NCBI RefSeq assembly: GCF_018128945.1
Contig: NZ_CP068393.1
Coordinates: 2,728,001 to 2,792,000 of the forward strand
Length of the DNA stretch: 64,000 nt
Direction of reading: 5' to 3'
Origin: Aristaeella hokkaidonensis
Lineage (GTDB): Bacteria; Bacillota; Clostridia; Christensenellales; Aristaeellaceae
This document shows positions 1 through 64,000 of the stretch, piece by piece (position 1 is the stretch's first letter; each line of letters starts with the position of its first letter). The translations under genes were made by a program, and so were the position numbers. The notes beneath the pieces were generated by a model. That model saw nothing but the letters and a program-made list of their open reading frames with translations. It was not told the origin of the DNA and made no database searches.

Positions 1-120
1 GTCGCCTCCAAGGTCTGGATGCCTGTGGAACAGGTAAAGGAGATGCTACGGAAGAACGAAACCCATTGCGGCGTTTCCATGCTGGCGATCCTGTTTGCCC
101 TTGAGTTTTATCAGCATTGA
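1..120 (+). CDS. C-terminal end of an unidentified protein (5' truncated by window)
   Basis: An open frame runs from the first base to a TGA at 118-120 and gives 39 residues ending in LEFYQH. It is followed at short distance by a Shine-Dalgarno site for the next plus-strand gene, so it is probably the end of a real upstream gene. The residues (a Trp-Met-Pro-Val-Glu-Gln stretch followed by a helix ending in aliphatic residues) resemble the C-terminal part of Nudix hydrolases, but too little is present to assign a function. Confidence 0.45.
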   Translation, partial: VASKVWMPVEQVKEMLRKNETHCGVSMLAILFALEFYQH

Positions 121-162
121 TCCTTTATACGACACCACTCTTTCTGAAAAGGAAATAATCCT

Positions 163-702
163 ATGATATACTGGGTTAAGACACCGCCCCCGGCTGACAT
201 TGATTACAATGAGTACAAGCCATTTTTCCGGAACGACTGGTTCCGGAATCACTATATGTTTTTCGCATACTGGCTGATGGCGGTGCTGGCCGTTCTGCTC
301 TTTGTGACCGGCGGAATGAAAGGTGTTTCCTGGTTTCTCCGGATTCCGGTTTTTGTGCTGGTTTTCCTGGCGCATGAACTGCTGCACATCCTGGTAATCT
401 ACCGGATCGGGGATATTTACCTGAGCCATTCCGGGCTCTTCTTCTGGATGAATACCAATGCTGAAATGTCCAAAGGCCGGTTCTGGCTGTTTATGACCCT
501 GCCCCTTCTTACGCTGACCCTTGTTCCGGCAGCCCTCCTTCTGCTGAACACCGGCGCCTTACGGCCTTATCTCCTGTATATTGCCTGGAGTAACGCGATC
601 ATCGCGTCCTCAGATATCATCAATTCTCCGCTGATCCTGCTGAAGCCGAATGGTTCTGTGTTCTGCAGAGGTTTCTGCAAAACCGGTATGAAACGGAGCT
701 GA
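163..702 (+). CDS. DUF3267-like putative membrane zinc metalloprotease
   Basis: A 179-residue integral membrane protein with about four hydrophobic segments (near residues 34-50, 57-80, 109-127 and 134-150). An HELLH motif at residues 71-75, inside a membrane segment, matches the HExxH zinc site of the DUF3267 putative zincin peptidase family. The length fits that family. AAAAGGAAATAATCCT upstream supports the start. It lies 8 bp before a phosphatase gene and may be co-transcribed with it. The substrate is unknown; protease activity is inferred from the motif only. Confidence 0.7.
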   Translation: MIYWVKTPPPADIDYNEYKPFFRNDWFRNHYMFFAYWLMAVLAVLLFVTGGMKGVSWFLRIPVFVLVFLAHELLHILVIYRIGDIYLSHSGLFFWMNTNAEMSKGRFWLFMTLPLLTLTLVPAALLLLNTGALRPYLLYIAWSNAIIASSDIINSPLILLKPNGSVFCRGFCKTGMKRS

Positions 703-710
703 TCCGCATT

Positions 711-1292
711 ATGAATCAGAAAACTATCACCACCATCATTTTCGTCCGGCACGCACAGTCTGTATTCGGCAGCGATGACCGGAACCGGCCCCTTTCAGAC
801 GCGGGCCTGGAAGACCGTAAGATCGTGGCGGAAACCCTCCGGGACAGGAAGATCGACGCCTTCCTGAGCAGCTCTTACAAAAGAAGCATGGATACTATCC
901 GCCCCTCCGCCGAACTGCGGAATATGGACATCCGGACGGATGAGCGGTTCCGGGAACGGCAGTGCGGAGATTTCACTTCCGATTCTCTGGCCAGGCGATG
1001 GGCGGATTTCTCCTGGGCAGAGGAAAACGGCGAATGCCTCGCTTCCGTACAGGGCCGGAATATGGAAGCCCTGCGGGACGTGCTTCAGGATTATGCCGGA
1101 CAGACCGTTGTCATCGGCACCCACGGCACCGCCCTCAGCACCATCCTGAATTTCTATAATCCGCGCTTCGGCCTGCAGGACTTTCTCCGGATTGTCAGCT
1201 GGATGCCGTATGTCATTGAACTGACCTTCGACGGAGACAAGCTGATCAGCGTCAAGGAACTGAATCATGTGGACAAAGAAATCTCAAAATAA
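711..1292 (+). CDS. histidine phosphatase family protein
   Basis: A 193-residue cytosolic protein of the histidine phosphatase (phosphoglycerate mutase-like) superfamily. The RHG-type motif is seen as RHA at residues 13-15, so His14 would form the phosphohistidine. RERQCG at about 81-86 supplies the acidic/Arg site, and a second catalytic His is in GTHGT near residue 138. These features support phosphatase chemistry on a small phosphorylated metabolite, but the substrate cannot be deduced. It follows the DUF3267 gene by 8 bp and precedes a tautomerase gene, giving a small plus-strand cluster. Confidence 0.85.
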   Translation: MNQKTITTIIFVRHAQSVFGSDDRNRPLSDAGLEDRKIVAETLRDRKIDAFLSSSYKRSMDTIRPSAELRNMDIRTDERFRERQCGDFTSDSLARRWADFSWAEENGECLASVQGRNMEALRDVLQDYAGQTVVIGTHGTALSTILNFYNPRFGLQDFLRIVSWMPYVIELTFDGDKLISVKELNHVDKEISK

Positions 1293-1325
1293 ATCCATCA
1301 ACCACAATAAAGGAGGAATCTCACC

Positions 1326-1556
1326 ATGCCCCATGTTGAAATCAACTGCTATCCCGGAAGAACCGAGGAAATCAAGCAAAAGTGTGCGGAAAAGATCGCG
1401 GAAGATATCGCGGCCACCCTGGGCTGCAATCTCTCCAGCGTATCCGTGACCATCCGTGAAGTGCCCCAGGAAGACTGGAAAGCCCAGGTCTGGGATGAAA
1501 AAATCATGACCTCCGGAGAGACCCTGTACAAGAAGCCGGGCTATACCTGCGACTGA
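1326..1556 (+). CDS. 4-oxalocrotonate tautomerase family protein
   Basis: A 76-residue protein beginning Met-Pro-His, so removal of Met exposes Pro1, the catalytic base of the tautomerase superfamily. The beta-alpha-beta pattern and length fit a 4-oxalocrotonate tautomerase-like subunit, which normally assembles as a hexamer or trimer of short chains. AAAGGAGGAATCTCACC directly before the ATG is a strong ribosome binding site. Neighbouring genes do not form an aromatic degradation pathway, so the physiological keto-enol substrate is unknown. Confidence 0.85.
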   Translation: MPHVEINCYPGRTEEIKQKCAEKIAEDIAATLGCNLSSVSVTIREVPQEDWKAQVWDEKIMTSGETLYKKPGYTCD

Positions 1557-1575
1557 CATATCTCCCGGCGGATCC

Positions 1576-1604
1576 TTGACCCTCCATTGTTAGAGATGTA
1601 TAAT
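1576..1604 (+). promoter_or_regulatory. sigma-70/SigA-type promoter for the flavoprotein gene
   Basis: TTGACC and TATAAT are separated by exactly 17 bp, ending 54 bp before the start of the flavoprotein gene. The match to the vegetative consensus is close. Confidence 0.75.
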
Positions 1605-1658
1605 TCATCTATGGTAGCAACTATATAAGATTTGTCTGCGGACAAGGAGGAAAACTAC

Positions 1659-3539
1659 ATGAAGAAAAGGCTGCTGGCCCTGCTGACCGCGCTGGCCATG
1701 ATTTTGGGTTGCGCGTCTGTCATGGCTGAAACCACCACCGAAACCACCGGAACTGCTACAGTGAAGGGCTTCGGCGGAGACATCACCGTTACTGTCACCC
1801 TGGACGGTGCCGACATCAAGGATGTACAGATCACCGGCGACGGTGAAACCGAAGGCATCGGTTCCAAGATCATCAACGAATGGCCCAATGCCTTCATCGA
1901 ATACAACGGCATTGTGGACACCTACACCGGCGCTACCTTTGCAGGAATCACCCGTGAAGCCGTCATCGCCGCCATGCGTGAAGCGCTGACAAATGCCGGC
2001 GTAAATCCCGACGACTATATGCGTGAAATGGCCGGAGACGAATCCGTTGACCTGACCATTGATACGGACGTCGTGATCATCGGTGCCGGCGGCGCCGGCA
2101 TGACCGCCGCCCTGACGGCCTCTGACGCCGGAAAGAGCGTACTCGTGCTGGAAAGCCAGCCCGCTGTGGGCGGCAACTCCGTCAAATCCACCGGCGGCAT
2201 GAACGCCGCCAAGACTGCCTATCAGGATGCGAACACCTTTGATGAAGCAGCCGGTATCGAAAAGACCCTGAAGTCCGCGGAAGCTTATGTGGACAACGAG
2301 GCGATCACCGCCCTGGCCGCTACCGTCAAGGAACAGTGGGAAGCCTGGCAGGCCAATCCCGAAGGCTACTTCGACTCCACCGAGCTCTTTGCCCTGGATA
2401 CCCTGATCGGCGGCAAAGGCCTGAACGATCCGGAACTGGTGAACACGCTGGTCAACAACAGCGCTGCCGCCATTGATTACCTCGATTCCATCGGCATCCA
2501 CCTGAACAACGTGGCTGCCTTCGGCGGCGCTTCCGTCAAGCGCATTCACCGCCCCGTCAATGACGAAGGCAAGACCGTCTCCGTCGGTGCCTACACCGTG
2601 CCGCTGCTGGAGGCTGCCTGCCAGGGCCGCGACAACCTGGCCCTGCTGACCGACGTGACCGCCACCAAGCTCCTGACCAACGAAGCCGGCGCTGTCATCG
2701 GCGTTGAAGCCCAGGGCAAAGCCGGAAACAAAGTCACCGTAAACGCGAAGGCCGTTATCCTGGCCACCGGCGGTTTCGGCGCCAACCTGGATATGGTTGT
2801 GCAGTACAAGCCTGACCTGGCCGGCTTCATGACCACCAATGCCGCGGGCATTCAGGGCCAGGGTATCCTGATGGCCACTGAAATCGGTGCTGCCACCGTG
2901 GATATGGAGCAGATCCAGATTCACCCCACCGTGCAGGCTGATACCGCTTCCCTGATCACCGAAGGCCTGCGGGGCGACGGCGCGATCCTGGTCAATGCCA
3001 ACGGCGAACGCTTCATCGATGAAGTCGGCACCCGTGACGTGGTATCCGCCGCTGAAATCGCCCAGCCCGACTCCTTCAGCTGGCTGGTTGTGGACCAGAA
3101 GATGGTGGACGCTTCCTCCGTTATCCAGGGCTACATCAACCGCGGCCTGATGCTGCAGGGTGATACCTATGAAGCCCTGGCCGGAGAGCTCGGCATTCCC
3201 GCCGACGCCTTCGCCGCAACCATGGAAAAGTGGAACGGCTATGTGGCAGAGAAGAACGATCCTGACTTCGGCCGGACCAGCTTCGCCCAGCCCCTGGACA
3301 CCGCTCCCTACTACGCGGTTAAGGTGACTGCCGGCATCCATCACACCATGGGCGGTCTGAAGATTGACTCCCAGACCCATGTGCTGAACACCGAAGGACA
3401 GATCATCCCCGGCCTTTTCGCCGCGGGTGAAGTCACCGGCGGTGTCCACGGCGGAAACCGCCTGGGCGGCAACGCTGTGGCAGATTTCGTGGTCTTCGGC
3501 CGTATCGCCGGCCAGGAAGCCGCGGATTCCATCCAGTAA
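1659..3539 (+). CDS. exported FMN-binding/FAD-dependent reductase (fumarate/urocanate reductase-like)
   Basis: A 626-residue two-domain flavoprotein. The N-terminus is a signal sequence with a possible lipobox ending at Cys18. Residues about 35-115 form an FMN_bind domain whose TGAT motif (Thr93) is the usual site of covalent FMN attachment by ApbE. From about residue 135 a FAD-binding domain of the fumarate reductase/succinate dehydrogenase flavoprotein family begins with GAGGAG (142-147); the late HHTMGG motif is typical of the family. Known relatives reduce fumarate, urocanate or other alpha,beta-unsaturated acids as extracellular electron acceptors. The ATG at 1659 is preferred over an upstream TTG because AAGGAGG lies just before it. 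A consensus promoter and a terminator bracket the gene, so it is monocistronic. The acceptor is not identifiable here. Confidence 0.88.
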   Translation: MKKRLLALLTALAMILGCASVMAETTTETTGTATVKGFGGDITVTVTLDGADIKDVQITGDGETEGIGSKIINEWPNAFIEYNGIVDTYTGATFAGITREAVIAAMREALTNAGVNPDDYMREMAGDESVDLTIDTDVVIIGAGGAGMTAALTASDAGKSVLVLESQPAVGGNSVKSTGGMNAAKTAYQDANTFDEAAGIEKTLKSAEAYVDNEAITALAATVKEQWEAWQANPEGYFDSTELFALDTLIGGKGLNDPELVNTLVNNSAAAIDYLDSIGIHLNNVAAFGGASVKRIHRPVNDEGKTVSVGAYTVPLLEAACQGRDNLALLTDVTATKLLTNEAGAVIGVEAQGKAGNKVTVNAKAVILATGGFGANLDMVVQYKPDLAGFMTTNAAGIQGQGILMATEIGAATVDMEQIQIHPTVQADTASLITEGLRGDGAILVNANGERFIDEVGTRDVVSAAEIAQPDSFSWLVVDQKMVDASSVIQGYINRGLMLQGDTYEALAGELGIPADAFAATMEKWNGYVAEKNDPDFGRTSFAQPLDTAPYYAVKVTAGIHHTMGGLKIDSQTHVLNTEGQIIPGLFAAGEVTGGVHGGNRLGGNAVADFVVFGRIAGQEAADSIQ

Positions 3540-3557
3540 TCATTCCAGACAAAGCCT

Positions 3558-3586
3558 TGCGGCTGCCAACCGGCAGCCGCATTTTT
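3558..3586 (+). terminator. Rho-independent terminator of the flavoprotein gene
   Basis: Ten-bp stem TGCGGCTGCC/GGCAGCCGCA with a four-base loop, followed by ATTTTTGC. Confidence 0.9.
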
Positions 3587-3619
3587 GCTTTATAAATGAA
3601 AACAAAGTAAAAGCATCTG

Positions 3620-3628
3620 TGATATAAT
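3620..3628 (+). promoter_or_regulatory. extended -10 promoter element for the DUF1015 gene
   Basis: TGATATAAT is an extended -10 (TGnTATAAT). A second TATAAT lies at 3638-3643. No good -35 is visible for either, and the two may act as alternative promoters. Confidence 0.5.
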
Positions 3629-3685
3629 CCGTTACAGTATAATACGGACTGTCTGATAACATTCTGACCTGAAAGGAAGAAGACC

Positions 3686-4942
3686 ATGTCTTTTGAACGA
3701 ATCGGAATCCGTCCCGCGCAGATCCTGCTCCCGGCCGCCGGAGTGAATCCGGAAACCTGGGCCTGCATTGCCTGCGACCAGTACACCTCCGAACCGGAAT
3801 ACTGGGAAAAGGCCTTTGCCGTTGCCGGTGACGCGCCTTCCGCCATCCGGCTGATCCTGCCGGAATATAACCTGAAGAACAGTGAGACCCTGATCCCGCA
3901 GATCCACCGCACCATGGCGGATTACCTGGCCCAGGGACTCCTGACACCTGCCGTGAATCCCGGCTTTATCCTGTGCGAGCGGACCATTGCCTCCGGCACC
4001 CGGCTGGGCCTGGTCTGCGCCGTGGACCTGGAACAGTATTCCTTTGAAAAGGGCTCCCTGCCGCTGATCCGCCCGACAGAGCAGACCATCACCGACCGCC
4101 TGCCTCCGCGGCTGAAGATCCGCCGGGGCGCGCCTGTGGAGCTGACCCACATCATGATCCTGATCGACGATCCGGACCGCACGGTGCTGGAGCCGCTGCA
4201 GGCAGCCAAGGCTTCCCTGCGGAAGGTTTATGATTTCGACCTGATGATGAACGGCGGCCACCTGGCCGGCTGGGCTGTGGACAGTGCTGACGCGCTGGCA
4301 CAGGTGGACCGGAGCCTGAACGCCCTGATGGACACCAAGGGAGAGAATCCCCTGCTGCTGGCCGTGGGCGACGGCAACCACAGCCTCGCCACCGCCAAGG
4401 CCTACTGGAACGAGATCCGGGAAGGCCTGAGCGAAGCGGAACGCGAGAACCATCCCGCCCGGTTTGCCCTGTGCGAAATCGTCAATATCCATGACGAAGC
4501 GCTCCTCTTCGAGCCCATCTACCGGATCGTCACCGGCACCACCCGGGCCGCCGTCATGGCGGACTGGAAAGCCTACGCCGAAGCCAAAGGCATGAGCCTG
4601 GCCGCGGATGGCTCCGATCACCGGTTCACGGTCGTCTCCGCGGACGGAGAGGAAACCGTCGCGGTGCTGAACCCCGAAGGCGCGATCCCCTGCGAAACCA
4701 TCCAGAAGTTCCTGGACAGTTTCCTGTCCCGGCATCCGGAAGCGGGGATCGACTTCATCCACGGTGAAGGCTCCCTGCGGGCTCTCGCCGCAAAGCCCGA
4801 GACCGTAGGCTTCCTGCTGCCGGATATCGATAAGCACAGCTTCTTCAAAGACGTGGAAAAGCTGGGCGTCCTGCCCCGGAAGACCTTCTCCATGGGCGAG
4901 GCGGACGAGAAGCGGTTCTATATGGAAGCGAAGAAAATATAA
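3686..4942 (+). CDS. DUF1015 family protein
   Basis: A 418-residue soluble protein that matches the DUF1015 family in its characteristic opening (IGIRPAQILLP) and in later blocks such as GDGNHSLATAK and a late DKHSFFKD region. GGAAGAAGACC before the ATG gives the start. The family is widespread in anaerobic Bacillota; I do not assign a reaction. It is a single-gene unit with its own promoter elements, and an inverted pair of heptamer arrays follows it. The length is normal for the family and nothing looks truncated. Confidence 0.85.
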   Translation: MSFERIGIRPAQILLPAAGVNPETWACIACDQYTSEPEYWEKAFAVAGDAPSAIRLILPEYNLKNSETLIPQIHRTMADYLAQGLLTPAVNPGFILCERTIASGTRLGLVCAVDLEQYSFEKGSLPLIRPTEQTITDRLPPRLKIRRGAPVELTHIMILIDDPDRTVLEPLQAAKASLRKVYDFDLMMNGGHLAGWAVDSADALAQVDRSLNALMDTKGENPLLLAVGDGNHSLATAKAYWNEIREGLSEAERENHPARFALCEIVNIHDEALLFEPIYRIVTGTTRAAVMADWKAYAEAKGMSLAADGSDHRFTVVSADGEETVAVLNPEGAIPCETIQKFLDSFLSRHPEAGIDFIHGEGSLRALAAKPETVGFLLPDIDKHSFFKDVEKLGVLPRKTFSMGEADEKRFYMEAKKI

Positions 4943-4965
4943 TCCTGAATAGGAATTATATTTTC

Positions 4966-5000
4966 AATTCATAATTCACAATTCACAATTCATAATTATT
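4966..5000 (+). repeat. heptamer array AATTCAN, forward (left arm)
   Basis: Five consecutive 7-bp units: AATTCAT, AATTCAC, AATTCAC, AATTCAT, AATTATT. It starts 24 bp after the DUF1015 stop and faces an inverted array at 5130-5161. Confidence 0.85.
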
Positions 5001-5018
5001 ATAAAGTGTAAACTACAA

Positions 5019-5058
5019 AAGGATCTCCCGCTGCAGTGGTTTCTGCCGGGAGATCCTT
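5019..5058 (-). terminator. terminator of the S24 repressor gene
   Basis: Perfect 12-bp stem AAGGATCTCCCG/CGGGAGATCCTT with a 16-base loop, followed on the minus strand by TTTGTAGTTTA. It lies between the two arms of a heptamer pair. Confidence 0.75.
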
Positions 5059-5129
5059 CACTTCGTTAAGGATAATACAATCTGAACAATCCCTGATATC
5101 CGGGTATCATATGTGATCCAGTATATCGT

Positions 5130-5161
5130 AATTATGAATTATGAATTGTGAATTGTGAATT
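5130..5161 (-). repeat. heptamer array NTGAATT, reverse (right arm)
   Basis: Units ATGAATT, ATGAATT, GTGAATT, GTGAATT, the reverse complement of the array at 4966-5000. It ends 4 bp before the stop codon of the repressor gene. Confidence 0.85.
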
Positions 5162-5165
5162 CATT

Positions 5166-5894
5166 TTACAACTCAAACGTCACTTTTACACAGCGCGCAA
5201 TGAACCCAATCTCATTGATCGGCACAGTTTCCGCCTCATACTGCCGGTCATAGGACTGGAGGAGCACGTTCCGGTCATCCAGGAGCTTGATCTTGCGCAG
5301 ATAGCGGTGCTCATTGTAGTTCATCAGCATGATTGCGCCGTCCACCGGGCTGTTCGCCGGCACCGTCAGCACAATGTCGCCCTTGTGGATCCGGAAACCC
5401 CGCATGCTGTCGTCCGGCGCCAGGTAATAGAATACTTTGTCCGGATTTGCACCTTCAATACGGCCGTTTTCCACCGGGACCAGCTGATAGCTGACCGGCT
5501 TCATCACCGCGTTCATCACCGGCACCCGCTTGAGCACGCTCTGCAGCGCGTCCAGCCAGACGCTGCCGGCCACACCCTCGTCTTCTGTGGAGGCAGCCAG
5601 CTCCGCCTCTTTCTTCACAGGCTTTTTCGCCTGCACCGCCGCGGCCATCCGGGGCTGTACCTGCGCCAGGTCCACGGTAGCCGCGATATCATCCAGGGTA
5701 AATTCCGCTTCATTCTGCTGTTTCAGGCCGATGGCCTTCAGGATCCGCCGGGCCTGGTCATCCGCGATGATCCGGGTCCCCGCTTCCACTGCGACCAGGT
5801 AGCTTTCGCTGACGCCGCATTTCTTCGCTACCTGCTTCGGTGTCAGTTTCTGCCGGATCCGCTCGGTCCGGATCAGATCTCCCAGTCTGCTCAT
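5166..5894 (-). CDS. XRE-type HTH and S24 peptidase-like transcriptional repressor
   Basis: A 242-residue protein. Residues about 5-58 form a helix-turn-helix of the XRE/Cro type (TPKQVAKKCGVSESYLVAVE). The C-terminal part is a LexA/S24-like domain with candidate catalytic Ser163 in DDSM and Lys201, 38 residues later, matching the Ser-Lys spacing in LexA. An Ala109-Gly110 pair lies between the domains, but it is farther from Ser163 than in LexA, so autocleavage is uncertain. It could respond to DNA damage or another signal. No phage genes are nearby, and no operator was recognised. A TATACT -10-like element lies upstream. Confidence 0.8.
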   Translation of the reverse strand: MSRLGDLIRTERIRQKLTPKQVAKKCGVSESYLVAVEAGTRIIADDQARRILKAIGLKQQNEAEFTLDDIAATVDLAQVQPRMAAAVQAKKPVKKEAELAASTEDEGVAGSVWLDALQSVLKRVPVMNAVMKPVSYQLVPVENGRIEGANPDKVFYYLAPDDSMRGFRIHKGDIVLTVPANSPVDGAIMLMNYNEHRYLRKIKLLDDRNVLLQSYDRQYEAETVPINEIGFIARCVKVTFEL

Positions 5895-5956
5895 ACTCTC
5901 ATCTCTCCCGTCAAAAGTCAGTGCTCACAGTATAGCCGCCGGGCAAACAAAAAGCA

Positions 5957-5982
5957 AGGGCGGTTCCCGCGGGAACCGCCCT
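5957..5982 (-). terminator. terminator of the liv operon
   Basis: A 26-bp perfect palindrome (AGGGCGGTTCCCG and its complement), followed on the minus strand by TGCTTTTTGTTT. It closes the livK-H-M-G-F operon. Confidence 0.9.
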
Positions 5983-5987
5983 GTTTA

Positions 5988-6710
5988 TCAGCTTTTGCTT
6001 GTTTTGCCCAGGTAGGCTTCCTGGATCGCCTCGCTGGCCAGCAGCTCCTCACCGGTACCGCTGGTGGTGATCCGTCCCGTCTCCATAACGTAAGCGTAAT
6101 CGCAGGCATGGAGGGCGGCGTTGGCGTTCTGCTCGATCAGCAGCACCGTCATGCCGGTATCCTTCAGGGTCTGGATGATCTTGAAGATATCCTTGACCAC
6201 CAGGGGCGCCAGGCCCAGGCTGGGCTCATCCATCATGATCAGCTTCGGCCGGGTCATGACCGCGCGGCCCACGGCCAGCATCTGCTGTTCACCGCCGGAC
6301 AGCGTACCCGCCAGCTGCCAGGAGCGTTCCTTCAGCCGGGGGAAGAGGTCATAAACATAATTGATATCCTCTTCGATGGCGTCCTTGTCCTTGCGCAGGT
6401 AGGCGCCGATCCGGAGGTTTTCCAGCACCGTCAGGTTGGCGAATACCCGCCGGCCTTCCGGCACCATGGCAATACCGGTTTCCACGATCTTCTGGGTGTT
6501 CAGGTCCGTAATGTCCCGGCCTTCAAAATAGATCCGGCCGTCCTTGGGCGGTACCAGGCCGGAAATGGTCCGGAGGGTCGTGCTCTTTCCAGCGCCATTG
6601 GCACCGATCAGGGTCACAATCTGTCCCTGTTCCACCTCAAAGGAGATGCCCTTCAGCGCTTCAATACCGCCGTAGGAAACCACCAGGTCTGTCACTTTCA
6701 GCAGACTCAT
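5988..6710 (-). CDS. livF: branched-chain amino acid ABC transporter ATPase LivF
   Basis: A 240-residue ATPase, one of the two nucleotide-binding subunits of the LIV-type importer. Walker A is GANGAGKS (36-43), the signature is LSGGEQQ, and Walker B is followed by DEPSLGL. These features and the length match LivF. It powers uptake of leucine, isoleucine, valine or related substrates with LivG, LivH, LivM and a binding protein. Its ATG overlaps the livG stop by four bases (ATGA), so translation is coupled. It is the last gene of the operon, just before the terminator. Confidence 0.95.
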   Translation of the reverse strand: MSLLKVTDLVVSYGGIEALKGISFEVEQGQIVTLIGANGAGKSTTLRTISGLVPPKDGRIYFEGRDITDLNTQKIVETGIAMVPEGRRVFANLTVLENLRIGAYLRKDKDAIEEDINYVYDLFPRLKERSWQLAGTLSGGEQQMLAVGRAVMTRPKLIMMDEPSLGLAPLVVKDIFKIIQTLKDTGMTVLLIEQNANAALHACDYAYVMETGRITTSGTGEELLASEAIQEAYLGKTSKS

Positions 6711-7567
6711 TCTTCATCCACCCCCAGATAGGCCGCAATTACGACCGGATTTTTCTGGATTTCCTCCGGGGTTCCCTCGGCGATCTGCTTACCGAAGTCC
6801 AGCACGTAGATCCGGTCGGAAATATCCATGACCAGGTTCATGTGGTGCTCAATCATGAAGACCGTCAGGTTGAACTTGTTCTTGATGTCCACAATAAACT
6901 CGCCCAGCTCATCCGTTTCCTGCGGGTTCATACCGGCTGCCGGCTCGTCCAGCAGCAGCAGGGTCGGATCCGTGGCCAGGGCGCGGGCAATCTCCAGCCG
7001 GCGCTGCTTGCCGTAAGGCAGGGAGGTGGCCAGCTCATTGGCCACGTCGGCCAGGCCGACGATCTCCAGCAGGTTCATGGCCTTGTCCCGCATGGCCTTT
7101 TCTTCCTTCATGTTCAGGCGGAAGGTGGCCGTCAGGAAATTGCTGGTCCGCCGCAGATGCGTACCGATCAGTACGTTTTCAAAAGCTGTCTGGCTCTTGA
7201 ACAGGCGGATATTCTGGAAGGTCCGGGCAATACCCATATGAGTGATCTTGTCCGGTGTATGGACCACGGGTTTCCGGTCCTTGTACAGATCGCCGTTGAT
7301 TCCGCCGTACTGCTTGATCATCTTGCCCTGTGGATGGTTCACCACAATGGGCTTCCCATGGAAGTCCACAATACCGTTTGTCGGTTCATACACGCCGGTG
7401 ACACAGTTGAACGCGGTGGTTTTGCCCGCGCCGTTCGGGCCGATCAGGGCAACGATTTCGCCCTGGTTGACCTCCAGCGACAGGTTGTTGATGGCAACCA
7501 CGCCGCCGAACTGCATGGTGATGTTTTCCAGGCGGAGAACAGGCACATTCGTTTTCACTTCACTCAT
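6707..7567 (-). CDS. livG: branched-chain amino acid ABC transporter ATPase LivG
   Basis: A 286-residue ATPase with Walker A GPNGAGKT (43-50), Walker B LLLLDEPAAGM and an EHHM H-loop. The signature reads LPYGKQ instead of LSGGQ, which is usual for LivG. An insertion after Walker A (about residues 70-110) is longer than in LivF, also typical of this subunit. The start at 7567 (MSEVK) is chosen because AAAGGAGGCAGGAAGTAATC precedes it; a longer frame lacks this site. It pairs with LivF at the inner face of the membrane. Confidence 0.95.
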   Translation of the reverse strand: MSEVKTNVPVLRLENITMQFGGVVAINNLSLEVNQGEIVALIGPNGAGKTTAFNCVTGVYEPTNGIVDFHGKPIVVNHPQGKMIKQYGGINGDLYKDRKPVVHTPDKITHMGIARTFQNIRLFKSQTAFENVLIGTHLRRTSNFLTATFRLNMKEEKAMRDKAMNLLEIVGLADVANELATSLPYGKQRRLEIARALATDPTLLLLDEPAAGMNPQETDELGEFIVDIKNKFNLTVFMIEHHMNLVMDISDRIYVLDFGKQIAEGTPEEIQKNPVVIAAYLGVDEE

Positions 7568-7569
7568 GA

Positions 7570-8640
7570 TTACTTCCTGCCTCCTTTCGCGCACCGGCGG
7601 GAGCCAAGCTCCCAGAGTTCCCGGTCGCCCATGATGCCCTTACGGAAGAACAGCACCACGACCATAATCACCACGGAGAATACCACCATCCGGAAGCCGG
7701 GTGCCAGCAGCGGAACCTTGAAGTTCCCCAGCACGGTTTCCGCATCCAGGAAGCGGAGCCACCATTCACTGCAGGCAATGAACAGGAAGGAGGCCATGAT
7801 GCTGCCGGAAACGGAACCCATACCGCCGATGACAACGATCAGCAGGATTTCATAGGTCATGGAGCTCTTGAAGCTGTTCGCCTGCAGGGAGCCCTGGTAC
7901 ATAGCCAGCAGCGCGCCGCCGATCCCGGCGAAGAAGCTGCTGATGACGAAGGCCATCTGCTTATGGTGGAACAGGTTGATACCCATGGCTTCCGCCGCGA
8001 CTTCATCATCCCGGATGGCTTTGAAGGCCCGGCCGTAGGTTGAATTAATCAGCAGCAGGATCAGCCCGATACAGACGCCCACCACAATAAAGGTGAACAA
8101 AACGGTATTCCCCGGCATGATGTTCTTCAGCGTCGGGTAAGTCTTCAGCAGGTTGGAGCCGTTGGTCAGTGGTCCGATGGTATCCCACTGGACAATGGCG
8201 CGGATGATCTCCGCAAAGCCCAGGGTCGCGATCGCCAGGTAGTCGCCCTTCAGCCGCAGCACGGGCATACCGATCAGCGCCGCGAACAGCGCGGCCACGA
8301 TGCCGGCTACCAGCAGGGCGGGAATCACGCCGATAGTGAACTGTACCCAGCCGCCGTTATAGTACTGATAAACCGCGGCACGCTTGGCCATGGGGATGGT
8401 CAGGATCGCGTAGGAATAGGCACCGACCAGCATGAAGCCGGCCTGGCCCAGAGAAAACAGTCCGGTAAAGCCGTTGAGCAGGTTCATGGATACGGCGATC
8501 AGGGCGTAAACCGCTCCCTTCTGCAGCACCGTGACAACCATGGACTTGGTTCCAGCCGTGTGCTCAATCAGGCAGCCGGCCGCATACAGCAGCGCCACGA
8601 AGACCAGGGAAATGATGAGCTTTTTGTTTCCTTTTTTCAT
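7570..8640 (-). CDS. livM: branched-chain amino acid ABC transporter permease LivM
   Basis: A 356-residue integral membrane permease of the LivM type, with about eight to nine hydrophobic segments and the conserved cytoplasmic loop containing AIRDDEVAAEAMGIN, which docks to the ATPases. I choose the ATG at 8640 because GAGGTG lies six bases upstream; the nearer ATG two codons earlier leaves no spacing. The gene follows livH by 10 bp and precedes livG by 2 bp, so the permeases and ATPases are made from one message. Confidence 0.93.
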   Translation of the reverse strand: MKKGNKKLIISLVFVALLYAAGCLIEHTAGTKSMVVTVLQKGAVYALIAVSMNLLNGFTGLFSLGQAGFMLVGAYSYAILTIPMAKRAAVYQYYNGGWVQFTIGVIPALLVAGIVAALFAALIGMPVLRLKGDYLAIATLGFAEIIRAIVQWDTIGPLTNGSNLLKTYPTLKNIMPGNTVLFTFIVVGVCIGLILLLINSTYGRAFKAIRDDEVAAEAMGINLFHHKQMAFVISSFFAGIGGALLAMYQGSLQANSFKSSMTYEILLIVVIGGMGSVSGSIMASFLFIACSEWWLRFLDAETVLGNFKVPLLAPGFRMVVFSVVIMVVVLFFRKGIMGDRELWELGSRRCAKGGRK

Positions 8641-8650
8641 GTTCATCACC

Positions 8651-9529
8651 TCACACCTTGTCCGTGGTCTTTTCGCCAAACAGGCCGGTGGGCCGGAACA
8701 GCAGAACCACAATCAGCAGCGCAAACGTGAACGCATCCGAGAATGCGGTCCAGCCGGCTGCCTTGATCAGATTTTCACAGATACCGATAATCAACGCGCC
8801 GATCATCGCACCGGGGATCGATCCGATGCCGCCGAACACCGCCGCCACAAAGGCCTTCAGGCCGGGCATGGCGCCTACCGTGGGCGTGACCGCCGTGTAG
8901 TTGGTGAAGTACAGCAGGGAACCGATGGCCGCCATGGCGGAACCGATGATGAAGGTCACGGAAATGACGTTGTTGATCTTGATGCCCATCAGCTGGCTGG
9001 TTTCAAAGTCCACCGACACCGCCCGCATGGCCATACCGATCTTTGTATGATTGATCAGCATCACCAGCGCGACCACCAGCGCGATGGTCAGGATGGGGGT
9101 AACGATGGTAACCAGCTTCGTGGTGGCGGAACCGATCTGGATCGTCTGGGACAGACCCGGAAGCACCGGATACTGTTTTGCCAGGCCGCCTGTGACATAC
9201 CACATCAGGTTCTGCAGCAGATAGCTGACGCCGATAGCGGAAATCATGATGGACATCCGAGGCGCGGAACGCAGCGGCTTATACGCCACGCGCTCCACCA
9301 CAAAGCCCAGCACAACCGTCAGGATAATCACCAGCGGAATGGCCAGGGGAAGGGGCACGGAAGCAACCAGGTAAACCATAAAGAACCCGGCCGCTGTGAA
9401 AATATCGCCGTGCGCAAAGTTGATCAGGCGCAGGATACCGTAAACCAGCGTATAGCCTACGGCAATCAGCGCGTACTGTCCGCCGACGGACACACCCGCC
9501 AGCAGATAAGGAAGCAGCGTGTCAAACAT
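8651..9529 (-). CDS. livH: branched-chain amino acid ABC transporter permease LivH
   Basis: A 292-residue integral membrane permease matching LivH in length and in its start (VGGQYALIAVGYTLVYGI), with the later AVSVDFETSQLMGI coupling loop. It forms the translocation channel with LivM. A hairpin terminator lies between it and the upstream binding-protein gene, so the permease and ATPase genes are probably expressed below the binding protein, as is common for ABC importers. Confidence 0.95.
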   Translation of the reverse strand: MFDTLLPYLLAGVSVGGQYALIAVGYTLVYGILRLINFAHGDIFTAAGFFMVYLVASVPLPLAIPLVIILTVVLGFVVERVAYKPLRSAPRMSIMISAIGVSYLLQNLMWYVTGGLAKQYPVLPGLSQTIQIGSATTKLVTIVTPILTIALVVALVMLINHTKIGMAMRAVSVDFETSQLMGIKINNVISVTFIIGSAMAAIGSLLYFTNYTAVTPTVGAMPGLKAFVAAVFGGIGSIPGAMIGALIIGICENLIKAAGWTAFSDAFTFALLIVVLLFRPTGLFGEKTTDKV

Positions 9530-9565
9530 AAGTTCAACCCTTTCGTGAGGGAATTAAACAGAAAG

Positions 9566-9594
9566 GGAGGCTGCCGCCCGTTGCGGCAGCCTCC
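9566..9594 (-). terminator. attenuating terminator between livK and livH
   Basis: Perfect 12-bp stem GGAGGCTGCCGC/GCGGCAGCCTCC with a five-base loop, followed on the minus strand by CTTTCTGTTT. Its place inside the operon suggests partial termination after the binding-protein gene. Confidence 0.8.
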
Positions 9595-9608
9595 TGGATT
9601 TCAGAACC

Positions 9609-10772
9609 TTATTCGCCGACCTTCTGGGTCTTGACGAAATCGAAAGCACCGGTTTCGGGATTGGCGAACTTGATGTAAGCCATGTCCTTCTTCGCGTCGC
9701 CGACATCGTCGAACGCGATGGCGCCGGTCACACCTTCATAGGTCACGCCGGGCAGCGCTTCAACGATCGCCGCGGCATCAGCGCTGTCAGCAGCCTTGAT
9801 GGCGGCCAGCGCAACATTGTAAGCATCGAAGCCCAGGGCGGAAACCGCAGCAACGATATCATTGCCGCCGTTGTTGGTCATCTTGCCGCTGTCAGCATTC
9901 AGCCAGGCCTTGAAGCCGGTAACAAACTCGGCAGCCGCAGCCGCGTCGTCGTTCTCATCAAAGAAGGTGGAGCAGTAGACCTTGATGTCCTTGCCCTTGG
10001 CAGCGTTCAGGATGGCGCTGTTTTCCCAGGTATCGCCGGCCAGCAGCGGGAAGCTGATGCCCTGGGCCGCAGCCTGGTCGATGATCAGGGCCGCATAGGT
10101 GGTCGCGCAGGGAGCGAACACCACGTCGCAGCCGTTGGAAACAGCGTTGTTGATGTAAGCTGCGAAATCGCTTGTGCCTTCGGTGAAGTTCTCTTCAACC
10201 ACTTCGCCGCCCAGGCCCTTGAAGGCTTCCACAAAGTACTTGCCCAGGCCCACGCCGTAGTCTTCACCCAGCATGGTCAGCACGTACGCCTTGGTGGCGC
10301 CCAGTTCCTTGGCGAAGTTCGCCATGACGGTGCCCTGGAAGGGATCCAGGAAGCAGATGCGCCAGTAGTAGTCGCACAGCAGGGTTACGTTGGGGTTGGT
10401 GCAGCTGACGCCGATGGCAGGAACGCCCGCTTCAGCGAACACGTCGCCGCCGGCCATGGAAACGCCGGAGCCATAGGAACCCAGGACCACGGACACATCC
10501 TTGCTGACCAGGGACTGAGCAGCGGAGATGGCCTTGTCGGTCAGGGACTGGTTGTCTTCGATCACCAGTTCCACGGTGTACTCTTCACCGCCGATGGTCA
10601 CAGTGGGCGCCAGGCTGTTGGCATATTCAATACCAAGGATTTCCTGCTTACCGCCGGCACCGTTGTCGCCGGTAGAGGGCTCGAAAACGCCGATGCGGAT
10701 GACGTTGTCAGCCATCGCAAAAGCGGGAACCAGCAGCATAACTGCCAAAACCAAAGCAATAAGTTTCTTCAT
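9609..10772 (-). CDS. livK: branched-chain amino acid ABC transporter substrate-binding protein
   Basis: A 387-residue exported protein of the Leu/Ile/Val-binding (periplasmic-binding type I) family. A signal peptide spans about residues 1-21 (cleavage near AFAMA), and there is no lipobox cysteine. The mature part begins IRIGVFEPSTGDNGAGG, typical of LIV-binding proteins. GGAGGAAGTATC precedes the ATG. It is the first gene of the operon behind a recognisable promoter. The absence of a lipid anchor is unusual for an importer in a single-membrane cell. Ligand range (amino acids, amides or related compounds) cannot be told from the sequence. Confidence 0.93.
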   Translation of the reverse strand: MKKLIALVLAVMLLVPAFAMADNVIRIGVFEPSTGDNGAGGKQEILGIEYANSLAPTVTIGGEEYTVELVIEDNQSLTDKAISAAQSLVSKDVSVVLGSYGSGVSMAGGDVFAEAGVPAIGVSCTNPNVTLLCDYYWRICFLDPFQGTVMANFAKELGATKAYVLTMLGEDYGVGLGKYFVEAFKGLGGEVVEENFTEGTSDFAAYINNAVSNGCDVVFAPCATTYAALIIDQAAAQGISFPLLAGDTWENSAILNAAKGKDIKVYCSTFFDENDDAAAAAEFVTGFKAWLNADSGKMTNNGGNDIVAAVSALGFDAYNVALAAIKAADSADAAAIVEALPGVTYEGVTGAIAFDDVGDAKKDMAYIKFANPETGAFDFVKTQKVGE

Positions 10773-10821
10773 GATACTTCCTCCTTGTTATGTGGTTGAC
10801 ACCCTTGTCTTAAGTTATTTC

Positions 10822-10850
10822 AGTATAACCATCAAAGCGCCAAAAAACAA
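10822..10850 (-). promoter_or_regulatory. promoter of the liv operon
   Basis: On the minus strand TTGTTT and TATACT are separated by 17 bp, about 50 bp before the livK start. Confidence 0.6.
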
Positions 10851-10883
10851 TCAAAGTGCAGAAGAAAGACAATAACTGCATAC

Positions 10884-10924
10884 AAGTACGGCGGAAAATG
10901 CTTTTTGCATTCTCCGCCGTACTT
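10884..10924 (-). terminator. terminator downstream of the FakA-like gene
   Basis: Long stem AAGTACGGCGGAAAATGC pairing with GCATTCTCCGCCGTACTT (one mismatch) around a short T-rich loop, located directly after the stop at 10940 on the minus strand. Confidence 0.7.
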
Positions 10925-10939
10925 TATCAATCAAAATGC

Positions 10940-11191
10940 TCAGCCCTTCAGGCCCTGCTCCTGCCGTTCCATGTTCTCCACGACGATGTCGTAGATTTCA
11001 CCGAGGCTGGCACAGTATTCCAGCACCTGCCAGGGCTCATTGGTATGGTAGTGAATCTTGATCAGTTCATCATCGCCCACAGCCAGCAGGCAGTCACCCT
11101 TGAAGTGGGTGGTGAAGTAATCGTTAATCGCGTCCTCATCCAGGTCTTTTCCCTCGATCAGAAGCTGGGTATCGAATTTAAACTCAAGCAT
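10940..11191 (-). CDS. stand-alone FakA/YloV-like domain protein
   Basis: An 83-residue protein resembling one internal segment of the much larger fatty-acid kinase FakA (YloV, DAK2-domain family): it contains an FDTQLLIEGKDLDEDAI-like opening, GDDELIKIHYHTNEPWQVLEY, and ends near VVENMERQEQG. In full-length FakA this segment lies after the kinase domain. Here the gene has its own ribosome binding site (GAAGGAGACGCAGGAAA) and a terminator, so it is a free-standing domain and not a visible fragment of a broken gene. Function is unknown; a role in binding a FakB-like partner or acyl phosphate is only a guess. Confidence 0.6.
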   Translation of the reverse strand: MLEFKFDTQLLIEGKDLDEDAINDYFTTHFKGDCLLAVGDDELIKIHYHTNEPWQVLEYCASLGEIYDIVVENMERQEQGLKG

Positions 11192-11289
11192 TTTCCTGCG
11201 TCTCCTTCCTCACTCTCCGGTCTCTCACGGGAACGGAACACAATGTATCATCTTTATCCGAATATGTCAATTACTTCAACGGTTTCAGC

Positions 11290-13854
11290 TTATTTTGCGC
11301 AAGCCCAGTTCTCGCCTTCGTGCACCTCCGCCACCAGCGGAACCTGCAATTCAATGGCGTCTTCCATGGCTTCCCGCAGCAGTGCCGCCGCCTGCTCCGC
11401 CTCTTCCGGCGGACACTCCAGCAGCAGTTCGTCGTGCACCTGGAGGATCAGCCGGCTCTTCAGCCCGGCTTCCCGCAGCGCCTTGTCAATCCGGACCATG
11501 GCCAGTTTGATGATATCCGCCGCCGTACCCTGGACCGGCGTATTCATCGCCGCCCGCTTCCCGAACTCACGGATCGGCGCCTTAGGGGAACGCAGCTCCG
11601 GCAGGTAGCGGCGCCGACCCATCAGCGTCTCAGCATAGCCCCGGTCGGCTCCTTCCGCCGCCGTACGGTCCATAAAACGCTTCACACCCGGATAGGTCTG
11701 GAAGTATTTTTCAATAAAGGCCGCGGCCTCCTTCCGGCTGACGCCGGTATTCCGGCTCAGGCCGAATCCGCTGATGCCGTAGATCAGGCCGAAGTTCACC
11801 GCCTTTGCCCGGCTGCGCAGCTCCGGCGTCACCCATTCCGGCGGAACATCAAAGATCTCGCTGGCTGTCCGCGCGTGAATGTCCTCTCCCTTGCGGAAGG
11901 CGTCAATCAGTGCAGGATCCCCGGAGAAATGGGCCATCAGCCGCAGTTCGATCTGGCTGTAGTCCGCGTCCAGCAGCACCCAGCCTTCCCGGGGCAGGAA
12001 CGCTTCCCGGATTTCCTTTCCTTCCTCCGTCCGGACGGGAATATTCTGGAGGTTCGGTTCCGAAGAGGAAATCCGTCCCGTGGCGGTGGCTGTCTGGTCA
12101 AAGGTGGAATGCACCCGGCCCTTTCCGTCCACCAGACGCAGGAGCCCTTCCACATAGGTACTGTTCAGCTTGGTCAGCTGGCGGTAGCGCAGCAGCGGCT
12201 CAATAATCTCCGGCGCGTCAAAGCGCAGGCCTTCCAGCACCTCCACCGAGGTGGAATATCCCTTGGAAGTTTTCTTTCCATGGGGGAGATTCATCTCCTC
12301 AAACAGCACCTCGCCAAGCTGCTGGGTGCTGTTCAGGTTAAAGGGATGACCCGCGGCCGCGATCACCTGCTCCCGCTTTTCGTCAATCTCCGCCGTATAT
12401 TTGTTTCCCAGATCCCGCAGGAATTCCGTGTTGACGGTAAATCCTGCCTGTTCCATCCGGAACAGCACGAAGCTCAGCGGCTGCTCGATTTCCTTCATCA
12501 GCCGCGTCATGCCGTCTTCTTCCACCCGGTTTTTCTGCCATACCGCCAGGGAACAAAGCGTACCCGCGTCCTCCGGCAGATCGGGACACAGGGCGCCCAG
12601 CCGGTAGCTTTTTTCCTGCGGATTCAGCAGGTAAGCCGCCAGCATCGTATCCCAGCCGAAGCTTTCCGGCCCTTCCAGGCCGCAGCGGTCCAGCAGGTGC
12701 AGCAGCGTCTTGCCGTCATGAACGATTGCTTCTCCCTTTTTCAGCTCCCCTGTCAGCGCGCCCAGCACTTCCGCCGGATCCATCCCTGGATTCAGCAGGT
12801 CGCCGCCGAGGCTGATTTCCGCGCGTTTTCCGCCCTCCCGGGCCAGAGAAACCGCCATTTCCGATACATATACGCACAGCGGTCCCGCTGCCTTTGTCTC
12901 ATCCAGCCAGGCGGCAATACCGGATACGGACTCAAGGGAGACCGCCGGTTCAAAAGACAGTGCTTCAGGACCCTTCTTCTCTTCAGTTTCCCCGCCTTCT
13001 CCCTCACTGTCCAGCCGTTTGATGATGCTGTTCAGCTTCAGCTTCGCCAGTGCCGGAATGCCTTTTCTCAGATCCGGCAGGACACAGGAGCCGAGGGTGA
13101 ATTCCACCGGCGCGTCCCGGCGGATTGTTGCCAGCTCCTTGCTGAAGCGGGCCTGGTCCGCATAAGCCGCCAGCTTTTCACCCAGCTTTCCCTTCACCTT
13201 ATCCGCGTTTTCCAGCACCTTTTCCAGGGTGCCGTATTCCTGCAGCAGTTTTACCGCGGTCTTGTCGCCGACGCCCGGCACACCGGGAATATTGTCGCTG
13301 GAATCCCCAGCCAGGCCTTTCCAGTCCGTCACCTGTTCCGGGGTAAAACCGTATTCTTCATATACTTTTGAGGGAGTAAAACGGATGGTTTCTGAAATGC
13401 CCTTGCGGGTGAACATCAGCTCCGTTCCGCCGCCCACCAGCTGCAGGGCGTCCCGGTCACCGGTCAGCAGCAGGGGCGTCGCGCCGGCCGCAGCGCCTTT
13501 CAGGCTCAGCGTTCCCAGCAAGTCATCCGCCTCCCAGCCCTGCAGGGAGAAACGGCGGATTCCCATATCGTCCAGCAGGGACAGGATGGTGCCGAACTGC
13601 TGCCGCAGTTCCGGAGGCGTCTCCTTCCGTCCGGCTTTGTAATCCGCATACACTGTATGACGGAAGGTCGGGCCGTGTTCATCAAAGCAAACCGCCAGGT
13701 ACTGCACGTTTTCTTCTTTGATGACCTTGAGCAGCATGCTTAAAAAGCCGTACACCGCGTTGGTATAAATCCCGTCCGCGTCCATGACCGGAAGGGCATG
13801 GAAAGCACGGTGCATCAGGCTGTTTCCGTCCACCAGCAGAAAGATATCCTTCAA
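11290..13854 (-). CDS. polA: DNA polymerase I
   Basis: An 854-residue family A polymerase for Okazaki fragment processing and repair. The N-terminal 5'-nuclease domain starts FLLVDGNSLMHRAF and contains GDRDALQL and GVPGVGDKTA. The middle domain has VYVSEMAVSL where proofreading enzymes have an Asp-x-Glu motif, so 3'-5' exonuclease activity is probably lost. Polymerase motifs are intact: DYSQIELRLMAHFSGD (about residue 630), RAKAVNFGLIYG and VHDE (about 806). I choose a TTG start at 13854 because AAGGGAGGA lies seven bases upstream; the frame continues much farther upstream but overlaps rimO on the other strand. Confidence 0.95.
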   Translation of the reverse strand: MKDIFLLVDGNSLMHRAFHALPVMDADGIYTNAVYGFLSMLLKVIKEENVQYLAVCFDEHGPTFRHTVYADYKAGRKETPPELRQQFGTILSLLDDMGIRRFSLQGWEADDLLGTLSLKGAAAGATPLLLTGDRDALQLVGGGTELMFTRKGISETIRFTPSKVYEEYGFTPEQVTDWKGLAGDSSDNIPGVPGVGDKTAVKLLQEYGTLEKVLENADKVKGKLGEKLAAYADQARFSKELATIRRDAPVEFTLGSCVLPDLRKGIPALAKLKLNSIIKRLDSEGEGGETEEKKGPEALSFEPAVSLESVSGIAAWLDETKAAGPLCVYVSEMAVSLAREGGKRAEISLGGDLLNPGMDPAEVLGALTGELKKGEAIVHDGKTLLHLLDRCGLEGPESFGWDTMLAAYLLNPQEKSYRLGALCPDLPEDAGTLCSLAVWQKNRVEEDGMTRLMKEIEQPLSFVLFRMEQAGFTVNTEFLRDLGNKYTAEIDEKREQVIAAAGHPFNLNSTQQLGEVLFEEMNLPHGKKTSKGYSTSVEVLEGLRFDAPEIIEPLLRYRQLTKLNSTYVEGLLRLVDGKGRVHSTFDQTATATGRISSSEPNLQNIPVRTEEGKEIREAFLPREGWVLLDADYSQIELRLMAHFSGDPALIDAFRKGEDIHARTASEIFDVPPEWVTPELRSRAKAVNFGLIYGISGFGLSRNTGVSRKEAAAFIEKYFQTYPGVKRFMDRTAAEGADRGYAETLMGRRRYLPELRSPKAPIREFGKRAAMNTPVQGTAADIIKLAMVRIDKALREAGLKSRLILQVHDELLLECPPEEAEQAAALLREAMEDAIELQVPLVAEVHEGENWACAK

Positions 13855-13948
13855 GAAGGTTCCTCCCTTCATATCCTCATTCAGTTTCTTCATTATAGTT
13901 GATCCCGCGCTTTCCTGTCCATTCCTTTTCAAACCGCCTGAAACATGG

Positions 13949-13954
13949 TATACT
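13949..13954 (+). promoter_or_regulatory. -10 element for rimO-pgsA
   Basis: TATACT, with a weak TTTTCA 17 bp upstream, in the polA/rimO divergent gap. Confidence 0.4.
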
Positions 13955-13998
13955 TCCATCTGTATACATCTATGTTTATGAGAGAGGAAGGGCGTTTC

Positions 13999-15315
13999 AT
14001 GGCCTATTCTGTCGGAGCGATTTCCCTCGGCTGCAACAAGAACCGGGTTGACACGGAAACAGCGCTCGGTTTGCTGAAGGAAAAGGGCTTTGTGATCACA
14101 AGTGATCCGGCGGAAGCGGATGTCCTGCTGGTGAACACCTGCGGGTTCATTGATCCTGCCAAGGAAGAATCCGTCAATACCATCCTGGATATGGCGGAAT
14201 ATAAAACAACGGGCCGCTGTAAGGTCCTGGTTGTAACCGGCTGTCTCAGCCAGCGTTATTCCGGGGACCTGCTGAAGGACATTCCGGAAATTGACGTGCT
14301 GCTGGGTGTCAATCAGTACGCGGAACTTCCGGCTGCCATTGAAAAGGCGCTTGGTGCAGAACGTCCCTGCCTTTGCAGCGACGATTTCAGCTATTATGAA
14401 CATGACCGGGTCCTGACCACACCGGGATATTCCGCTTACATCCGGATCGGTGAAGGCTGCTCCAACCGCTGCACTTTCTGCGCCATTCCGATGATCCGCG
14501 GACCTTACCGCAGCCGGGATGAGAAGGCGATTCTCCGGGAAATCACCTCTCTGGCAGGTTCCGGAGTCCGGGAGCACATCCTGGTGGCCCAGGATACTAC
14601 CCGTTACGGAACGGAAGACCATCCCCATACCACTCTTCCCGACCTGATGCGGAAAGCTGCCGCCATAGACGGTGTGGGCTGGCTCCGGGTGCTTTACTGC
14701 TATCCGGATGAAACAAACGACGCCCTGCTGGACGTCCTGGCGGAAACAGACAACGTCTGTCCCTACCTGGATATTCCGGTGCAGCATATCAATGCTGACC
14801 TGCTTCACCGCATGCACCGCCGGGGAACACGGGAGGATATCCTCCGCTGCGTCCGCGGCGCCCGGGAAAGAAACCTGACGCTGAGAACTTCCCTGATTGT
14901 CGGATTCCCCGGTGAAACGGAAGACCAGTTCCGTGAACTGCTGGACTTTGTGGAAGAAACTGAATTTGACCGGCTGGGCGCCTTTGCCTATTCACCGGAA
15001 GAAGGAACCCCCGCCGCGAAAATGCCTGACCAGATTCCTGAAGAAATCAAGCAGGAGCGGTTGGACCGCCTGATGACCCTGCAACAGAAGATATCCCTGA
15101 AGCGCAACCTGGCCAGGGTCGGTTCTGTGGAACAGGTGCTGGTGACCGATACGGACGGCCGGGGCAATGTCCTGGGCCGCAGCTGCCGTGAAGCTCCCGA
15201 AACAGACGGAGAAATTTATGTTTCCTGCGGAGAAGCCCGTCCCCAGCCCGGACAGTTCATTCCCGTCAGGATCCTTTCCGCTGAAGAATATGACTTGAGA
15301 GGTAAAATGCTTTGA
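13999..15315 (+). CDS. rimO: ribosomal protein S12 methylthiotransferase RimO
   Basis: A 438-residue radical SAM enzyme that methylthiolates an aspartate of ribosomal protein S12. The N-terminal MTTase domain has the three iron-sulfur cysteines beginning with SLGCNKNRVD (Cys12) and NTCGF. The radical SAM motif CxxxCxxC is Cys154-Cys158-Cys161 (GCSNRCTFCAIP), and a C-terminal TRAM domain follows. Start MAYSVG at 13999 is chosen from GAGGAAGGG upstream and from the family's usual N-terminus. Its stop overlaps the TTG start of pgsA, indicating translational coupling. Confidence 0.96.
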   Translation: MAYSVGAISLGCNKNRVDTETALGLLKEKGFVITSDPAEADVLLVNTCGFIDPAKEESVNTILDMAEYKTTGRCKVLVVTGCLSQRYSGDLLKDIPEIDVLLGVNQYAELPAAIEKALGAERPCLCSDDFSYYEHDRVLTTPGYSAYIRIGEGCSNRCTFCAIPMIRGPYRSRDEKAILREITSLAGSGVREHILVAQDTTRYGTEDHPHTTLPDLMRKAAAIDGVGWLRVLYCYPDETNDALLDVLAETDNVCPYLDIPVQHINADLLHRMHRRGTREDILRCVRGARERNLTLRTSLIVGFPGETEDQFRELLDFVEETEFDRLGAFAYSPEEGTPAAKMPDQIPEEIKQERLDRLMTLQQKISLKRNLARVGSVEQVLVTDTDGRGNVLGRSCREAPETDGEIYVSCGEARPQPGQFIPVRILSAEEYDLRGKML

Positions 15316-15845
15316 ACCTTCCGAATAAACTGAGCGTTGCCCGGGTACTCTGTATTCCCGCCATTGTAACGCTGCTTCATTTTCCGTCTGATACCTGCCG
15401 GATCATTGCAGCGGTGCTGTTCATTATCGGCTGCCTGACAGATTTCCTGGATGGAAAAATTGCCCGGAAACGGAACCTTGTGACGGATTTCGGTAAATTC
15501 ATTGATCCCGTGGCAGATAAACTTCTTGTCCTGACCACCCTGATTATGCTGGTTTACCTGAAGATGATGCCTGCCTGGATCGTGATCATCATTCTCTGCC
15601 GGGAACTGGCAGTGGACGGACTGCGGATGGTTGCCGTCACCAAAGGAAACGTGATCGCCGCCGGACCGCTTGGCAAGTGGAAAACCGCCTGCCAGATGAT
15701 CCTGATCAGCGCCATGCTGATCCTGAATCTTTCCGTTTATGAATGCTGGCCGCTGGCGGTTTTAGCCGGCATTGTCGTGCTGCTTACCCTGGGTTCCGCT
15801 GTGGATTATTTTGTGAGGAACGCCTCTGTTTTGTCTGAAAAATAA
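15312..15845 (+). CDS. pgsA: CDP-diacylglycerol-glycerol-3-phosphate 3-phosphatidyltransferase
   Basis: A 177-residue membrane enzyme for the committed step of phosphatidylglycerol synthesis. The CDP-alcohol phosphatidyltransferase motif is complete: Asp47-Gly48, Ala51-Arg52, Gly61, Asp65 and Asp69. Several hydrophobic segments surround it, and the length is normal. The start is TTG at 15312, overlapping the rimO stop as TTGA, with AGAGG about ten bases upstream. The rimO-pgsA pairing is common in Bacillota. Confidence 0.95.
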   Translation: MNLPNKLSVARVLCIPAIVTLLHFPSDTCRIIAAVLFIIGCLTDFLDGKIARKRNLVTDFGKFIDPVADKLLVLTTLIMLVYLKMMPAWIVIIILCRELAVDGLRMVAVTKGNVIAAGPLGKWKTACQMILISAMLILNLSVYECWPLAVLAGIVVLLTLGSAVDYFVRNASVLSEK

Positions 15846-16194
15846 AGGCTTCCCGGTTTCCACATCCGCTTTTCCCCAACCCGGTGAATTCACTGAAAAC
15901 TGTGGATTACTGAACCGGTTTCCACTCCGTTTTCATTCACCGGATCCGGTTATCCCTTTCCGCTCTTTCCTGATCCTTCCCAAAAAGAAGGATTTGCATG
16001 AGCTGATATGGAAATATAACAGGAATCCTGTTGATAACCGGTATGCATATTCACATTTTTTCCACCGCAGCAAATGAATTATTTCATTCTTTTGCCGTGT
16101 TCTCCACAGTTTTCACATGTTCTATTACTACAACGACTTGTTCTTATATAATTAAGAGCATTCCGCGTTTTCAGACGAAAGAGGTTGAACCGAA
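15846..16194. promoter_or_regulatory. dnaN upstream region with degenerate DnaA boxes (possible oriC element)
   Basis: A 349-bp gap without a gene. It contains three 9-mers each one base from the DnaA box TTATCCACA: TGTGGATTA (15901-15909), TGTTGATAA (16029-16037) and TTCTCCACA (16100-16108). The right half is AT-rich, and a TATAAT at 16147-16152 can serve dnaN. In many Bacillota the dnaA-dnaN gap is part of oriC, but here pgsA stands where dnaA would be. Origin function is therefore only possible. Confidence 0.4.
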
Positions 16195-17310
16195 ATGATC
16201 CTATCCATGAACTCTCAGGACCTGCTTGAAGGACTCAACATTGTCACCAGAGCACTGTCCCCCCGTCCGGCAAAACAAATCCTGGAAGGTGTGCTGATTT
16301 CAGCTGAAGAGAACCGTGTCATGATGACCTGTTCCGACGGGTCGCTGACCATTGAATACACCAATGCCGCTTCCGTGCAGGAAGAAGGCCAGACGGTGCT
16401 GCCCGGCAGGATTTTTACGGAAATGATCCGTAAAATGCCTTCCGGTACCGTGACAATCACGGAGCAGGATCATCGTTCAGCTACCATTCGCTGCATGAAG
16501 AACCGCAGCTCCCTGGCTGTGATGAATCCGGCGGAGTATCCTGAAATCAATCCGATGAAAACCGGTTCTGCCGTAAAAATCCAGCAGAACAAGTTTAAGG
16601 ATATGATTTCCCATGTGGTATTCGCTATTGCCACAGATGAAAGCCGGCAGATCCTGACAGGCAGCCTGCTGGAAGTGAACCGCAGTGAAGCCCGGCTGGT
16701 TGCGCTGGATGGATTCCGGCTGGCAATGTATAAGCTGTTCCAGCCCTTTGAACTGCCGGCAGGCGTTGACGTGGTCAGTGCCGTCATTCCCGGTAAGGTA
16801 CTGAATGAACTGACAAAGATTCTTCCGGATGATGATGCGTTCTGCACGCTGCTGGTGGATAAGGGAAGAATGCAGTGCACCTTTGGCAATATCCGCCTGT
16901 CCAGTGTTCTGCTGGCCGGTGAATATATTGATTACCGCCGCATTCTGCCTTCTGATTTCAAGACCGAAGCGCTGGCAAACAAGAGCAACGTCCAGGACGC
17001 TATTGAACGCGCAAGCCTGATGGCCCGTGAAGGAAAGAATAACCTGATCAAGATGAGCTTCCGTGATGACGTCCTGAAAATTTCTTCCAATGCTGAACTG
17101 GGTGATGTGGAAGAAGAAATGGAAGCTTCCCTGAACGGCGAACCCATTGATATTGCTTTCAATGCAAGATACATTACGGATGTGATCAGGAATGTTCCGG
17201 ATGAGGAGCTGTGCATGAAATTCAATTCCAGTGTCAGCCCCTGTGTGGTTGTTCCTCAGAAGGGCAATGACTATCTCTACCTGATTCTGCCGGTACGTGT
17301 TTTCCAGTAA
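16195..17310 (+). CDS. dnaN: DNA polymerase III sliding clamp (beta subunit)
   Basis: A 371-residue protein matching the bacterial beta clamp in length and throughout its three repeated domains; the C-terminus ends with YLILPVRVFQ, close to the usual YLxxPVR ending. It forms the ring that tethers the replicative polymerase. The start is supported by AGAGG ten bases upstream. A small hairpin terminator separates it from recF. The dnaN-recF order is the standard one next to the replication origin. Confidence 0.97.
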   Translation: MILSMNSQDLLEGLNIVTRALSPRPAKQILEGVLISAEENRVMMTCSDGSLTIEYTNAASVQEEGQTVLPGRIFTEMIRKMPSGTVTITEQDHRSATIRCMKNRSSLAVMNPAEYPEINPMKTGSAVKIQQNKFKDMISHVVFAIATDESRQILTGSLLEVNRSEARLVALDGFRLAMYKLFQPFELPAGVDVVSAVIPGKVLNELTKILPDDDAFCTLLVDKGRMQCTFGNIRLSSVLLAGEYIDYRRILPSDFKTEALANKSNVQDAIERASLMAREGKNNLIKMSFRDDVLKISSNAELGDVEEEMEASLNGEPIDIAFNARYITDVIRNVPDEELCMKFNSSVSPCVVVPQKGNDYLYLILPVRVFQ

Positions 17311-17328
17311 GATAAAGGATATCATCTG

Positions 17329-17370
17329 AAAACGGCTGTCCGGATTCCGGATCATGCCGTTTTCTGTTTT
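17329..17370 (+). terminator. terminator-like hairpin between dnaN and recF
   Basis: AAAACGG...CCGTTTT encloses an inner CCGGA/TCCGG stem and is followed by CTGTTTT. It probably reduces read-through into recF. Confidence 0.6.
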
Positions 17371-17377
17371 AAAGAAG

Positions 17378-18517
17378 ATGCTGATAGAAGAACTGAAACT
17401 CAAAAACTTCAGAAATTACAGCGAGCTGACACTTCACCCCCATCCCGGCGTCAATCTGTATTTCGGAAGGAACGGATCCGGCAAGACGAATCTGCTGGAA
17501 GCGATTCACTATTGCTCACTGGGCCGTTCCCACCGGATTTCAAATGATGCCAACGCGGTCAAAAACGGTGAAGCGTTTGCTCTTTCTTCTGTCTCCATCC
17601 GCAATTCATTAGGCCAGCGTGAAATCGCCGTACGCTTTCATCCTGATGAAACACAGAAAAAGTCCATCCTGCTGGACGGAAAAAAGATTGCGAAGTTTTC
17701 CGATATGATGGGCTGCCTGCGCTGCGTCATCTTTTCACCTGAAGATCTCGGATTGATCAAGGAAGGACCGTCCCTGCGGAGACGGTACCTGGATATGATG
17801 ATCAGCCAGATCAACAGGGGATATTTCATTGCCCTCCAGCAATACCGGACCTGCATGGATCAGCGGAATGCCCTGATCCGGAACCTGCGGGCAAACTCCT
17901 ATGCTGATACTTCCATGCTTTCAGCTTTTGAGGAAACAATGGCTGCTCCTGCAGCGGTGATTATCCGTGAAAGGAGGAGAATCGTTTCGCTCTTATCTGA
18001 ATGCGCACGGGAAACATATCAGCGGGTTTCGGATACAGATGAGGTTTTTCGTATGGCATATCATTCTTCTGTAAAGGAAGAAACAGAAATCGAGGAAGTC
18101 CTCTGCCGCCTCTTCAGGGAAAACAGGGAGGACGATATCCGGATGGGATTTACTTCTGTCGGTCCACACAGGGATGACCTGATCCTGACGCTGAATAAGA
18201 ACCAGATGAAACAGTTTGCCAGCCAGGGACAGATCCGGACAGCCGCTCTAAGCATGAAATTATCCCAGATGCAGATCCTGAGGGATCAGAGCGGCGAAGA
18301 GCCGGTACTCCTCCTGGATGACGTGATGAGCGAACTGGACCGGAAACGCCGGGCCTGCCTGATCGGTGAAATCAGCTCCTTCCAGACTTTTATCACCTGT
18401 GCTGACCGGGATGACGTGGACTGTGAAAAAGTGGATAAGATGTGGATGGTTTCAGCTGACGCAGGCGAGGCAAAGGTAGAAGAAATTCAGAATTCAGAAT
18501 TCAGAATTCAGAATTAA
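17378..18517 (+). CDS. recF: DNA replication and repair protein RecF
   Basis: A 379-residue SMC-like ATPase that loads RecA at gaps. Walker A is GRNGSGKT (30-37), and a late LLLDDVMSELD Walker B/D-loop is present. The start MLIEELKLKNFRNY matches family N-termini; a longer frame would begin inside the preceding hairpin. The last residues (IQNSEFRIQN) are encoded by a heptamer array, and the stop TAA is formed by its final unit, so the repeat has supplied the C-terminus. Conserved motifs are not affected. Confidence 0.95.
   Translation: MLIEELKLKNFRNYSELTLHPHPGVNLYFGRNGSGKTNLLEAIHYCSLGRSHRISNDANAVKNGEAFALSSVSIRNSLGQREIAVRFHPDETQKKSILLDGKKIAKFSDMMGCLRCVIFSPEDLGLIKEGPSLRRRYLDMMISQINRGYFIALQQYRTCMDQRNALIRNLRANSYADTSMLSAFEETMAAPAAVIIRERRRIVSLLSECARETYQRVSDTDEVFRMAYHSSVKEETEIEEVLCRLFRENREDDIRMGFTSVGPHRDDLILTLNKNQMKQFASQGQIRTAALSMKLSQMQILRDQSGEEPVLLLDDVMSELDRKRRACLIGEISSFQTFITCADRDDVDCEKVDKMWMVSADAGEAKVEEIQNSEFRIQN
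18484..18515 (+). repeat. heptamer array AATTCAG, forward, overlapping the recF 3' end
   Basis: Four identical AATTCAG units followed by AATT. It lies inside the last codons of recF and is the left arm of a pair completed at 18772-18803. Confidence 0.9.
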
Positions 18518-18563
18518 ATGTTTACGATACTTATATATTATGGTTTGTATATATACAGCTGAA

Positions 18564-18579
18564 TGTTTCACGTGAAACA
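18564..18579. promoter_or_regulatory. parS site 1 (ParB binding)
   Basis: TGTTTCACGTGAAACA is identical to the Bacillus-type parS consensus, and the palindrome extends to 24 bp (18560-18583). ParB loaded here spreads and recruits SMC to segregate origins. Confidence 0.93.
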
Positions 18580-18681
18580 TTCATCATGAATCATTGATCT
18601 ATAAGGATATAACCAGGATGTTATAAAACTCGACAATTGGCTACACAAAAGATTTAGGTAAAAGTAGGTTATAGATGATAT

Positions 18682-18697
18682 TGTTTCACGTGAAACA
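18682..18697. promoter_or_regulatory. parS site 2 (ParB binding)
   Basis: A second exact TGTTTCACGTGAAACA, in a 22-bp palindrome (18679-18700), 118 bp from site 1. Confidence 0.93.
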
Positions 18698-18771
18698 ATA
18701 AGGTAAACTGGTTCAATAATATAGGTTGCAGGGAACAGATGAAACCAATGTCATGAGGACACAGTATATAT

Positions 18772-18803
18772 AATTCTGAATTCTGAATTCTGAATTCTGA
18801 ATT
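18772..18803 (-). repeat. heptamer array CTGAATT, reverse
   Basis: AATT followed by four CTGAATT units, the exact reverse complement of the array at 18484-18515. The pair brackets both parS sites. Confidence 0.9.
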
Positions 18804-18820
18804 ATAAAATCGGAGATTTT

Positions 18821-21800
18821 ATGATGTGGACAGAAGACCAGCAAAGGGTGATCAGCTCCTCGTCGCAGAGGCTGATTTGTTCCGCTGCGGCCGGCAGCGG
18901 TAAAACTGCTGTCATGATTGAAAGAATTGTGAGGCTGATCCGGGAAGGAGCAGACCCTTTTTCTTTTCTGGTGATTACCTTTACCAACGCTGCTGCCGCG
19001 GAAATGAAGGAAAAGATCCGGAAACGGCTGCTGGCGGAAAGAAAGGATCCGATCATAGCTTCGGCTGCGGAAAAAGCGTCTGCCATGGAAATCTGCACGA
19101 TCCATGCCTTCTGCCAGCATCTGATCCGGCAGGAGTTCCAGATTGTCGGAGTGGATCCTTTCTTCCAGATCAGTACCGGCGCCCAGCGGGAACAGTTGTT
19201 TGCGGATGCTTTCCGACAGGCGTGCAACAAACTGAGGGATGAAGAAGATGCAGATTACCTGTCCTTCATCCGGCAGTATGAACCGGGAGAAGCCAGGACA
19301 ATTGTCACAACGGTCTGGGGCTTTATTATGAGTCTTCCTGATCCCTTCGGCTGGCTGAAAACGAAGGCTGAGGACGTTCCGCTGTATGTGGACCGGGATC
19401 ATCCCTGGTTCCGGACGGTATCCCGGATGGTCAATGAAAAAATCCTGCGGCTTCAGATTATTCTGAGGCAGCAGGCGGATATGTTTGATGAATATGAAAA
19501 ACAGGAAGCTTACCGTCCTGTCTTTATTGAGGATCAGAAACGGGTGGAGACGCTTTGCCGCTGGAAAGACGGAGAAGATATCAGCCGTGACGAACTGGAA
19601 AAAGGTTTCTGCAAAGCTCCGGTTCTGAGAAACCTGAATGACCGGGAGATTGACTGGAAAGAACGGTACCAGAATTACCGGAAACAGCTGAAGGATATCT
19701 GCAGCGAACTGCAAACCTGGATTCTGCCGGATCATGAGAAAATCACAAGGGAGTTTACGGAAATCCGAAATTCCCTGCGGGGCCTTGCGAGAATTACGGA
19801 AGAAACCCATCTGGCCTATGAAAAGAATAAAGCCCGAGCCTGTGTGCTGGATTTCACCGATCTGGAACATAAAGCCCTGGCAATTCTTCAGGACGAAACA
19901 GTCAGGGAATCGGTCCGGAGCCGTTATCAGCGGATATTTGTGGATGAATGCCAGGACGTTTCCTCTGTCCAGGATGCTTTGATCCAGGCGCTGGCCGGGG
20001 AAAACAATACCCTGTTTATGGTCGGGGATGTAAAGCAGAGCATCTATCGATTCCGCCAGGCCAATCCGAAGCTGTTTCTTTCCCGGATTACGGATCAGGG
20101 ACCGGACGCGGGAGAGTGTATTTTCCTGCAAGAAAACTTCCGTTCCCGTCCGGAAGTCCTGGAAACAGCCAATATCATTTTCCGGGAAGTCATGCGGAAA
20201 GAGGCTGCGGACCTTGAATATGCGCCGTCGGATGAGCTGCGGGCCGGCCGCACTGACTGTGAAGATCATGTACCCGTGATGGTGGATCTGCTGAATGTGG
20301 GCGAGGAGCAGACACGACTGGAAGCTGTCGCGAATCATACGGCGGAACAGATCCGGCAAATGATTGAGGAAAAGAAATACAGATATAAGGATATGATGAT
20401 CCTGATGCCGGAGGTCAGCACCGACGGACCGAAACTGACGGATCTGCTGAAGGAACGGGGCATTCCTGTCTTCTTTGATGGAAAAGGCGGCTTCTTTGAA
20501 CAGCAGGAAGTAATCGTTTTCCGCAACCTGCTGATGCTGGTGGATAATCCCCATCTGGATCTTCCCCTGCTGACCGCTCTGGTGAATCCACCCTTTGACT
20601 TTACGGAAGAAGAACTGAGTCATATCCGCCTGAAGTATACCGGCAAAAAGAAGCCGTTCTGGCAGGCCTTTGAGATGATGGCGGAAGAAAAGAGCCCGCT
20701 GGGAATGAAATGCCGGGAGGTAAAGGAAAAGCTGGAGGGCTGGCGTTTCCTGGCACCGCGGACACAGCTTTCAGATTTTCTCTGGTATCTGCTGGAGGAT
20801 ACGCTCCTGTGCGCAATTTACGGAGCGTCGGATCACGGAAATGCTGCCAAAAAGAACCTGAGAAGCCTCTGTCTTCAGGCGGAGCAGGCAGCGGATCATG
20901 GCATATACAGCCTGAGGGATTTCCTGAACTTCCTGTCTGAGCAGGCGTCCGGCGGTGAAATGCAGGCTGCTTCGGCTTTGGGGAATGACGATGACCTGGT
21001 CCGGATTATGACTATGCATAAATCAAAAGGCCTGCAGTTTCCGGTTGTGTTCTGCCTGGGGCTGGATAAGGGCCTGAAGGGGAAAGCCGGAGAACGCGTC
21101 CAGCTGGACGAGGAGCTGGGCCTGTGCCTGCGCTACAAGGTTCCGGAGTGGCGCCTGTGCCGGAAAACGGCAGCGGATGAAATCTTCACATGGAAAAAAG
21201 ATCATGACGTGAAGGCGGAAAAAATCTGTCTTCTCTATGTGGCAATCACCCGGGCCCAGGAAAAATTATTCCTTGTCGGAACGGAGACGGACCGGCCGAT
21301 CTGGTACATGCCTCCCGGGGATCACAGAACGCTGGCTGCCTCAGATTACCTGGATCTGGTTTTACCTGCACTGATGGATAACGACAAGAAATCCACAAGC
21401 TGTGCACAGGCCTCAAAGCCTTATGAAATAAGGATTTTTGATAGTATTCAACAGAAAACTGTGGAAAGACCGGAAGTTATCCACAACCTGAAATCATGGG
21501 TTGAAACCTTACTTTCTGCACCGCCTGTGGATGAACTGTGGAAGAATGATTCTGAAGAAAAAAAACTTCCGGAGGACGAAAACCGGCTGAAAAAATACTC
21601 CGTCACAGCATTGCTCCGGAATGCGCGTAACCGTATCTTCCTGGAGAACGAGGAACAAACGCCGGAAGAGAAGCGTACGCCGGATTATGTGGAGCATATG
21701 CTCCGGAAGTATGAGACGGGCAGCAGGCCCTCGTTTATGGATCCTGTGAAGGAAGCCGGAGGCGCCGCCAGGGGTACGGTAATCCACCGTTTCCTGTCCC

Positions 21801-22246
21801 TTGTGAACCTGGATGCCATGAGGCAGGAGGGCGGAACGGATGCTGAACAGCTGATCGCTGTAAGGGACAGGCTGGTCAGCGAGCAGGTTTTCACACCGGA
21901 AGAGGCGGCCTGGATCCGTCCTGAAATCATCAGCAGGTTCTTCACATCCGAAATCGGGAAACGGATGCTGGCCAGTCCGGAAGTCCACAGGGAATGGGAT
22001 TTCAACCTGTATGTGCAGGAACGGGGTATGATTGTGCAGGGAATGATTGACTGTGCCTTCCGGGAAGGCGACGGATGGATCCTGCTGGACTACAAAACGG
22101 ACCATATCGAAAATGAAGAAGAGTTTATGGAGGAGTATCGTCCCCAGCTTGAGTGGTATGCTGTCGCACTGCGGGAACTGACCGGTAAACCGGTCCTGGA
22201 GAGCTGGCTTTATGCTCTGTCTGTGGATAAAGCATACAGGCTTTAA
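18821..22246 (+). CDS. addA: ATP-dependent helicase/nuclease subunit A (AddA)
   Basis: A 1141-residue UvrD-like helicase fused to a RecB-type nuclease, for processing double-strand breaks. Walker A is AAAGSGKT (22-29); TIHAFC, VDECQDVS, GDVKQSIYRFR and the late VAITRAQE helicase motifs are present. The nuclease motif has Asp near residue 1077 and DYK near 1090. CGGAGATTTT precedes the ATG. The usual partner gene addB is not adjacent and was not seen in the window. Three perfect DnaA boxes or near-boxes fall in the 3' end of this gene. Confidence 0.95.
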   Translation: MMWTEDQQRVISSSSQRLICSAAAGSGKTAVMIERIVRLIREGADPFSFLVITFTNAAAAEMKEKIRKRLLAERKDPIIASAAEKASAMEICTIHAFCQHLIRQEFQIVGVDPFFQISTGAQREQLFADAFRQACNKLRDEEDADYLSFIRQYEPGEARTIVTTVWGFIMSLPDPFGWLKTKAEDVPLYVDRDHPWFRTVSRMVNEKILRLQIILRQQADMFDEYEKQEAYRPVFIEDQKRVETLCRWKDGEDISRDELEKGFCKAPVLRNLNDREIDWKERYQNYRKQLKDICSELQTWILPDHEKITREFTEIRNSLRGLARITEETHLAYEKNKARACVLDFTDLEHKALAILQDETVRESVRSRYQRIFVDECQDVSSVQDALIQALAGENNTLFMVGDVKQSIYRFRQANPKLFLSRITDQGPDAGECIFLQENFRSRPEVLETANIIFREVMRKEAADLEYAPSDELRAGRTDCEDHVPVMVDLLNVGEEQTRLEAVANHTAEQIRQMIEEKKYRYKDMMILMPEVSTDGPKLTDLLKERGIPVFFDGKGGFFEQQEVIVFRNLLMLVDNPHLDLPLLTALVNPPFDFTEEELSHIRLKYTGKKKPFWQAFEMMAEEKSPLGMKCREVKEKLEGWRFLAPRTQLSDFLWYLLEDTLLCAIYGASDHGNAAKKNLRSLCLQAEQAADHGIYSLRDFLNFLSEQASGGEMQAASALGNDDDLVRIMTMHKSKGLQFPVVFCLGLDKGLKGKAGERVQLDEELGLCLRYKVPEWRLCRKTAADEIFTWKKDHDVKAEKICLLYVAITRAQEKLFLVGTETDRPIWYMPPGDHRTLAASDYLDLVLPALMDNDKKSTSCAQASKPYEIRIFDSIQQKTVERPEVIHNLKSWVETLLSAPPVDELWKNDSEEKKLPEDENRLKKYSVTALLRNARNRIFLENEEQTPEEKRTPDYVEHMLRKYETGSRPSFMDPVKEAGGAARGTVIHRFLSLVNLDAMRQEGGTDAEQLIAVRDRLVSEQVFTPEEAAWIRPEIISRFFTSEIGKRMLASPEVHREWDFNLYVQERGMIVQGMIDCAFREGDGWILLDYKTDHIENEEEFMEEYRPQLEWYAVALRELTGKPVLESWLYALSVDKAYRL

Positions 22247-22417
22247 GGGACAGGAAAAGGCTCTGGAATCCTTATACACAATTTACACAGGTTATCCACA
22301 ACCTGCAAAGCCTTATATCATTGGACATCAAAAAACACCGATCCAGGAAAGTGAGGAAAATCAACGCTTTCATGGATCGGTGTTATTAATGAACAGGCCT
22401 GGGAAAACTGTGGATAA
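21477..22417. promoter_or_regulatory. cluster of perfect DnaA boxes (oriC candidate)
   Basis: Exact TTATCCACA occurs at 21477-21485 and 22292-22300; its reverse complement occurs at 22222-22230 and 22409-22417; TTATACACA is at 22272-22280. A one-mismatch box is at 21526-21534. Four lie within 200 bp around the addA stop and the following gap. Confidence 0.65.
22329..22386 (+). terminator. terminator between addA and the convergent MBL gene
   Basis: Perfect 12-bp stem AACACCGATCCA/TGGATCGGTGTT with a 27-base loop, preceded by AAAA and followed by ATTAAT; it can serve both strands. Confidence 0.6.
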
Positions 22418-22447
22418 CTTGTGGAAAACAGCCTCAAAGCTATTAAA

Positions 22448-23368
22448 TCATTCGGCTTCAGGGTCCTGATCATCCTCTTCCGCAAGGGATGCAAGGGGAA
22501 GATCGCTCTCCAGGAAAGGATCGTCTTCCGACAGCATGGTATCTCCTTCATCAAGGGGCAGTTCCGAGCCGTCTGCCGGGGCGTTCTCATCCGTTTCCCC
22601 GGCGTTTTCATCTGACGGGAAGGAGACGTTCAGGTAATGATCCTCATCCGCCTGGATCCGGAGCCTGTCTCCGTATCCGGGAAGGGCGATCACTTCTGTT
22701 GTACGGCAGCTGGCTGTACGGGCATAATCCAGGGCAGTGTCCGCACGACGGAAATAATGCATCGGGATCAGGATCCGGGGCTTGGCGCTGAGAATGAAAT
22801 AGTTTGCACCGGCCTCAAACATGGCACCCTGCCGGGGATCAACCGGGAAAAAGGCCACGTCGATCTTCTGCTGTTCAAGCGGTTTGACGGCCTTACGGAA
22901 CTCAGCGTCCGCTTCTTCGATCTCCTGCATGGTGGATTCTTCCCGCCAGTGCCAGAAATTCAGGTCCCCTGCGTGGAAGATCCGGATACCGCAGAACTCC
23001 GTCAGAAAACTGACGCCAAGGTCTGTGGAATCAAAAGCGGTTACAGTAAGCTCCTCAGACAGCTTCAGGGTGTCTCCCGGTGCCATCCGCTTGCCGCGGG
23101 TACCCACGGGCATATCTGAGGAGACAATATAGGTCACATTTCCGGCTTCACTCCAGGTGAAAACGATCGGATCCAGGTGATCAACATGCTCATGGCTGAT
23201 GAATACAAATACGTTCTCATATTGTCTGAGCTGCTCGGTGGTGATCTGCCTGTCTGGCTTCAGTTCACCGTTCTCTCCGCGCCAATAGTCAAAGACCACA
23301 AGCGTCCGTTCACTCGCGACGGAAAAACCGCTGTGGTAATAATGAGTAATTAACAGATTGTGCTCCAC
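22448..23368 (-). CDS. MBL-fold metal-dependent hydrolase
   Basis: A protein of about 306 residues with the metallo-beta-lactamase metal motif HEHVDH (residues 59-64 from the chosen start) and a later HAGD, resembling UlaG-like hydrolases. The C-terminal 50 residues are highly acidic and probably disordered. The start is uncertain: GTG at 23368 has GGAGGTG nine bases upstream and lies just before the first conserved strand, whereas an in-frame ATG at 23443 has no ribosome binding site. It is a single gene convergent with addA. The substrate is unknown. Confidence 0.78.
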   Translation of the reverse strand: MEHNLLITHYYHSGFSVASERTLVVFDYWRGENGELKPDRQITTEQLRQYENVFVFISHEHVDHLDPIVFTWSEAGNVTYIVSSDMPVGTRGKRMAPGDTLKLSEELTVTAFDSTDLGVSFLTEFCGIRIFHAGDLNFWHWREESTMQEIEEADAEFRKAVKPLEQQKIDVAFFPVDPRQGAMFEAGANYFILSAKPRILIPMHYFRRADTALDYARTASCRTTEVIALPGYGDRLRIQADEDHYLNVSFPSDENAGETDENAPADGSELPLDEGDTMLSEDDPFLESDLPLASLAEEDDQDPEAE

Positions 23369-23655
23369 GCAGACGCGCACCTCCACGGCATTGCAAATAG
23401 CATCCTTCGTCTTTCCGGCTAAAGGGTGTGTAAGACAAATCATCTATCTAAAAGCCGCCTGAGGACAATAGGCAGCGAACCTAGCTGAGCATGAGTTTAA
23501 CACCGTTTCCCACTATTGTCAAATTCTGCCCCTGTTATCTCCACGAAGAGACATAATTTTGTCTCCAAATGGGCTGAGTTTGATACTCAATCCCCACTGG
23601 AAAGGAAAATCCGGGAAGATCTGATACAGAAATAGGGATCATATGCAAAAAAGAA

Positions 23656-23679
23656 GAGGACCGCCTGACGGCGGCCCTC
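23656..23679 (-). terminator. terminator of the isomerase-like gene
   Basis: Stem GAGGaCCGCC/GGCGGcCCTC with loop TGAC, followed on the minus strand by TTCTTTTTTGC. The rest of 23444-23655 holds nothing that I recognise. Confidence 0.85.
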
Positions 23680-23696
23680 AGAAAGGCTTTTGAGAA

Positions 23697-25184
23697 TTAT
23701 GCCCAGGGATTCTCGGTGGGATAGGGCAGATTCTTGGGCTGGTTCCAGGCGATGTCCTTCACGCCCAGGTACTTGAACACTTCGAACAGGAGCTTTCCGC
23801 AGTGAGCGAACGCAACAGCGCCGTGATGCGGATAGCGCTTCTGCACCAGCACGTGGCGGTAGAAGCGGCCCATTTCCTTGATGGCAAAGATACCGATGCC
23901 GCCGAAGGACTGGGTGGCTACGGGCAGCACTTCGCCTTCAGCCAGGTAGGCACGAACTTCGCCTTCGCTGTCGCACTGCAGGCGATAGAAGGTGATGGGG
24001 CCGGCGGCGATGTCGCCTTCCAGTGTGCCGCGGGTGAAGTCCGGTTCGCTTCCTTCGGGCTCCAGCAGACGATGCTGGATCAGCTGATATTTGATAGCGC
24101 GGCTGTCGCACATCTTGCAGCTGGGGGTGTTGCCGCAGTGGAAGCCCATGAAGGTGTCATGCAGTTCGTAGTCGAACTTGCCCTTGATGTCTTTGTCGTA
24201 GATGTATTCCGGAACGCTGTTGTTGATGTCCAGCAGGGTCACGGCGTCGCCTGTCAGGCAGGCACCGATGTACTCGCTCAGGCAGCCGTAGATGTCCACT
24301 TCGCAGGAGACCGGGATGCCGCGGGAAGCCAGACGGCTGTTGACGTAGCAGGGCTCGAAGCCGAACTGGGACGGGAAGGCGGGCCAGCACTTGTCAGCAA
24401 AGGCCACATACTTCCGGGCGCCCTTGTGGGCTTCCGCCCAGTCGAGCAGGGTCAGTTCAAACTGAGCCATGCGCTCGAGCATATCGCTATAGTATTTGCC
24501 TTCGCCCATTTCCTTGGCCATGTCTTCGCAGACGGCGGGAATGCGCTTGTCACCGGCGTGCTCTTTGTAGCTGACCAGCAGGTCCAGTTCGCTGTTCTCT
24601 TCGATTTCGATGCCCAGCTCATACAGTCCCTTGATGGGAGCGTTGCAGGCGAAGAAGTCCTGGGGACGGGGTCCGAAGGTGATGATCTTCAGATTCTTCA
24701 GTCCGACGATCACGCGGGCGATCGGGATGAACTCGGCGATCTTGTCGGCCAGTTCTCCGGCGGTGCCCACGGGATATTCCGGGATATAGCCCTTCAGGTG
24801 GCGCATACCCAGGTTGTAGGAGCAGTTCAGCATACCGCAGTACGCGTCGCCGCGGCCATTGATCATGTCTCCGTCGCCTTCAGCGGCAGCCACGAACATC
24901 ACGGGGCCGTCGAAGTAACGGGCGATCAGGGTTTCAGGGGTTTCAGGGCCGAAGTTGCCCAGGAACACGCATGCAGCGTTGCAGCCGGCGGCGTTGAGCT
25001 CTTCCACAGCCTTGAGCATGTCTTTTTCATTCTCAACGGTGGTTTTGATTTCAACGAAATCCAGTTTCTTCTGGCCGCACTTTTCAGCGATGGCGGCACG
25101 GCGCTTTTCGCTCAGCGCGATGGGGAAACAGTCGCGGCTGACGGCGACGAGTCCCAGCTTGATGACGGGGATGTTTTCCATCAT
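23697..25184 (-). CDS. L-fucose/L-arabinose isomerase family protein
   Basis: A 495-residue soluble protein with the layout of the fucose isomerase/arabinose isomerase-like superfamily: an N-terminal domain with VFLGNFGPETPETLIARYFDG, a central domain and a C-terminal barrel with DIYGCLSEYIGACLTGD and a FHCGNTP stretch. Members interconvert aldoses and ketoses or act on related sugars using Mn2+. The ATG at 25184 follows GGAGGAGGTCTGTACCC. It is monocistronic, with no kinase, aldolase or sugar transporter nearby, so the sugar cannot be named. Confidence 0.82.
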   Translation of the reverse strand: MMENIPVIKLGLVAVSRDCFPIALSEKRRAAIAEKCGQKKLDFVEIKTTVENEKDMLKAVEELNAAGCNAACVFLGNFGPETPETLIARYFDGPVMFVAAAEGDGDMINGRGDAYCGMLNCSYNLGMRHLKGYIPEYPVGTAGELADKIAEFIPIARVIVGLKNLKIITFGPRPQDFFACNAPIKGLYELGIEIEENSELDLLVSYKEHAGDKRIPAVCEDMAKEMGEGKYYSDMLERMAQFELTLLDWAEAHKGARKYVAFADKCWPAFPSQFGFEPCYVNSRLASRGIPVSCEVDIYGCLSEYIGACLTGDAVTLLDINNSVPEYIYDKDIKGKFDYELHDTFMGFHCGNTPSCKMCDSRAIKYQLIQHRLLEPEGSEPDFTRGTLEGDIAAGPITFYRLQCDSEGEVRAYLAEGEVLPVATQSFGGIGIFAIKEMGRFYRHVLVQKRYPHHGAVAFAHCGKLLFEVFKYLGVKDIAWNQPKNLPYPTENPWA

Positions 25185-25386
25185 GGGTACAGACCTCCTC
25201 CATAAACTATCCATAAATAAATATGTACGGACTTACCGTAGCTTAAAGGATATCATTCCAGGGGCTGTAAGTCAAGAAATTTGAGGTTTTTTCAACGTTT
25301 CCCGCCCATTTTTCACAAATGCCCGAAACGATTGTAAAATCTGTGCTGAAAGCGCTGCCAAAACAAACAGAAAACGAAAAAACATG

Positions 25387-25415
25387 TTGCAAAACAAGGG
25401 AAAAACAGGTACAAT
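25387..25415 (+). promoter_or_regulatory. promoter of gap
   Basis: TTGCAA and TACAAT with a 17-bp spacer, 56 bp before the gap start. Confidence 0.65.
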
Positions 25416-25470
25416 ACCATGCGGACCTAATATATTGCATAAAGCGACTAACTTAGAGGAGGGTTTTTCC

Positions 25471-26502
25471 ATGGCAGTTAAAGTTGCGATTAATGGCTTC
25501 GGTCGTATCGGCCGTCTTGCGTTCCGTCAGATGTTCGGCGCTCCTGGTTATGATGTCGTTGCGATCAACGACCTGACCAGCCCCGCGATGCTGGCTCACC
25601 TGCTGAAGTACGATACCGCTCAGGGCAGCTACTGCGGCCGCATCGGTGAGAACAAGCACACCGTCGAAGCGACTGAAAATTCTATCATCGTTGATGGCAA
25701 AGAGATCATCATCTACGCTATCAAGGATGCCAAAGAGTGCCCCTGGGGCGAGCTGGGCGTAGACGTCGTGCTGGAGTGCACCGGCTTCTACACCTCCAAG
25801 GAAAAGGCTTCCGCTCATATCGAAGCCGGCGCCAAGAAGGTTGTTATCTCCGCTCCCGCTGGTAACGACCTGCCCACCATCGTTTACAACGTTAACCACA
25901 AGACCCTGAAGCCCGAAGACACGGTCATCTCCGCTGCCAGCTGCACCACCAACTGCCTGGCTCCCATGACCAAGGCTCTGAATGATGCTTTCCCGATCCA
26001 GGCTGGTATCATGACCACCGTTCACGCCTACACCGGCGACCAGATGATCCTGGACGGCCCGCAGCGCAAGGGTGACGTGCAGCGTGCCCGTGCCGGCGCC
26101 GCCAACATCGTTCCCAACAGCACCGGTGCTGCCAAGGCCATCGGCCTGGTTATCCCCGAGCTGAACGGCAAGCTGATCGGCTCTGCCCAGCGCGTGCCCG
26201 TCCCCACCGGCTCCACCACGATCCTCGTGGCCGTCGTGAAGGGCAAGGACGTGACCAAGGAAGCGATCAACGCCGCTATGAAGGCTCAGAGCTCTGAATC
26301 CTTCGGCTACACCACCGAGAAACTCGTTTCCTCCGATATCATCGGCATGACCTATGGCTCCCTGTTCGATGCCAACCAGACCATGGTTAACCAGATCGAC
26401 GAAGACACCTATCAGGTGCAGGTCGTTTCCTGGTACGACAATGAGAACAGCTACACCAGCCAGATGGTCCGCACCATCAAGTACTTCGCTGAACTGAAAT
26501 AA
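25471..26502 (+). CDS. gap: glyceraldehyde-3-phosphate dehydrogenase
   Basis: A 343-residue glycolytic enzyme that oxidises glyceraldehyde 3-phosphate to 1,3-bisphosphoglycerate with NAD+. The NAD-binding start is INGFGRIGR, and the active-site Cys158 lies in [20 protein letters not shown] precedes the ATG. Codon choice is strongly restricted, as expected of a highly expressed gene. It is monocistronic between a clear promoter and a strong terminator; the usual glycolytic neighbours (pgk, tpiA) are absent. Confidence 0.98.
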
Positions 26503-26600
26503 TTCATTCAGTTCAAGGATCCTGCCCATCATTCAGGATGACATCAGGTTATCCGGTATGAATGAAGGGATCTGCGAGATACGGTAGTTGCGAAAATCAT

Positions 26601-26635
26601 GCCCGCTGTCGGAGAACCGACAGCGGGCAGTTTTT
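26601..26635 (+). terminator. terminator of gap
   Basis: Perfect stem GCCCGCTGTCGG/CCGACAGCGGGC with an AGAA loop, then AGTTTTT. Confidence 0.92.
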
Positions 26636-26698
26636 GTGCCTTCTTCGGGTCAGGGAAACGGATACCACGATTACTGACTGTAAGGAGACATTTTTTAT

Positions 26699-28564
26699 AT
26701 GGATAAGATACAGACGCAGGATCACATTCAGCCCCGGAAGGGCCGGGGGAAGCTGATCTGGCGCTTTTTAAAGGGAAGTAAAGCCTTTTTTATTCTCAGT
26801 ATGATCTGCTCAGCGGTTGCTTCGCTGAGCGAAATGATTGTGCCCCAGATTATCCGCGTCACTGTGGACAACGTGATCGGCGGCGAGCCGACCGACAGCC
26901 TGGCACGTCCCGTGCAAAGCTTGCTGGAACGTCTTGGCGGGACGGAAGCGCTGCGGGAACGGATGTGGATCATGGCGCTGGCGGTGCTGGTTGTGGCGGG
27001 GATCTGCGCGCTGGCACGTTATGAATTCCGTGTGTCCAACGCAAAGGGCAGTGAACGTCTGGTCAAGACCATGCGGGATACGCTTTTCAGCCATATTGAA
27101 CGGCTTCCCTTCCAGTGGCATATGAGCAATCACACTGGGGATATTATCCAGCGGTGTACCAGCGACATTGAAACCACCCGGAACTTTATCTCGGAGCAGA
27201 TGACGAACCTGATGCGAATCGGTATCCTAGTGGTGCTGAGCCTGAGCTTCATGTTCTCCATGAACGGAAAGATGGCGCTCATCGCCATGATTCCCCTGCC
27301 GGTGGTAATCGGATATTCCCTCTTTTTCCACAGGAAGTTCCGCAAGGGATTTGAAGACTGTGACGAGAATGAGGGTAAGCTTTCCGCCATGGCACAGGAA
27401 AACCTGACCGGCGTCCGGGTGGTTCGCGCCTTCGGCCGGGAACGGTATGAACGGGACCGGTTTGAAAAGCACAATGAGTACTATACCTCCCTGTGGGTAA
27501 AGATGGGCCGGCTGATGAGTTTCTTCTGGTCCTCGTCCGATATCCTCTCCGGTCTCCAGATTATGCTGGTGGTTGTATTCGGCGTGATCTTCTGCCTGAA
27601 GGGAAATATCACCAGCGGCGAATATATTGCCTTTATCAGCTACAATGGACTGCTGGTCTGGCCAGTGCGTCAGCTGGGACGGATGATCAGCGAAATGTCC
27701 AAGGCCGGCGTGGGTATTGACCGTATCGGCTATATCATGGACGCTGAAGAAGAGAAGGATCCGGAAGGCGCGCTGAAGCCGCCCATGGACGGAGACATCT
27801 GCTTTGATCATGTGACCTTCGCCTATGAGGGAAGCAAGGAAATGCTCCATGACGTAAGCCTGACCATTCCCTCCGGCACCACGCTGGGTATTCTCGGCGG
27901 TACCGGATCGGGCAAGAGTACCCTGATGTACCTGCTGGACCGGCTGTATCCCCTGCCCGAGGACTGCGGAAAGATCACCATCGGCGGTACGGATATCTCG
28001 AAGATCGCGCTGGAACACCTGCGCGGCAACATCGGCATCGTGCTGCAGGAACCCTATCTGTTCTCGCGTACCCTGCGGGACAACCTGGGCATTGCTGTCC
28101 GGGATCTCGGGGACGAGGAGCTGTCCGCCGCAGTGCGGGCGGCCTGCCTGGAGGAGACAGTCCAGGCCTTTACCAAGGGCTATGATACCTTTGTGGGTGA
28201 ACGGGGCGTGACCCTGTCCGGCGGCCAGAAGCAACGGGCGGCGATTGCCCGGATGCTGACCCGGCCTACTCCCATCATGATTTTTGACGATTCCCTGTCC
28301 GCGGTGGATACGGAAACTGACGCGAAGATCCGCGGCGCGCTGGAGAAGCGTTTCGGCTCGGCGACCATTATCCTCATCTCCCACCGGATCACAACGCTTT
28401 CCAAAGCGGATCAGGTGCTGGTGCTGGATCACGGAAAGGTCAGCCAGCTGGGAACTCCTGCGGAGCTGAGCGAACAGGACGGCCTGTACCGCCGGATCAT
28501 GGAGATCCAGGGACTGTCGTCCGATACGGAAACAACTGAAAAGAAGGAGGTGAATGCGGTATGA
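26699..28564 (+). CDS. heterodimeric ABC exporter subunit with degenerate catalytic site
   Basis: A 621-residue half-transporter: an N-terminal six-helix membrane domain (about residues 45-340) and a C-terminal ATPase domain with Walker A GGTGSGKST and signature LSGGQKQR. Walker B ends IMIFDDS, so Asp replaces the catalytic Glu. This is the pattern of the non-catalytic subunit in asymmetric exporters such as TM287/288 and BmrCD. TAAGGAGACATTTTTTAT precedes the ATG. The stop overlaps the start of the partner gene by four bases. The likely role is export of drugs, lipids or peptides; the substrate is unknown. Confidence 0.93.
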   Translation: MDKIQTQDHIQPRKGRGKLIWRFLKGSKAFFILSMICSAVASLSEMIVPQIIRVTVDNVIGGEPTDSLARPVQSLLERLGGTEALRERMWIMALAVLVVAGICALARYEFRVSNAKGSERLVKTMRDTLFSHIERLPFQWHMSNHTGDIIQRCTSDIETTRNFISEQMTNLMRIGILVVLSLSFMFSMNGKMALIAMIPLPVVIGYSLFFHRKFRKGFEDCDENEGKLSAMAQENLTGVRVVRAFGRERYERDRFEKHNEYYTSLWVKMGRLMSFFWSSSDILSGLQIMLVVVFGVIFCLKGNITSGEYIAFISYNGLLVWPVRQLGRMISEMSKAGVGIDRIGYIMDAEEEKDPEGALKPPMDGDICFDHVTFAYEGSKEMLHDVSLTIPSGTTLGILGGTGSGKSTLMYLLDRLYPLPEDCGKITIGGTDISKIALEHLRGNIGIVLQEPYLFSRTLRDNLGIAVRDLGDEELSAAVRAACLEETVQAFTKGYDTFVGERGVTLSGGQKQRAAIARMLTRPTPIMIFDDSLSAVDTETDAKIRGALEKRFGSATIILISHRITTLSKADQVLVLDHGKVSQLGTPAELSEQDGLYRRIMEIQGLSSDTETTEKKEVNAV

Positions 28565-30384
28565 CGCAAGCCACCGAAAGCATCAGGAAGGATGCGGTGT
28601 CCCTGCCCTTTTTCGGCGTTCCGCGGATCCTTCCCTATGTTAAAAAATACAGGAAAACGCTGCTGGCTATGCTGATCTGCGGCCTGATCGGGACCGGTAT
28701 GGATATTGCCGTGCCCCTGTTCCAGCGCTACGCCCTGGACCATTTCATTGCCAAAGGGACGCTGGATACCCTTCCGCTGTTCATTGCGATCTATATATTC
28801 TGTATTGTTTTTTCATCCGGCGCGACCTTTATCGCCTGTAAGGGTGCCATGACGACAGAGGTTTCCGTCAACCGGGACCTGCGGGCGGCCGCGTTCAACC
28901 ATCTTCAGACGCTGTCCTTCTCCTATTTCAACCAGAACAGCGTCGGTTGGATCCATTCCCGCGTGATGTCGGATACTTCCCGCATCGGCGGCCTGGTCTC
29001 CTGGACCTTTATGGACTGTGTCTGGCACACGAGCTACCTGATCGGCGCTGTGGCGGTCATGCTGGTGGTAAATACCCGGCTGGCCCTGATGGTGATTACC
29101 ATCCTGCCCCTGATCGTGGTTCTCTACTCCCTGTTCCAGAAGAAGCTGATCCATGCCAACCGGCAGATCCGTGAGCTGAACTCCCGGATTACGGGAGACT
29201 TCAACGAGGCGATCACCGGCGCGAAGACCATCAAAACCCTGACGATTGAGGAACGGATGGAGAAGGATTTCGTGGCTGACACGGAGGAATACCGCAGCAC
29301 CTCGGTCCGGGCGGCCCGCCTGCGCGGCGCCTTTGCCGTGACCATGCATCTTGCATCTTCCATGGCGCTGGCCATCGTGCTGTGGCAAGGCGGCTTCATT
29401 GCCGCTTCCGAGGTCGGTACCTTCTCCATGTTCATGACCTATGCCCAGGGCATGATGGAACCTGTCCGCTGGATCGTGGACGCGATCTCGGACGTGATCA
29501 CCACCCAGGTGAACATCGAGCGGCTGACAAGGCTGCTGGGTACGAAGTCCGACGTGACAGATACACCGGAAGTCATTGAAAAGTATGGCGATTCCTTCAA
29601 TCCGAAGAAGGAAAACTGGGAACCCATCCGCGGGGATATCGAGTTTGAAGACGTGACCTTCCGTTATCCGGACGGAGACGAGAATGTCCTGGAACACTTC
29701 AGCCTGAAGATCCCCTTTGGCAGCAATATCGCCATTGTGGGCGAAACCGGCGCGGGCAAGAGCACCCTGGTGAACCTGGTCTGCCGCTTCTTTGAACCCA
29801 CAGAGGGCCGGGTGCTGATTGACGGAAAGGACGCCCGGGACCGGAGCCAGCTCTGGCTCCACAGCGCCATCGGCTATGTGCTGCAGACGCCGCACCTGTT
29901 CTCCGGAACAATCCGGGAAAACCTGCTGTATGGCAATCCCAATGCCACAGAGGAAGAGATTGACCGGGCCCTGAAGCTGGTCTCCGCCGATCAGGTGGTG
30001 GCCAAGATGGACAAGGGCATCGATACGGATGTCGGTGAAGGCGGCGACCTGCTTTCCACCGGTGAGAAGCAGCTGATCTCCTTTGCCCGCGCGATCCTGG
30101 CGGATCCCCGGATCCTGGTGCTGGATGAAGCCACGGCTTCTGTGGATACCCTGACAGAGCAGAAGATTCAGTCCGCGATCGATGAAGTGATCAAGGGCCG
30201 GACATCCCTGGTGATCGCTCACCGGCTGTCCACTGTCAAGAATGCCGATCTGATCCTGGTGGTGAAGGACGGCAAGATTGTGGAACAGGGAAACCATAAG
30301 GAACTGATGGCTGCAAGGGGACCGTACTACCGGCTGTATACAAGGCAGTATGAGGATGAGGTAACCAGCGACATCCTGAAGTAA
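28561..30384 (+). CDS. heterodimeric ABC exporter subunit with canonical Walker B
   Basis: A 607-residue half-transporter, partner of the preceding gene (ATGA overlap). A six-helix membrane domain (about residues 35-325) is followed by an ATPase with Walker A GETGAGKST and Walker B ILVLDEATASVD containing the catalytic Glu. The signature is LSTGEKQ, not LSGGQ. Because each ATP site uses Walker motifs of one subunit and the signature of the other, the pair has one full site (this Walker B with the partner's LSGGQ) and one degenerate site. Confidence 0.93.
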   Translation: MTQATESIRKDAVSLPFFGVPRILPYVKKYRKTLLAMLICGLIGTGMDIAVPLFQRYALDHFIAKGTLDTLPLFIAIYIFCIVFSSGATFIACKGAMTTEVSVNRDLRAAAFNHLQTLSFSYFNQNSVGWIHSRVMSDTSRIGGLVSWTFMDCVWHTSYLIGAVAVMLVVNTRLALMVITILPLIVVLYSLFQKKLIHANRQIRELNSRITGDFNEAITGAKTIKTLTIEERMEKDFVADTEEYRSTSVRAARLRGAFAVTMHLASSMALAIVLWQGGFIAASEVGTFSMFMTYAQGMMEPVRWIVDAISDVITTQVNIERLTRLLGTKSDVTDTPEVIEKYGDSFNPKKENWEPIRGDIEFEDVTFRYPDGDENVLEHFSLKIPFGSNIAIVGETGAGKSTLVNLVCRFFEPTEGRVLIDGKDARDRSQLWLHSAIGYVLQTPHLFSGTIRENLLYGNPNATEEEIDRALKLVSADQVVAKMDKGIDTDVGEGGDLLSTGEKQLISFARAILADPRILVLDEATASVDTLTEQKIQSAIDEVIKGRTSLVIAHRLSTVKNADLILVVKDGKIVEQGNHKELMAARGPYYRLYTRQYEDEVTSDILK

Positions 30385-30418
30385 AAGGCAGGCTGATTGC
30401 GGTTAACAGGTAAATGAA

Positions 30419-30490
30419 ATGTTTGCCTTCGGCAAACATGAAATAAATCAGCTTTGCTGATTTATGAAATATCCGCCTTACGGCGAATAT
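30419..30490. repeat. array of three small hairpins spaced by ATGAAAT
   Basis: Stems at 30419-30439 (ATGTTTGCC/GGCAAACAT), 30443-30465 (ATAAATCAGC/GCTGATTTAT) and 30469-30490 (ATATCCGCC/GGCGAATAT, one mismatch), separated by GAA or GAA-like spacers so that TGAAAT recurs between them. Confidence 0.7.
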
Positions 30491-30506
30491 GAAAGGTACT
30501 ATAAAA

Positions 30507-30539
30507 GGGAGTGTGCTGATGCACACTCCCTGAGTTTTT
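30507..30539 (+). terminator. terminator after the ABC exporter (convergent with the PIN/TRAM gene)
   Basis: Perfect stem GGGAGTGTGC/GCACACTCCC with loop TGAT, followed by TGAGTTTTT. Confidence 0.88.
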
Positions 30540-30547
30540 ACAGAAGA

Positions 30548-31642
30548 TTATTTCAGACGGGCGAAGATCATACGGCCGGCAGAAGTTTGGAGGACGCTGG
30601 TGACGACGATGTCCGCGTCTTCCCCGATGAAGGACTTGCCGTTTTCAATAACAATCATGGTGCCGTCATCCAGATAGGCAACACCCTGGCCGGCTTCCTT
30701 GCCTTCCCGGGAAATGTGAACCCTGAGCTCCATCCCCTGGACAACCGCGGGACGGAGGGCGTCCGCCAGCTCATTTACGTTCAGGCTCTTTACGCCGCTG
30801 ACAGCGGCGGCCTTCTGCAGGTTATAGTCCACGGTAATGACCGTACCGCCGCAGTCCCGGGCCTGCCGGAGCAGCTTCACGTCCACATCCTGGAGTTCCT
30901 CAATATCCGCCGGATCGATCACAAGCTGTTTCAGACTTTCCCGCATCTCCCGCAGGATTTCCAGTCCCCGCCTGCCCCGTTCCCGACGGGTATCATCCGA
31001 GGAATCGGCCACATGTTGAATTTCATCCACTACAAACTGAGGAATGACAAACTCCCCTTCTATAAAACCGGTCTTCGCAATTTCCAGGATCCGGCCGTCA
31101 ATGATCGCGCTGGTATCCACATATTTCCGGGAGGCATAGCCGTGTTTCCGGATTTTACTCTTTTCCCGGGCCCCGGACAGGCGGGTGATCATGGTGATAA
31201 ATTCCCGGCTGCGGCGTTTTCCCATGTTGTAGCCCAGGGCGCCGAGTGTCAGGTACAGGATGGCGGTCAGGGCCGCGCCGGCCACGCCGTTTCCGAAGAA
31301 AGACAGCATCTGCCGCAGCAGCGCTGCTACAATCAGGCCGAGGATCAGGCCGATAATGGCGCTCAGGAGCTGGTTGGCGGGCATCTTGTCAAATTCCCTC
31401 TGCATCTCCATGGAGAGCGTGCTCACCCGGCGGATAATCCGGGGACACAGCAGAAGGAGGATCAGGCCGCCCAGCACGCCCATGCCCGTATAGGAGGCCA
31501 CGGGAACCCAGGCGGGGATATCCGCATTCTGATGGCTCAGCCGGAACAGGGCCAGACCGAGCTGTGCTGCGGCCAGTCCTACGCCGATGCCCAGCAGCAC
31601 CAGCAGGAGCCGGAGAAGTTTTTCCATACCCTTAGATCGCAT
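30548..31642 (-). CDS. YacL-like PIN/TRAM domain membrane protein
   Basis: A 364-residue protein with about four N-terminal membrane helices (residues 6-135), a PIN-fold nuclease-like domain beginning VDTSAIIDGRI, and a C-terminal TRAM RNA-binding domain (about 300-360). This is the architecture of Bacillus YacL. The start at 31642 is supported by AAGAGG six bases upstream; a second ATG five codons on has a weaker site. It lies downstream of radA, as in the common radA-disA-yacL order, but disA is missing between them. A ribonuclease role is inferred from the PIN fold. Confidence 0.87.
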   Translation of the reverse strand: MRSKGMEKLLRLLLVLLGIGVGLAAAQLGLALFRLSHQNADIPAWVPVASYTGMGVLGGLILLLLCPRIIRRVSTLSMEMQREFDKMPANQLLSAIIGLILGLIVAALLRQMLSFFGNGVAGAALTAILYLTLGALGYNMGKRRSREFITMITRLSGAREKSKIRKHGYASRKYVDTSAIIDGRILEIAKTGFIEGEFVIPQFVVDEIQHVADSSDDTRRERGRRGLEILREMRESLKQLVIDPADIEELQDVDVKLLRQARDCGGTVITVDYNLQKAAAVSGVKSLNVNELADALRPAVVQGMELRVHISREGKEAGQGVAYLDDGTMIVIENGKSFIGEDADIVVTSVLQTSAGRMIFARLK

Positions 31643-31660
31643 AAAACACCTCTTTATTAA

Positions 31661-31690
31661 TTCAGAATTCAGAATTAAGAATTCAGAATT
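31661..31690 (+). repeat. heptamer array AATTCAN, forward
   Basis: AATTCAG units with one degenerate unit, 18 bp upstream of the PIN/TRAM start. With the reverse array at 33341-33372 it brackets radA. Confidence 0.75.
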
Positions 31691-31756
31691 ATATATACTG
31701 TAGCAGAAGATCAGGAGAATAATACCTCCTGCTTCCTATCCGCAACCTCAATCGTC

Positions 31757-31886
31757 GGTGCTCGCGCTTGGAGCGCGCTCACCGCTTGTTTCGGTTGACT
31801 CACTCACCTTGTTTTCGCCTCACGGCGAATGCCCCACTGGGGCACCTCTCGGTTCGTTCCCCTTCTATGATGTCTTTCAGACATCA
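31757..31886. repeat. cluster of four perfect hairpins at the radA 3' end
   Basis: GGTGCTCGCGCT/AGCGCGCTCACC (31757-31783, inner CT/CT mismatch), TTCGCC/GGCGAA (31814-31829), TGCCCC/GGGGCA (31830-31844) and TGATGTCT/AGACATCA (31868-31886), the last overlapping the radA stop. None has a T-tract. Confidence 0.7.
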
Positions 31887-33254
31887 GAAGATTACGCTCA
31901 TCGCCTGAGCGACGGTGTCCACTCCCACGACTTTGACGTTCTCCGGAAGGCTGATCCGGCGGGCGTTGGACCGCGGAACAACGATGGTGGTGAAGCCCAG
32001 GCGGGCGCACTCGGCAATCCGCCGCTCGCACTGGGGAATAGTACGAACCTCCCCGGCCAGGCCGACTTCGCCCATTACGGCGATTTCAGGGCCGACAGGC
32101 TTATCCTTCAGGCTGGAGGCAACGGCCACGCACAGGGCCAGGTCTGCTGCCGGCTCGCTCAGTTCCAGGCCGCCGGCCACGTTGATATATACATCCTGGT
32201 TATAGGTCCGCTGGTTGGCGCGCTTTTCCAGTACGGCCAGGAGCATGGCAACCCGGCCGCTGTCCGCACCGTTCACCGCGCGGCGGGGAGTACCGTAGAA
32301 GGTGGGGCTGGTCAGGGCCTGTACGTCGCACAGCAGCGGCCGGCTGCCTTCCATACCGCAGAAGACGGTGCTTCCGCTGGCGCCCTTGGCCCGGAGACTC
32401 AGCAGCTCCTCGCTGGGGTTTTCCACGACCTGCATCCCCTGGCCGGTCATCCGGAACACGCCCAGCTCGTTGACGGAGCCGAAGCGGTTCTTGACCGCGC
32501 GAAGCAGCCGGTAATCCTGCTGCCGGTCGCCTTCAAAGTATAATACCACGTCCACCATATGTTCGAGCATCCGGGGACCGGCAATCGCGCCGTCCTTGGT
32601 CACGTGGCCGACCAGGAATACGCTGGTTCCGGTTTCCTTGCACAGGCGCATGATGAGGCTTGTGCCTTCCCGGATCTGGCTGACGCTGCCGGGCGCACTG
32701 GCCATTTCCGGCCGGTACATGGTCTGGATACTGTCGATGACTGCTGTGTCAGGCTGCAGCTCCCGGATTTTTTCTTCAATGGCATCCAGGGCGTTTTCCG
32801 CCAGTACATACAGATCGCTTTCAATCCCCAGCCGCGCGGCGCGCAGCTTGATCTGACGAGCGGATTCCTCGCCGCTGATATACAGCGTACGCTTCCCGCT
32901 TTTTGCCAGATGGTCACATACCTGGAGGAGCAGGGTGCTTTTGCCGATGCCGGGATCACCGCCGATGAGGATCAGGCCTCCCTCGACGATTCCGCCGCCC
33001 AGGACCCTGTCCAGCTCACTGATGCCGGTTCCTGTCCGGACGGAAGTATCCTCCGGAATATCCTTCAGGGACATGGGCTTTGCGCCGGTGCCGGGCCGCT
33101 GGTTTGCGGCAATTTTTCCGGCCGCTTTTTCCGGAACGGCCTGCAGGCTTTCCTCCAGGGTGTTCCAGGCTCCGCAGCCAGGGCAGCGGCCGACCCATCG
33201 GGGGCTTTCATAGCCGCACGCGGTACAGGCATATGTGCTCTTGACCTTAGCCAC
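31884..33254 (-). CDS. radA: DNA repair protein RadA
   Basis: A 456-residue RecA-like ATPase that promotes branch migration during recombination. The N-terminal zinc finger has Cys10, Cys13, Cys24 and Cys27; Walker A is GGDPGIGKST (about 98-107); the RadA-specific KNRFG motif is followed by a Lon-like C-terminal domain. The start is GTG, with GAGGTGAGATC directly upstream. It lies between a terminator and a hairpin cluster, and heptamer arrays sit on both sides. Confidence 0.96.
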   Translation of the reverse strand: MAKVKSTYACTACGYESPRWVGRCPGCGAWNTLEESLQAVPEKAAGKIAANQRPGTGAKPMSLKDIPEDTSVRTGTGISELDRVLGGGIVEGGLILIGGDPGIGKSTLLLQVCDHLAKSGKRTLYISGEESARQIKLRAARLGIESDLYVLAENALDAIEEKIRELQPDTAVIDSIQTMYRPEMASAPGSVSQIREGTSLIMRLCKETGTSVFLVGHVTKDGAIAGPRMLEHMVDVVLYFEGDRQQDYRLLRAVKNRFGSVNELGVFRMTGQGMQVVENPSEELLSLRAKGASGSTVFCGMEGSRPLLCDVQALTSPTFYGTPRRAVNGADSGRVAMLLAVLEKRANQRTYNQDVYINVAGGLELSEPAADLALCVAVASSLKDKPVGPEIAVMGEVGLAGEVRTIPQCERRIAECARLGFTTIVVPRSNARRISLPENVKVVGVDTVAQAMSVIF

Positions 33255-33290
33255 GATCTCACCTCACTTAACAATACCAGCATTATATCA

Positions 33291-33324
33291 CAAAAGGACA
33301 GGCCATATAAGGCCTGTCCTTTTG
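33291..33324 (-). terminator. terminator of the SH3-repeat protein gene
   Basis: Perfect 14-bp stem CAAAAGGACAGGCC/GGCCTGTCCTTTTG with a six-base loop; it can act on both strands. Confidence 0.8.
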
Positions 33325-33340
33325 TATAAAGCTAACCATT

Positions 33341-33372
33341 AATTCTGAATTCTGAATTCATAATTCTGAATT
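33341..33372 (-). repeat. heptamer array CTGAATT, reverse
   Basis: Units CTGAATT, CTGAATT, CATAATT, CTGAATT, two bases before the stop of the SH3-repeat gene. Confidence 0.85.
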
Positions 33373-33374
33373 AA

Positions 33375-36311
33375 TTACTTGTGTCCGTTCGGAGCATGCT
33401 CCCAGGCGTACTGGATGGCATCCTCGTGACCGCTGTCTACCTTTTTACTGCTGTGGGTCTTACTGTTGGTAAAATGGATACACAGCTGGCCCTTGAAATC
33501 GTTGTCGCTGATAGTATCGCCTTCCGGATAGTTATGCGGTACACCGTACAGCGAGCAGGCGAAGGTTCTGGAACCGATGGTGACCAGCAGCGGACGGCGC
33601 TGATACAGGTTCTTGTCTGCAATCTGCTGGCTGTTGGATACGCCGTAACACCTGCACAGCCGTGCGGTATCAGCGGCGGTCAGCGGTTCCGCGTCAACAT
33701 GGGATCCGCCGGACCAGCGGTGTGCCCACCAGACGATACCGGTCTTTACGTCATAAACCTTATAGTTGCTGCCCGTGGCCCACAGCTCATTGATACCGCC
33801 GGTGTACCAGTCGATCTTTTCAGCCGGGTACAGGGTCATGGTCAGGTTTTCGAGGTTCGCGTAGCCCACCGGCACGGTGTTGAACAGCTTGTGCTGGGTG
33901 GCTGCGCCGGCAATACCATCCACGGTCAGGCCGTTGGCTTTCTGGAATGCCTTGACAGCATCCGCGACCGAGGTGGTGTACTTGCTGGTGACGGAGCCCT
34001 TGTAATAACCCTGATTCTTCAGTTCTGTCACCAGGTTCTTCACGGCGTCGCCGGTGGAACCGGTCTTCAGGGTGTTGTAGCTGGCTTCAGTCTGGCTGGT
34101 ATTGGCGGGTACGGTGGTTGTACCGGGCGCCGGGGTGTTGGTGGGTGCGGGAGTCGGTGTCGCGAGAGCGGAACCGTCCGCGTTGCACAGGTTGATATAG
34201 GTTCCGTGCAGGTATCCGTAACCCAGGGTTGGGTGCTTGACGTAATACCAGTTGACACCCTTCACCCTGGTCGGTTCTCCGTAGTAAGGCAGGACGACAT
34301 TTTTGTCCACCCGGCCGATTGTATCGGTATAACCGGCTTTCTTCCGCAGGTTCACGCCGGAAGCATTGGTCTTCAGGTAGCCGGTGGCAGGCGTTTCAGT
34401 CGGCGTGATGGCTGTGGGAGCAGGGGTTGAACCGTCCGCGGCGGGAGTCGGCGTAGGCGTGGTTGCAGGAGCATTGACAACGGTGACAACGTCGCTGCGG
34501 AGATAGCCCCGGTTATTGCCGTCCTGGACGAAGTACCAGGTGTAGCCATTTTTCTGGACCGGCTCCAGCAGGTAAGGCAGGGTAACTCCTTTCTTCAGCT
34601 GCTTGATGGTGGTGCCGCCGATGGTGGCCCGGAGGTTAACGCCGCCCTTTGTGGTTTTTACCCAGCCTATCCCGTTGGGATTGATGGTGGCGGTGGGTTC
34701 CGGAACCGCGGTGGGCGTGCCGGCATTGCCGTCAATATAAGGCTGTACGCAGTCCTCACGGACGTAGTACTTCTTTCCGTTTTTGGTGACCGGGTACCAG
34801 TTATAACCGCCCTGTTTTACGGCGCTTCCGGCCAGGGGCAGGGTGCTGCCCAGGCCGACCCAGTCATTATCTGAATCATAGGATCCATCCGGAGCGTTTC
34901 GCAGGTGGGCGCTGGTCAGTACCAGCCGGACGTGGGTATAGGTTGCATTGGCGGGGACTGGTGTGGCAGTCGCGGCATCCGGTGCGGGAGTGGCAGTCAC
35001 GGCCGCGGGCACAGGTGTTGCGGTGATGCTGGCAAGGGGCTGGACGCAGTCATTCCGGACATAATAGACTTTTCCATCCTTGCGAACCGGATACCAGCTG
35101 TATTTTCCTTTTGTTACGGGATCACCGGTCAGCATCAGTACGCTTCCCCGGCCTTCCCAGTCATTGTTCGGATCATAGGAACCGTCCGGGCTGGTACGCA
35201 GGTGGCAGCTGGTCAGAATCAGCTGCACCATACCGTATTGGGTGTCATTGGGGATGGGAGTCGCGGTGACGTCTGCAGGAGCTAGTGTGGCGGTAGCAGG
35301 CGCGGGAGTGGGCGTCACTGCGGTACCGTCTTTGTCGGTATAGGGCTGGACGCAGTCATTCCGGACGTAGTAGATTTTACCGTCCTTGGAGACCGGATAC
35401 CAGGTGTAGCTTCCTTTTTTAACGGGATTGCCGGCCAGCAGCAGGACGGTTCCCTTACCTGTCCAGTCATTATTCGGATCATAGTCACCGTCCGGACCGA
35501 CACGCAGATGGCAGCTGGACAGGGTGAGTTTCACGTGGGTATAGGCGGTGGTGTTGGGGGCCGGTGTCGCGGCGGAAACGGCGGAAGCCGGAACCGGTGT
35601 GACCACAACAGAAGTCCCGTTCTGCGGGCCGCCGCTGAGAATGGAAATGAAGTCGCTCATGATATAGCCGACATCATTGCCGTATTTGACTTTAAAGAAC
35701 GTATTGGCACCGCCTCCGCGGATGGAGGGGATGGTGAGCAGTTCCACCTGGGTATTGCGATCCAGGCGGGTGATGCTGTGATAGCCGGTGCCGGGGCCTT
35801 CGCGCAGGTTGGTGCCGCCTGCGGTAACGGAACCGATGGATCCGGCGATGGCAGGCAGGTCAACGTTTCCGGCGGCGGGAACGGGCGTCGGCGTAGGGGT
35901 GGGAGTATCTCCGTTGGCAACGGGGACAGGCGTGGGAGTGGCAGAATTGCCGGTGGTATTGTACTGCGTAATTTCTTCGGCAGTCAGCTCACGGAAAAAG
36001 TCCCCGTGGATATAGCCCGTGTATTTATTGCTGTTCTTCCGGGCAGGATCGATGGTTTCCACCTTGTACCAAAGTACATTCTGGACCGTTTTTGTATCCA
36101 GAATGGTACAGACATGATTGGCCGGCAGAGTAAAGGCAATCTTCTGGTCGGAACCTGCGCCATAGCGCATGTTGACCTTATCCAGCGTGATTCCCTTGCG
36201 ATCCGCTTCCGCATAGGCAGAGTTCCGGCTTCCTGTAGCGGCAGGGATCAGTGTGAGCAGCATACTCAGCACCAGCGCAAGGCACAGGAGACGGCGGCGA
36301 TACACGGTCAT
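33375..36311 (-). CDS. large exported SH3-repeat and peptidoglycan-binding protein
   Basis: A 978-residue secreted protein. A signal peptide (1-35) is followed by SH3-like domains at about 36-108 and 150-226, then three similar modules (about 258-325, 359-426, 458-525) each with HLR...PDG-YD..NDW, WYPV, YYVR-DCVQP. Two more SH3_3-like domains (545-613, 642-708) and a peptidoglycan-binding domain (about 745-810) follow. The domains are joined by Thr/Pro-rich linkers. The last 160 residues form a separate domain with PHNYPEGD and GQLCIHFTNSKTH; I do not recognise it, though its His/Cys pattern could be catalytic. It is likely cell-wall associated. A consensus promoter lies upstream. Confidence 0.85.
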   Translation of the reverse strand: MTVYRRRLLCLALVLSMLLTLIPAATGSRNSAYAEADRKGITLDKVNMRYGAGSDQKIAFTLPANHVCTILDTKTVQNVLWYKVETIDPARKNSNKYTGYIHGDFFRELTAEEITQYNTTGNSATPTPVPVANGDTPTPTPTPVPAAGNVDLPAIAGSIGSVTAGGTNLREGPGTGYHSITRLDRNTQVELLTIPSIRGGGANTFFKVKYGNDVGYIMSDFISILSGGPQNGTSVVVTPVPASAVSAATPAPNTTAYTHVKLTLSSCHLRVGPDGDYDPNNDWTGKGTVLLLAGNPVKKGSYTWYPVSKDGKIYYVRNDCVQPYTDKDGTAVTPTPAPATATLAPADVTATPIPNDTQYGMVQLILTSCHLRTSPDGSYDPNNDWEGRGSVLMLTGDPVTKGKYSWYPVRKDGKVYYVRNDCVQPLASITATPVPAAVTATPAPDAATATPVPANATYTHVRLVLTSAHLRNAPDGSYDSDNDWVGLGSTLPLAGSAVKQGGYNWYPVTKNGKKYYVREDCVQPYIDGNAGTPTAVPEPTATINPNGIGWVKTTKGGVNLRATIGGTTIKQLKKGVTLPYLLEPVQKNGYTWYFVQDGNNRGYLRSDVVTVVNAPATTPTPTPAADGSTPAPTAITPTETPATGYLKTNASGVNLRKKAGYTDTIGRVDKNVVLPYYGEPTRVKGVNWYYVKHPTLGYGYLHGTYINLCNADGSALATPTPAPTNTPAPGTTTVPANTSQTEASYNTLKTGSTGDAVKNLVTELKNQGYYKGSVTSKYTTSVADAVKAFQKANGLTVDGIAGAATQHKLFNTVPVGYANLENLTMTLYPAEKIDWYTGGINELWATGSNYKVYDVKTGIVWWAHRWSGGSHVDAEPLTAADTARLCRCYGVSNSQQIADKNLYQRRPLLVTIGSRTFACSLYGVPHNYPEGDTISDNDFKGQLCIHFTNSKTHSSKKVDSGHEDAIQYAWEHAPNGHK

Positions 36312-36381
36312 GAATGGTTCACCTCAACGTTCTTCATCATTGGTCTGAAACAGACACAGAGGTATCTAATGATACAGAATC

Positions 36382-36410
36382 ATTCTATTACGAATATGTT
36401 ACGATGTCAA
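36382..36410 (-). promoter_or_regulatory. promoter of the SH3-repeat gene
   Basis: On the minus strand TTGACA and TAGAAT with a 17-bp spacer. Confidence 0.78.
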
Positions 36411-36418
36411 TACAAATT

Positions 36419-36446
36419 AATTCAGAATTCAGAATTCAGAATTCAG
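36419..36446 (+). repeat. heptamer array AATTCAG, forward
   Basis: Four exact AATTCAG units just upstream of the promoter of the SH3-repeat gene; left arm of a pair with 36558-36589. The sequence between the arms shows no gene. Confidence 0.9.
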
Positions 36447-36557
36447 AGTTTATTAACAGATCGAAACATAAAATCTCTGCGTTTTTGCAGGCACAGTCTG
36501 GTAATATAGCATAATACAATATGATCAAAGCCTTATAATATCAGGCGAGAGACTATT

Positions 36558-36589
36558 AATTCATAATTCTGAATTCTTAATTCTGAATT
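36558..36589 (-). repeat. heptamer array CTGAATT, reverse
   Basis: AATT then CATAATT, CTGAATT, CTTAATT, CTGAATT. Confidence 0.87.
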
Positions 36590-36598
36590 GTGAAATGG

Positions 36599-36626
36599 AA
36601 AAGGGAGCGCATTCGCGCTCCCTTTT
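36599..36626 (-). terminator. terminator of leuS
   Basis: Stem AAAAGGGAGCGC/GCGCTCCCTTTT with loop ATTC, directly after the leuS stop. Confidence 0.9.
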
Positions 36627-36627
36627 G

Positions 36628-39051
36628 TCATTTCACTACGATGTTGACGATTCTGCCCTTCACGTAGATTTCCTTGACGATGGTCTTGCCTTCGATGAAG
36701 GACTGGACGTTCTTCATGGCGTGTGCTTTCTCCAGTACGCTGTCCTGTCCCTCATCCACGCCGATTTCCACGGTGGCCCGGACTTTGCCGTTGACCTGGA
36801 CGGGGATCTGGATCGTGTCTTCCTTGATCTTCTCCTCATCCCAGACGGGCCAGGGTTCATAGGCGATGGTGTCTTCGTGGCCCAGCAGGCTCCACATTTC
36901 CTCGCCGATGTGGGGGCAGATGCAGCTGATCATCTTCACAAAGGCTTCTGCGTAGGCTTTCGGACAGGTGCCGTTCTTGTAGCACGCATTCACGAAGATC
37001 ATCATCTGGCTGATTGCGGTGTTGAAGCCCAGGGATTCAAAGTCTCCGCTGACCTTTTTCACGGTCTGGTGGAAGACCCGGTCCAGGGCGCCATCGTTTT
37101 CCGCGGTGATGTTTTCTTCGTTCATGAAGAAGGTCCAGACCCGGTTGAGGAACTTCCGGGCGCCTTCCACACCCTGGGGACTCCAGGGCTTGGAAACTTC
37201 CAGCGGTCCCATGAACATTTCGTACAGCCTCAGGGTGTCCGCGCCGTACTTTTCCACGATGTCGCTGGGGTTGACCACGTACTTGGGGAAGCGCTTGCCC
37301 ATCTTGATGCCGTTCTCACCGAGGATCATGCCCTGGTGAACCAGCTTTTTGAAGGGTTCCTTCACGGGGCTCAGGCCCTTGTCGTACAGGTAGCGGTTCC
37401 AGATCCGGCTGTACATCAGGTGGCCGACCGCGTGTTCCGGTCCGCCGATGTACAGGTCAACCGGCAGCCAGTGTTCCAGCAATTTGTAATCCGCGAACTC
37501 CTTGTCGTTGTGCGGATCGATATAGCGCATGTAGTACCAGCTGCTGCCGGCGGAACCCGGCATGGTGCTGGTTTCCCGGAGGCCTTTTACGCCGTTTTTA
37601 TCATAGTGTTTCCACTCTTCGGCGTTTTCAAGCGGGGCCTTGCCATTCTTGCCCTTATAGTCTTCCAGTTCCGGCAGGATGAGCGGGAGCTCATCATCTG
37701 GCAGGGGGTAAATCTTTCCGTCTTCGGTATGTACCACCGGCACGGGTTCACCCCAGTAACGCTGGCGGGCGAAGATCCACTCACGGAAGTGATAGTTGAC
37801 TGTGCGCTTGGCCACGCCCATCTTTTCCAGCTTGGCGGTGATGGCTTCCTTAGCTTCCTCTACGGTCAGGCCGGTGAACTCCTCACTGTTGATCAGCTTG
37901 CAGCCCTTGCCGAGGTAATCCTGCTTTTCAAAGGCATGCTCGCTGACGTCTGCACCGTCGATGACCTGGATCATGGGGATGTTGTGGGCCACGGCGTACT
38001 CAAAGTCGCGCTGGTCGTGGCTGGGAACAGCCATGACTGCGCCGGTGCCGTAGCTGGCCAGCACAAAGTCGCCGATGAACAGCTCAGCTTCCTTACCGTT
38101 GGCAGGGTTGATGCACTTGACGCCTTCGAGACGGCAGCCGGTCTTGCCCTTGTTGAGCTCGGTCCGGTCCATGTCGTTCTTCTTGCGGGTTTCTTCAATA
38201 TAGGCTTTGACTTCTTCCTGGTTCTTGATCCGGGGCATCAGATCCTGTACCAGCTGGCCGTCGGGAGCAAGCACCATGAAGGTGATGCCGTAGATGGTCT
38301 CAATACAGGTGGTGAAGATGCTGAATTCGCCGCCGCCGACGATCTGGAACTTCACCTCAACGCCGGTGCTCTTTCCGATCCAGTGACGCTGCATATCCTT
38401 GGTGCTTTCCGGCCAGTCGATTTCTTCCAGGCCTTCCAGCAGTTTTTCAGCGAAGGCAGGCTGGTCGATGACCCACTGCTTCATGTTCTTGCGGACCACG
38501 GGATAACCGCCGCGCTCGCTCTTGCCGTCGATGACTTCGTCATTGGACAGCACGGTGCCCAGCTCTTCGCACCAGTTCACAGGCATGTCGATGTACTGGG
38601 CGTAGCCGTCCAGGTACAGCTGTTTGAAGATCCACTGGGTCCACTTGTAGAAATCCGGATCGCTGGTGGCGATCATCTTGTCCCAGTCGTAGTCAAAACC
38701 AAGCTCTTTCAGCTGATGGCTGAAGGTCTTGATGTTTTCTTTGGTAAAGCCTTCCGGATGATGTCCGGTGGTAACGGCATACTGTTCCGCCGGCAGTCCG
38801 AAACTGTCGTATCCCATGGGATGGAGGACGTTATAACCCTGCATCCGTTTCATGCGGCTGACGATATCCGTGGCGGTATAGCCTTCCGGATGACCGGCAT
38901 GCAGGCCGACACCGCTGGGATAAGGGAACATATCCAGCGCGTAAAACTTGGGTTTGGAAAAGTCCCACACGTCCGTACGGAAGGTCTGGTGATCCTCCCA
39001 GAACTTCTGCCATTTGGGTTCAATGACTTTCGGGTCATAAATGCGGTCCAT
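36628..39051 (-). CDS. leuS: leucyl-tRNA synthetase
   Basis: An 807-residue class I synthetase. The HIGH-type motif appears in YPSGVGLHAGHPEG, the CP1 editing domain in TGAVMAVPSHDQRD, and the KMSKS loop in the variant form GIKMGKRFP, followed by DIVEKYGADTLRLYEMFMGPLE. The variant keeps the functional lysines and is normal in length, so the enzyme should be active. AGGTGAAAGATC precedes the ATG. No T-box leader was seen; the leader is short. It is monocistronic. Confidence 0.97.
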   Translation of the reverse strand: MDRIYDPKVIEPKWQKFWEDHQTFRTDVWDFSKPKFYALDMFPYPSGVGLHAGHPEGYTATDIVSRMKRMQGYNVLHPMGYDSFGLPAEQYAVTTGHHPEGFTKENIKTFSHQLKELGFDYDWDKMIATSDPDFYKWTQWIFKQLYLDGYAQYIDMPVNWCEELGTVLSNDEVIDGKSERGGYPVVRKNMKQWVIDQPAFAEKLLEGLEEIDWPESTKDMQRHWIGKSTGVEVKFQIVGGGEFSIFTTCIETIYGITFMVLAPDGQLVQDLMPRIKNQEEVKAYIEETRKKNDMDRTELNKGKTGCRLEGVKCINPANGKEAELFIGDFVLASYGTGAVMAVPSHDQRDFEYAVAHNIPMIQVIDGADVSEHAFEKQDYLGKGCKLINSEEFTGLTVEEAKEAITAKLEKMGVAKRTVNYHFREWIFARQRYWGEPVPVVHTEDGKIYPLPDDELPLILPELEDYKGKNGKAPLENAEEWKHYDKNGVKGLRETSTMPGSAGSSWYYMRYIDPHNDKEFADYKLLEHWLPVDLYIGGPEHAVGHLMYSRIWNRYLYDKGLSPVKEPFKKLVHQGMILGENGIKMGKRFPKYVVNPSDIVEKYGADTLRLYEMFMGPLEVSKPWSPQGVEGARKFLNRVWTFFMNEENITAENDGALDRVFHQTVKKVSGDFESLGFNTAISQMMIFVNACYKNGTCPKAYAEAFVKMISCICPHIGEEMWSLLGHEDTIAYEPWPVWDEEKIKEDTIQIPVQVNGKVRATVEIGVDEGQDSVLEKAHAMKNVQSFIEGKTIVKEIYVKGRIVNIVVK

Positions 39052-39085
39052 GATCTTTCACCTGATCCTGTAAAATAATGAAAGA

Positions 39086-39114
39086 AGTATAGCACAAACA
39101 ATGCCCCGGGGCAA
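39086..39114 (-). promoter_or_regulatory. promoter of leuS
   Basis: On the minus strand TTGCCC and TATACT with a 17-bp spacer, 35 bp before the start. Confidence 0.6.
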
Positions 39115-39167
39115 GCAAAATAAGGAATGAACCGCATTCAGACAATTGCTGGACGCGGTTCATCATC

Positions 39168-39195
39168 ATTCATTATGGATTATGCATTATTCATT
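39168..39195 (-). repeat. divergent heptamer array at the end of the low-complexity gene
   Basis: Four 7-bp units read on the plus strand as ATTCATT, ATGGATT, ATGCATT, ATTCATT. It overlaps the stop codon of the following minus-strand gene. Confidence 0.6.
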
Positions 39196-40494
39196 GTTTT
39201 GCAGCATCTGCTGGAACGGCGTCTGCACGGTGGGCCAGATGAGGATTCCGGCGGCCTTGGCCCGGATATTCTTTTGCGGCGTCATTTTGACCTTCCGGTA
39301 AGGATACTGTTTGGAGAAAGGCTTATCCATCTTTTTGCCGTGGCTGCGCCTGGTCTGCTGTCCGCCGGGTGAAACGGTGACGGCGGGTTCTGCAGCATCG
39401 TTCTCGCCCGGCACAGGCGGCGGTGTAGCGATTATATCTGCCGGAATCTCTGTATTTTCAGGAATGTCCTTTTGCTGCAGAACGATGGGCTGCTCTGATG
39501 TGGCGGGATCGGCAGACATATCCGGTTGAGCGGAATCAGTGAACTGGACAGGCAGTTCTGGCTGGATTGGTTCGTTTTTCCAGTTTTGCTGCTCTTGCTG
39601 GACAGAATCAGCGAATTGGATGGGTGTTTCCGATTGAGCTGATTCATTTTTCTGCTCCTGTTGTTCCTGCTGGGCAGAAACTGCAGACTGGACAGACACT
39701 TCCGACTGAATTGGTTCGTTTTCTTGCTCCTGCTGTTCGGGCTGGGAAAGATCGACAGGCTGCACCGGTTTTTCCGGTACGGTCTGCTGCTCGTTCGTTT
39801 CCTGCTGCGCAGGAATGACCGGCTGCTCCGGTGTTTCAGGGTTGGATTGCTGCTTCTCAGGGTTGGTCTGTTCCGGAGTGGTCTGTTTCTCCGCGGTCTT
39901 TGGATTGTCCTGCTTGGCTGGCGGATCCGTCTGCACAGGAGTTTCCGAATCTGCAGGATTATCGGGATTCTCCGGGTTGCCGGGATTTTCCGGATTCTCC
40001 GGATTAGCGGGTGTGTCCGCATTTGTCGGGGGATCCTGCGGGTTGTTCTGCCCGGGGGTTACAGGATCGGACGGGGTGTCCGGGTTGTTCGGGTTCGCAG
40101 GGTTGTCCGGATTGTCCGGTTTATCGGGATTGTCCGGATTATTCGGATCATCGGCATTGTTATCCGGATCGGTATCAGGCGGATTGTTATCTCCGTATTG
40201 CGCCGGCGGGTTGCTGATCCGTGGATCCGGCTTATCTGTGGGCGGATCCATGCAGTCATAAAACTCCTCGACGTAGATGGCGCCGCCCGATTCGACGATG
40301 CCATTGCAGTGGGAGCAGCGAAAATCACCGGAGTATCCGGGTTTGTCTGGCTGCGGCTCCACATAACCATCCAGGTAAACAGGGTAAGGATCACCGGTAT
40401 CCGGATCCAAATGATCACAGGAGGATGAGGGGGAAGCGACAGACGGAAGCACCAGCAAAAGGGCTGCCAGGAGACAGAAAATACGCTTATTCAT
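39187..40494 (-). CDS. exported Asn/Pro/Gln-rich low-complexity protein
   Basis: A 435-residue protein with a signal peptide (about 1-22), a short N-terminal segment with a FRCSHCNG zinc-ribbon-like motif and other cysteines, then a long stretch of Asn-Pro-Asp/Glu repeats, then Gln/Glu/Pro-rich sequence with recurring QPE and SAQ blocks, and a basic C-terminus. The start MNKRIF is chosen from CTGGAG upstream. No enzymatic domain is visible. It may be a surface or wall-spanning protein; the low-complexity tract is likely to vary in length. It is divergent from another exported protein gene. Confidence 0.6.
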   Translation of the reverse strand: MNKRIFCLLAALLLVLPSVASPSSSCDHLDPDTGDPYPVYLDGYVEPQPDKPGYSGDFRCSHCNGIVESGGAIYVEEFYDCMDPPTDKPDPRISNPPAQYGDNNPPDTDPDNNADDPNNPDNPDKPDNPDNPANPNNPDTPSDPVTPGQNNPQDPPTNADTPANPENPENPGNPENPDNPADSETPVQTDPPAKQDNPKTAEKQTTPEQTNPEKQQSNPETPEQPVIPAQQETNEQQTVPEKPVQPVDLSQPEQQEQENEPIQSEVSVQSAVSAQQEQQEQKNESAQSETPIQFADSVQQEQQNWKNEPIQPELPVQFTDSAQPDMSADPATSEQPIVLQQKDIPENTEIPADIIATPPPVPGENDAAEPAVTVSPGGQQTRRSHGKKMDKPFSKQYPYRKVKMTPQKNIRAKAAGILIWPTVQTPFQQMLQNNE

Positions 40495-40608
40495 TTTGAT
40501 ATTCTCCAGAGGAAGGTCGGTCAGTTTTGCAACGTTGTATGAGCACATTGTAACAGTGAAAACCTTGATCTGGCAATGCCCCAACATCTTGTGGCGATGG
40601 GGATTGAG

Positions 40609-40637
40609 TTGTCATGATGATGGGGCTGTGTTATAAT
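40609..40637 (+). promoter_or_regulatory. promoter of the 40.7-kb exported protein gene
   Basis: TTGTCA and TATAAT with a 17-bp spacer, 63 bp before the start. Confidence 0.78.
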
Positions 40638-40700
40638 CTTCAGTGTATACGCATTTTTGAGCGGAAAGAAAAAGACCCTTCAGGGAGGAGTGAACCCATC

Positions 40701-41873
40701 ATGATGAAAAGGATCCTGTGTCTTCTTACTGCGGTGATGCTGTGCCTAATCCTGCCGGCCGCGGCGGAGGAGAACACGAAGGTGGTCACAGCGGCGGAGC
40801 TGGATGAGCTGCTTGAACGTGTCAGGGCGCAGGCGCTTACCGAGGAGCTGCTGAATGATCCGACCGGAGAGGATGCCGAAAGTGAGGATGGAACTTTCTT
40901 CCTGTATGAAGCTGCCGGATTCTATGCGGAAGGCACGGAAATGACAGCAGACAATCCGGTCAACACGCTGGTTTTTGACTGCGATGAGGAGAATGTGCTC
41001 CGTGGTACCGGCATGAACAGCCGGGTGGAAGATGTTCTTGCCGCGTTTCCGCTGGATAACGCGGACCTGGCCGGCACCCGGGAAGACGCGATTCTTTATC
41101 TCCGGGAGACAGAAGCCGGCTTTGCCTACGGCCGGATCCTGCGAGACGGACAGTGGATCAATACGGTGGAATACGGTGAGGTGGTATCCGACGGGGAAAT
41201 GTCCTGCCGTACGGCAGTTACCTATTCTCTTGAAAATGGTACGGTTAACGCAATCCGGGTCAGCGGTCTGAATCCTGCGGGCGGAGAGCTGATGGATGCG
41301 TCTCAGGCGGAGGAGTTCTATAACGAACTGATTCAGCTGGCGGGCTGCGAGGATTACGAGGCGGTAAAAACCAGCAGAAACGGACTGGAACTGACAGTCC
41401 TGGACGCGGAGGAACTGATTGTGGGCGGCTTGCCCTATGTGACCATGAAGCCCGGAGATCTGCCCGGTACACCGGAAACAGAAATTATTGACAACGAGGA
41501 CGGTACCTGGCTGCTGCGCTGCGACGGAGATGGATATGAGGCGGTTTTCCGCTGCGGTGAGCACGGAGAAGACGCTGAAATTCTGAGCTTTACGATCCTG
41601 GATGACGGTATTGAAGGACCGAGGAGCGTCCGGATCGGCGACATATTCAGTGATGACTTCAACCGTTTCCGCAACGGCGAAAACGAAATGGGCGAAGACA
41701 TGACGGAGCTGCTGTACGGAACGGAAGGAACGGCCCCATATGGCGTTGCCTTCTATGATTTCTCCGCAATGACCCTGCGTTATGTGACGGATACCCCCGA
41801 AGGCCTGCAGGTCGAACTGCTGCTTAAGTATGATAATTATTTCCTGACGGAAATCATATTACACACAGTGTAA
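40701..41873 (+). CDS. exported protein of unknown function
   Basis: A 390-residue acidic protein with a signal peptide (cleavage near ILPAAAEE). I recognise no family. The mature part is rich in Glu, Asp and Gly, with beta-rich repeats of aromatic/charged alternation and few cysteines. The start at 40701 is supported by GGGAGGAG upstream and by the signal sequence; the frame extends 29 codons further but without these. It is expressed alone from a near-consensus promoter. A heptamer array begins two bases after its stop. Confidence 0.65.
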   Translation: MMKRILCLLTAVMLCLILPAAAEENTKVVTAAELDELLERVRAQALTEELLNDPTGEDAESEDGTFFLYEAAGFYAEGTEMTADNPVNTLVFDCDEENVLRGTGMNSRVEDVLAAFPLDNADLAGTREDAILYLRETEAGFAYGRILRDGQWINTVEYGEVVSDGEMSCRTAVTYSLENGTVNAIRVSGLNPAGGELMDASQAEEFYNELIQLAGCEDYEAVKTSRNGLELTVLDAEELIVGGLPYVTMKPGDLPGTPETEIIDNEDGTWLLRCDGDGYEAVFRCGEHGEDAEILSFTILDDGIEGPRSVRIGDIFSDDFNRFRNGENEMGEDMTELLYGTEGTAPYGVAFYDFSAMTLRYVTDTPEGLQVELLLKYDNYFLTEIILHTV

Positions 41874-41875
41874 TA

Positions 41876-41907
41876 AATTCAGAATTATGAATTCAGAATT
41901 CAGAATT
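41876..41907 (+). repeat. heptamer array AATTCAG, forward
   Basis: AATTCAG, AATTATG, AATTCAG, AATTCAG plus AATT, two bases after a stop codon; paired with 41994-42025. The 86 bp between holds nothing recognisable. Confidence 0.87.
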
Positions 41908-41993
41908 TATGGTTAACCGAACTGCAACAATATGATGGAAAATCCGTATCGAAGCTTAAATGATGATCATAAAGGAATTGGCGGAAAAGTAAT

Positions 41994-42025
41994 AATTCTG
42001 AATTCTTAATTCTGAATTCTGAATT
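41994..42025 (-). repeat. heptamer array CTGAATT, reverse
   Basis: AATT then CTGAATT, CTTAATT, CTGAATT, CTGAATT. Confidence 0.87.
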
Positions 42026-42061
42026 AAACGAATACCAACGCGAAAGACATTTAAGAGAATT

Positions 42062-44026
42062 ATGAATTACATCGATTTAAGTTGTCCTGCTGAGCTTTTC
42101 CGGACGGCAATGCCGACGGAAGAGATCCCCGCGGCCACCCTGACCCTGTTCAACCTCAGTGACCGGGTAATTGCCTCGGTCGAGGTTTTGCTGCGCCTGC
42201 TGGATGAGGACGGTGGGGAAACGGAACGCCTTGCCTATCGCGGGCGGGCGCTCAATGGGCGGCCCCATTCAACCTTCCTGCTGACAGCCCCGTGCGCGCC
42301 GTCGGAGGAACTGCATTCCATCGACGTTGTTATCGAAAAGGTCTGGTTTGCGGATAACGAGGTGTGGCGGCGGGAGCCCGGCAAGTCGATTGCGTACATA
42401 TCGAATGCCCTGCCGGTCAGCCCGGCGCTGACGAAGCTGAAGTATGCCGCGGGCGAAACCGCCGTTGGCTATCCGGTGGAACAGGAAGGGCTATGGCTCT
42501 GCGTGTGCGGCCGACCGAATCCGGAAGACGCGGAATTCTGTGCCCGTTGCGGCCGCCAGAAGGAAATGATCTTCTCACGCTTCAGTCCGGAAGCGGTGGA
42601 AGCACAGGTCAATATGAGGGAACGGCAGCTGGACCTGAACAGTCGGAGCATGCGGGAAGATACGATCCGCCTGCAGCGGATCCGCGAGGAAGAGTACCAG
42701 CAGAAGAAATCCCGCCAGGGAACCCGGATCCGGATCCTGATCGCAATGGCCGCATCGGTAGCATTGTGCGCGGGCACGTTCTTCGGCCTTTCCCCGTGGC
42801 TGAGGCTGTTGTCCGGACGGGAAGCGCTGGCGACGGGCAACCCGGCCGGTGCAAAAGAAACATTCCTGCTGCTGGGTGATTACGGAAATGCGAAGGAAAT
42901 GATCACCGAGTGCGACTGGCAGATTGCCCTGGAGACCGCGGACAGCGGCAATGACGCGGAAACGATGGCAAAGGCGTCCGCACTCCTGCGGGCGATTCCG
43001 GGAAAGCCGGAAGCCATTGATAAAGCAAACGAAACCGACCTGCTTCGGGCAAGGATGCTGCTGGAGCAGGGGGACTGGCAGGGAGCACAGGAAGCACTGC
43101 TGCTTCTCCCGGAGGACTACGAAGGCAAAGGTGAACTGGAGCAGAAGGCCGGCATGGCCCAGGCTGCTGCGCTGAAGGATGAGGAAAAGTATGAGGAAGC
43201 CCGGACGATCTTCCTGTCTCTGGGAGAATATCCCGGAGCCCGGGAACAGGCTTCCGACTGTCTGTACAAACCGGCGCAGAAAAAGATGGAACAGGGCGAC
43301 TGGGACGGTGTGATTGAAATACTCAGCGGTATCCCGGACTATCTCAACAGCCGGGAGATAACCCTCGAATGCCATTATCACAAGGCGGAAGGGCTGCTGG
43401 AAGCCGGGGACAGGGATGGCGCAAGCCGGGAGTTCCTGCTGGCCGGAGATTGGTCTGACGCCAAGGAACGGTGCAAAGCCCTGACTTATGAGCAGGCAGA
43501 TGAATACTATGCCGCCGGGGATATCAAAACGGCACAGAGCCTGTTTGCTTCCATTCCCGATTACATGGACAGCAACGACAGGGACCGGGAATGCCGGTAC
43601 GCCCTGGCTTCGGCGGCAGCGGAGAGCCGGGAGTTTACCCTGGCTCTGGAACTGCTTCAGAACATTCCGGATGATTACAAAAAGACCGGATCCATCCGGG
43701 CTCAGGCGACCTATGAAAAGGCCAAGGTCGCCACGCGCCGCGAGGAGTGGACGGAAGCCGCGGAGTTGCTGGGCAGCCTTGACCGGCAGTCACTGAGACG
43801 GCAGTACCGGGATATTGAAAACCTGTATCTGCAGGCCTGTGAAAAGGCCGGGATCAATCCCTATCCCGAAACGCCGGCACCGCCGGAGGCGGACGGCGCG
43901 GCAGAAACTCCTGAAACCGCCCCTGAAACCACTCCCGCTCCTGCCGAACCTGAGCAGCCGGCGGCAGAACCGATGGATACCCCTGCTCCTGACCCCTTCC
44001 TTGTGACTGAGGATGAGCAGCAATGA
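42062..44026 (+). CDS. zinc-ribbon membrane protein with TPR-like repeats
   Basis: A 654-residue protein of unknown function. Residues 1-130 form a soluble domain without a recognised family; a zinc ribbon uses Cys147, Cys149, Cys160 and Cys163; a charged helix (about 180-220) leads to one membrane segment (223-246). The region from 250 to 600 consists of degenerate helical repeats (recurring GDY/GDW, A..C/A, LL..IPDY) like tetratricopeptide repeats. The last 45 residues are Pro/Glu/Thr-rich. It probably has a cytosolic sensor part and an external repeat part. The stop overlaps the acyltransferase start by four bases, so the two are translationally coupled. Confidence 0.65.
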   Translation: MNYIDLSCPAELFRTAMPTEEIPAATLTLFNLSDRVIASVEVLLRLLDEDGGETERLAYRGRALNGRPHSTFLLTAPCAPSEELHSIDVVIEKVWFADNEVWRREPGKSIAYISNALPVSPALTKLKYAAGETAVGYPVEQEGLWLCVCGRPNPEDAEFCARCGRQKEMIFSRFSPEAVEAQVNMRERQLDLNSRSMREDTIRLQRIREEEYQQKKSRQGTRIRILIAMAASVALCAGTFFGLSPWLRLLSGREALATGNPAGAKETFLLLGDYGNAKEMITECDWQIALETADSGNDAETMAKASALLRAIPGKPEAIDKANETDLLRARMLLEQGDWQGAQEALLLLPEDYEGKGELEQKAGMAQAAALKDEEKYEEARTIFLSLGEYPGAREQASDCLYKPAQKKMEQGDWDGVIEILSGIPDYLNSREITLECHYHKAEGLLEAGDRDGASREFLLAGDWSDAKERCKALTYEQADEYYAAGDIKTAQSLFASIPDYMDSNDRDRECRYALASAAAESREFTLALELLQNIPDDYKKTGSIRAQATYEKAKVATRREEWTEAAELLGSLDRQSLRRQYRDIENLYLQACEKAGINPYPETPAPPEADGAAETPETAPETTPAPAEPEQPAAEPMDTPAPDPFLVTEDEQQ

Positions 44027-45261
44027 GTGAAAGAAGACAGCGGATTCCTGAACTGGACGGACTGCGGGTACTGATGATTTTCATTGTCAGCTGGTACCAT
44101 ATCTGGCAGCAGAGCTGGCTTTCGCCGGCGATTGGCTCCTGGAGCCTGGATTACCTGGTGCGTTCCGGTTATATCTGGGTGGACGGCACAGTCCTGCTCA
44201 GTTCTTTTCTGCTGTTTCTGCCCTATGCGAAAGCAATGCGCGTGAAGGGTCCCGCTCCGGATACACGGGATTTTTATTACCGCCGGGTAAGACGGATCCT
44301 GCCGGGGTACTATTTCATCATTCTCGCGGTGCTGTTCGGAATCGCGATTCCCTGGAAGCTGTATACTACTCCCCAGTTCCTGGTGAAGGACGTGGCGACC
44401 CACCTGACGTTCACGTTCACCTTCTTCTGGGACACCTATATTGCGACGCCGCTTGGTGCGGCCAGCTGGACGCTGGCCATTGAAACGCAGGCTTACCTCC
44501 TGTTCCCGCTGATTGCCCGCGGCGTGATGAAAAAACCGGTGGTAACCCTTTGCATCCTGTGCGCGGTATGCTTCGGTTTCCGGGCCTGGTGCCTGTGGGC
44601 GCTGGTGGATTACAGCATGGTGGTAAACCAGCTGATCAACTTTCTGGACGTGTACGTGATCGGTATCCTGGCGGCCATGGTGTATGTAAGGCTGAATGAG
44701 AAACGGACTGCACTGGCTGTCGTGGAGAAAACGGATGAATCCCGGACGGAAGAGGTTAAACAGCAGGCGGCTGCAACCGGAAAGACGCCCTTTGCCTGGC
44801 AGATTCCGGCCACCCTCATTTTTGCTGCGGCATTTTTCGGACTGCTGCAGATGCTGCGCTTCCAGGCCCGTTCCGGAAATACTCCGACGATTCAGATGAA
44901 TCAGATGATTTACCGGCCGGTCTATGCGATCCTCTTTACGCTGCTGATCCTTTCCGCCCCGTTTGCGCTCTTCCCCCTGAGAAAGCTCCTGGGCAACCGG
45001 GTGACCCGGTTCCTGGGCGGGATCAGCATGAATTATTACCTGATCCACCAGACCGTGATCGTCCACCTGAAACGCCTTCGGTTCCCGCCTTCGGTCAGCG
45101 ATACTCCGAACATGGCCGCGGAACAGCCCTGGCAGAACCAGTACACGCTGGTCTCCTTCGTGCTTTCCCTGCTGCTGGCGGTGCTTGTGACCTACGCCAT
45201 AGAAAAACCCGCAGCTCGTCTGATCGACAAACTGCGGGCTAAACGAAATCATGCAAAATGA
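44023..45261 (+). CDS. acyltransferase 3 family membrane protein
   Basis: A 412-residue integral membrane protein of the acyltransferase-3 (OafA/YrhL-like) family: it begins RIPELDGLRVLMIFIVSWYH with the family His, has Arg-rich RRVRRILPGYY after the second helix, and about ten membrane segments. Such enzymes transfer acetyl or other acyl groups to sugars of surface polymers. An insert of about 40 charged residues lies in a loop near 225-255. It overlaps the preceding gene (ATGA), suggesting a joint function in envelope glycan modification. Confidence 0.88.
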   Translation: MSERRQRIPELDGLRVLMIFIVSWYHIWQQSWLSPAIGSWSLDYLVRSGYIWVDGTVLLSSFLLFLPYAKAMRVKGPAPDTRDFYYRRVRRILPGYYFIILAVLFGIAIPWKLYTTPQFLVKDVATHLTFTFTFFWDTYIATPLGAASWTLAIETQAYLLFPLIARGVMKKPVVTLCILCAVCFGFRAWCLWALVDYSMVVNQLINFLDVYVIGILAAMVYVRLNEKRTALAVVEKTDESRTEEVKQQAAATGKTPFAWQIPATLIFAAAFFGLLQMLRFQARSGNTPTIQMNQMIYRPVYAILFTLLILSAPFALFPLRKLLGNRVTRFLGGISMNYYLIHQTVIVHLKRLRFPPSVSDTPNMAAEQPWQNQYTLVSFVLSLLLAVLVTYAIEKPAARLIDKLRAKRNHAK

Positions 45262-45302
45262 GGTGAAATCAGGAAACCGGAATTGTTCAGAATCAGTCAG
45301 AT

Positions 45303-45333
45303 AATCTGAATTCTGAATTCTTAATTCTGAATT
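45303..45333 (-). repeat. heptamer array CTGAATT, reverse
   Basis: CTGAATT, CTGAATT, CTTAATT, CTGAATT, 14 bp from the stop of the AraC-type gene. No facing partner is close. Confidence 0.82.
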
Positions 45334-45346
45334 TGCCGGAACGGCA

Positions 45347-46258
45347 CTACTTCTTCTTCACCTTCGGCGTGACGCCGCGGATGGTGGCGCTGGGCACAGA
45401 GGCCTGTTTCATGAAGGCGCTGGGGCTGATGCCCACAATGTGCTTGAACTGCTTGGAGAAGTGGTAGGGATCCTGCATGCCGACTTCCACACCGGCCTGG
45501 CGGACGGAGCAGTTCTGGTCCCGCAGGAGTTCCTTGGCACGCTCCATCTTACAGTGGAGCACATAGCTGAGCGGCGGCATACCGACTTCCGCCACGAAGC
45601 GTTTGCGGAAGGTCTCCATGGGCATACGGGAGATGGCGGCCATATCAGCCAGGGAGAAGTTGTCCTTGTACTGGTTGGCGCGGAGCATGTCCACCACCTT
45701 GGCGATTTCGTGTGAGAGCATGGCGTCCATGGCCACGGGCTGTCCCCAGTGGGACGCGATCATACCGTAGAGCAGGTGCTGCAGCTGGTAAGTTGCATCG
45801 GCTGTACCGCTGTGGCGGACAATCACCTGTACGATCTGCTCCGCCAGATAAATCTGGCTGGGCAGGGCACCCTGACGAAGCGGCATGTGGAGCAGAGCTC
45901 CCATCTTGCGGACGACCATGGGACTCAGCGGCCCCTCCAGTGCGATCCACAGGCAGCGGGTATCCTCCTCCGTGGTGATTTCACAGCGCTTGTCGCCGCC
46001 GGGCAGGAAACAGGTGGAACCGGCGGACAGAGCCAGCTCATGGTTATCCCAGAAGAGGACGATATTTCCTTTTTCAACTGCCAGCCAGACCCACTGGTCA
46101 TGGGCATTGAGCGGCCAGGTCCCCTTTTCCAGCACGAAAGATCCGGCAGAGTGGATCCACGCACCGCTGGCCTGGGTAAGGCTTCCGGGCTTGTGATAGC
46201 CTTCCACCGCAAGGGCGGCAAGGTGATCCGGGATCTCCTTCAGTAGATAGGAACGCAT
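45347..46258 (-). CDS. AraC family transcriptional regulator
   Basis: A 303-residue regulator with an N-terminal cupin-like sensing domain (about 1-150; HDQWVWLAVEKGNIVLFWDN) and a C-terminal double helix-turn-helix of the AraC/XylS type (about 190-285; FSLADMAAISRMPMETFRKRF and GVEVGMQDPYHFSKQFK). The start at 46258 has AGGAGGAAATGCC before it. It is divergent from a glycosyltransferase gene; both promoters lie in the 138-bp gap and could share regulation. The ligand is unknown, probably a sugar. Confidence 0.92.
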   Translation of the reverse strand: MRSYLLKEIPDHLAALAVEGYHKPGSLTQASGAWIHSAGSFVLEKGTWPLNAHDQWVWLAVEKGNIVLFWDNHELALSAGSTCFLPGGDKRCEITTEEDTRCLWIALEGPLSPMVVRKMGALLHMPLRQGALPSQIYLAEQIVQVIVRHSGTADATYQLQHLLYGMIASHWGQPVAMDAMLSHEIAKVVDMLRANQYKDNFSLADMAAISRMPMETFRKRFVAEVGMPPLSYVLHCKMERAKELLRDQNCSVRQAGVEVGMQDPYHFSKQFKHIVGISPSAFMKQASVPSATIRGVTPKVKKK

Positions 46259-46305
46259 GGCATTTCCTCCTGAGAACTTTACCAAATATGACAAATTACG
46301 GAACA

Positions 46306-46334
46306 AGTATACAGCCGGCCAGAAGGTTTGTCAA
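46306..46334 (-). promoter_or_regulatory. promoter of the AraC-type gene
   Basis: On the minus strand TTGACA and TATACT with a 17-bp spacer. Confidence 0.8.
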
Positions 46335-46345
46335 TGCGCAGGAGT

Positions 46346-46375
46346 TTGAATTTCAAGACAATTTTGGCATATATT
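46346..46375 (+). promoter_or_regulatory. promoter of the glycosyltransferase gene
   Basis: TTGAAT and TATATT with an 18-bp spacer, 21 bp before the start; its -35 is 12 bp from the divergent AraC -35. Confidence 0.6.
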
Positions 46376-46396
46376 GCAGAAAACTGAGGAATGAGC

Positions 46397-48037
46397 ATGA
46401 ACGGGATTGAGAGAATTCGAAAATACCAGCAGAGCCATGGTACCGTTTATACACTGAAACGCCTGGGTCAGAAAGCAGCACAGCAGCTGCTGGGCAGTTA
46501 TGACCGACGGTGGATGCGGGAACGCGTATCGGCAGAAGAACTGAAGAAGCAGCGGGACAATCAGCCTTCTGCAGGGCTGATCAGCGTGGTGATTCCGGTT
46601 TACAATACAGATCCGGAAATGCTCAGTGATTTGCTTGAAAGCCTGGAAAGCCAGAGCTACCTGAACTTTGAGGTTGTGCTTTATAACGGGGCGAGTACAA
46701 GGGAGGAAACGCTGGCTGTACTGAAGGAAAAAAGTGAAAATGAACCCCGTTTCCGGGTAATTCATGGGAAAACTAATCGGGGAATCAGCGGAAACACGAA
46801 TGAGGCTGTGACATATGCGCGTGGAGAATATATTGCCCTGTGTGACCATGATGATCTGCTGACTCCGGACGCCCTGTGGAGGATGGCAGAATGCATTGTG
46901 GAGAAGTATCCGGATGTGATCTATTCCGATGAGAACCGGATTACCCAAAATGGCAGAAGGCATATGGATCCACATTATAAACCGGACTATTGTCCGGATA
47001 CCCTGATCAGCGACAATTATATGTGTCACCTGACTGTAATCCGCAAATTACTTCTGGAGGCAGTTGGTGGAATGCGGGCAGGTTTTGACGGGAGCCAGGA
47101 TCATGATCTTTTCCTACGGCTGACGGAAAAAACGGATAAAATCGAGCACCTTCCCTATATCCTGTACAGCTGGCGGGAAGTATTCAGCAGCAAGAGCCAT
47201 ACGGATCTGTATACCTGCCTTGAAAACGGATGCAGGGCAGCTGTGGAACATGAGGCAGTCCTTGGCCGGAAAGCAGACGCTATACCGGTAAACAAGGAAA
47301 TCCGCCTGTGGTATGAGATTCCGGAAGATGTTTCTGTTGAAGCGATCGTGCACGGGGACAGCGAAGAAGAATGCCAGGAATGCCTCGGGGAGCTGCAGTT
47401 CCGGACTGACTGGCCGAATCTGACCGGCAGCATTGTTGTTGCAGGAGAAACGGAACGGATTGCGCTCATCAACGAGGCAGCGCGGACCAGCAGTGCGGAT
47501 TACCTGCTGATCCTGGATGCGGGCGTTACAGAAATGAATCGATACTTCATCCGGGAGATGCTGATGTATGCCCAGCGGGATGATGTAGCCGGTGTGACAG
47601 GGGTACTGACGGACCGGAAAAAGCACATTACCCACGGCGGGTTTGCCCTGGGCATGGAGCATACGGTGCAGTGCATTAACGAAGGTATGTTTGTGACAGC
47701 CGGCGGCTGGCATGACATGATGAACAAGGTGCATAACGTCAGCGCAGTGAGCCTCTGCTGCCTGATGGTGAAGCGGGAAAACTGGCTGGACCTGGATGAG
47801 GGATACCGGGGCGGTCTGGCGGCGGCGGATCTGGGACTGCGGCAGAAACAAGGCGGGAAATGGTTTGTCTTTACGCCCCACGCGCAGGCGGTGAAGGAAC
47901 CCTGTTCATTGCTTTTGTCCGGTGATGAACGTGATCCGGAAGACATTGCCCGGTATGAGGAACGGTGGGGTAAAGACGTGTATGATCCCTGTTACAGCCG
48001 GCGGTTCGGCAGGAAAAAAGCAAACTATCAATTCTAA
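46397..48037 (+). CDS. glycosyltransferase family 2 protein
   Basis: A 546-residue protein with a GT-A glycosyltransferase domain (about 60-310): SVVIPVYNTDPEML at the nucleotide-binding start and CDHDDLL as the metal-binding DxD-type motif. The C-terminal 230 residues include a second, degenerate GT2-like region (LILDAGVTEMNRYFIREM and later). The ATG at 46397 is preferred because GAGGA lies six bases upstream; an ATG two codons earlier has no spacing. The stop codon is inside the first unit of a heptamer array. The role is probably transfer to a surface glycan. Confidence 0.88.
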   Translation: MNGIERIRKYQQSHGTVYTLKRLGQKAAQQLLGSYDRRWMRERVSAEELKKQRDNQPSAGLISVVIPVYNTDPEMLSDLLESLESQSYLNFEVVLYNGASTREETLAVLKEKSENEPRFRVIHGKTNRGISGNTNEAVTYARGEYIALCDHDDLLTPDALWRMAECIVEKYPDVIYSDENRITQNGRRHMDPHYKPDYCPDTLISDNYMCHLTVIRKLLLEAVGGMRAGFDGSQDHDLFLRLTEKTDKIEHLPYILYSWREVFSSKSHTDLYTCLENGCRAAVEHEAVLGRKADAIPVNKEIRLWYEIPEDVSVEAIVHGDSEEECQECLGELQFRTDWPNLTGSIVVAGETERIALINEAARTSSADYLLILDAGVTEMNRYFIREMLMYAQRDDVAGVTGVLTDRKKHITHGGFALGMEHTVQCINEGMFVTAGGWHDMMNKVHNVSAVSLCCLMVKRENWLDLDEGYRGGLAAADLGLRQKQGGKWFVFTPHAQAVKEPCSLLLSGDERDPEDIARYEERWGKDVYDPCYSRRFGRKKANYQF

Positions 48038-48070
48038 TTCAGAATTATGAATTCAGAATTCAGAATTATT
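48036..48070 (+). repeat. heptamer array AATTCAG, forward
   Basis: AATTCAG, AATTATG, AATTCAG, AATTCAG, AATTATT, starting inside the glycosyltransferase stop codon; paired with 48232-48262. Confidence 0.87.
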
Positions 48071-48075
48071 ACTTA

Positions 48076-48108
48076 ACGGAGTGTGCGATCACCACACACT
48101 CCGTTTTC
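48076..48108 (+). terminator. terminator of the glycosyltransferase gene
   Basis: Stem ACGGAGTGTG/CACACTCCGT with a nine-base loop, followed by TTTCTATT. The stem nearly equals those at 30507 and 50381. Confidence 0.82.
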
Positions 48109-48231
48109 TATTAAATAAAAAAGCGTTATCATCTTTACGCTGGAATTTCTCCACTCCCTTCGGTCGGTCGAAATGACATAACAGGCAATCGGGTTTACTC
48201 AATACGCCTGGGATAGGTGAGGAGTATAATC

Positions 48232-48262
48232 ATTATGAATTATGAATTGTGAATTATGAATT
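48232..48262 (-). repeat. heptamer array ATGAATT, reverse
   Basis: ATGAATT, ATGAATT, GTGAATT, ATGAATT, next to the rny terminator. Confidence 0.85.
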
Positions 48263-48263
48263 C

Positions 48264-48303
48264 AAAAAACCCCGTAAGAGCGAGGCTCTTACGGGGTTTT
48301 TTG
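48264..48303 (-). terminator. terminator of rny
   Basis: Perfect stem CCCCGTAAGAGC/GCTCTTACGGGG with loop GAG, flanked by A6 and T6. Confidence 0.93.
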
Positions 48304-48312
48304 TTTGTAATC

Positions 48313-49875
48313 TTACTTCGCGAATTCGGTGCTTCTGGTTTCGCGGATGACATTGACCCGGATCTGTCCCGGATATTCCATCTGTTCTTCAATGCGCTTG
48401 GCGATTTCCTTGGCCAGCACCTTGATGCCGTCGTCATTCACGTCTTCCGGCTTCACCATGATACGGACTTCACGGCCGCTCTGGATGGCGTAGCATTTAT
48501 CCACACCGCTGAAGCTGTTGGCGATCTCCTCCAGCTTCTCCAGACGCTTGATATAGTTCTCCAGACTCTCGCGGCGGGCACCGGGACGGGCAGCGGAAAT
48601 AGCGTCCGCAGCCTGCACCAGTACGGCTTCCACGGTCTGAGGTTCCACATCGTTGTGGTGGGCCATGATGCAGTGCACCACGTCCGCGTTCTCGTGATAC
48701 TTCCGGGCGAGTTCGGCGCCCAGGGTGACGTGGGTACCTTCGCTCTCATGGTCGACAGCCTTACCGATGTCATGCAGCAGACCTGCACGCTTGGCAAGCT
48801 GGACGTCCGCGCCGAGTTCGGCGGCCATCAGGCCGGCCAGATGGCTGACCTCGATGGAGTGCTTCAGGACGTTCTGGCCATAACTGGTGCGGTACCGCAA
48901 ACGGCCCAGCAGCTTGACCAGTTCATGATGGATACCATGCTGGTTGGTCTCGAATACGGCGTTTTCGCCGGCTTCCCGGATCTGGTTGTCCACTTCCTTC
49001 CGGGCTTTCTCGACCATTTCCTCGATACGCGCCGGATGGATCCGGCCGTCCATGATCAGCTTTTCCACCGCGATACGTGCCACTTCCCGGCGTACCGGGT
49101 CGAAAGCGGAAACAATCACGGCTTCGGGAGTATCGTCAATGATCAGATCCACACCCGTCGCGGTTTCCAGCGCGCGGATGTTGCGGCCTTCGCGGCCGAT
49201 GATCCGGCCCTTCATATCATCATTGGGCAGGTTGATGACGCTGACAGTGGTTTCAGCCACGTGATCGGCGGCACACTTCTGGATGGCCATGGCGATGATG
49301 TTGCGGGCTTTCTTTTCGCCCTCTTCCTTCGCCTGGGTTTCAATTTCACGTACCTGGGCGGCGGCGTCATGGAAGGCTTCCTTCTGGACCCGGTCGATCA
49401 CCAGCTGTTTGGCCGCTTCACGGTCCAGGCCGGCAATACGTTCCAGCTCGGTCAGCTGCTTGGCTTTCAGCTCTTCCAGTTCGGTTTCTTTCTTTGTCAG
49501 GTCAGCCAGTTTGTTGTTCAGGGTTTCTTCACGGGTTTCCAGGTTGCTGGCCTTCTTGTCCAGGGTTTCCTCACGCTGGATCAGGCGGCGTTCATTCTTC
49601 TGGATTTCGTTGCGGCGTTCCCGGATTTCCCGTTCATTTTCCGCACGTTCCCGGTCATTTTCTGCCTTTGCCTTCAGGATTTCTTCCTTGGCTTCCAGCA
49701 CTTTTTCCTTCTTGTAGTCTTCTGCCTTGCGGACGGCGTCATCATACAGACGCTTCGCGTAGTCTTCCGTCCGTTCAATTTTCTTTTCGGTGAAGTTCTT
49801 CCGGTAGGTATATCCGAGCAGACCGCAGATCACGCCCACAACCACGGCGATGACCGCGGCAATTACAGGACTCAT
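48313..49875 (-). CDS. rny: ribonuclease Y
   Basis: A 520-residue membrane-anchored endoribonuclease that starts mRNA decay. One N-terminal membrane helix (about 4-24) is followed by a long charged coiled coil (about 30-200), a KH domain ([15 protein letters not shown]) and an HD domain ([13 protein letters not shown]) with the metal-binding His-Asp pair, ending [20 protein letters not shown] precedes the ATG. It lies downstream of a strong terminator that ends a structured RNA, so either it has its own promoter or it is fed by read-through. Confidence 0.97.
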
Positions 49876-49955
49876 AAATTCCCTCCCCTTCTTTCAGAAT
49901 CTTATTATCATATTCAGATGCGCCGGAAAGCCCTTTCCATGCGCGTTTCGGCAAA

Positions 49956-49989
49956 CAAAAAACCGTACGAAAACAAACGCTTCGCACGG
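49956..49989 (-). terminator. terminator of the structured RNA upstream of rny
   Basis: Stem CCGTACGAAAA/CTTCGCACGG (one mismatch), followed on the minus strand by TTTTTTGTTTG. Confidence 0.85.
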
Positions 49990-50289
49990 CTGTATACTGC
50001 CTCGACCGAGGGATTTCCCGGTTCGTAACATATCTGTTCCGTAAATAGCGGCACAGGCTATAAAGCCTGCCGCGGTACGGAAGACTATGGGCGGATGCAA
50101 CCGTAAAGGTCATGGCAATCCAGGGGAAGGCCCAAACCTTTCCGATTGGCATGGCCTCTGACAGACACCGTCACTGACGGAATGAAGGCCCGCCCGAAAG
50201 AAAACAGATCGTGAGGACTACTCACGGTGATACATTTGGGGGATGCTCTATCGATAACAGCAGCGGATCAAAAATCCGCACAGCCGAAC
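49956..50289 (-). ncRNA. candidate structured RNA (unassigned; leader or free RNA)
   Basis: A gene-free stretch of about 330 nt on the minus strand between a near-perfect promoter and a strong terminator. It can form many hairpins: GCGGAT/ATCCGC (50263-50279), CGTGAG/CTCACG (50210-50226), a closing stem GGGCGG/CCGCCC (50089-50094 with 50190-50195) enclosing a long imperfect hairpin (50108-50156) and a small one (CCGTC/GACGG, 50168-50180), and GCGGCACAGGC/GCCTGCCGC (50048-50073). The enclosed arrangement of open bubble plus long arm resembles 6S RNA but is not a clear match. T-box, RNase P, tmRNA and SRP signatures were looked for and not found. Confidence 0.6.
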
Positions 50290-50295
50290 ATAATA

Positions 50296-50324
50296 ATATT
50301 ACAGGCTGTTCTGACAATTGTCAA
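50296..50324 (-). promoter_or_regulatory. promoter of the structured RNA
   Basis: On the minus strand TTGACA and TAATAT with a 17-bp spacer; the predicted start is near 50289. Confidence 0.8.
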
Positions 50325-50380
50325 GATTTTGAAAAATATGTGAAGGATCAGTGAAGCACTGCGGTTTCAACTTATAGAAA

Positions 50381-50409
50381 ACGGAGTGTGCTGTGACCGC
50401 ACACTCCGT
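50381..50409 (-). terminator. terminator of asnS
   Basis: Perfect 11-bp stem ACGGAGTGTGC/GCACACTCCGT with loop TGTGACC, followed on the minus strand by TTTCTAT. Confidence 0.88.
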
Positions 50410-50432
50410 CAGGTTTTCATAGATTTCTAAAA

Positions 50433-51812
<1,380 letters not shown>

Positions 51813-51835
51813 GTGTGAGTCCCTCCATTTTAGTT

Positions 51836-51870
51836 TATTATTCCGGGTGTTCAGAACGTCCGGAATAATG
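51836..51870 (-). other. hairpin in the asnS 5' leader
   Basis: ATTATTCCGG/CCGGAATAAT form a perfect 10-bp stem with an inner GTTC/GAAC pair, located between the promoter and the ribosome binding site. No T-box or terminator T-tract accompanies it. Confidence 0.55.
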
Positions 51871-51875
51871 CCGCA

Positions 51876-51904
51876 ATTCTATCACAAAACCCGTTGAAAT
51901 ACAA
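51876..51904 (-). promoter_or_regulatory. promoter of asnS
   Basis: On the minus strand TTGTAT and TAGAAT with a 17-bp spacer. Confidence 0.7.
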
Positions 51905-51910
51905 CAATAC

Positions 51911-51940
51911 TTGACTATAAGATATCAGTAGAAGTAAAAT
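51911..51940 (+). promoter_or_regulatory. promoter of the small exported protein gene
   Basis: TTGACT and TAAAAT with an 18-bp spacer; divergent from the asnS promoter. Confidence 0.65.
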
Positions 51941-52000
51941 GTACAGACCATGGAGGTTTATACCCTTCATGAGAAAAAGGAGGTTTCCGGTATCAGAAGC

Positions 52001-52816
52001 ATGAAGAAATTACTCGCATTTGCGTTACTTATGCTGATGTTTTCTGCACTGTACTGCGTTGCGGAAGCAGAAGAGATGAACGTGGCGACACAGACAGATC
52101 TGTCATGCCTGCACGTGAATACAAAGGAAATCATTTTTTTCTTTGACAGCCCTGCTTACACTTCTGTCAGTGCTACTTCTCACAAGGTTTACGGACCGGC
52201 TACTGTGCAGGTGGTTTGCCTGGATTGTGGGGAGATTCTTTCCGAGGAAACGGTGGATTATGCGGAGGAATTCCGTCCTCACAGCATGAAAAAGGGGCAG
52301 TGTGCCCTTTGCGGATATCGTGAAAAGAATCAGATGAGCCAGGAACAGCGGAAAGATGATCCCGGAGAACGGACTCTTTTTGCTCAGGAAGACACTGAAA
52401 TTGACGGCCTGCTGTTCCTGACCCTGTCCAGAGAGGATCTTGCGGCACTGAACAATTCCAATGTTACTACAGCCCTGATCCGGGGAAACAGCGGGAATGT
52501 TGCCATAGCTCTTGAAGTGAAAAAGGTGTTGACCCAGACATGGGAAGCTGAAGCAGATATATATCTGGAACTCGCGGAGCGGGAGGACGGCAGCTTTTTC
52601 GCAGCGGTCAACCTGGTTTCCAGATCCGGGGAGGAAATAGATCCTGACAGAGAAGGTATCAATCTGCGGTTCTACCGGGAGGCTTATGCAGATGTCAGGG
52701 TCTCCCTGGCGCCGGTGTCGAACGGAACGATCGTGGAAACAAAGGGCGTCTGGGATGAGCACGGATACTGGTCTGTCCAATACCAGGAAGAGGGAACATA
52801 TTTCATTCTACAGTAA
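52001..52816 (+). CDS. exported protein of unknown function with paired Cys motifs
   Basis: A 271-residue protein with a signal peptide (cleavage near CVAEAEE). A zinc-ribbon-like pair, CLDCGE and CALCGY, lies near residues 73 and 101; the remainder is a beta-rich domain without a recognised family. The start is chosen at the signal peptide Met; AAGGAGG lies 17 bases upstream, which is far, and an in-frame ATG at 51950 is an alternative that would put charged residues before the signal. Few neighbours give context. A divergent heptamer array follows the stop. Confidence 0.6.
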   Translation: MKKLLAFALLMLMFSALYCVAEAEEMNVATQTDLSCLHVNTKEIIFFFDSPAYTSVSATSHKVYGPATVQVVCLDCGEILSEETVDYAEEFRPHSMKKGQCALCGYREKNQMSQEQRKDDPGERTLFAQEDTEIDGLLFLTLSREDLAALNNSNVTTALIRGNSGNVAIALEVKKVLTQTWEAEADIYLELAEREDGSFFAAVNLVSRSGEEIDPDREGINLRFYREAYADVRVSLAPVSNGTIVETKGVWDEHGYWSVQYQEEGTYFILQ

Positions 52817-52830
52817 TGCGGAATGAAATC

Positions 52831-52865
52831 AATGCATAATGCATGATGCATAATGCACAATGAAA
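52831..52865 (+). repeat. divergent heptamer array AATGCAN, forward
   Basis: AATGCAT, AATGCAT, GATGCAT, AATGCAC, AATGAAA, starting 14 bp after a stop codon. It has the same period and AAT start as the AATTCAN arrays. Confidence 0.75.
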
Positions 52866-52928
52866 ATATGGCCGACTGCCAATGGATTACCTGCTTCGGG
52901 AAAGTCCAGGGCAGGGAAAGGTTGAGGC

Positions 52929-54935
52929 ATGAAAGCGTTAATCCTGAATTCCGGGCTCGGAAGTCGTATGGGTGCCCTGACCTCCGAGCATCCGAAATGT
53001 ATGACGGAGATTTCCTCCCGGCAAACGATTCTTTCCCGCCAACTGACGCAGATTGCAGATGCTGGAATTACAGAGGTTGTCATTACCACCGGGTATTATG
53101 ACGAGGTACTGGTGGATTACTGTAAATCACTGGATCTCCCCTTGAATTTTACGTATGTAAAGAACCTGATTTACGATAAAACAAATTATATTTATTCGAT
53201 TTACTGTGCAAGAGAGTATCTGCAAGATGACATTATTCTCATGCACGGTGATCTTGTTTTTGAGAACGAAGTCTTTGACAAAGTGTTGGCTTCCGAATCA
53301 TCCTGCATGACGGTTTCTTCCACCCTGCCCTTACCGGAAAAGGACTTCAAGGCCCAGATCCGGGACGGCATGGTGATGAAGGTGGGGGTAGATATCTTTG
53401 AGGATGCCTTGGAGGCGCAGGCCCTGTATAAACTGAATCGGGAAGATTGGAAGGTCTGGCTGGATGAGATTTCTGCGTTCTGTGAGGCGGGCAATACCAA
53501 AGTCTATGCTGAAAATGCCCTGAATGAGCTAAACGGTGCAGCAAACATTGCTGCGCTGGATGTAGGAGATCTGCTGTGTGCCGAAATTGACACTCCGGAA
53601 GACCTGGCAGTGGTTTCTGCCAGGCTGAAGAAAATTGAAAACCGCACGGTTTATATGTGTTTTGCCACGGACATTATTCACGGTGGACATATCGCGATTA
53701 TCCGGAAGGCTCGCAGACTGGGCAAGCTCATCATCGGCGTATTGTCTGATGAAGCGGTGGCTTCCTATAAACGGTTTCCGTTGCTGCCTGCAGTGGAACG
53801 GATGCGCCTGTTTGAGAACATCGCTGGGGTATCCCGGGTGGTGGAGCAGCGGACGCTCAGCTACCGGGAGAATCTGGAAAAGTATTATCCGGACATTGTA
53901 GTTCACGGTGACGACTGGTGTACAGGTTTCCAGAAACCAATCCGGGACGAAGTGGTATCTATCCTGGAATCCTACGGAGGAAAATTGGTAGAGTTCCCTT
54001 ACAGCCGGGATGAGAAGTATAAAGAGCTTCAACGCCGGGAACGGGCAGAACTGGCTATGCCGGATATCCGGAGGGGCAGGCTGAAGAGAGTCCTGGATAC
54101 CAAAGGACTGGTAACGGTCATGGAGGCCCATGACGGCCTGACTGGTCTGATCGTGGAAAACACTGTTGTACACGAAAACGGCGGAGCACATCAGTTCGAC
54201 GCCATGTGGGTTTCCTCCCTGTGTGATTCCACGGCCAAGGGCAAGCCGGATATCGAGCTGGTGGACATGACTTCCCGGTTCCGGACCATTGACGATATTA
54301 TGGAAGTGACCACGAAACCCATTATCTTTGACGGCGATACCGGCGGACTGACGGAGCATTTTGTGTATACCGTACGTACACTGGAACGTATGGGCGTGTC
54401 TATGATTATCATTGAGGACAAGACCGGACTGAAGAAGAATTCCCTTTTCGGAACGGAAGTTGTCCAGATGCAGGACAGTATCGAGAATTTCTCCGCAAAA
54501 ATCCGTGCTGGCAAGAAAGCCCAGCGGACGAAGGAGTTCATGATCTGCGCCCGGATCGAGAGCCTGATTCTGGAACGGGGCATGGAGGATGCGCTGACCC
54601 GCGCTTTTGCCTTTGCGGAAGCGGGTGCGGATGCCATCATGATCCACAGCCGGAAGAAGGATCCTTCCGAGATCCAGGAATTCATTGAAAAGTTCCGGGC
54701 CAAGGACAGTACGACGCCCATCGTGCTGGTTCCCACTTCTTTCAACTCTGTGACGGAGGAAGAATGGAAAGCGCGTGGTGCGAACATCATTATCTATGCC
54801 AATCAGCTGATGCGGGCGGAGGTTCCCGCCATGCAGAAAGCCGCGGAAACAATTCTGAAGAATCATCGTGCGGAAGAGTGCGACGCCATGCTGATGCCCT
54901 TCAAGGAGATCATCCGGCTGATTCCCGAAGAATAA
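52929..54935 (+). CDS. three-domain fusion: NTP transferase, cytidylyltransferase and PEP mutase
   Basis: A 668-residue protein. Domain 1 (1-235) is a LicC-like sugar/choline-phosphate nucleotidyltransferase (LNSGLGSRMG at 7-16, metal-site HGD at 106-108). Domain 2 (about 238-375) is a cytidylyltransferase with HGGH at 251-254 and later VVHGDDW. Domain 3 (about 385-668) is phosphoenolpyruvate mutase, with DGD at 468-470 and the diagnostic EDKTGLKKNS at 496-505. PEP mutase makes phosphonopyruvate, the entry to phosphonates; domains 2 and 3 have the order seen in fosfomycin enzyme Fom1. Decarboxylase and aminotransferase partners are not in the window. AAAGG seven bases upstream sets the start. 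It probably supplies a CMP-activated phosphonate for glycan decoration. Confidence 0.88.
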   Translation: MKALILNSGLGSRMGALTSEHPKCMTEISSRQTILSRQLTQIADAGITEVVITTGYYDEVLVDYCKSLDLPLNFTYVKNLIYDKTNYIYSIYCAREYLQDDIILMHGDLVFENEVFDKVLASESSCMTVSSTLPLPEKDFKAQIRDGMVMKVGVDIFEDALEAQALYKLNREDWKVWLDEISAFCEAGNTKVYAENALNELNGAANIAALDVGDLLCAEIDTPEDLAVVSARLKKIENRTVYMCFATDIIHGGHIAIIRKARRLGKLIIGVLSDEAVASYKRFPLLPAVERMRLFENIAGVSRVVEQRTLSYRENLEKYYPDIVVHGDDWCTGFQKPIRDEVVSILESYGGKLVEFPYSRDEKYKELQRRERAELAMPDIRRGRLKRVLDTKGLVTVMEAHDGLTGLIVENTVVHENGGAHQFDAMWVSSLCDSTAKGKPDIELVDMTSRFRTIDDIMEVTTKPIIFDGDTGGLTEHFVYTVRTLERMGVSMIIIEDKTGLKKNSLFGTEVVQMQDSIENFSAKIRAGKKAQRTKEFMICARIESLILERGMEDALTRAFAFAEAGADAIMIHSRKKDPSEIQEFIEKFRAKDSTTPIVLVPTSFNSVTEEEWKARGANIIIYANQLMRAEVPAMQKAAETILKNHRAEECDAMLMPFKEIIRLIPEE

Positions 54936-54960
54936 TCAAAGGTTATATGACAAAAAGAAA

Positions 54961-55006
54961 AACGCAGGGGAAAGAATCCAATCGGATACTTTTCCCTACG
55001 TTTTTT
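54961..55006 (+). terminator. terminator of the PEP mutase fusion gene
   Basis: AACGCAGGGGAAAG pairs with CTTTTCCCTACGTT with small mismatches, followed by a T-tract. Confidence 0.8.
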
Positions 55007-55112
55007 GGACCCTTTTCGTGATGAATCCCAAACGTGGAAGAATGGCAGATAAACATCCTGAAAACATTGATTTACATAGCGTTTGACGGAACAACCTATT
55101 ACCTTCTTTATG

Positions 55113-55141
55113 TTGACACAAAATAGATGCAAAGGTATAAT
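55113..55141 (+). promoter_or_regulatory. consensus promoter of the polysaccharide operon
   Basis: TTGACA and TATAAT, both perfect, with a 17-bp spacer. Confidence 0.88.
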
Positions 55142-55192
55142 TTACCATGTATAACTATGTTGATTCTTCTTGCTTCATGGTTTTTTTTCTGA

Positions 55193-55378
55193 AAGGGAAA
55201 AGGGTGTATCACAGGCAGACGCGGAAATGCTCACAGTGGCTTGCTGGAGTATGAAAACGTCGAACAGATAGATGTCTTCAGCGACGCGCTTATGCGAGCC
55301 GCACGGCGGAGCAGTCTGTTTTTTCCTTCAGATATAGAACCTGAAAAGGATGATGTATTTTTATTCGTAGTGCAGTGA
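55193..55378 (+). pseudogene. short open frame, possible gene remnant
   Basis: A 61-codon open stretch encoding GLLEYENVEQIDVF and ending FLFVVQ before TGA. No good start or ribosome binding site is visible (first candidate TTG at 55241). The base composition is more GC-rich than the neighbouring leader. It could be the 3' remnant of a lost gene; I recognise no family. Confidence 0.25.
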
Positions 55379-55434
55379 AACAATCATTAAAGAGGTGACA
55401 GTTTATCAGGCGTCTGAAGAAAACCATCTGGCCG

Positions 55435-57219
55435 ATGATCGACGTGCTGTTTGTGTTCATCGGATTATTTATATCAGTTGAGTTCTATTTTTCTCTTCGA
55501 GTACCGGACAATCATGTGATCCATTTCTGGAGGAGCCTTCCGATTTTGCTAGTTATAACGCTGCTGGCTTTATGGATCAGCGGGATTTACCGGCAGATAT
55601 TGGCATATGCAGGACAGGATGTACTCCTTCAGAGTGGTATTAGCACACTTGCTGGAACCGGCATTACCTATCTTGTTTCTCTGGTTTTCTATCTGTTCCG
55701 GGATCAGATCGGATCAAATATTTTCCTGATGCCCCGGCCGATCTATTTTATTCAGTGGGTAATCACCTTTTTTCTGGTGGCGGCTTCCCGATATCTGATC
55801 CGTTACCGGACTGCGGGCAGTCGCCGGAAAGGCGATAAGGAAACCAAACGGATTCTGGTCATCGGTGCCGGCTATGCCGGGGCAACGGTGATCCGGGATA
55901 TCCAGAACGGCCGCTATGGAAATGCGACAGCTGTGGCGATCCTGGACGATGATCCGGCCAGGCAGCATTCCTCCCTGTCAAGGGTTCCGGTTGTCGGCGG
56001 TACAGATGCTGTTGCGGAGACAGCCGATCAATACAATATCAACGAGATTATTATTGCAATTGCCACTCCTAAAGGAGAGATTACCGCTCTCCTGAATGAC
56101 TGCATTGAAACCGGCGCACATGTCATGATTTATTCCGGCGTGCGGGAAGGAGCGGAAGCCCGGGAGGTCAACATTGCGGATCTGCTGGGCCGCGCAGAGC
56201 AGCACCTGGACATGACGGAAGTACATGCCTTCCTGACAGGCAAGACTGTAATGATCACGGGCGGAGGCGGAAGTATCGGGTCGGAGCTATGCCGCCAGAT
56301 CATGGGCTTTACCCCGAAAAAGCTGGTTCTTTATGATATTTCCGAAAACTATATGTATGATCTCTTCTTCGAACTGAAGGAGAAATATGGAGAATTGGTG
56401 GCCAACACCCTTGTACTGGAGGTCGGCAGCGTCCGGGATGAAGAATCCCTCTGGAGGGTGATGGGAAAATACAAGCCGGACATTGTGATCCACGCTGCTG
56501 CCCACAAGCATGTTCCCCTGATGGAAACCAGCAGCGAGCAGGCGATCCTGAACAATGTCTTCGGAACATATAAGACAGCGAAGGTTGCCGTGGAATGCAA
56601 TGTCAGACGCTTTGTCCTGATTTCCACGGACAAAGCGGTGAATCCCACCAATGTTATGGGAGCATCCAAGCGCCTGGCGGAAATCATTATTTCATCTATT
56701 CCCAATCGGAACACCGAGTTTATGGCGGTTCGCTTCGGCAATGTTCTGGGGTCCCACGGTTCGGTTGTTCCGATTTTTGAGCGCCAGATCCGGGCGGGCG
56801 GTCCGGTAACCCTCACGGATCCGAATATCATCCGCTATTTCATGACGATTCCCGAGGCGGCTTCCCTGGTGCTTCAGGCGGTCGGCATGGCCAAGGGCGG
56901 AGAGCTCTTCATCCTCGATATGGGTGAACCGGTAAAAATCAAGGATCTGGCTGAAAAGATGATCCGCCTGTATGGAACCGGAAAGGAACAGATTGTCTGC
57001 ACCGGTCTGCGTCCCGGCGAGAAGCTTTATGAAGAGCTCCTATTGGACAAGGAAAACGATCAGGCAACTGAACGCGACCGGATCTATGTGGCAAAACAGG
57101 ATCACTTCGACTGGCAGACCGTTCAAGGCTACCTGAACAAACTTGAAGAAGCTATCGAAAAGCATCAGGATATCAAAAAAGTGCTCCAGGAGATTCTTCC
57201 TGCCTATCATGAAACGTGA
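55435..57219 (+). CDS. FlaA1/CapD-type nucleoside-diphosphate-sugar dehydratase/epimerase
   Basis: A 594-residue membrane enzyme: four N-terminal helices (about 1-120), a first Rossmann region (VIGAGYAGATVIRDI) and a second with GGGGSIGSE, HAAAHKHVPLMET and the KAVNPTNVMGASKR stretch typical of UDP-GlcNAc 4,6-dehydratases and epimerases of the PglF/WbpM/CapD group. It makes a deoxy- or amino-sugar precursor for surface glycans. The ATG at 55435 has no ribosome binding site; GAGGTG lies seven bases before an in-frame ATC at 55405, so the real start may be ten codons upstream at a non-standard codon. First gene of the operon. Confidence 0.92.
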   Translation: MIDVLFVFIGLFISVEFYFSLRVPDNHVIHFWRSLPILLVITLLALWISGIYRQILAYAGQDVLLQSGISTLAGTGITYLVSLVFYLFRDQIGSNIFLMPRPIYFIQWVITFFLVAASRYLIRYRTAGSRRKGDKETKRILVIGAGYAGATVIRDIQNGRYGNATAVAILDDDPARQHSSLSRVPVVGGTDAVAETADQYNINEIIIAIATPKGEITALLNDCIETGAHVMIYSGVREGAEAREVNIADLLGRAEQHLDMTEVHAFLTGKTVMITGGGGSIGSELCRQIMGFTPKKLVLYDISENYMYDLFFELKEKYGELVANTLVLEVGSVRDEESLWRVMGKYKPDIVIHAAAHKHVPLMETSSEQAILNNVFGTYKTAKVAVECNVRRFVLISTDKAVNPTNVMGASKRLAEIIISSIPNRNTEFMAVRFGNVLGSHGSVVPIFERQIRAGGPVTLTDPNIIRYFMTIPEAASLVLQAVGMAKGGELFILDMGEPVKIKDLAEKMIRLYGTGKEQIVCTGLRPGEKLYEELLLDKENDQATERDRIYVAKQDHFDWQTVQGYLNKLEEAIEKHQDIKKVLQEILPAYHET

Positions 57220-57319
57220 TAAACGAATCTGCAAACGCTACTCAAATTACTGCTGCCAAGAGCCATGAGGTACATGCAGTGCAACGAAGGTATAAAAAAA
57301 GAACGGAGGTGACTGGCAA

Positions 57320-58714
57320 TTGATCCGGAAGAATCAGGAATTCCTGAACAGGGTAAATATCCTTCTGGATATGATGCTGGTTATTCTCTCCTACATGCTG
57401 GCTTCATGGATCCGGCTGGATTTTTTTGAAGGTGACAGCAAAAACATGGCCGGTATCAGCACGAAAACAATTTTACTGGCCATAGCTTATTCTCTGGTTC
57501 TTTTCCTTCTGCTTTCCATATTCGGCTTTTATAATACGACCCGAACCCGAAAGCTTACCTGGAAAGCCAGGACAATCTTTTTATGCGTGACCATTTCCAC
57601 GCTGATTGCGACGACTGTATTTTTTGTTTTTCGCCTGATTGATTTTTCCCGCGGCGTCATTTTGGTGTTCTATCTTGTAACCATTATTTTACTGACAGGC
57701 AAGTACGCTTTTATGCGCCTGGTTCTCAGGCGTTTTCGCGGAAACGGTTACAATCTGAAACATGTGGTTGTTATCGGTACCGGTAAGCTGGCGAAGCAAT
57801 ACAGGGACGATATTGCGAAGGAATCTGAACTTGGTTTTCATTTGATTGGATTTGTCGGGAACCAGAATCTCCTGGGTGAGGAAGACAAGTGGCTCGGATC
57901 ATTCAAGGAACTGGACAGTATTCTGTCGTCACCGGATATCAGCGAAGTCATTATTGCTCTTGAACCGGAAGAGTATTCAGGAGTCTGGCAGATTATTCCA
58001 GCATGTGAGAAAAACGGCGTCAAGTATTCTGTTATTCCTTTCTATAATGATATTATTCCTGCTAATCCGGTAATTGAAACAATCGGTCACAGTAAGCTGA
58101 TCAATATGCGTACGAATCGTCTGGAAAATATGGGGTGGGCGATTCTGAAAAGAGGATTTGATTTTGTAAGCAGTTTTATAGGTATTATCCTGCTTAGCCC
58201 ATTACTGATAATCATTGCCATAGGAGTAAAACTTTCAAGTCCGGGGCCGATCCTGTTCAGACAGAAGAGAGTCGGTTATATGCGCAAGGATTTTCAAATG
58301 CTGAAATTCCGCAGCATGAAGCAGAACGATGAGGCAAACATATCCTGGACTACGGATGATGATCCGAGAAGAACCAGAATCGGTTCATTTCTCCGAAAAA
58401 CCAGTCTGGATGAACTCCCTCAGTTGATTAACGTGCTGAAAGGTGATATGAGTCTGGTCGGCCCCAGACCGGAACTTCCCCATTTTGTGGAGCAGTTCAA
58501 GGAGACTATTCCATATTATATGGTTAAACATCAGGTTAAACCCGGTATGACCGGTTGGGCCCAGGTCAACGGGTATCGCGGTGATACCAGCATTGAAAAA
58601 AGAATTGAGCTGGATCTTTGGTATATTGACAACTGGAGTCCGTTACTGGATATACGAATTCTTGCAAAGACAGTTTTTGGCGGCATGCTGAATCATGAAA
58701 AAATGAAAACGTAA
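57320..58714 (+). CDS. polyprenyl-phosphate sugar-1-phosphate transferase (WcaJ/WbaP-like)
   Basis: A 464-residue membrane enzyme that starts glycan synthesis by moving a sugar phosphate to undecaprenyl phosphate. Four to five N-terminal helices and a CoA-binding-like domain (VVIGTGKLAKQY) precede the catalytic sugar transferase domain with KRGFDFVSS, LFRQKRVGY, KFRSMK, TSLDELPQL and VGPRPELP. The start is TTG at 57320 with GGAGGTGACTGGCAA before it. The length is normal. With the preceding dehydratase it defines the first sugar of the repeat unit. Confidence 0.95.
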   Translation: MIRKNQEFLNRVNILLDMMLVILSYMLASWIRLDFFEGDSKNMAGISTKTILLAIAYSLVLFLLLSIFGFYNTTRTRKLTWKARTIFLCVTISTLIATTVFFVFRLIDFSRGVILVFYLVTIILLTGKYAFMRLVLRRFRGNGYNLKHVVVIGTGKLAKQYRDDIAKESELGFHLIGFVGNQNLLGEEDKWLGSFKELDSILSSPDISEVIIALEPEEYSGVWQIIPACEKNGVKYSVIPFYNDIIPANPVIETIGHSKLINMRTNRLENMGWAILKRGFDFVSSFIGIILLSPLLIIIAIGVKLSSPGPILFRQKRVGYMRKDFQMLKFRSMKQNDEANISWTTDDDPRRTRIGSFLRKTSLDELPQLINVLKGDMSLVGPRPELPHFVEQFKETIPYYMVKHQVKPGMTGWAQVNGYRGDTSIEKRIELDLWYIDNWSPLLDIRILAKTVFGGMLNHEKMKT

Positions 58715-58765
58715 AAGAAATGCTTTGACAGGAATAAGTTATGTGGTGTGTGAGGAGAACTGTTG

Positions 58766-59299
58766 ATGAAACAAAAGACAAAGAAAAGGCTGATTACATA
58801 TACACTGGTTGTCGTGTGGCTTGTCGGTTGCTATTTTATTGGACAGAGTATTCATTCAAATTCTGCAACGAATGATTCAAAGGGAACAGAATCGGCTTCA
58901 GTCGAAACAGGTATAAAAGAATCAGCAATCTCAATAATCAACGCTCAGCAGATCAGCACCGATGAGATCCCATGGGGTTTTACAGCAGGCGTTATTTCAG
59001 AGGAAGATGGATCAAACGCCTGGTTGTTAACACCAGGAACAGGGCTTCAGGTGGAGATAACAGAAGATGTTATCGTTCGATACGAAATTCATCCATGGAT
59101 GAAGGATACCAGCGATGGCGCATCATTACGGATAGAATATAATGAAACAAATGAGACGCTGAAAGCAGAACAAGACTGGAAGAATTATTCTGTTCCACAA
59201 AGCGCCCATACTGTCCGGATTGAAGTCATGTCTACAGATAATGATGACGGCGACTGGGTAATTATCCGGTTCGATACCGCGGAAAACGGTATGACATGA
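58766..59299 (+). CDS. membrane-anchored protein of unknown function
   Basis: A 177-residue protein with one N-terminal membrane segment (about 9-27) and an exported acidic domain rich in Thr, Asp and Glu that looks like a beta sandwich. I recognise no family. The ATG at 58766 is preferred to the TTG one codon earlier because GAGGAG lies eight bases upstream. Its position in the operon between the initiating transferase and a glycosyltransferase suggests a role at the outer face of the membrane, such as binding or modifying the polymer; this is inference from context. Confidence 0.6.
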   Translation: MKQKTKKRLITYTLVVVWLVGCYFIGQSIHSNSATNDSKGTESASVETGIKESAISIINAQQISTDEIPWGFTAGVISEEDGSNAWLLTPGTGLQVEITEDVIVRYEIHPWMKDTSDGASLRIEYNETNETLKAEQDWKNYSVPQSAHTVRIEVMSTDNDDGDWVIIRFDTAENGMT

Positions 59300-59414
59300 G
59301 AAAAGAAAGGTGTATTTATACCGGTATCCAGTACGATTGCTGTAAATGAAATTTAATGCAAGGGACGATGTATGGATTGTGAATTCTGTTGTTCAGGAAA
59401 CGGAGATCAGTAAA

Positions 59415-60293
59415 ATGTCCATATCTGTAATAATACCAACGTTAAACGCAGAGAGACATATTGCTTCTTTGTTATCATCACTGGCGGAACAGACGATCCA
59501 GCCCTGTGAGATTCTGATTATTGATTCGTCTTCTTCCGATAATACGCTGTCAATTGCGAAGACCTATAATAACGTCCAAATTATCACAATCCAATTGTCT
59601 GAATTTAATCATGGCGGCACACGGGATCTGGGGATGAACCATACGAAAGGAGATCTTGTTCTTTTTTTGACACAGGATGCTGTTCCAGCAAGCAATACAC
59701 TGATTGAGGACCTGATTGCTTCACTTTTGAACAACCCGCAGATTGCCGCAGCATATGCCCGGCAGATACCGAGGGAGGATTCTTCTCCCCGAGAGAAACT
59801 GGTTCGGACTTACAACTATCCTGAACAGAGTGTAGTTCATTCAGAAGAAGATATACCGCGGCTGGGGATCAAGACGTTTTTCTGTTCCAATGTCTGTGCG
59901 GTATACCGCCGGGATATATATGAGCGGCTTGGCGGATTTGAAAAAGACCTTTTGTCCAATGAAGATATGATGTATGCAGCAAAAGCCATCAGAAGCGGTT
60001 ATCAGATTGCGTATGCGGCAGAGGCCTGTGTTGTTCATTCGCATGATTTAGCGTTTAGGGAACAATATGAGCGAAACCGTATACAGGGATATGAAATAGC
60101 AAGGCATCAGGATCTTTTGAAAGGAGTATCTTCCTCACGGGAAGGAATACAGATGCTCATGTCAGTTTCTGTAAAACTCCTGAAACAGGGAAGACTGATA
60201 AGTGTTTTCGGTTTGCTGACAGATTGTGCTGCCAGATATCTGGGAAACAGAAAAGGAAAGAAACAATTTTTAAAAACGCAATCCAGTAAATAA
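59415..60293 (+). CDS. glycosyltransferase family 2 (rhamnosyltransferase-like)
   Basis: A 292-residue GT-A enzyme: SVIIPTLNAERHIASLL at the start, IIDSSSSDNTL, EFNHGGTRDLGM and a DxD-like TQDAVPAS, followed by FFCSNVCAVYRR and FEKDLLSNEDMM. The pattern with HGGTR is typical of RfbF/RfbN-type rhamnosyltransferases, although the donor is not proved. I choose the ATG at 59415 because CGGAG lies nine bases upstream and the family begins there; the frame extends 23 codons further upstream. It adds a sugar to the lipid-linked chain at the cytoplasmic face. Confidence 0.88.
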   Translation: MSISVIIPTLNAERHIASLLSSLAEQTIQPCEILIIDSSSSDNTLSIAKTYNNVQIITIQLSEFNHGGTRDLGMNHTKGDLVLFLTQDAVPASNTLIEDLIASLLNNPQIAAAYARQIPREDSSPREKLVRTYNYPEQSVVHSEEDIPRLGIKTFFCSNVCAVYRRDIYERLGGFEKDLLSNEDMMYAAKAIRSGYQIAYAAEACVVHSHDLAFREQYERNRIQGYEIARHQDLLKGVSSSREGIQMLMSVSVKLLKQGRLISVFGLLTDCAARYLGNRKGKKQFLKTQSSK

Positions 60294-60325
60294 ACCAGAA
60301 AAAATAACAGTAAGGAAGAGAACGA

Positions 60326-61153
60326 ATGACATTACAGTCTCTTAAATACCGTACGTTGACGCCTGAAGGCAGAAAACAGACAAAGGAAGATTTCAGGATC
60401 TTTTTCCAACTGGTGGATAATGATCTGAAATCCCGGTACTCCGGCTCTGCCTTTGGCATTATCTGGGCATATATTCAGCCTTTGGTCACAATCATGGTTT
60501 TCTGGTATGTGTATCAGGTTGGATTCCGTAATGCACCGGTGGATGATGTGGAATTCATCCTGTGGTTTATTGCGGCATTTATTCCATGGACGTTCTTCAG
60601 TGACGGTACGGTTACTGCGGCAAATGTGATGTATGAATACTCATACCTTGTTAAAAAAATGCGTTTTAAGGTATGGCAGCTTCCGTTTATCAAGGTGTTT
60701 TCTTCACTGAGGATCCATGTGTTCTTTGTTGTATTCCTTACAGGCATGTATATGTTGTATGGACATGCGCCGGATTGGACCTGGTTAAATACGCTTTACT
60801 ATTCCTTTTATATCTGTGTCCTGCTGGTAGGAAATGCTTTTCTTACTTCTTCATTGACGGTGTTTATCAAAGATGCAAGCCAACTGATTAATATTGTTAT
60901 GCAGATTGGTTTCTGGCTGACTCCTATTTTCTGGTCGGATACCACGATGAATCCAACTGTTCTCCGAATTCTGAAGCTGAATCCGATGTATTATGCAACG
61001 ACCGGATATCGATATGCCCTGATCAACCATACCTGGTTCTGGCAGAGATCACCGCTTCAGACGATTTACTATTGGGTGGCGGCAGCTGCGATCCTTGCGA
61101 TTGGATCTTTGGTATACCGCCATCTGAAAGAACATTTTACCGATCTGCTATAA
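60326..61153 (+). CDS. wzm: polysaccharide ABC exporter permease (Wzm/TagG-like)
   Basis: A 275-residue membrane protein of the ABC-2 family used to export lipid-linked O-antigens, capsules or teichoic acids. An N-terminal amphipathic stretch is followed by about six membrane helices, with SRYSGSAFGIIWAYIQPL before the first. AAGGAAGAGAACGA precedes the ATG. It lies 12 bp before the ATPase gene. The presence of this exporter, and not a Wzx/Wzy pair in the visible part, points to the ABC-transporter-dependent pathway. Confidence 0.94.
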   Translation: MTLQSLKYRTLTPEGRKQTKEDFRIFFQLVDNDLKSRYSGSAFGIIWAYIQPLVTIMVFWYVYQVGFRNAPVDDVEFILWFIAAFIPWTFFSDGTVTAANVMYEYSYLVKKMRFKVWQLPFIKVFSSLRIHVFFVVFLTGMYMLYGHAPDWTWLNTLYYSFYICVLLVGNAFLTSSLTVFIKDASQLINIVMQIGFWLTPIFWSDTTMNPTVLRILKLNPMYYATTGYRYALINHTWFWQRSPLQTIYYWVAAAAILAIGSLVYRHLKEHFTDLL

Positions 61154-61165
61154 GGGGAATCAATT

Positions 61166-62452
61166 ATGAACGAGTGCGTGCTGGATGTACGGAATATTGT
61201 AAAAAAATACAAACTGTATAATTCAGAAAAAGAAAGGCTGAAGGAAGCGTTTCATCCTTTTCATAAGAGTTTTCATAAAGATTTCTATGCTTTGAAAGGG
61301 ATCAGTTTTAAGGTTAACAAAGGGGAAAAAGTTGGCATCATCGGATCCAACGGTGCGGGCAAGAGTACGATTCTTAAAATTCTGACCGGTGTGCTTAATC
61401 CCACGGAAGGTGAAGTTGTTACCGAAGGGCGGATCGCTGCGCTGCTCGAATTGGGCGCCGGATTCAATATGGATTATACTGGACTGGAAAACATCCGTCT
61501 CAATGGAACCCTGATGGGATGCAGCGAGGAAGAGATGGAAATCAAAACCCAGAAGATTGTTGAGTTTGCAGATATCGGGGACTTCATTTCTCAGCCGGTC
61601 AAAACATATTCCAGCGGTATGTTTGTTCGGCTTGCTTTTGCTACCCAGATTTTTTCAGATCCGGATATTTTGATTGTTGACGAAGCTCTCTCTGTGGGCG
61701 ATATTCGTTTTCAACAGAAATGCTACCGGGCCATGGATGAATTGATGGAGAACAAGACAGTTTTGCTTGTAACTCACGATACAGCGGCGGTCACCCGGTT
61801 CTGTCAGCGTGTCATCTGGCTGAACCATGGCGAGCTTGTTTATGATGGTGAAGTCACGGAGGGCCTCCGGAGATATAAGGAATTTCTGATCAATCAAGCA
61901 ATTGAGGAAACAAACGATTCAGAGTATCAATCCTTTGGTGAAACGCTGGAACAAAAACGAGAAGAGATCAGACTAAATCTGCCGCCTGTACCGGAAGGTA
62001 TCAGCAAAAATGGAAACGGAAAAGCAGTAATTACGCATTGTGCTTTGATGAATGATGATCATGAACTGCTAGAGTTTGTTGAACCGGGGACGTGGGTGAA
62101 TGTTGTTTCACGAATCGAATTCCATGAGCATACGGCACGACCTTTGTATGGCTTTACACTTTTCGATCGGTTGGGGAACGTTGTAGTCAGCCTGAACTCG
62201 GAAACAATCGACGTACAGTTGCCGCCTCAGGATGGGCAGGTGGAGTATACCTTCCGTTTCAGGATGCCGGATCTGAACCATGGTGAATACACTATGTCTG
62301 TAGCAGTGGCTAATGGTTTTCAAACAGATCATGTACAGCTGTGCTGGCTTGACGATGTACTGACATTTCGGGTGATGCAGCGGGAGTACGATCTTCCCGG
62401 TTTCCTATATCTTGATCACGGTGAAGTGAGCATTACAACACTGAAATCGTAA
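61166..62452 (+). CDS. wzt: polysaccharide ABC exporter ATPase with C-terminal binding domain (Wzt-like)
   Basis: A 428-residue protein. Residues 1-245 are the ATPase, with Walker A GSNGAGKST, signature YSSGM and Walker B ILIVDEALSVGD. Residues about 270-428 form a Wzt_C-type beta-sandwich domain, which in E. coli O8/O9a recognises the modified non-reducing end of the finished glycan. AAGGGGAATCAATT precedes the ATG. This extra domain is absent from simple TagH-like ATPases and fits a pathway in which chain end modification licenses export; the next gene is a methyltransferase. Confidence 0.94.
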   Translation: MNECVLDVRNIVKKYKLYNSEKERLKEAFHPFHKSFHKDFYALKGISFKVNKGEKVGIIGSNGAGKSTILKILTGVLNPTEGEVVTEGRIAALLELGAGFNMDYTGLENIRLNGTLMGCSEEEMEIKTQKIVEFADIGDFISQPVKTYSSGMFVRLAFATQIFSDPDILIVDEALSVGDIRFQQKCYRAMDELMENKTVLLVTHDTAAVTRFCQRVIWLNHGELVYDGEVTEGLRRYKEFLINQAIEETNDSEYQSFGETLEQKREEIRLNLPPVPEGISKNGNGKAVITHCALMNDDHELLEFVEPGTWVNVVSRIEFHEHTARPLYGFTLFDRLGNVVVSLNSETIDVQLPPQDGQVEYTFRFRMPDLNHGEYTMSVAVANGFQTDHVQLCWLDDVLTFRVMQREYDLPGFLYLDHGEVSITTLKS

Positions 62453-62477
62453 AACTGTTTAAGAAATGAGGCAGATT

Positions 62478-64000
62478 ATGCGTACGGAGAAAACAGGAAA
62501 GAAATGCTTTGTTTGCGGTAAAGAGAATGGATTTGCCAAAGGAAATAATTGTGCGCATTGTGGAGCAGGGGACAATGAATCTGCCATTGCGCATCTTCTG
62601 GTAAAGTATTCCGGCGGAGAGCAGGCGGGGATTTCTGAAAGCACAGATCAATTGAAATACAGAAGAATCCTGGCAATTGACGCGTCAAAGGCTCTGCAGG
62701 ATGCTTTAGTAAACTGCGAACTTTTTACTTCTGTTTCCCGAGAGGACGTGAAAAGCGTAACAGGAGCCAGAGATGGTCTTGGCTTTGAACGAATTCTTGC
62801 TTTCAGTGATATTGACGATAATACTGCAGTATTGCTCAATAAACTGCTTACCCCGGATGGAATTGTAATTGTCAGTCAGGCCGCTGCTTCAGGAGAGGGC
62901 TTTGGCAATGCAAATGGGTGGCAGGTAAATGATCAGGCATATACTGTGTATCATAAGAAAGTGGATACCAAGGTTGATTTCAGTGGGGAGCGTTTTATAC
63001 CGGGCATTGAAGATCAGAAGCTGGAATCTGAACATCTTCAGCGCTATCTGAGTACACGGAACCTGGTCAAGGGACTGGATGTACTGGACATTGCCTGCGG
63101 AGAAGGATATGGATCTGCGCTGCTGGCAGAAACAGCCAAGAGTGTTATTGGTATGGATATTGATCAGGAAACGGTTGATCGTGCCAATGAAAAATACAGT
63201 AAAACAAATCTGGTCTTTCAGCAGGGAGATGCGGCAAACATTCCCCTGAAGGATCACAGTGTTGATGCGATTGTTTCTTTTGAAACGATTGAACATATTG
63301 ATGAGACATTGCAGAACCAGTTCCTGCAGGAGATTGACCGGGTATTGAAACAGGACGGCCTGCTGATTATGTCTACTCCCAATAAGGCTGTTTATTCAGA
63401 CCGGTATCATTATTTTAATGAATACCATATTCATGAGTTTTATCATGATGAATTCCAGGAGTTTCTGAAACGGTATTTTTCTTATGTACACATTTATCAA
63501 CAGTCTTTCCAGGTTGTATCTCTCCTGAGCTCCTGCAACAGCCAGACCAAAGAAGCAGACTGGTACGGAGGCGCTGTTGATGAAACAGAGGCAAAGTACT
63601 ATATTGCTGTTGCGTCAAAGAAAGAAATCAAGCTTCCCGGCATGGCTTCTTTGTTTGTCCAGCAATCCGGAGAAAATGAAGCCAATATTCAGCGAATCAT
63701 AACTTTGCAGAATGAGGAGACGCTTCGGAATATACATATTCAGGAGCTTGACAGTGAACTGGAACAACGCGGGAAACGTATTCAGACTCTACAGGAAGAG
63801 CATGCGGAACGAGATGCGCACATCAAGGAGCTTGACAGTGAACTGGAGCTGCGAGGAGAGCGCATCCGGGTTTTGCAGGAAGAGCATGAAGAACGGGGGG
63901 CTCATATTCAGCGGTTGGATGAGGAATTAACCGAAAAAGGGAAACTGATACGGGAGCTACAGATGGAAGAAGAAAAACGCAATGAGCACATTCAGAAGCA
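62478..64000 (+). CDS. zinc-finger methyltransferase with long repeat coiled coil (WbdD-like, 3' truncated by window)
   Basis: An open frame of at least 507 codons that continues past the window. A zinc ribbon (Cys10, Cys13, Cys25, Cys28) opens it. The SAM-dependent methyltransferase domain (about 170-330) has motif I VLDIACGEGYGSA near 201-213 and a VSFETIEHI loop. From residue 420 three 28-residue repeats (HIQELDSELEQRG-type) form a coiled coil, encoded by 84-bp direct repeats at 63735, 63819 and 63903, with a fourth beginning at 63987. GAGGCAGATT precedes the ATG. In WbdD a methyltransferase and coiled coil cap the chain and set its length; I infer a similar role. The kinase domain of WbdD is not seen in this part. 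Confidence 0.85.
   Translation, partial: MRTEKTGKKCFVCGKENGFAKGNNCAHCGAGDNESAIAHLLVKYSGGEQAGISESTDQLKYRRILAIDASKALQDALVNCELFTSVSREDVKSVTGARDGLGFERILAFSDIDDNTAVLLNKLLTPDGIVIVSQAAASGEGFGNANGWQVNDQAYTVYHKKVDTKVDFSGERFIPGIEDQKLESEHLQRYLSTRNLVKGLDVLDIACGEGYGSALLAETAKSVIGMDIDQETVDRANEKYSKTNLVFQQGDAANIPLKDHSVDAIVSFETIEHIDETLQNQFLQEIDRVLKQDGLLIMSTPNKAVYSDRYHYFNEYHIHEFYHDEFQEFLKRYFSYVHIYQQSFQVVSLLSSCNSQTKEADWYGGAVDETEAKYYIAVASKKEIKLPGMASLFVQQSGENEANIQRIITLQNEETLRNIHIQELDSELEQRGKRIQTLQEEHAERDAHIKELDSELELRGERIRVLQEEHEERGAHIQRLDEELTEKGKLIRELQMEEEKRNEHIQK
63735..64000 (+). repeat. 84-bp direct repeats encoding the coiled coil
   Basis: Units 63735-63818, 63819-63902 and 63903-63986, plus a partial unit from 63987. 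The first two units are the most similar. Confidence 0.85.

Follow-up and report, generated by a model that had tools for sequence, protein, structure and literature searches.

A protein that joins two nucleotidyltransferase-like domains to a phosphoenolpyruvate (PEP) mutase (Ppm), and whose gene lies next to surface glycan genes, raises the question of which phosphonate it helps to make and where that phosphonate goes. We examined such a protein in a 64-kb window, positions C1:2728001-2792000 of a 3.39-Mb single-contig genome, where an intact ORF with an ATG start encodes a triple fusion of 668 amino acids (Table 1). Sequence evidence favours 2-hydroxyethylphosphonate (HEP), activated as CMP-HEP, over AEP as the likely product, and this product assignment is the new point of the study.

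Table 1. Features of the fusion gene and its surroundings, in window positions
Feature	Position	Strand	Basis
Triple fusion: LicC/PntC-like NTP transferase, Fom1-like cytidylyltransferase (CyTase), PEP mutase	52929..54935	+	Pfam/NCBIfam
Domain 1 (residues 1-232), LicC/PntC-type nucleotidyltransferase	52929..53624	+	Pfam, profile alignment
His106, aligned with Tde-PntC Glu104	53244..53246	+	Profile alignment
Domain 2 (residues 238-372), Fom1-like CyTase, HGGH at 251-254	53640..54044	+	Pfam, structure match
SYKR (residues 279-282), same four residues as Fom1	53763..53774	+	Alignment
Domain 3 (residues 383-668), phosphoenolpyruvate mutase	54075..54932	+	TIGR02320, 394.1 bits (cut-off 319.55)
EDKTGLKKNS motif, residues 496-505	54414..54443	+	Sequence
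288-aa protein upstream; L108 has a 53% identical homologue next to its fusion	51950..52816	+	No Pfam/NCBIfam match
Polysaccharide biosynthesis protein (PF02719), first gene of flanking glycan export locus	55435..57219	+	Pfam
Undecaprenyl-phosphate glucose phosphotransferase	57320..58714	+	TIGR03023, 458.3 bits (cut-off 410.75)
ABC-2 permease and ATPase with Wzt C-terminal domain, polysaccharide export	60326..62452	+	

Architecture and occurrence of the triple fusion

Pfam and NCBIfam recovered the three-domain order given in a preliminary description of the locus (LicC-like transferase, cytidylyltransferase, PEP mutase), with NTP_transf_3 at residues 3-122 (E 2.9e-9), CTP_transf_like at residues 248-342 (E 9.2e-15) and PEP_mutase at residues 389-643 (E 8e-55). 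The protein is the sole PF13714 match in the genome at E<=0.001. This architecture is known and common, having been in print since 2019: Rice 2019 (PMC6697681) counted 42 triple fusions among 1485 Ppm proteins, with the same three Pfam domains (PF12804, PF01467 and PF13714). The accessible text of that paper assigns no substrate to the triple fusions, and its assays concern two PntC enzymes unfused to Ppm, leaving open the substrates of Ppm-fused transferases. The HEP route proposed here is drawn from neighbouring genes, co-occurrence and residues.

A protein-database search for the same three-domain order returned at least 7996 candidates at E 1e-20; each of the 120 best of these at least 7996, which were characterized, carries PF13714, PF01467 and an N-terminal transferase model. 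These best 120 are 85-100% identical to the fusion across at least 98% of its length, so the architecture is not a product of chance. Homologues labelled Aristaeella lactis (P0020) and Clostridiales bacterium FE2011 (P0006) are 90% and 94% identical, respectively. A scan of genome contigs confirmed at least 594 relatives; among the best 80 of these, 78 cover residues 1-668, many come from rumen or other gut samples, and the taxa include Clostridia, Lachnospiraceae, Ruminococcus, Prevotella and Xylanibacter. Across 341 genomes of the class there were 29 matches at E 1e-30, with an uninterrupted full-length fusion in 11, our own included. Comparison with five relatives indicated purifying selection in all three domains (pN 0.05-0.19, against a whole-gene pS of 0.75-0.95).

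A recent lone insertion of the fusion was considered and rejected on the basis of gene order, which is kept in L108 (GT2, rny, asnS, 288-aa gene, fusion, PF02719 gene) and partly kept in G366, where rny and asnS lie near the fusion, asnS being inverted and about 4 kb away. Gene names used here (rny, asnS, mnmE, radC, CapA) were assigned from sequence.

Residues of the three domains

Domain 3 scores above the PEP mutase cut-off and contains the diagnostic motif, as the preliminary description had stated, while the phosphonopyruvate hydrolase model reached 147.5 bits, far under its cut-off of 374.4 (NCBIfam). Residues were compared across 85 fusions and 17 two-domain proteins (duplicates retained; loci with a missed Ppm ORF excluded). 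The E, K, K, N and S of the EDKxxxxxNS motif are invariant in all 102 proteins, as are, our protein included, 13 positions that we take to be the catalytic residues of the Mytilus enzyme (S430, S434, D441, D468, D470, E496, K498, K502, N504, S505, R542, H573 and S574). Domain 3 is therefore unlike a degenerate lyase homologue. The inactive lyase that the preliminary description had allowed for was thus not seen, and both this and a phosphonopyruvate hydrolase were rejected on the TIGR02320 score and the invariant positions.

The Fom1-like layout proposed for the last two domains also holds: the closest solved relative of domain 2 is the Fom1 CyTase (5x3d, E 7.6e-37), its PF01467 domain directly precedes Ppm, and its HxGH motif reads HGGH. 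Fom1 of Streptomyces wedmorensis, of the fosfomycin pathway, shares with the fusion the CyTase-Ppm layout, SYKR and HxGH. It consists of CyTase and Ppm without the LicC-like domain that the fusion has (Rice 2019, PMC6697681), and the fusion differs further from it in being flanked by glycan genes. The Fom1 CyTase activates HEP (Rice 2019, PMC6697681). SYKR is exact in 60 of 84 other triple fusions, and residue 281 is K in 81 and R in four of 85. Two-domain proteins beside an AEP transaminase (AEPT) have N or W at this position (7/7). Where an iron alcohol dehydrogenase (Fe-ADH) is present without AEPT (n=4), K281 occurs in L058, L061 and L065 and N in L070; where neither gene is nearby, all five proteins have N281.

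For domain 1, the best solved relative is LicC (1jyk, 2.2e-17), followed by PntC (6pd1, 1.5e-13). PntC (A. rimae Ari1348, T. denticola Tde1415) and LicC belong to the same nucleotidyltransferase family, with GxG(T/S)R...PK. Domain 1 has GxGSR...PK at 9-23, D108, E219 and D221, whose roles are presumed, in part by analogy; R13 and K23 are present in all 83 triple fusions with letters there. D108 aligns with Asp106 of Tde-PntC, and a second acid, E195, aligns with Glu196 in a stretch of low alignment confidence. In PntC, Glu104 and Glu196 lie at the AEP amine, with D105 and D192 the equivalents in LicC (Rice 2019, PMC6697681). The same profile alignment puts LicC one residue out of register at the His106 position, so the LicC equivalence there rests on the D-x-D pattern. 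The acid at the Glu104 position, a feature of PntC membership, is absent: H106-G-D is found in 85/85 triple fusions, our own included, and in 13/13 hand-chosen domains, seven of them unfused to Ppm, whereas E-x-D is found in 7/7 hand-chosen AEP-type homologues. PntC is moreover fused to AEP transaminase, and domain 1 to Ppm or Fe-ADH. Since an invariant His takes the place of the amine-contacting Glu of PntC, choline, ethanolamine and AEP are disfavoured as substrates of domain 1, which speaks against the choline- or ethanolamine-like head group suggested in the preliminary description.

On balance, domain 1 goes with the reductase rather than the mutase. It is fused to Fe-ADH in L065 (561 aa), L066 (1197 aa) and L060 (740 aa; domain 1, CyTase and Fe-ADH) and stands beside Fe-ADH in L077 with no Ppm within the 20 kb examined. 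The L066 protein (L066:2268-5861, minus strand) combines the LicC-like transferase and Fe-ADH with GT2 and a C-terminal part that no Pfam model matches. L076 has domain 1 with no Fe-ADH in 12 kb, and likewise no Ppm.

Pathway genes elsewhere in the genome

The preliminary description regarded a decarboxylase and a transaminase as missing. Inspection of the whole genome overturned the first point: an intact phosphonopyruvate decarboxylase (Ppd) gene at C1:1080897-1082033 (1.081 Mb) scores 436.8-437 bits, above the cut-off of 312.5. An Fe-ADH is encoded at C1:890737-891870 (0.891 Mb). With both genes present elsewhere in the genome, a true pathway gap was rejected; the supposed gap is a dispersal of genes, the three pathway genes standing apart here and together in most relatives examined. 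The absence of a transaminase held in that no TIGR03301 match at E<=1e-30 was found in the genome, but relatives carry Fe-ADH in its place. An AEPT hidden among nine class V matches was likewise rejected, as TIGR03301 detected none; eight of the nine lie in DNA compared with two AEPT references, which gave one weak match at 24% identity.

In a tree, the Fe-ADH clusters with seven family homologues (support 0.958; supports inside this group of eight are mostly low), and the group joins 80 others from Ppm or related loci (support 0.862), with the AdhE of the genome outside; because the tree was rooted on two other Fe-ADHs of this genome, only the place of AdhE is informative. The phosphonate Fe-ADH model TIGR03405 gave 124-249 bits for this and six relatives' Fe-ADHs, under its cut-off of 423.7, and another Fe-ADH model outscores it in three of those six. 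The Fe-ADH is 33-38% identical to nine operonic Fe-ADHs.

A decayed Ppd copy (L018:9893-10297, genome C1:1261893-1262297) lies in a low-GC second glycan locus with a TagD-like cytidylyltransferase and a LicD gene about 6 kb away. Compared with operon-type Ppds, it shares 49-50% identity with several and 37-45% with others; with the intact Ppd the figure is 37%. An operon-type decarboxylase was therefore probably once there. The intact Ppd is preceded, two genes before, by a class I aminotransferase (C1:1078558-1079739), and also by a CapA-like gene. Homologues of this aminotransferase/CapA-like pair (L016:12558-14893), 68% and 62% identical, occur in G387 (L167:104-4324) near an Fe-ADH of the same type, hinting at a shared insertion site or a functional link.

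Gene content of related loci

Neighbourhoods were compared by tblastn in 88 non-duplicate loci, comprising 86 fusions (81 recognized as one ORF, five by stop-free translation) plus L058 and L059, in which the N-terminal domain is encoded by its own, abutting ORF. Duplicates (L104, L127 and L132) and loci without Ppm (L060, L076 and L077) were left out of the counts, and L055, which has a triple fusion and a two-domain Ppm, was counted once, as a fusion. Within 6 kb, Fe-ADH was present in 78 loci (at >=80 bits; across all loci counted, two fall at 80-120 bits), Ppd in 79 and AEPT in two (L055 and L088). Fe-ADH and Ppd were both present in 70 of the 79 loci with at least 3 kb downstream. Relatives usually show the order fusion, Fe-ADH, Ppd, with the latter two swapped in eight Bacteroidales/Prevotella/Xylanibacter loci. 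Among 15 two-domain CyTase-Ppm loci, AEPT was near in six, Fe-ADH in four and neither in five; the N-terminal domain was found in three of the four with Fe-ADH versus none of the six with AEPT. Individual loci depart from this pattern: L070 has Fe-ADH and the N-terminal domain, yet an AEP-like RYNR; L061 has Fe-ADH without the N-terminal domain; and L088 is a triple fusion beside AEPT, with no Fe-ADH in its 3.1 kb downstream.

In L055 (L055:6722-16844), a HEP-type triple fusion with Fe-ADH stands alongside an AEP-type two-domain Ppm with AEPT and a decarboxylase. A second decarboxylase upstream is seemingly broken into two ORFs.

At the genome level, Fe-ADH of the group found here (E<=1e-30) was present in 12/12 triple-fusion genomes versus 2/48 others among 60 genomes of the window's family (Fisher p 6.5e-11, uncorrected for relatedness). 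Fe-ADH lies on another contig than the fusion in five (G366, G342, G383, G387 and G395). Ppd was detected at E 1e-30 in 10 of the 12 and an AEPT match in one (G373). The 79% complete G342 has in-frame stops in both fusion and Fe-ADH and two weak decarboxylase matches only, and G366, of the same genus and 97% complete, has fusion and Fe-ADH with no decarboxylase match at all. G364 has Fe-ADH without a Ppm match. Because Fe-ADH replaces AEPT in the relatives and the present genome has an Fe-ADH of that group, the route appears to lead to HEP, not AEP.

The flanking glycan locus

The fusion does lie beside surface glycan genes, as the preliminary description held: the DNA from 55435 onward carries PF02719, Bac_transf, GT2 and ABC export genes, and the stretch 55435-62452 looks like one for polysaccharide synthesis and export. 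Co-transcription with the fusion is doubtful, because a 499-bp gap separates the two and contains a promoter-like site with a 12/12 match to the sigma-70 consensus (TTGACA-17-TATAAT; 55113-55141). Other matches of the promoter and terminator scan were near chance level, and Rfam gave 0 matches on the 64-kb window.

A LicD cluster occurs within eight genes of the fusion in 24 of 81 relatives (ORF-based calls); glycosyltransferases and proteins of flippase and sugar-transferase type are also found there, less often. By an HMM built from proteins of these same loci, LicD was present within the DNA examined at 30 of the 88 loci with a fusion and at 9 of the 15 with a two-domain protein. Being commoner in two-domain loci, LicD marks a glycan context, not HEP. 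The genome has two LicD genes away from the fusion, one at C1:1268270-1269091; the window, L002 and L003 contain none. It is plausible that a phosphonate decorates a glycan, and HEP on a glycan is the best, if tentative, reading.

Beyond the window, L002:12067-13884 (genome C1:2800067-2801884) encodes a LicC-like transferase fused to a class I/II PLP enzyme, for which the best NCBIfam models, CobD (178 bits) and HisC (152 bits), are both under cut-off. It adjoins two further genes, one ornithine-cyclodeaminase-like and the other LicC-like and of AEP type (E-x-D), and its product may be a CDP-activated aminoalcohol phosphate or aminophosphonate. Nearby, L002:9155-11251 encodes a fusion of the membrane insertase YidC with a domain resembling CDP-glycerol glycerophosphotransferase. 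Proteins of a YidC-type cluster (representative L148:1875-4622) occur within eight genes of the triple fusion in six of 81 relatives.

Discussion

We consider it reasonably probable that the fusion carries out the first and the activating steps of an HEP pathway, CMP-HEP likely serving a surface glycan. Domain 3 would convert PEP to phosphonopyruvate, the Ppd at 1.081 Mb would convert this to phosphonoacetaldehyde, and the Fe-ADH at 0.891 Mb would reduce the latter to HEP. HEP and CTP would then yield CMP-HEP, a step open to one or both of the CyTase and LicC/PntC-like domains. Phosphonate would finally be passed from CMP-HEP to the glycan by a transferase, for which the LicD family is the likeliest source. 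What each of these enzymes does and acts on is predicted, most of all for the Fe-ADH and the two transferases, and so is the glycan acceptor. Activation of AEP by PntC-type enzymes and of HEP by the Fom1 CyTase have each been demonstrated separately (Rice 2019, PMC6697681), and in the triple fusion either or both transferase domains could act on HEP. HEP and AEP branches both keep two cytidylyltransferases, and because both are conserved we think that each has its own job. A bolder proposal, which we regard as possible but rather doubtful, is that a single polypeptide forms the C-P bond and also catalyses two distinct cytidylylations, each of them essential, of the same pathway; that the LicC-like domain founds a hydroxyphosphonate-specific PntC branch, marked by the Glu-to-His switch and by reductase fusion in some relatives; and that surfaces of Clostridia and Bacteroidales, many from rumen or herbivore gut, are coated with HEP.

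Other products can be weighed against CMP-HEP on a glycan. An unrecognized aminotransferase, such as the class I enzyme encoded with the CapA-like gene ahead of Ppd, might make AEP, from which the fusion would form CMP-AEP in the manner of PntC, which activates AEP in A. rimae and T. denticola (Rice 2019, PMC6697681); the E-x-D gene downstream of the window would fit such a route. We find this unlikely, as AEPT matches are absent from this genome and from 11 of the 12 family triple-fusion genomes, Fe-ADH co-occurs in place of AEPT, His106 and SYKR differ from AEP-branch proteins, and the class I enzyme has no phosphonate model among the best 25 listed. Rather improbable, too, is a domain 1 that activates phosphocholine, phosphoethanolamine or another head group apart from the phosphonate branch. 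Its closest solved relative is indeed the phosphocholine cytidylyltransferase LicC, but the amine acid of PntC (E104; D105 in LicC; Rice 2019, PMC6697681) is His in 85/85 fusions, and the domain occurs mostly with Fe-ADH, and in three relatives fused to it, an enzyme needless for a choline route.

CMP-HEP might instead lead to a small diffusible phosphonate, as it does in the fosfomycin pathway. Domains 2 and 3 match Fom1, several pathways are known to pass through HEP (Shao 2008, cited in PMC10035134 and PMC9381506), and a Ppm/Ppd/reductase cluster of a marsupial methanogen was read by its authors as a possible antibiotic pathway (PMC10035134). The recurrent annotated neighbours of the fusion are, however, LicD, glycosyltransferases and flippase-type, sugar-transferase and NDP-sugar proteins, and a diffusible product seems improbable. 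That the fusion is an orphan in this genome, with Ppd and Fe-ADH serving other functions and no phosphonate made, would suit the distance between the three genes, the decay of the operon-type Ppd copy and the lack of a decarboxylase in G366. It is highly unlikely in view of purifying selection on all three domains, conservation of the asnS-proximal site in L108 and G366, an intact equivalog-level Ppd and the 12/12 co-occurrence with Fe-ADH.

The glycan-directed HEP pathway that we favour has partial parallels. In Methanocorpusculum vombati, likewise an animal-gut microbe, mutase, decarboxylase and predicted reductase genes lie together (PMC10035134); the cluster is archaeal, which sets it apart from the fusion system, and the accessible text of that report makes no mention of a triple fusion. 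HEP has been reported in marine material (PMC8931226, PMC9381506), and HEP esters on polysaccharide have been described for marine organic matter (PMC9381506). A literature search, outside which most subscription papers lie, found no paper assigning HEP to triple-fusion Ppm proteins.

The present assignment offers a prediction of HEP or AEP from sequence, by Fe-ADH, H-G-D and SYKR on the one hand versus AEPT, E-x-D and RYN(K/R), RFNR or GYWR on the other, and it poses the puzzle of why both branches keep two cytidylyltransferases. If it is true, glycans bearing HEP would be common among bacteria of the herbivore gut, where they could constitute a pool of stable reduced phosphorus.
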